Shown here: in pieces, positions 1 through 11,910 of the stretch | How the letters are laid out: every line of letters starts with the position of its first letter | How positions within the stretch are numbered: position 1 is the first letter of the stretch | Origin: Planctomycetota bacterium | GTDB taxonomy: Bacteria; Planctomycetota; Phycisphaerae; WQYP01 | DNA length: 11,910 nt | Direction of reading: 5' to 3' | Assembly: GCA_021828925.1 (NCBI GenBank) | Contig: JAJZCT010000042.1 | Location: forward strand, 1 to 11,910 | Program-made: the position numbers and the translations under genes | Notes under the pieces: model-generated | Databases searched by the model: none | What the model saw: the letters and a program-made list of their open reading frames with translations, nothing else | Told to the model about the DNA's origin: nothing

Positions 1-248
1 AGAAGGCTCCGGAACCGCCGCGTGCCATCCGCCCGCTTCCAACCAAACAAGGGCGCGATCAGCAATTTCCACTGCCAATCTTGCAACTCAAACGGCTTTC
101 CAGCCCATTCACCCTTGGAATGCACCAGGAACCGCCGGAAAAATTCACGCACCCGCTCGGCCGCCTTGATATCAAACCAACAACCGCGCCGCACCGCCCG
201 ACGATCAGCGTCGTTTTGAATCCACCATTCTTTCGCGGCTCTTACCAT
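1..248 (-). CDS. Phage terminase large subunit, N-terminal fragment (runs off the window)
   Basis: This is the start of the packaging motor protein, whose ATPase and nuclease cut and load phage DNA into proheads. Only about 82 N-terminal residues are visible, read leftwards and still open at base 1, so neither Walker A nor the nuclease domain can be checked. The visible part has the usual TerL opening: an aromatic/basic helix (AAKEWW), then GKPFELQDWQ followed by APLFGWKRADGTRRFRS, the FxLxxWQ plus LFGW-R-DG-RRFR stretch that precedes Walker A in many siphophage terminases. ATG at 248 is preferred because AGGA lies 7 bases upstream; ATG at 254 is almost on top of it. It follows terminase small subunit, separated by about 120 bp of repeat-rich DNA. 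The family call is recognition from memory; gene order supports it strongly. Confidence 0.85.
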   Translation of the reverse strand, partial: MVRAAKEWWIQNDADRRAVRRGCWFDIKAAERVREFFRRFLVHSKGEWAGKPFELQDWQWKLLIAPLFGWKRADGTRRFRSL

Positions 249-258
249 ATCCATTTCC

Positions 259-277
259 TGTAACCCAACGGGTTACA
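259..277. repeat. Perfect 8-bp inverted repeat just upstream of terminase large subunit
   Basis: TGTAACCC (259-266), loop AAC, GGGTTACA (270-277). In the minus-strand transcript the distal arm ends in the bases that begin the ribosome binding site of the terminase large subunit, so the hairpin could mask or expose that site. It could also be a protein binding site. There is no T-tract, so it is not an intrinsic terminator. Confidence 0.5.
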
Positions 278-313
278 CAACAAGAGCATTCAGGAGTGAG
301 GAAGCAAAATAGA

Positions 314-377
314 AGCGAAGCGATTCCGAAGCCTTCTAACTCCTAACTTCTAACCCCTAACTCCTAGCCCCTAACTT
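314..377. repeat. Dispersed repeat copy 1 with six tandem heptamers
   Basis: Bases 336-377 are six tandem heptamers in exact 7-bp phase: CTAACTC, CTAACTT, CTAACCC, CTAACTC, CTAGCCC, CTAACTT. The preceding bases 314-335 plus the first heptamers match the reverse complement of 5055-5094 at 37 of 40 positions, so the unit is larger than the heptamer array and is present at least twice. It fills most of the gap between the two terminase genes. The last heptamer supplies the TAG stop codon of terminase small subunit (371-373). It resembles the intergenic heptanucleotide repeats of some bacterial genomes; function unknown. Confidence 0.8.
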
Positions 378-817
378 CCCCCAAGAAAATCCTCAATCCC
401 GCCGCTCTTTTCCGGAGCTGCCGCACTGACCCGGCTTCGCGCCGCGGCGGTCATGCCAAACTCGCTATACAGCCGGAGCAGCTGCGCCGATAAATCGCGG
501 TAAATGGCAACATACGCATTGCGGTTCCCCTCATCATCCACCATGCCATCACCGTCAATGTGCGATTTCGCCTGCTCCGCCAGGCTCTCCAACTCTGCCA
601 ATCGCGCCAGCGCCAGCGAATCGGCACTGGTGGCCACGCCACACGCGCCCAACTCGGAAATCAAACGATTCCATATTTCCAATTCCCTCGGCCGCAACTT
701 CCGCGGCGCCTGCGCCACGCCGCGCGGCTTAGGCTCCCGCGCGTTGATCTTTCGCTGCCCCGGGTTCCCCCTTAAAAGCTTCTGCGCAGTAGGTTTAGGC
801 TTGCGTCCCCGCATCAT
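371..817 (-). CDS. Phage terminase small subunit, P27 family
   Basis: This subunit recognises phage DNA and delivers it to the large subunit during packaging. The 148-residue protein opens with MMRGRKPKPT and LLRGNPGQRK, then REPKPRG, which is the basic RGNPGxR...EPxP signature of P27-type small terminases. The middle is helical (LRPRELEIWNRL..., ADSLALARLAELESL). The C-terminal part, FGMTAAARSRVSA, is the usual G-x-T-P/A-x-x-R-xR-V ending. The chosen start, ATG at 817, overlaps the stop of the HNH gene as ATGA; a start at 835 is possible but would overlap further. Size fits the family. HNH upstream and TerL downstream make the assignment firm. Confidence 0.9.
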   Translation of the reverse strand: MMRGRKPKPTAQKLLRGNPGQRKINAREPKPRGVAQAPRKLRPRELEIWNRLISELGACGVATSADSLALARLAELESLAEQAKSHIDGDGMVDDEGNRNAYVAIYRDLSAQLLRLYSEFGMTAAARSRVSAAAPEKSGGIEDFLGGS

Positions 818-1377
818 CCCACCAGCCCTTCCCACGCCGCTGATCCATCGCGTCCATCCAAATCCCGCGCCGCCTCCGCAACCACCCGATGGTTAGCACG
901 TCCGCCCGAATCAACTTTTCCGCCGACCGCTCCCACCTGCAAATACCGATCCGCCACCACACTGGGAACCTCACGACCGACCCAACGCCCGTCACCTTTG
1001 TCAGCATCGTCACTCCAACGCCCGTCCCCTTTTCCCAAACCCTCATTTTTCCCAATTTCGCAGAAATTCGCGCGTCGTTGGGCTGCGGTCTTCAACGTAG
1101 GATTGCCAGATATTTGCCTCCCCCTGCCCGTGCCGCCATCGTGCGTCACAGTCTTGCGACTGTGGCAACTGTGGCACAAGGTTTGCAGGTTGTCGGCATC
1201 ATCCGTTCCGCCGCAACGGCGCGGCACAATGTGGTCCACATCGGTTCCGACTGCGCCGCAGTAACAGCAACATGGATTTCTTTTCAACCAATTAGCGCGA
1301 AGCACTCGCCAGGCCGCACCGTATCCACGGCGCGAACTGTTGATTCTGCTATCTGATTGTCCTTTGTGCGAGATCAC
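814..1377 (-). CDS. HNH endonuclease next to terminase
   Basis: The 187-residue protein has an HNH nuclease domain at about residues 20-76: NPCCCYCG with paired cysteines (C37/C40), DHIVP with the catalytic D48-H49, N63 in DNLQTL, and CHSCHSRK with the second cysteine pair (C68/C71) and the final histidine H72. All catalytic and zinc positions are present. HNH proteins of this type lie beside terminases in many cos-type phages and assist genome cutting during packaging. The remaining 110 residues are Gly-, Arg- and Asp-rich and show no domain I recognise. The start is GTG at 1377, overlapping the upstream stop as GTGA, with GGAG six bases upstream. The stop overlaps terminase small subunit as ATGA, implying translational coupling. 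Confidence 0.88.
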   Translation of the reverse strand: MISHKGQSDSRINSSRRGYGAAWRVLRANWLKRNPCCCYCGAVGTDVDHIVPRRCGGTDDADNLQTLCHSCHSRKTVTHDGGTGRGRQISGNPTLKTAAQRRANFCEIGKNEGLGKGDGRWSDDADKGDGRWVGREVPSVVADRYLQVGAVGGKVDSGGRANHRVVAEAARDLDGRDGSAAWEGLVG

Positions 1378-1712
1378 GGATCACTCCTGCGCTTCGGCAC
1401 GGTGACACCTTGTCGCCGCGCGATGGCAAACAAAACCTCTTCGATTCGCTCAAGTCGTATATCTGTTCGCTGCTGATGATCGCGGAATGAAGCTATTTCC
1501 CGTGAATGTGTGCGTTGGATCTGTTCCATCGTTGCCATCGCCGCAGCGGTTCGGCGGGTTTCCGATTGATGCTCCTGGGCAACACTCTGCACAGTACCGA
1601 CATAGCTAAGCGCGCCAGATCCCGCCGATACCAGGGCTGAAAAGATGGCAACCGCGATACCAACGGTCAGCGGCCTATCACGAAGTGTGTTCACCATTTT
1701 TCTTAACCCCAT
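1374..1712 (-). CDS. Membrane-anchored coiled-coil protein, first gene of the packaging operon
   Basis: This 112-residue protein is not recognised by family. Residues about 12-40 (RPLTVGIAVAIFSALVSAGSG) form one membrane helix preceded by basic residues. The rest is a charged, helical stretch rich in Gln, Arg and Glu (QEHQSETRRTAAAMATMEQ..., RTDIRLERIEEVL) that looks coiled-coil. Such single-pass proteins with a helical tail are common among phage lysis and holin-associated proteins, but that is only a suggestion. ATG at 1712 has a weak upstream GGGGTAAG; ATG at 1697 is an alternative. The frame is open further upstream, but those codons cross the terminator hairpin at 1734-1761 and are unlikely to be translated. 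Its stop overlaps the GTG start of the HNH gene. Confidence 0.7.
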   Translation of the reverse strand: MGLRKMVNTLRDRPLTVGIAVAIFSALVSAGSGALSYVGTVQSVAQEHQSETRRTAAAMATMEQIQRTHSREIASFRDHQQRTDIRLERIEEVLFAIARRQGVTVPKRRSDP

Positions 1713-1727
1713 TATTCTTACCCCAGT

Positions 1728-1761
1728 TAAAAACCCCCGGCGGTGACGGTTCCGCCGGGGG
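1728..1761 (-). terminator. Intrinsic terminator, minus strand
   Basis: A perfect 10-bp GC-rich stem, CCCCCGGCGG (1734-1743) with CCGCCGGGGG (1752-1761), and an 8-base loop. On the minus strand it is followed immediately by TTTTTA (1733-1728). This is a textbook rho-independent terminator for leftward transcription. It lies 15 bases after the stop of the small membrane protein (1777) and 15 bases before the ATG of the next gene (1712). Confidence 0.88.
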
Positions 1762-1776
1762 ATTACAGGAGAAAAC

Positions 1777-2034
1777 TCAAGTCTTGGGCTGTGTGGCAGT
1801 GCCGGCGACAGCAGACGCGGCAACGGCACTATGTGTCGTGGTGATGTGGAAAACCGCATCCACTTTGGCTTTAACTTCGGCAAGGTCAGTCCGAATGGTC
1901 GAAAGCGCAAGCTTGTCTTCCGCAGAAAGTTCCGCCGACAACGTTTTGCCATCAAGTTTTGCCGACAGGTAACTGGCAAAAATGTAGCCTGCCGCCGCAC
2001 CCATGACCGCCGCGAGAATAATTGCGATTAACAT
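1777..2034 (-). CDS. Small membrane protein with N-terminal anchor
   Basis: 85 residues, not recognised. Residues 1-24 (LIAIILAAVMGAAAGYIFASYL) form a hydrophobic helix that could be an uncleaved signal anchor. Residues about 35-62 (SAEDKLALSTIRTDLAEVKAKVDAV) are amphipathic and heptad-like. The tail is Ala/Thr-rich and disordered-looking. This single anchor plus short helical ectodomain suits a phage membrane or lysis accessory protein, without proof. ATG at 2034 has AAGGAG seven bases upstream, and the stop codon of the lipoprotein gene (TAA) overlaps that ribosome binding site, so the two are likely co-translated. A strong terminator follows. Confidence 0.75.
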   Translation of the reverse strand: MLIAIILAAVMGAAAGYIFASYLSAKLDGKTLSAELSAEDKLALSTIRTDLAEVKAKVDAVFHITTTHSAVAASAVAGTATQPKT

Positions 2035-2043
2035 AAAAGCTCC

Positions 2044-2712
2044 TTACGCCGGTTTTACGGCCAAAACGGGCGCAGCTACCCGGAGCACATGCTCATGGTG
2101 CCTGCCCAAAATCATCCAAAATATCAATCCAACCGTTGATCCCGCAGCAACCCAGCCGATCAACGCAACATGTGCCGCGGCAAACCAGACCAGGCCCACA
2201 ATCCCGATGCCAACGACAATTAAAATCGGGCCTTCAACGTACCCGTGCATGAAAACCAGCACCGCAATTCCCGCCAGGACAGACAATCCGCCGGCAATCG
2301 CTCCGCAGGTCAGCACCATTTGCACCTGTCGGCTCTGCTGTTGCTTTAGAGCTGCTTGCAACCGCCGCATTCCGCGTGCATTCTGCCGCGCCGCTTTATC
2401 TGCGGCTGCGGCTGCCGGAACAGCGCGTTGCGATAAAATCACAGTCGCCTGCGAAAGTTCATCGCGCTGCACGTGCAACTTTTTAATGATAATTGGCTTT
2501 TGAACCGGCAAATTGGATCGCGTCAAATCCTTGACGGAACTTGCAACAGCAATATTTTGTTTAATCGCCGCGCGGATGGGGGGAATGACAGATGAAACAA
2601 TCGGAGCCGCCGGCTGGGGCTGCATCGGCTTTTCTGAAACAGGAACCGGCAAAGTGCCGCATCCAGCAATGAATGCCAGGGAAAAAAGTACGGTGAAAGT
2701 TCGGATTCCCAT
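2044..2712 (-). CDS. Lipoprotein with C-terminal membrane segments (possible lysis/envelope protein)
   Basis: The 222-residue protein begins with a lipoprotein signal peptide: basic GIRTF, hydrophobic VLFSLAF, then lipobox IAGC with Cys18 as lipidation site. A Pro-rich stretch follows (VPVSEKPMQPQPAAP), then an Ala/Gln/Arg-rich helical region (about 75-130) that looks coiled-coil. After that come two or three membrane helices (about 133-155, 160-178, 182-200) and a short polar tail. A lipidated N-terminus plus C-terminal membrane segments recalls phage u-spanins, which join inner and outer membranes, but those usually have one C-terminal helix. Start: GTG at 2748 would lengthen the protein, but ATG at 2712 places the signal peptide at the N-terminus and leaves a sensible leader after the promoter at 2760-2789. 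No clear ribosome binding site precedes it. Confidence 0.72.
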   Translation of the reverse strand: MGIRTFTVLFSLAFIAGCGTLPVPVSEKPMQPQPAAPIVSSVIPPIRAAIKQNIAVASSVKDLTRSNLPVQKPIIIKKLHVQRDELSQATVILSQRAVPAAAAADKAARQNARGMRRLQAALKQQQSRQVQMVLTCGAIAGGLSVLAGIAVLVFMHGYVEGPILIVVGIGIVGLVWFAAAHVALIGWVAAGSTVGLIFWMILGRHHEHVLRVAAPVLAVKPA

Positions 2713-2759
2713 GCGCGAACGCTCGGAGCCGCGATGGGTGCGTGCCACGCGACGATCTT

Positions 2760-2789
2760 ATTATCGTCCTGTTGCACGCTACTTGTCAA
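2760..2789 (-). promoter_or_regulatory. Sigma70-type promoter, leftward
   Basis: On the minus strand: TTGACA (2789-2784), 18-base spacer, GATAAT (2765-2760). The predicted start site is near 2752, about 40 bases before the lipoprotein ATG at 2712. It lies in the only AT-rich stretch between the zinc-ribbon gene and the lipoprotein gene, so it could drive the lipoprotein and the small membrane protein separately from the genes upstream. Confidence 0.6.
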
Positions 2790-2803
2790 TTAAATTTATT
2801 ATT

Positions 2804-3277
2804 CTACCTGGGCCACGCGAACCGACACTTGGGGCATCGCCACTGTTTTTTTCGCGCCGTTCCGTAGTAAAACAGCCACGCGAAAAAGGCGATCACGGCA
2901 CCTATCCCAAACGTGAACACGCCAAAAACGATTCCGCCTACAAAAAAGGCAAGTTCCACGAAAATAGAGCCAGTTCGTGACTTTTTCATTCTTCCGCGGT
3001 GTCCGCAATTCGGATTAGGGCATACGGGATCGCTTGAAGAATACAACCATCGCTCCACAGCTCCTTTGGTCTTTTCAGAAGGTGCCTGCGCTGTCGCGGC
3101 AGGCGGATTTACATTGGATTTAACCAGTGAATCGGACTTGGAACTGGTAATTTTCCTCAAGCAATCGTGGCACACCACACTGTCCTTGTAAACGTGTGGC
3201 GTCTCAAGAATTCCGATGGTGCGTCCGCAATTTACGCAGATTTCCGCGGCGGGTGCTGTTTTTACACGATGTTCCAT
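2804..3277 (-). CDS. Zinc-ribbon membrane protein
   Basis: 157 residues, no family recognised. An N-terminal four-cysteine module (C14-x2-C17, C36-x2-C39) is LIM- or treble-clef-like. After a Pro/Ala/Ser linker comes a second set: CPNPNC (C86, C91) and, at the C-terminus, WRCPKC (C148, C151). Between these two cysteine pairs lies a long hydrophobic segment (about 105-138, VELAFFVGGIVFGV...GAVIAFFAWLFYYG), enough for a helical hairpin that would bring both pairs to the same membrane face. Zinc binding is inferred from the CxxC pairs. ATG at 3277 is preferred: AAGGAG lies 7 bases upstream, whereas ATG at 3283 nearly touches it. It is in the same direction as the RHH gene, about 100 bp downstream of it. 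Confidence 0.75.
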   Translation of the reverse strand: MEHRVKTAPAAEICVNCGRTIGILETPHVYKDSVVCHDCLRKITSSKSDSLVKSNVNPPAATAQAPSEKTKGAVERWLYSSSDPVCPNPNCGHRGRMKKSRTGSIFVELAFFVGGIVFGVFTFGIGAVIAFFAWLFYYGTARKKQWRCPKCRFAWPR

Positions 3278-3324
3278 TTCCATTCTCCTTTTTCCCGATG
3301 ATCAACCCAGAAGGATGGATCATC

Positions 3325-3570
3325 ATGCACCAATTCCCAGAGATCGGCCATCTGCCGGACGACATTGACATGCTAGCCGCTACGCTGCGCCGGATCCGCT
3401 CCGGCGATGAGATTGCTTCCGCGTGGCTTCGGCTAATCCTTGCCGACCTATCGCTTCGATCCGAGCTTGGGCTTCGGCCTGAGTTCGCTCAAGGGGACGG
3501 GATTGGTCACTCTCGGCCATCCTCGCCAAAATTATTCGCGCAACATCCGGAGAGGAATCCCTCGGCATGA
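3325..3570 (+). CDS. Doubtful small ORF antisense to the RHH gene
   Basis: An 81-residue frame starting MHQFPEIGHLPDDIDMLAATLRRI, with AAGGA nine bases before the ATG. The first 50 residues look protein-like (acidic N-terminus, then an amphipathic helix DEIASAWLRLILADL). However, three quarters of it lies antisense to the C-terminal half of the RHH gene, it faces against the surrounding minus-strand genes, and its last 30 residues are low-complexity. I think the RHH gene is the real one here; this entry is kept because its start falls in an otherwise empty 100-bp gap and has a ribosome binding site. Confidence 0.22.
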   Translation: MHQFPEIGHLPDDIDMLAATLRRIRSGDEIASAWLRLILADLSLRSELGLRPEFAQGDGIGHSRPSSPKLFAQHPERNPSA

Positions 3571-3733
3571 CGCCCAGTACCCCTTGTTGGACGGTTTCGC
3601 TCTGAGACGCGAACCATTCCACTAAGCGGCTCAGAATCACCACCTTGCTCATACCCAAGCGGGCGCGCTGCCCCTCGACTGCCTCGTGAGCCCGCTGCGT
3701 GAGCGCGATTTGTATCTGCCGACGTTCTTCCAT
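3380..3733 (-). CDS. Ribbon-helix-helix regulator (candidate phage repressor)
   Basis: The 117-residue protein opens with EERRQIQIALTQRAHEAVEG, a beta strand plus helix, then RARLGMSKVVILSRLVEWFASQ. This fits the ribbon-helix-helix fold (Arc/CopG/MetJ), with the strand at residues 5-11 and the G-x-S turn before the second helix. These proteins are dimers that place the strand in the major groove and bind tandem operators cooperatively. The rest (about 55-117) is helical and charged with a basic tail. The gene is divergent from the early operon and about 120 bp from it, where a repressor would sit. A TATAAT -10 element is at 3759-3754. ATG at 3733 (after GGAT) is preferred; ATG at 3745 would be almost leaderless. 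That it represses the right arm is inference from position. Confidence 0.7.
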   Translation of the reverse strand: MEERRQIQIALTQRAHEAVEGQRARLGMSKVVILSRLVEWFASQSETVQQGVLGVMPRDSSPDVARIILARMAESDQSRPLERTQAEAQARIEAIGRQGLAEATRKQSHRRSGSGAA

Positions 3734-3740
3734 AAATCCA

Positions 3741-3782
3741 ATCATTACATAGGATTATATACCTTTCCATCAAGAAATCTAA
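3741..3782 (-). promoter_or_regulatory. Leftward promoter of the RHH gene
   Basis: On the minus strand a perfect TATAAT (3759-3754) has a weak -35 (TTTAGA) about 18 bases upstream. The predicted start is near 3747. Just downstream, minus-strand bases 3750-3741 read ATGTAATGAT, which matches the operator decamer ATGTAAAGAA at 8 of 10 positions and suggests autoregulation. Confidence 0.5.
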
Positions 3783-3801
3783 AAAACATTAAAATTTTGT
3801 G

Positions 3802-3830
3802 TTGACAATCGGCGGGCGTGCCGATAATGT
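3802..3830 (+). promoter_or_regulatory. Rightward early promoter with operator in its spacer
   Basis: Consensus -35 TTGACA (3802-3807), 17-base spacer, -10 TAATGT (3825-3830). The spacer holds a perfect inverted repeat, ATCGGC-N6-GCCGAT (3808-3825), that runs from directly after the -35 to the first base of the -10. A dimeric regulator bound there would block RNA polymerase. This is the only clear promoter ahead of the long plus-strand operon. Confidence 0.68.
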
Positions 3831-3870
3831 ATGTAAAGAAATGTAAAGGAATCTAATGGAATGTAAAAAA
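3831..3870 (+). repeat. Four tandem decamers: candidate RHH operator over the early leader
   Basis: Four consecutive 10-bp units: ATGTAAAGAA, ATGTAAAGGA, ATCTAATGGA, ATGTAAAAAA. They start right after the -10 element and cover the transcription start, the ribosome binding site (AAGGA) and the ATG at 3856. The exact 10-bp spacing puts each unit on the same face of the helix, the arrangement used by cooperative RHH repressors such as MetJ or CopG. Confidence 0.75.
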
Positions 3871-4389
3871 ACCATGGGCAGTAATGTCGGGGTAAGGCCA
3901 TCGACAATGAAGAAGTTAATCGCTATTAAGCGGGCTCGCCGATGGCCATTCACAGAGGCCATCGATGCGATGGCCGACCGCGAGCTTGAGTTGATCGCGG
4001 CGGAGGCGTCTGCCCGCGCCGCCGGCTGTTCCCCGATTTACCCGTTTCACGATCCGCGCCGCCGGCGGCAGAATCCTCCGTTTCAGCCCGGCCTATCCGC
4101 GGCCTCTGGCGAGGAGCCATTGAAGCAAGCTGCCATTGCGGGCCGTTCAACACGCATGGACGCATCCTCGCCAGGGTCCGCGGATACGCACGAGATCCCT
4201 CCTGCACAAGGGCGTGCCGACGCATCAGACCCTCGGCACGCCCGTCAGGTGGAAGTGATATCACGCCGCAGCGGCGATGAGGAATCAACGGAATTTGACA
4301 GCGTGCCGCGCTGTGCCGGCTGCGGCCGACCGACCGATGACGATGGCCAGTGCAAGTTTTGCTCACGCGAGGTTGCCCATGACACTTAA
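3856..4389 (+). CDS. First early gene: basic N-terminus and C-terminal zinc ribbon, unknown function
   Basis: 177 residues, not recognised. The N-terminal 50 residues (RPSTMKKLIAIKRARRWPFTEAIDAMADREL) are basic and helical and could bind nucleic acid. Residues about 60-145 are Pro-, Ser- and Arg-rich and look disordered. The C-terminus has a zinc-ribbon knuckle pair, C153-x2-C156-x9-C166-x2-C169. As the first gene after the early promoter it is a candidate regulator or takeover factor, but nothing in it proves this. ATG at 3856 follows AAGGA by six bases, and both the ribosome binding site and start codon lie inside the tandem decamers, so a repressor there would block transcription. Its last codons overlap the next gene by 11 bases. 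Confidence 0.72.
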   Translation: MECKKTMGSNVGVRPSTMKKLIAIKRARRWPFTEAIDAMADRELELIAAEASARAAGCSPIYPFHDPRRRRQNPPFQPGLSAASGEEPLKQAAIAGRSTRMDASSPGSADTHEIPPAQGRADASDPRHARQVEVISRRSGDEESTEFDSVPRCAGCGRPTDDDGQCKFCSREVAHDT

Positions 4390-4639
4390 AAATATTTTTG
4401 GTGGCGCGGTCCGCTGGGATCGCAGATCGCTGGTGCTGCGTAAAGCACCCAGCGAGTGTTGCGAGTGCGGCGATTCGCTTGACTTTGAGAAGTCGGAACG
4501 CTGTGAGATTTGCGAAAAGCCCATCTGCGAAATCTGCTTTTGCTGCGGAAACACCGCGGGCCTCTGTTCTGGGTGCCACGCGATTAAATACGGGAAATCG
4601 AACGGAACTACAGGAGAAAACAATGATGACGGAAAATGA
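4379..4639 (+). CDS. Cysteine-rich zinc-binding protein
   Basis: This 86-residue protein has 11 cysteines, all within residues 27-66: CCEC, CEIC, CEICFCC, CSGC, then His67. The pairs are spaced as in double zinc ribbons, RING or LIM modules (CxxC at 27/30, 42/45, 50/53 and 63/66, plus C55/C56), so two zinc sites are likely. Such phage proteins often mediate protein contacts; no specific partner is indicated. ATG at 4379 overlaps the end of the first early gene and follows GAGG by six bases. The frame is open further upstream, but those codons lie antiphase over the previous gene. Its end overlaps the next start by 17 bases. Confidence 0.75.
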   Translation: MTLKNIFGGAVRWDRRSLVLRKAPSECCECGDSLDFEKSERCEICEKPICEICFCCGNTAGLCSGCHAIKYGKSNGTTGENNDDGK

Positions 4640-4976
4640 TATCGACTCCCTGGGGATGCACCTTGCGGGTTCAATAAACCCGAAAATTTCATGGATGGTG
4701 GAAACCGACCGCGTGTCCTTCTGGTGCACCGAAAAAATGGCCTCGGCTGCAAAAGTACAGCTATCCGCGGATGCTATGCCGCACAAGATTTACCGTTGGA
4801 ACGGAACGGACCTGCTGTTGGAATCCGAGTTTCCCCAGGCTGTCGCGCCGGTCGTGACCGGCCAGGGCGACTTCGCCAGGAGCTTCACGCCGGAATTCGA
4901 TGAGAATTTTCTGCCACTCCTGATCATGCTGTTGGCAGTAACAGCTATCGCGGTCGCGATTCTATTTTTCCTATGA
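4623..4976 (+). CDS. Tail-anchored membrane protein, unknown function
   Basis: 117 residues. The body (about 1-94) is soluble, mixed polar and hydrophobic with no family I recognise. The last 22 residues (FLPLLIMLLAVTAIAVAILFFL) form one membrane helix reaching the C-terminus, so the protein is probably tail-anchored with its body in the cytoplasm. The start is fixed by AGGAG seven bases before ATG 4623, within the end of the zinc protein gene. The upstream open frame back to 4398 is only a shadow of that gene. Location in the early operon suggests a host-interaction or superinfection role, which is a guess. The highly structured gap 4983-5050 follows its stop. Confidence 0.72.
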   Translation: MMTENDIDSLGMHLAGSINPKISWMVETDRVSFWCTEKMASAAKVQLSADAMPHKIYRWNGTDLLLESEFPQAVAPVVTGQGDFARSFTPEFDENFLPLLIMLLAVTAIAVAILFFL

Positions 4977-4982
4977 GCAACG

Positions 4983-5050
4983 TGCGTTCTGCGGCCGGGA
5001 TCGTGCCCCGCGCGGGGCTGCCCGGCCGCAGACGGTTTTACCAGAACGCA
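4983..5050. repeat. Nested palindrome: large intergenic hairpin
   Basis: Three inverted repeats share one centre: TGCGTTCTG (4983-4991) with CAGAACGCA (5042-5050); CTGCGGCCGGG (4989-4999) with CCCGGCCGCAG (5021-5031), a perfect 11 bp; and the core palindrome GCCCCGCGCGGGGC (5005-5018). The outer two overlap by three bases. A weak GGTTTTA follows the middle stem, so it might partly terminate transcription, but symmetry on both strands fits a DNA structure or protein site equally well. It starts seven bases after the stop of the tail-anchored protein gene. Confidence 0.85.
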
Positions 5051-5054
5051 GCAT

Positions 5055-5137
5055 TTAGAAGTTAGGAGCTAGAAGGCTTTGGAACCGCTTCGCTGCTGCG
5101 TTGATTCCTTATTCTAACTCCTAACTCCTAGGTTCCA
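5055..5137. repeat. Dispersed repeat copy 2, inverted, with heptamers on both strands
   Basis: Bases 5055-5094 are the reverse complement of 314-353 with three mismatches in 40. Bases 5114-5134 then carry forward heptamers CTAACTC, CTAACTC, CTAGGTT. The two halves pair: GTTAGGAGCTAGAA (5061-5074) with TTCTAACTCCTAAC (5112-5125), one mismatch in 14. A second pair, TGGAACC (5080-5086) with GGTTCCA (5131-5137), crosses the first. A T7 run follows at 5143-5149. No coding potential was seen. Confidence 0.8.
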
Positions 5138-5162
5138 GGTTCTTTTTTTGCAGGAGAAAAAA

Positions 5163-5537
5163 ATGTCGCGCGAAGTCCAGCTAACGCTAGAAAACCTCAA
5201 AGATTTGGATTTTGGCAAAATCGGGGCCGCGTTCAACGCGGAATTGGCCCACGTTACCAAGGACTGCCTTGATCGGCCCGGCGATACCAAGTGCCGGAAA
5301 GTCTCCATCATGTTCATCCTGGTGCCCACCCCGGACACCATCGGAAACGGTCAGCCTGGTGATGTGATTCATGTAGGCTGTGAGATCAGCAGCAGCGTGC
5401 CCAAACGCCGCACGCGGATTTATGAAATGTCACCGCGGGTCAATGGGATGCTGACATTCCATCCGGAATCACCCGAGGATCCGCGGGCCGACCTGCTTTA
5501 TGACAATGTTGACCGGGAAACCGGCGAGATTACCTGA
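5163..5537 (+). CDS. Conserved-looking phage protein of unknown function
   Basis: 124 residues, soluble, no signal peptide or membrane helix. Landmarks: an N-terminal helix (LTLENLKDLDFGKIGAAFNAEL), a basic DRPGDTKCRK turn, then alternating hydrophobic strands (KVSIMFILVP, DVIHVGCEISSSVP) and a C-terminal DNVDRETGEIT tail. The strands and the loop rich in Lys/Arg (PKRRTRIYE) could suit a small nucleic-acid-binding fold, but I do not recognise a family. ATG 5163 follows CAGGAG by six bases; an upstream in-frame ATG at 5148 lies in the T-rich leader before that site and is unlikely. It precedes the DUF2303-like gene by 57 bp and is in the same operon. Confidence 0.75.
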   Translation: MSREVQLTLENLKDLDFGKIGAAFNAELAHVTKDCLDRPGDTKCRKVSIMFILVPTPDTIGNGQPGDVIHVGCEISSSVPKRRTRIYEMSPRVNGMLTFHPESPEDPRADLLYDNVDRETGEIT

Positions 5538-5539
5538 TA

Positions 5540-5580
5540 GCCGCGGCTTGTTGCCGCGGCTTGCGATAAACCTTTTTTTT
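5540..5580 (+). other. GCCGCGGC hairpin followed by a T8 run
   Basis: GCCGCGGC (5540-5547), loop TTGTT, GCCGCGGC (5553-5560), then T8 at 5573-5580. Each arm is itself palindromic. The T-run starts 12 bases after the stem, too far for a standard intrinsic terminator, so this may be a weak terminator, a processing site or an mRNA-stabilising hairpin between two operon genes. Confidence 0.5.
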
Positions 5581-5594
5581 ACCAGGAGAAATAC

Positions 5595-6365
5595 ATGTCT
5601 GAATCATTGTCGGCGGAAGCTATTAAGGAAATCGAACGGCTTGTGCTGGCCAGCCGTCGCACCGAGATTGTGGCTGATCCGGGAAACCCCAAGGCGTATT
5701 ACATTGTGCGGCCTGATGGGATCACGGATAGCGAAGAGCATAGCATTGGGCCGCACCGGGAGACTCACCAAACAATTGAGTCATTCAACCGATTTATATC
5801 CGAGCCTCCCGGCGGCAAATGCCCCCATTCGGAGGTGTGGGTCAGCCCCCAAGATGTTTCCTATGTCTTTAACAACGGCGATCGCCGCGACCGGGCGATT
5901 TTCCCGCTTAAGCAGTCCGACCAGATGAAATGGATGCTGGCCTATGGCGGAAAACCCATGCGGCAATCTGAAATTGTCAGGGCAATCCGGATTGTTTTTC
6001 GCTCTTGGTCTCGCGATTGTCCTAATCTGCTCACCGTGCTAAGGCAGCTCAAATTCACCGCCAACGGAGCCACAGAGGGCTCGCTTTCACACGCGGAAGA
6101 ATCCCTCGGCCGCTCGCTCATCGCCGCCGTCACCGGATCAGGGGCAATTCCTGAAAACGTATGCATTGTTTTCCCGTTTTTCTCGAATCTCCGTTACACC
6201 GTAACCGTGGACTGCGCTATTGAAATTTCTCCCAGTGAGCAGACGTTTGCGATAACCCCGGTTCCGGGAGAGCTAATCAGAGTGGAGAATCAGGCGCTGG
6301 AAGAAATTTTTGATCTGATCGAGCATGACCGTATTTTCATCGGCTCATGCCCGGTCCCCTGGTAA
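5595..6365 (+). CDS. DUF2303 (YfdQ)-like phage protein
   Basis: 256 residues, soluble. The arrangement resembles the DUF2303 family of phage and prophage proteins of unknown function. An N-terminal helix is followed by TIESFNRFISE (the family's 'V-ESF--Y-' helix), then EVWVSPQDVSYVFNNGDRRDRAIFPLKQSDQMKWMLAYGGKPMRQSEIVRAIR, which corresponds to the family's strand plus FPL-x-S-x-W and the 'G--M-Q-EF' helix. The C-terminal half has a predicted strand-rich core (VCIVFPFFSNLRYTVTVDCAIEI) and ends IFIGSCPVPW. Family members lie in early operons near recombination or replication genes, as here. ATG at 5595 follows CCAGGAG by eight bases. Assignment is by pattern memory. Confidence 0.6.
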   Translation: MSESLSAEAIKEIERLVLASRRTEIVADPGNPKAYYIVRPDGITDSEEHSIGPHRETHQTIESFNRFISEPPGGKCPHSEVWVSPQDVSYVFNNGDRRDRAIFPLKQSDQMKWMLAYGGKPMRQSEIVRAIRIVFRSWSRDCPNLLTVLRQLKFTANGATEGSLSHAEESLGRSLIAAVTGSGAIPENVCIVFPFFSNLRYTVTVDCAIEISPSEQTFAITPVPGELIRVENQALEEIFDLIEHDRIFIGSCPVPW

Positions 6366-6505
6366 ACCCACCCTTGCTAATGTCGGCGTGCGATTCGTCG
6401 GCATCTCCGATGCAGGCTTGTCCCGGCGGGTTCGTGGACTTGAGCAAAGGCATTTCCGGCGAGCGTTTCGCCGGCGGAGGTTTACCGGATGGCCAGCCGG
6501 GATAA
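6347..6505 (+). CDS. Small ORF before the replication gene, unknown function
   Basis: A 52-residue frame beginning MPGPLVNPPLL and ending GGLPDGQPG, with the central stretch GGFVDLSKGISGERFAGGG. It fills the otherwise empty 170 bp between the DUF2303-like gene and the replication gene and overlaps the former by 19 bases. Composition is Gly/Pro/Ser-rich with two Cys and no membrane helix. No ribosome binding site precedes ATG 6347, nor the in-frame ATG at 6380. A 7-bp hairpin (6456-6462 with 6468-6474) lies within it. It could be a real small phage protein or only an open frame. Confidence 0.35.
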   Translation: MPGPLVNPPLLMSACDSSASPMQACPGGFVDLSKGISGERFAGGGLPDGQPG

Positions 6506-6538
6506 ATTGGCCGCAGAATAACGTGAACGGAAATGGGA

Positions 6539-7543
6539 ATGGATACACTTGATTTCCGACGGGGGCAATCCCGGCGAATCTACTCCAGCGCCAAATATGG
6601 CCGCCGCATCAATGCCGTCAGCGACTTTGCTGCCCGCCTGCTGGCCTGGGGTCTCATTCCAAACGCTGACGATTTCGGCAACATTGCTGGAGATCCCGCG
6701 GTATTGAAATGTGAGTGCTTTCCCATGCTGCCGTCCGCCACGCCCGAGAGGATCTCTGAAGCTCTTGCCGAGCTTGAATCCAATCGCCTGGTCGGGTCGT
6801 ACCAGCTGGGTCCAGATCGGTACATCCACGTGCACGGCCACAACGTCCTACAGCCCGCGCCCAAGAACGGACGAAAAATCCGTCGCTGGCCGCCGTCGCC
6901 ATGGGACAACGAAAGTGAACTTTCCTCCGATTCTGGGGAATCCGGGGGAATCCGGGGGAATCCGGGGGAATCCGGGGGAATCCAAGATCCACCAATCCCA
7001 GATTTGAAACCCATCGAAAATGGGGGAAATCTCGACGATTGGGGAATCCGGGGGAATCCGGGGGAATCCGGGGGCGACGGTCCCAAAGTGGTGCCCGTAA
7101 TAAGCAGCAGCAGCAGCAGCGTAATAAGCAAAGTAATAAGCAGCAGCAGCGCAAAAGCTCCGGCTGCTGCTGCTGAATTTTCAGAAGAGGGAGGCCTGAT
7201 TTCGCTGCGAGGTTGCGCCGAGTTAAGCATAGATCCAGATCAGGTCCTGCGGTTGAATGAGCTGCACACACGAGGCCAGGTGGCCGCGGCTATAGCGGCA
7301 CTTGCCCATCGCGTGAGAGGTGGCGAGCGCCTCCGAAATCCGCTAGGAATGCTTCGGAAAATGCTAGCGGAAGGCTACAGCCCGCCGGTGGGCAAAGCCG
7401 CACCGATCAGGAAAACCGAAACCGCCGAGGAATACGAGCTTCGCAAAGCCCCGATCCGCGCCGCCGAAGCTGCCAAGCTGGCCGCAGCGGTGCATGAGCC
7501 GTTTTCCGATCTGATGCCCAAGCACCTGAGGAGGTCAAAATGA
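6539..7543 (+). CDS. Phage replication initiator-like protein carrying an internal iteron array
   Basis: 334 residues. The N-terminal domain (about 8-110) looks like the winged-helix part of phage replisome organisers and DnaD-type replication proteins: RRIYSSAKYGRRINAVSDFAARL, LIPNADDFGNIAGDP, ERISEALAELESNRLV, then a strand pair YQLGPDRYIHVHGHN. A flexible Gly/Pro/Glu linker at 132-180 is encoded by the GGGGGAATCC iterons, followed by a Ser-rich stretch encoded by GTAATAAGC/AGC repeats. A C-terminal helical domain (220-334) follows. Lambda O has the same logic: N-terminal origin-binding domain, origin inside the gene, C-terminal loader contact. No helicase or primase gene is visible nearby, so host ones would be recruited. 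ATG 6539 has GGA eight bases upstream; 6533 is an alternative. The stop overlaps the next ATG as ATGA. Confidence 0.72.
   Translation: MDTLDFRRGQSRRIYSSAKYGRRINAVSDFAARLLAWGLIPNADDFGNIAGDPAVLKCECFPMLPSATPERISEALAELESNRLVGSYQLGPDRYIHVHGHNVLQPAPKNGRKIRRWPPSPWDNESELSSDSGESGGIRGNPGESGGIQDPPIPDLKPIENGGNLDDWGIRGNPGESGGDGPKVVPVISSSSSSVISKVISSSSAKAPAAAAEFSEEGGLISLRGCAELSIDPDQVLRLNELHTRGQVAAAIAALAHRVRGGERLRNPLGMLRKMLAEGYSPPVGKAAPIRKTETAEEYELRKAPIRAAEAAKLAAAVHEPFSDLMPKHLRRSK
6934..6983 (+). repeat. Iteron cluster A: GGGGGAATCC x 5
   Basis: TGGGGAATCC (6934-6943), then four perfect GGGGGAATCC copies at 6944, 6954, 6964 and 6974, all in exact 10-bp phase. The array lies within the replication gene and encodes a Gly/Glu/Ser/Pro linker. 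The 10-bp period cycles through all three frames, giving a 10-residue protein repeat per three DNA units. Confidence 0.95.
7040..7074 (+). repeat. Iteron cluster B: GGGGGAATCC x 3 plus a partial copy
   Basis: TGGGGAATCC (7040-7049), perfect copies at 7050 and 7060, then a broken GGGGG at 7070-7074. It starts with the same T variant and the same preceding GATT as cluster A. A diverged copy, GGGGGAAATC, lies at 7022-7031. Confidence 0.93.
7097..7174 (+). repeat. GTAATAAGC boxes and AGC/GCT hairpin (candidate origin unwinding region)
   Basis: GTAATAAGC occurs at 7097, 7121 and 7133, spaced 24 and 12 bp. An (AGC)6 tract (7103-7120) runs on from the first box. After the third box, AGC x4 (7139-7150) and GCT x4 (7163-7174) form a perfect 12-bp stem with a 12-base loop. 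In protein this gives Val-Ile-Ser plus Ser runs, then Ala runs. Confidence 0.85.
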
Positions 7544-7749
7544 AAAAAATAATAGCCGTCATACGAAACGTGTTGGCAGTGGCCATCCTGGCTCCGATTA
7601 GCGCTGCTTTTTGGTTCGGGTATTGCGCCTGCAGCGCTACCGGTTCGCTGCTTAAGGCCGACTGCCACCGCGCTGAAATTTTTATCTTGATGGCCACATC
7701 GTGCTTTCTGGCCTTCACCTGCACTTGCCTGATGGAGATTACACTGTGA
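7540..7749 (+). CDS. Small two-pass membrane protein
   Basis: 69 residues: Lys-rich start (MKKI), membrane helix at about 5-28 (VIRNVLAVAILAPISAAFWFGYCAC), short polar loop (KADCHRAE), second helix at about 46-67 (IFILMATSCFLAFTCTCLM). It has six cysteines, in or near the helices. Two-helix topology with a short loop is common to many phage inhibitors and holin-like proteins; no family is recognised. A perfect AGGAGG lies five bases before the ATG, the strongest ribosome binding site in the window, and the start overlaps the replication gene stop as ATGA. Its own stop overlaps the next start as GTGA. Confidence 0.72.
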   Translation: MKKIIAVIRNVLAVAILAPISAAFWFGYCACSATGSLLKADCHRAEIFILMATSCFLAFTCTCLMEITL

Positions 7750-8126
7750 AGTTTTACATTGCTGCAAGCTATCCGCGGAAGTTAGAGGCCTGGACCATCG
7801 CCAGGATGCTTTCACAGCGCGGACACAAAATATCATCAGTCTGGCACCTGGACGTGCAAAACCTAGTAGACAATCCGGATCAATGGGGATCCGACTGCAT
7901 CCGAGACCTTTACGGGGTCCAGGACTGCACCCACCTGGTGCAGCTCACAGGCGACACCATGAGCCGCGGTGGCCGGCATACTGAGCTTGGAATTGCCCTG
8001 GCCCTGGGAAAAAAGATCTCACTGATCGGCCCCAACGAGCAGGTTTTTCACCGTCACGCATCGATTACGCATCACGCAACGGTTCAGGAGTTTTTCGATT
8101 CGCTTCCCGTGGCGAAGTTGTTTTAA
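7746..8126 (+). CDS. Nucleoside 2-deoxyribosyltransferase-like protein
   Basis: 126 residues. The fold pattern fits the nucleoside 2-deoxyribosyltransferase superfamily, which shares a Rossmann-like core with TIR-related proteins. Strand 1 is KFYIAASYPRK with the S/T-x-R turn, followed by helix WTIARMLSQRGHKISS. Later come DLYGVQDCTHLVQLTGD (the D-x-x-x-L-V strand), and GGRHTELGIALALGKKISLIG, in which Glu80 matches the catalytic glutamate of the E-x-G-x-A-x-x-x-G-K motif. Possible roles are nucleotide salvage or modification during infection, or degradation of a nucleotide signal; the sequence does not choose. The start is GTG at 7746 with GGAG eight bases upstream. The open frame from 7701 overlaps the previous gene and is not used. 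Confidence 0.78.
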   Translation: MKFYIAASYPRKLEAWTIARMLSQRGHKISSVWHLDVQNLVDNPDQWGSDCIRDLYGVQDCTHLVQLTGDTMSRGGRHTELGIALALGKKISLIGPNEQVFHRHASITHHATVQEFFDSLPVAKLF

Positions 8127-8143
8127 CAGGAGACGTATTAACC

Positions 8144-9085
8144 ATGGGCGACAAATCAAAAATCAGTTGGACCGATGCCACCTGGAACCCGATCACAGGC
8201 TGCACGCGAGTGAGTGAAGGCTGCCGACACTGCTACGCCGAACAGCTTTCCGCCACGCGGCTGAAAGAATCACCGCGGTATCAAGGATTGGCGATTATGA
8301 CGCCGGCCGGCCCGCGCTGGACAGGAAAAATCAAACTTCATCACGAGCTGCTCGTGCAGCCGCTTCATTGGAAAAAACCCCGGCGAATCTTCGTCAACTC
8401 CATGAGCGATCTTTTTCACATCGAAGTTCCGTGGGGATTCATTGATCAGATTTTCGCCGTCATGGCGGCTTGCCCGCAGCACACTTTTCAGATTCTCACC
8501 AAACGGGGTGTGGGCATGAACCTCTGGTATGAGATGGCTGAACGGAGAGTGCGGAACACGGTCATTCCGGGAACCCGTGGCCGCGAGGGGACCGACGGTC
8601 ACCACGTATCTATGCCGCGTTGGCCGCTGCCCAACGTCTGGCTGGGTGTCAGCGTGGAAAACCAAGAGAATTGCGGGCGAATCTCCCAACTGCTCAAAAC
8701 CGCCGCGGCCGTGAGGTTCGTGAGCTTTGAGCCGTTGCTCGGGCCGATTGAGATGCGTTATCGCTGGCTCCCTGCCGCCGGCGACGCGACCGGGGCGATT
8801 GACTGGGTGATCGTCGGCGGAGAATCAGGGAACGCGGCGCGGCCGTTTGATCTCGCCTGGGCGGAGTCGATCCGCGATCAGTGCCGTGGCCGATGCGCGT
8901 TTTTCTTTAAGCAGGCTGGATCTCGCCCGGAGATAACGACCGCGGCGGGGGTTGCCCCGGTGGAGCTAAAGTCACGCAGCGGTTCAGATCCCGAGGAATG
9001 GCCCGACGATCTTCGCATCCAGGAGTTTCCGCGGCAAATGGCGGAGGTTGAAACGCTCGGACCCGGAGCGGAGGCGCACCGGTGA
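8144..9085 (+). CDS. Gp37/Gp68 family protein (DUF5131), radical-SAM-like
   Basis: The 313-residue protein begins with the family hallmark: SKISWTDATWNPITGC, then C20-x6-C27-x2-C30-Y, a three-cysteine set that could hold a 4Fe-4S cluster. Further landmarks: RIFVNSMSDLFH, FQILTKR, LPNVWLGVSVENQ, VRFVSFEPLLGPI, IDWVIVGGESG and CAFFFKQAG. These are the successive strands of a TIM-barrel-like fold and match Gp37/Gp68 proteins of mycobacteriophages and many prophages. The biochemical reaction of the family is not established to my knowledge; radical SAM chemistry is inferred from the cysteines. The insertion TRGREGTDGHHVSMPRWP is a variable loop. ATG 8144 follows AGGAG by 11 bases. It lies in the coupled operon, and its stop overlaps the next gene as GTGA. 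Confidence 0.9.
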   Translation: MGDKSKISWTDATWNPITGCTRVSEGCRHCYAEQLSATRLKESPRYQGLAIMTPAGPRWTGKIKLHHELLVQPLHWKKPRRIFVNSMSDLFHIEVPWGFIDQIFAVMAACPQHTFQILTKRGVGMNLWYEMAERRVRNTVIPGTRGREGTDGHHVSMPRWPLPNVWLGVSVENQENCGRISQLLKTAAAVRFVSFEPLLGPIEMRYRWLPAAGDATGAIDWVIVGGESGNAARPFDLAWAESIRDQCRGRCAFFFKQAGSRPEITTAAGVAPVELKSRSGSDPEEWPDDLRIQEFPRQMAEVETLGPGAEAHR

Positions 9086-9276
9086 AATATTTTTACCTTA
9101 TCGTTGTGATTCCCGCGGGCATTCTCGCTGCTTTTATTTTGATCTGGGATTACGACGGGTGTGCCCACGCGTGTTGCGGGGTCTATCTCTCCCACGGCTT
9201 CCTCTGCTTTTTTACGGGAATGGCGTTGGGATTCGTTTCCGGGATTTGCATCGACAGTTCCAGGAGATTGCCATGA
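9082..9276 (+). CDS. Small membrane protein
   Basis: 64 residues: helix 1 at about 3-22 (YFYLIVVIPAGILAAFILIW), an acidic Cys-rich loop (DYDGCAHACCGVY), helix 2 at about 37-56 (GFLCFFTGMALGFVSGICI), and a basic tail. It has the same plan as the 69-residue protein at 7540 (two helices, cysteines in the loop), but no clear sequence similarity. The start is GTG at 9082 overlapping the previous stop as GTGA, with GGAG nearby. Its stop overlaps the excisionase-like gene as ATGA, so it is translated as part of the operon. Function unknown. Confidence 0.65.
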   Translation: MKYFYLIVVIPAGILAAFILIWDYDGCAHACCGVYLSHGFLCFFTGMALGFVSGICIDSSRRLP

Positions 9277-9563
9277 AGGTTGACTGGGCCGATATAGGAG
9301 AGCGTGAGTCGCTTGAGACGCTGCTGCTGACAGCCCGCGAGGTTGCCCAGGCTCTTCGCGTATCGGTGCGAACCGTGCAGATCATGACCGGCCGCGGCGA
9401 GCTGCCATGCGTGCATCTGGGGCGGTTGGTGCGATATGATATCGCCGACATCAAGCGGTGGATCGGCGATCACAAGACGGCCCGCGGCACCCAGATCCTC
9501 GATCACGCTACCGGTGATCCTGGTCTACTAGCATCCATCAGACGTTCCCAAACGCGAGCCTGA
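9273..9563 (+). CDS. Excisionase-type helix-turn-helix protein
   Basis: The 96-residue protein contains a MerR-like winged helix-turn-helix of the excisionase/AlpA type (HTH_17) at about residues 17-66: LLTAREVAQALRVSVRTVQIMTGRGELPCVHLGRLVRYDIADIKRWI. The T-x-x-E-x-A-x-x-L-x-V-S-x-R-T-V recognition helix, the G-x-L-P-x-x-x-L-G-R-x-x-R wing and the D-I-x-R-W ending are all present. Such proteins bend DNA at attachment sites and direct the integrase towards excision. Being two genes upstream of the integrase in the same operon supports that role, although a transcription factor is also possible. ATG 9273 follows AGGAG by six bases and overlaps the previous stop as ATGA. Confidence 0.82.
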   Translation: MKVDWADIGERESLETLLLTAREVAQALRVSVRTVQIMTGRGELPCVHLGRLVRYDIADIKRWIGDHKTARGTQILDHATGDPGLLASIRRSQTRA

Positions 9564-9593
9564 TCTGCTTTTAATTTGTTTAGGAGATCTTCT

Positions 9594-10487
9594 ATGGCCA
9601 AAGACGGGATGGGATCCATCGTGCCGTATTTCGGCGGCAAACGCGGGCTTGCTCCGCTGATCGTCGAGGAACTCGGGCCGCACGCGAGCTACTTTGAGCC
9701 ATTCTGCGGGTCCATGGCGGTGCTCCTGGCTAAGCCGCGATGCCCGATGGAGACCGTGGTGGATCTCAACGACCGGCTGTGTAACCTCGCCAAGGTGCTT
9801 GCGTCGAGGGATCAAGGCCCGGGTCTCTATCGATGGCTTCGGCGCGTGCCCGCGAGCGAGCGAATCTACCTCGAGGCCTGTACGGCGGATCCATGCGAGT
9901 TTTTTAACATTTTTGAGATGCCCCATAATTTTGACGCGGGAATGGAGGATGCGGCGCGGTACTTTATTTCTTCCTGGTTGGGACTGGGTGGCTTTGCGGG
10001 GTTGGATTGGGAGCACGGTCTGCCGTTTGCGGTGCGGTTCACCCCGTCCGGTGGATCGCAGGCGGCGCGGTGGCAATCCGCCGTCGCTTCGATTCCGGGT
10101 TTTCGCCGGCGGCTGCGGAATGTTGCGATCCTATGCCGGGATGCGTTTGGGGTCATTGATTCCATCGCGGACGAAAACTCAGTCGCGATCTATTGCGACC
10201 CCCCTTACCTCGAAAAATCGGCCAAGTACCTTAATGACTTTCAGCCGCTGGATCATAAGCGTCTGGCCGTTTCGCTGGGGCGTTTCCGCCGCGCCAGGGT
10301 GGTCGTGAGCTATTACCGGCACCCGATGCTTTCCGAGCTTTACCCCGGCTGGCACCAGCGGGCGATCAAGGTTCCCAAGAGTCTGGGCAACCAGGCTAAA
10401 GTTTCCCACGGAAGCTCCGGGGCCACCGAGGTGCTGCTGCTAAACGGGAAATCGTTCGCGCCCGATGAGCTGGCGCTTTGGTCTTGA
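9594..10487 (+). CDS. D12-class DNA N6-adenine methyltransferase (Dam-like), orphan
   Basis: The 297-residue enzyme transfers a methyl group from S-adenosylmethionine to adenine in a DNA site. The family motifs are intact. The N-terminal P-Y-F-G-G-K (11-16) opens the fold. S-adenosylmethionine motif I is YFEPFCGSMAVL (33-44). The catalytic DPPY is at 202-205 in IYCDPPYLE. Further on come PLDHKRLAVSLGRF and VVVSYYRHP, typical of Dam-like D12 enzymes. No restriction endonuclease is next to it, so it is probably an orphan phage methylase that protects phage DNA or marks replicated DNA. GATC is the guess for its target, not shown by sequence. ATG 9594 follows AGGAG by seven bases; the frame opens at 9576, but the ATG is clearly the start. 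Confidence 0.92.
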   Translation: MAKDGMGSIVPYFGGKRGLAPLIVEELGPHASYFEPFCGSMAVLLAKPRCPMETVVDLNDRLCNLAKVLASRDQGPGLYRWLRRVPASERIYLEACTADPCEFFNIFEMPHNFDAGMEDAARYFISSWLGLGGFAGLDWEHGLPFAVRFTPSGGSQAARWQSAVASIPGFRRRLRNVAILCRDAFGVIDSIADENSVAIYCDPPYLEKSAKYLNDFQPLDHKRLAVSLGRFRRARVVVSYYRHPMLSELYPGWHQRAIKVPKSLGNQAKVSHGSSGATEVLLLNGKSFAPDELALWS

Positions 10488-10565
10488 GTTTCTGTTATCA
10501 TTATTGCCATCCAAGGATTTACCCCGAAACGCCATGGACGGCAAAACCCAACCAGGAGATCGCCC

Positions 10566-11910
10566 ATGGCCAGCCTTATCGATGACCCCAGCGGCCGACG
10601 CCGCATCGTGATTATGTGCCCCGACGGCAAGCGACGACCGCTCCGCCTGGGAAAAATCAGCCGCCGAGATGCGGAGGCCATCCGCCTTCACGTGGAATCC
10701 CTTGCCGCCGCGGCCCGATCCGGCAGGCCCCTGGCTGAATCCACCGAGGAATTTCTGATCCAGATCCCGGACGCGCATCACGCCAAGCTGGCGGAACTGG
10801 GGCTTTGCGCGCCACGTAAATCGTCTACGCTGGCTGCGTTTTTACAATCTTACATGTCCGGATTGCAGGTCAAGCCGGCGACGATCACCAACTACGGCCA
10901 CGCGGCACGCACGCTCCGGGAATCTCTGGGATCCCAGACTCCAATGGCTGCGATCCGCGCCGGTGACGCGGTGCTTTGGCGGCAGCATCTCATTGACTCC
11001 GGGTTGGCCAGGGCTACCGTAAATCGCCGAATCACGACAGCCAAAGCCTTTTTTGCCGCAGCAGTCCGTCAGGGTATCATCCGCGAAAGTCCATTGGCCG
11101 GGCTTACCGGCGGGACCCAGATAAACCACGCTCGCCAGTTTTTTGTCACGCGCGAAGCTGTCAGCAAGCTAATAGATGCCGCGCCAGACGCACAGTGGCG
11201 GTTGCTGATAGCCTTGAGCCGCTTCGCGGGCCTGCGGACCCCATCCGAGCCGCTGCTGCTCACCTGGGCCGATATAGACTGGGATCGCAACCGCATGACG
11301 ATCCACAGCCCCAAGACCGAGCACCACCCCGGCCAGGATTCGCGCGTAATCCCGATTTTTCCTGAAGTGATGCCAGCGCTCCGGGAATGCTACGACCTGG
11401 CCGAGCCTGGGAGCCAATACGTGATCACGCGGTACCGCAGCGCCGCTGCAAACCTTCGGACGCAACTGCAACGGATCGCCACGCGAGCCGGGGTGAAGCC
11501 GTGGCCAAAGTTGTGGCACAACATGCGAGCGAGCCGGCAGACCGAACTTGCCGAAGCGTTCCCCATGCAAGTAGTCTGTGCCTGGATCGGCAACAGCGCA
11601 GCGGTCGCACGCGACCATTACCTCCAAGTCACAGACGATCATTTCTCTCGCGCGGCCGGGGACGCAAGCCAGGCGAAAGCGGCGCGCTTTGCGGCGCGCA
11701 ATGCGAGCGCAGGCGAGCGCAGCGACGCGCAGCCCGAAAGTGCCAGCGATGGCAAAATGATTGAAAAAGGCCCAGATTTCGCATCACTGCACCCCGGTGC
11801 GCCTCACTGCGCCGACGAAAAAATGGGGGGGATGGGCCTGAAATGCCCCGTCTGCTTTGTTGTCGGATCTCGCAGACTCATCATTAAGAGTCGGCTCAAT
11901 CCTCCGCCGC
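10566..11910 (+). CDS. Tyrosine recombinase (phage integrase), 3' end beyond the window
   Basis: At least 448 residues, still open at the window end. Residues about 80-175 form the SAM-like core-binding domain (TLAAFLQSYMSGLQVKPATITNYGHAARTL). The catalytic domain has Arg224 (AGLR), Lys250 (SPKTEHH), His318-x-x-Arg321 (HNMR) and Tyr352 (HYLQV). The position usually held by a GH is GN (WIGNS). The body strongly resembles planctomycetal phage integrases as I remember them. After Tyr352 there are almost 100 more residues: an Ala/Arg/Ser-rich stretch, then a C-terminal KCPVCF pair with no stop. The start is ATG 10566 with AGGAG seven bases upstream. The 78 bp before it has no clear promoter. The attachment site is probably to the right of the window. 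Confidence 0.9.
   Translation, partial: MASLIDDPSGRRRIVIMCPDGKRRPLRLGKISRRDAEAIRLHVESLAAAARSGRPLAESTEEFLIQIPDAHHAKLAELGLCAPRKSSTLAAFLQSYMSGLQVKPATITNYGHAARTLRESLGSQTPMAAIRAGDAVLWRQHLIDSGLARATVNRRITTAKAFFAAAVRQGIIRESPLAGLTGGTQINHARQFFVTREAVSKLIDAAPDAQWRLLIALSRFAGLRTPSEPLLLTWADIDWDRNRMTIHSPKTEHHPGQDSRVIPIFPEVMPALRECYDLAEPGSQYVITRYRSAAANLRTQLQRIATRAGVKPWPKLWHNMRASRQTELAEAFPMQVVCAWIGNSAAVARDHYLQVTDDHFSRAAGDASQAKAARFAARNASAGERSDAQPESASDGKMIEKGPDFASLHPGAPHCADEKMGGMGLKCPVCFVVGSRRLIIKSRLNPPP

What the first reader, a model, noticed from the sequence alone, without database searches (positions are those of the whole stretch)
6934..7074. 10-bp iterons inside the replication gene: candidate phage origin
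Six perfect GGGGGAATCC copies and two with one mismatch form two clusters in exact 10-bp phase inside a gene that resembles a replication initiator. A 10-bp period is not a multiple of three, so the protein repeat arises only as a by-product; selection or amplification seems to act on DNA spaced by one helical turn. Lambda and related phages hold their origin iterons inside the initiator gene in the linker region, as here. Both clusters start with the same T variant after GATT, suggesting duplication of a defined element.
Basis: partly seen in the sequence, partly recalled or inferred. Interest (0 to 1): 0.8.

Follow-up and report, generated by a model that had tools for sequence, protein, structure and literature searches.

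The report
Phage origin inside its initiator gene
A probable phage carries, in the middle of its replication-starter gene, DNA repeats spaced one helical turn apart, and related phages keep such repeats as DNA, which makes this stretch a strong candidate for the place where the phage begins to copy its genome.

Summary
Confirmed: six perfect GGGGGAATCC and two one-mismatch copies lie at 6934-6983 and 7040-7069 in 10-bp steps, inside a gene (6533-7543) matching phage "replication initiation protein" families. They fall in a predicted disordered linker behind a winged-helix N-domain. Selection looks DNA-level: in 14 of 16 family genes (11 of 13 without near-copies) 10-bp periodicity exceeds protein-preserving codon shuffles (at most 6 of 300; window 0), and motif codons differ from the rest of the same genes. 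Three phased GAATCC words found 48 viral contigs; 30 have the array in an initiator-type ORF, and 31 of 34 ORFs of 150 aa or more match an initiator PHROG. A frame-keeping 9-bp spacing gave 0 of 58, a scrambled word 0 of 9. Linker DNA tracks the N-domain, not the C-end. An A-skewed weak tract follows the arrays. Best reading: a lambda/RepA_N-like in-gene origin with unusually short, one-turn iterons, shared by a diverse phage initiator family. Against: spacing is 10-12 bp in the wider set; one family gene fails outright; in bacterial genomes only 3 of 117 such arrays lie in these initiators; nothing is tested at the bench.

The parts
6533..7543 (+). Replication-initiator gene, 336 aa (334 aa from the second ATG at 6539)
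   Evidence: ORF; phrog_1408 E=6.7e-8 and phrog_2149 E=2.8e-5, both 'replication initiation protein'; no Pfam match at E 0.1
6566..6892 (+). N-terminal winged-helix domain (residues about 10-118 of the 334-aa form), inferred iteron-binding domain
6934..6983 (+). Iteron array 1: five decamers, 10-bp steps
7022..7031 (+). Degenerate decamer GGGGGAAATC between the arrays (one indel)
   Evidence: sequence; reading is inference
7040..7074 (+). Iteron array 2: three decamers plus a partial one
6932..7195 (+). Segment coding for the disordered linker (residues 132-219) that holds both arrays and the A-skewed tract
   Evidence: pLDDT below 50 for residues 132-184 and 186-219
7096..7158 (+). A-skewed low-complexity tract (GTAATAAGC/AGC repeats), inferred unwinding element
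   Evidence: A minus T = 22 in the 60 bp from 7099 (27 A, 5 T), tied with 2869 for the largest of the window; least stable 40 bp of the gene start at 7098, but the least stable 60 bp start at 6979, between the arrays; 12-bp repeats 7096-7144; codons AGC 11/11 against 4/22, ATA 3/3 against 2/17, GTA 3/5 against 1/10 (p 0.08)
7196..7378 (+). Helical C-terminal domain (residues 220-280), inferred to contact replication proteins
   Evidence: AlphaFold2 model; function is inference

Best explanation
The decamers are iterons of the phage's replication origin, placed inside the gene of their own initiator. The N-terminal winged-helix domain binds the GGNGAATCC-like decamers, one per helical turn and so on one face of the DNA, and builds a nucleoprotein array. 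The adjoining weakly paired DNA (the A-skewed simple-sequence tract, perhaps also the spacer between the arrays) then opens. The C-domain recruits the helicase loader or helicase. The array-coded stretch of the protein is a disordered linker whose amino acids matter little, so that the DNA is free to serve as origin. Shown here: the arrays, DNA-level conservation across relatives, association with the N-domain and with initiator genes, predicted disorder. Inferred: binding, opening, recruitment and origin activity.
For: Array real and non-random. Gene matches initiator families. Relatives: lag-10 self-match in the linker beyond protein-preserving codon shuffles in 14 of 16 family genes, 11 of 13 without the near-copies L002, L004, L041 (at most 6 of 300 shuffles reach it; window 0; L009 17, L057 149); lag 10 or 11 at up to 5 of 300 in 12 of 18 distant genes. 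All of these but L009 and the window were also found by an N-domain protein pattern, not by DNA. Codons in 13 genes: E=GAA 21/24 in the motif against 88/238 elsewhere in the same genes, S=TCC 20/24 against 76/284, N=AAT 15/16 against 58/179, I=ATC 15/15 against 109/166. DNA-only scan: 48 viral contigs; 30 of 48 have the array in an ORF with the A1 N-domain profile; of 34 distinct ORFs of 150 aa or more, 31 match phrog_1408. Controls: 9-bp spacing 0 of 58 ORFs with the N-domain, PHROG list led by tail-fibre families; scrambled word 9 contigs, 0 with the N-domain. N-domain similarity correlates with linker-DNA similarity (Spearman 0.46) but hardly with the last 150 bp (0.10) over 861 pairs of 42 genes. 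Arrays coincide with the disordered linker. A-skewed tract behind the arrays. L525, from a genome in the class of a Phycisphaerae record, has three phased decamers, lag 10 at 0 of 300, and an AAC-rich tract.
Against: No binding or replication assay. Initiator identity rests on profiles. No helicase or loader was recognised in this window among 17 ORFs scanned with PHROGs, of 85 listed. Spacing is not strictly 10: arrays at 11 and 12 bp also lie in initiators. L057 fails, L009 is borderline, and 6 of 18 distant genes do not pass at 5 of 300. 13 of the 48 viral contigs have no ORF of 150 aa over the array. In bacterial genomes 69 of 117 arrays lie in no such ORF and only 3 of 48 ORFs match phrog_1408 (3 of 117 by my profiles). 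570 of 11,870 40-bp windows are less stable than the tract. Linker DNA could track the N-domain simply because the two are neighbours in the gene. Copies within a gene are not independent, so perfect repeats may partly reflect slippage.
Confidence: 0.78

Rival explanations
1. Slippage minisatellite tolerated in a disordered linker: tandem amplification of a 10-bp unit without function.
For: Perfect copies within this window; disordered linker; simple repeats are common in these linkers; 12-bp arrays, which keep the frame, also occur in initiators, 14 of 66 ORFs.
Against: Core and codons recur in relatives whose matched part is only 34-41% identical (L051-L064); slippage in coding DNA should also give 9-bp arrays, but 0 of 58 such ORFs carry the N-domain; linker DNA tracks the N-domain.
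Confidence: 0.1
2. Selection is on the peptide (GESGGIRGNP repeats) as a binding or spacer motif; the DNA repeats are the by-product.
For: The peptide motif recurs in relatives (consensus PGESGGIRGNPGESG).
Against: Codon choice inside the motif differs from the same genes elsewhere and periodicity exceeds protein-preserving shuffles; L058 keeps the 10-bp phase with another peptide, and TCGCGAATCC and TGCGGAATCC arrays encode other peptides.
Confidence: 0.05
3. The decamers are operator sites through which the protein represses its own gene, not an origin.
For: A winged-helix protein and phased sites fit a repressor as well.
Against: Sites lie mid-gene; 9 of 13 cultured relatives fetched are annotated as replication initiation or replication protein, and in 4 of 13 a DnaC-like or DnaB gene follows within about 0.6 kb.
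Confidence: 0.05
4. G-quadruplex element formed by the G runs.
For: Window and L001 match a G4 pattern.
Against: Only 2 of 13 family linkers and 1 of 18 distant ones match.
Confidence: 0.02

Closest known systems
Phage lambda O gene / ori-lambda (passages of PMC7466680 and PMC5043065 seen)
   Same: Origin in the middle of the initiator gene; several iterons next to a tract that opens. (That lambda has the iterons upstream of the tract along the gene, as here, is recalled.)
   Different: Lambda iterons are inverted repeats that bind O dimers (PMC5043065); here they are 10-bp direct repeats. The window protein hits no O-like PHROG at E 0.1, although 7 of 34 array ORFs of relatives match phrog_678 'replication initiation O-like'. 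The tract is A-skewed simple sequence, not strongly AT-rich.
RepA_N plasmid initiators, pSK41 Rep (passages of PMC5703833 seen)
   Same: Winged-helix N-domain of about 120 residues binding boxes in the centre of its own gene; central residues encoded by the ori are a dispensable linker; C-domain apparently host-specific.
   Different: No Pfam match for the window protein. pSK41 has four Rep boxes; here eight decamers of one turn each.
phrog_1408 / phrog_2149 phage replication initiation proteins
   Same: N-domain matches; 31 of 34 ORFs over 10-bp GAATCC arrays in viral contigs match phrog_1408.
   Different: The PHROG text names no origin; the arrays are described here from sequence.
Mycobacteriophage RepA-like initiators (passages of PMC7157519 seen)
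   Same: Authors infer that ori lies within or next to repA.
   Different: They report no repeated motifs in the region between tail genes and parS-L; relation of those RepA proteins to this family was not tested.
Replisome-organizer genes of lactococcal phages (TP901-1, Tuc2009; recalled, original papers not in the library)
   Same: As recalled, the origin lies inside the initiator gene with direct repeats.
   Different: Not checked here; one literature search gave no paper on it among the 12 listed.

Membership tests
phrog_1408 phage replication initiation protein | Profile match of the N-domain | tested here: met
   E=6.7e-8, residues 26-120
phrog_1408 phage replication initiation protein | Initiates replication in vivo | not testable with these tools
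   no assay
Lambda O / in-gene phage origin | Sequence match to O-like initiator families | tested here: not met
   no O-like PHROG and no Pfam hit for the window protein at E 0.1
Lambda O / in-gene phage origin | Iterons inside the initiator gene, in the linker | tested here: met
Lambda O / in-gene phage origin | Iterons that are inverted repeats | tested here: not met
   GGGGGAATCC direct repeats
Lambda O / in-gene phage origin | Adjacent AT-rich, easily opened tract | tested here: inconclusive
   A-T skew tied for the largest of the window, weakest 40 bp of the gene; but 570 of 11,870 40-bp windows are weaker and the weakest 60 bp lie between the arrays
RepA_N plasmid initiators | Pfam RepA_N domain | tested here: not met
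   no Pfam match at E 0.1
RepA_N plasmid initiators | Winged-helix N-domain, ori-coded linker, C-domain | tested here: met
   model; winged-helix neighbours; that the linker is ori-coded is the inference under test
RepA_N plasmid initiators | DnaD-like fold of the two domains | tested here: inconclusive
   not among the 50 listed neighbours, which does not exclude it

The most novel reading that the evidence does not exclude
There is a broad, so far undescribed class of phage origins, built inside initiator genes from one-turn iterons (10-12 bp, often with the core GAATCC) followed by a second simple repeat of 6-8 bp. N-domain and array travel together as a specificity cassette while the C-domain is exchanged independently. 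Such origins could be read off the genome sequence for many phages with no known ori.
Probability: 0.5. Interest if true: 0.75.

Novelty: new variant of a known kind. Interest (0 to 1): 0.6.

Why it matters
Origins are known for few phages. If the reading holds, the initiator gene itself shows the origin, its iteron word and a likely opening tract in several phage families, including cultured phages of Gordonia and E. coli. It would also tie one winged-helix family to a readable DNA code (word and one-turn spacing), and give a clear case of DNA function overriding protein sequence inside a coding region.

Tried and rejected
No useful result: close relatives of the window in viral contigs by single protein (none) and in named phages by DNA (none); tRNA and Rfam (none); sequence search of solved structures with A1 and A2 (none). 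Foldseek gave no match at E 0.001 or better. A1 in six genomes holding planctomycete-titled loci: none.

Rejected: G-quadruplex (2 of 13); GC-skew switch at the array; a strict 10-bp rule; GAATCC arrays as a sufficient origin marker in bacterial genomes. A resemblance of the second tract to DnaA-trios was considered from recall and dropped: repeats of 6, 7 and 8 bp with several words occur and no common trio was shown.

Weak points of my own tests. The profile nterm2 was trained on the same 10-bp ORFs, so its 33 of 34 is circular; the A1 profile (30 of 48 contigs) and PHROG (31 of 34 ORFs) are used instead. At 11 bp my profiles find only 6 of 35 ORFs (A1 profile alone 4 of 63 contigs); the rest rests on PHROG counts. 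Two giant ORFs of 58 were left out of the PHROG scan for 9 bp, and only 25 of 138 families were shown there. Pairs are not independent, L009 was left out and 4 of 46 genes had no domain hit. L065/L066/L070/L071 are close relatives. In one search no correction was made for testing 11 lags; lags 10 and 11 were the ones of interest. In one search the lowest of 31 window positions was taken and no protein-preserving null was used. Among 13 cultured phages (whole genes) 10 pass at lag 10 or 11 at up to 5 of 300 (Moorella, PapayaSalad and D14C do not), but in Panchino and Fishburne the lag-11 hit lies in the N-domain (Fishburne also at lag 10), and in Mock2, Yvonnetastic, EMoore, Phistory and Pickles13 it is by eye a repeat of about 5 bp counted twice; SoilAssassin, HK639 and IFTN7 have 11-bp repeats at or behind the end of the N-domain.

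Papers: passages only were seen of PMC7466680, PMC5043065, PMC7157519, PMC5703833 and PMC2647930; all others were search listings. That this class is not in print rests (open-licence papers only) and on listings, not full reading.

Full report
OBSERVATION. The window holds eight decamers (six perfect GGGGGAATCC, two with T first) in two clusters, 6934-6983 and 7040-7069, each in exact 10-bp steps; Tandem Repeats Finder sees 4.9 and 3.4 perfect copies of GGGGAATCCG. Ten matches at up to one mismatch in the window compare with 1.41 expected, and none of 200 shuffles reaches ten. The clusters are not in 10-bp register with each other (106 bp apart). The 'T variant after GATT' is only the base before the first GGGG.

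RELATIVES. 39 proteins were found, the window's own among them; the linker consensus is PGESGGIRGNPGESG, which is the decamer read in three frames. DNA was at hand for 34 distinct genes, 16 of the family proper and 18 distant. With each protein fixed and synonymous codons shuffled by the gene's own usage, lag-10 self-match in the linker exceeds the null in 14 of 16 family genes at up to 6 of 300 (11 of 13 without near-copies of L001); L009 is borderline (17) and L057 fails (149). Mean z is 3.6 at lag 10, 1.5 at lag 6, 1.4 at lag 12 and between -0.5 and 0 at lags 7-9, 13 and 14. Of 18 distant genes 12 pass at lag 10 or 11 at up to 5 of 300; L069, L072, L073, L075, L076 and L080 do not. All but L009 and the window were also found by an N-domain protein pattern, so the set was not picked by DNA. 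In 13 non-redundant genes the amino acids of the motif, chosen by peptide, use GAA 21/24, TCC 20/24, AAT 15/16 and ATC 15/15, against 88/238, 76/284, 58/179 and 109/166 elsewhere in the same genes (one-sided Fisher p 1.6e-6, 5.6e-8, 1.6e-6, 0.0026). So the DNA, not only the peptide, is kept. L058 keeps the phase with another peptide.

DNA-ONLY SCAN AND CONTROLS. Three GAATCC words at 10-bp spacing occur in 48 viral contigs. In 30 of 48 the array lies in an ORF with the A1 N-domain profile; 13 have no ORF of 150 aa over the array; of 34 distinct ORFs 31 match phrog_1408. Words include GGGGGAATCC, GGGTGAATCC, TCGCGAATCC and TGCGGAATCC. At 11 bp, 63 contigs, 26 without such an ORF, gave 35 ORFs: 10 match phrog_9474, 9 phrog_2447 and 5 phrog_8489, initiators and DnaD-like loaders (overlapping counts), 6 of 35 my profiles. 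At 9 bp (capped), 0 of 58 carry the N-domain, and the 56 scanned with PHROGs are led by tail-fibre families, 19 in phrog_366. A scrambled word at 10 bp gives 9 contigs and none with the N-domain. In bacterial genomes (capped at 117 loci) 69 arrays have no ORF of 150 aa, 3 of 48 ORFs match phrog_1408 and 3 of 117 my profiles: there the pattern alone does not mark an origin.

CO-VARIATION. Over 861 pairs from 42 genes, N-domain similarity correlates with linker-DNA similarity (Spearman 0.46) but hardly with the last 150 bp (0.10); for N-domain similarity 0.15-0.60 mean linker scores are 15-24 while C-end scores stay near 9. N-domain and linker behave as one cassette, as expected if one binds the other; mere neighbourhood in the gene could add to this.

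SECOND ELEMENT. Behind the arrays lies simple sequence. In the window its A-over-T excess (27 A, 5 T in 60 bp from 7099) is tied with one other place for the largest in 11.9 kb, and the least stable 40 bp of the gene start at 7098; the least stable 60 bp start at 6979, between the arrays. Its serines are AGC 11/11 against 4/22 elsewhere. In 9 of 13 family genes the 60 bp chosen behind the last ATCC are within the lowest 1.3% of the gene in complexity (not L001, L007, L009, L058; in L001 my rule set the end too late), and A exceeds T in 11 of 13. In 6 of 13 cultured phages a 7- or 8-bp, frame-breaking repeat behind the N-domain exceeds the codon null with z above 3. This fits an unwinding tract but does not show one.

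INDEPENDENT COPY. A search of 397 genomes in the class of a Phycisphaerae record found 2 matches, with at most 6 candidates scored in each genome. L525 has three phased decamers (lag 10 at 0 of 300) and an AAC-rich tract; its open frame is 178 aa and ends soon after the tract. For L526 my script's filter printed nothing. P0006 is named by its source as from a Tepidisphaeraceae bacterium. The host of the window is not known.

CULTURED RELATIVES. Of 13 regions fetched, 9 genes are annotated as replication initiation or replication protein, the others as DnaD domain protein, unknown, hypothetical and HNH endonuclease; a DnaC-like or DnaB gene follows in Mock2, D14C, Pickles13 and IFTN7.

COMPARISON. 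Lambda holds iterons and an AT-rich tract in the middle of O (PMC7466680, passages). pSK41 Rep, a RepA_N initiator, has a winged-helix N-domain binding four boxes in the centre of its gene, the ori-coded residues being a dispensable linker (PMC5703833, passages). Plasmid iterons are generally in helical phase (PMC5043065, passage). The present gene is read to work like these but is by profile a member of neither, and its iterons are short.

VERDICT. A candidate in-gene origin with one-turn iterons, well supported by sequence, untested at the bench.

Noticed in passing
window 333-378 and 5114-5130: Tandem heptamers CTAACTC and a CTAACCC-containing variant at two distant places, the first at the end of the small-terminase ORF.
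   Followed up: no
window 3831-3871: Imperfect 10-bp tandem repeat ATGTAAAGAA near the point where cumulative GC skew turns.
   Followed up: no
window 8144-9085: DUF5131 gene (phrog_2045) downstream of the initiator; Mycobacterium phage Panchino has a DUF5131 gene upstream of its initiator.
   Followed up: no
L012, L032, L048: 10-bp TGGGGAATCC arrays outside long ORFs, with CCTATCATTGA directly behind in similar contigs.
   Followed up: no
L408, L417, L451: Holophagaceae-titled genome contigs share an ORF of 337-373 aa with three phased GAATCC words and no initiator domain by my profiles.
   Followed up: no
viral loci L083-L145: 11-bp GGAATCC arrays, several of them inside other initiator and DnaD-like loader families.
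   Followed up: partly
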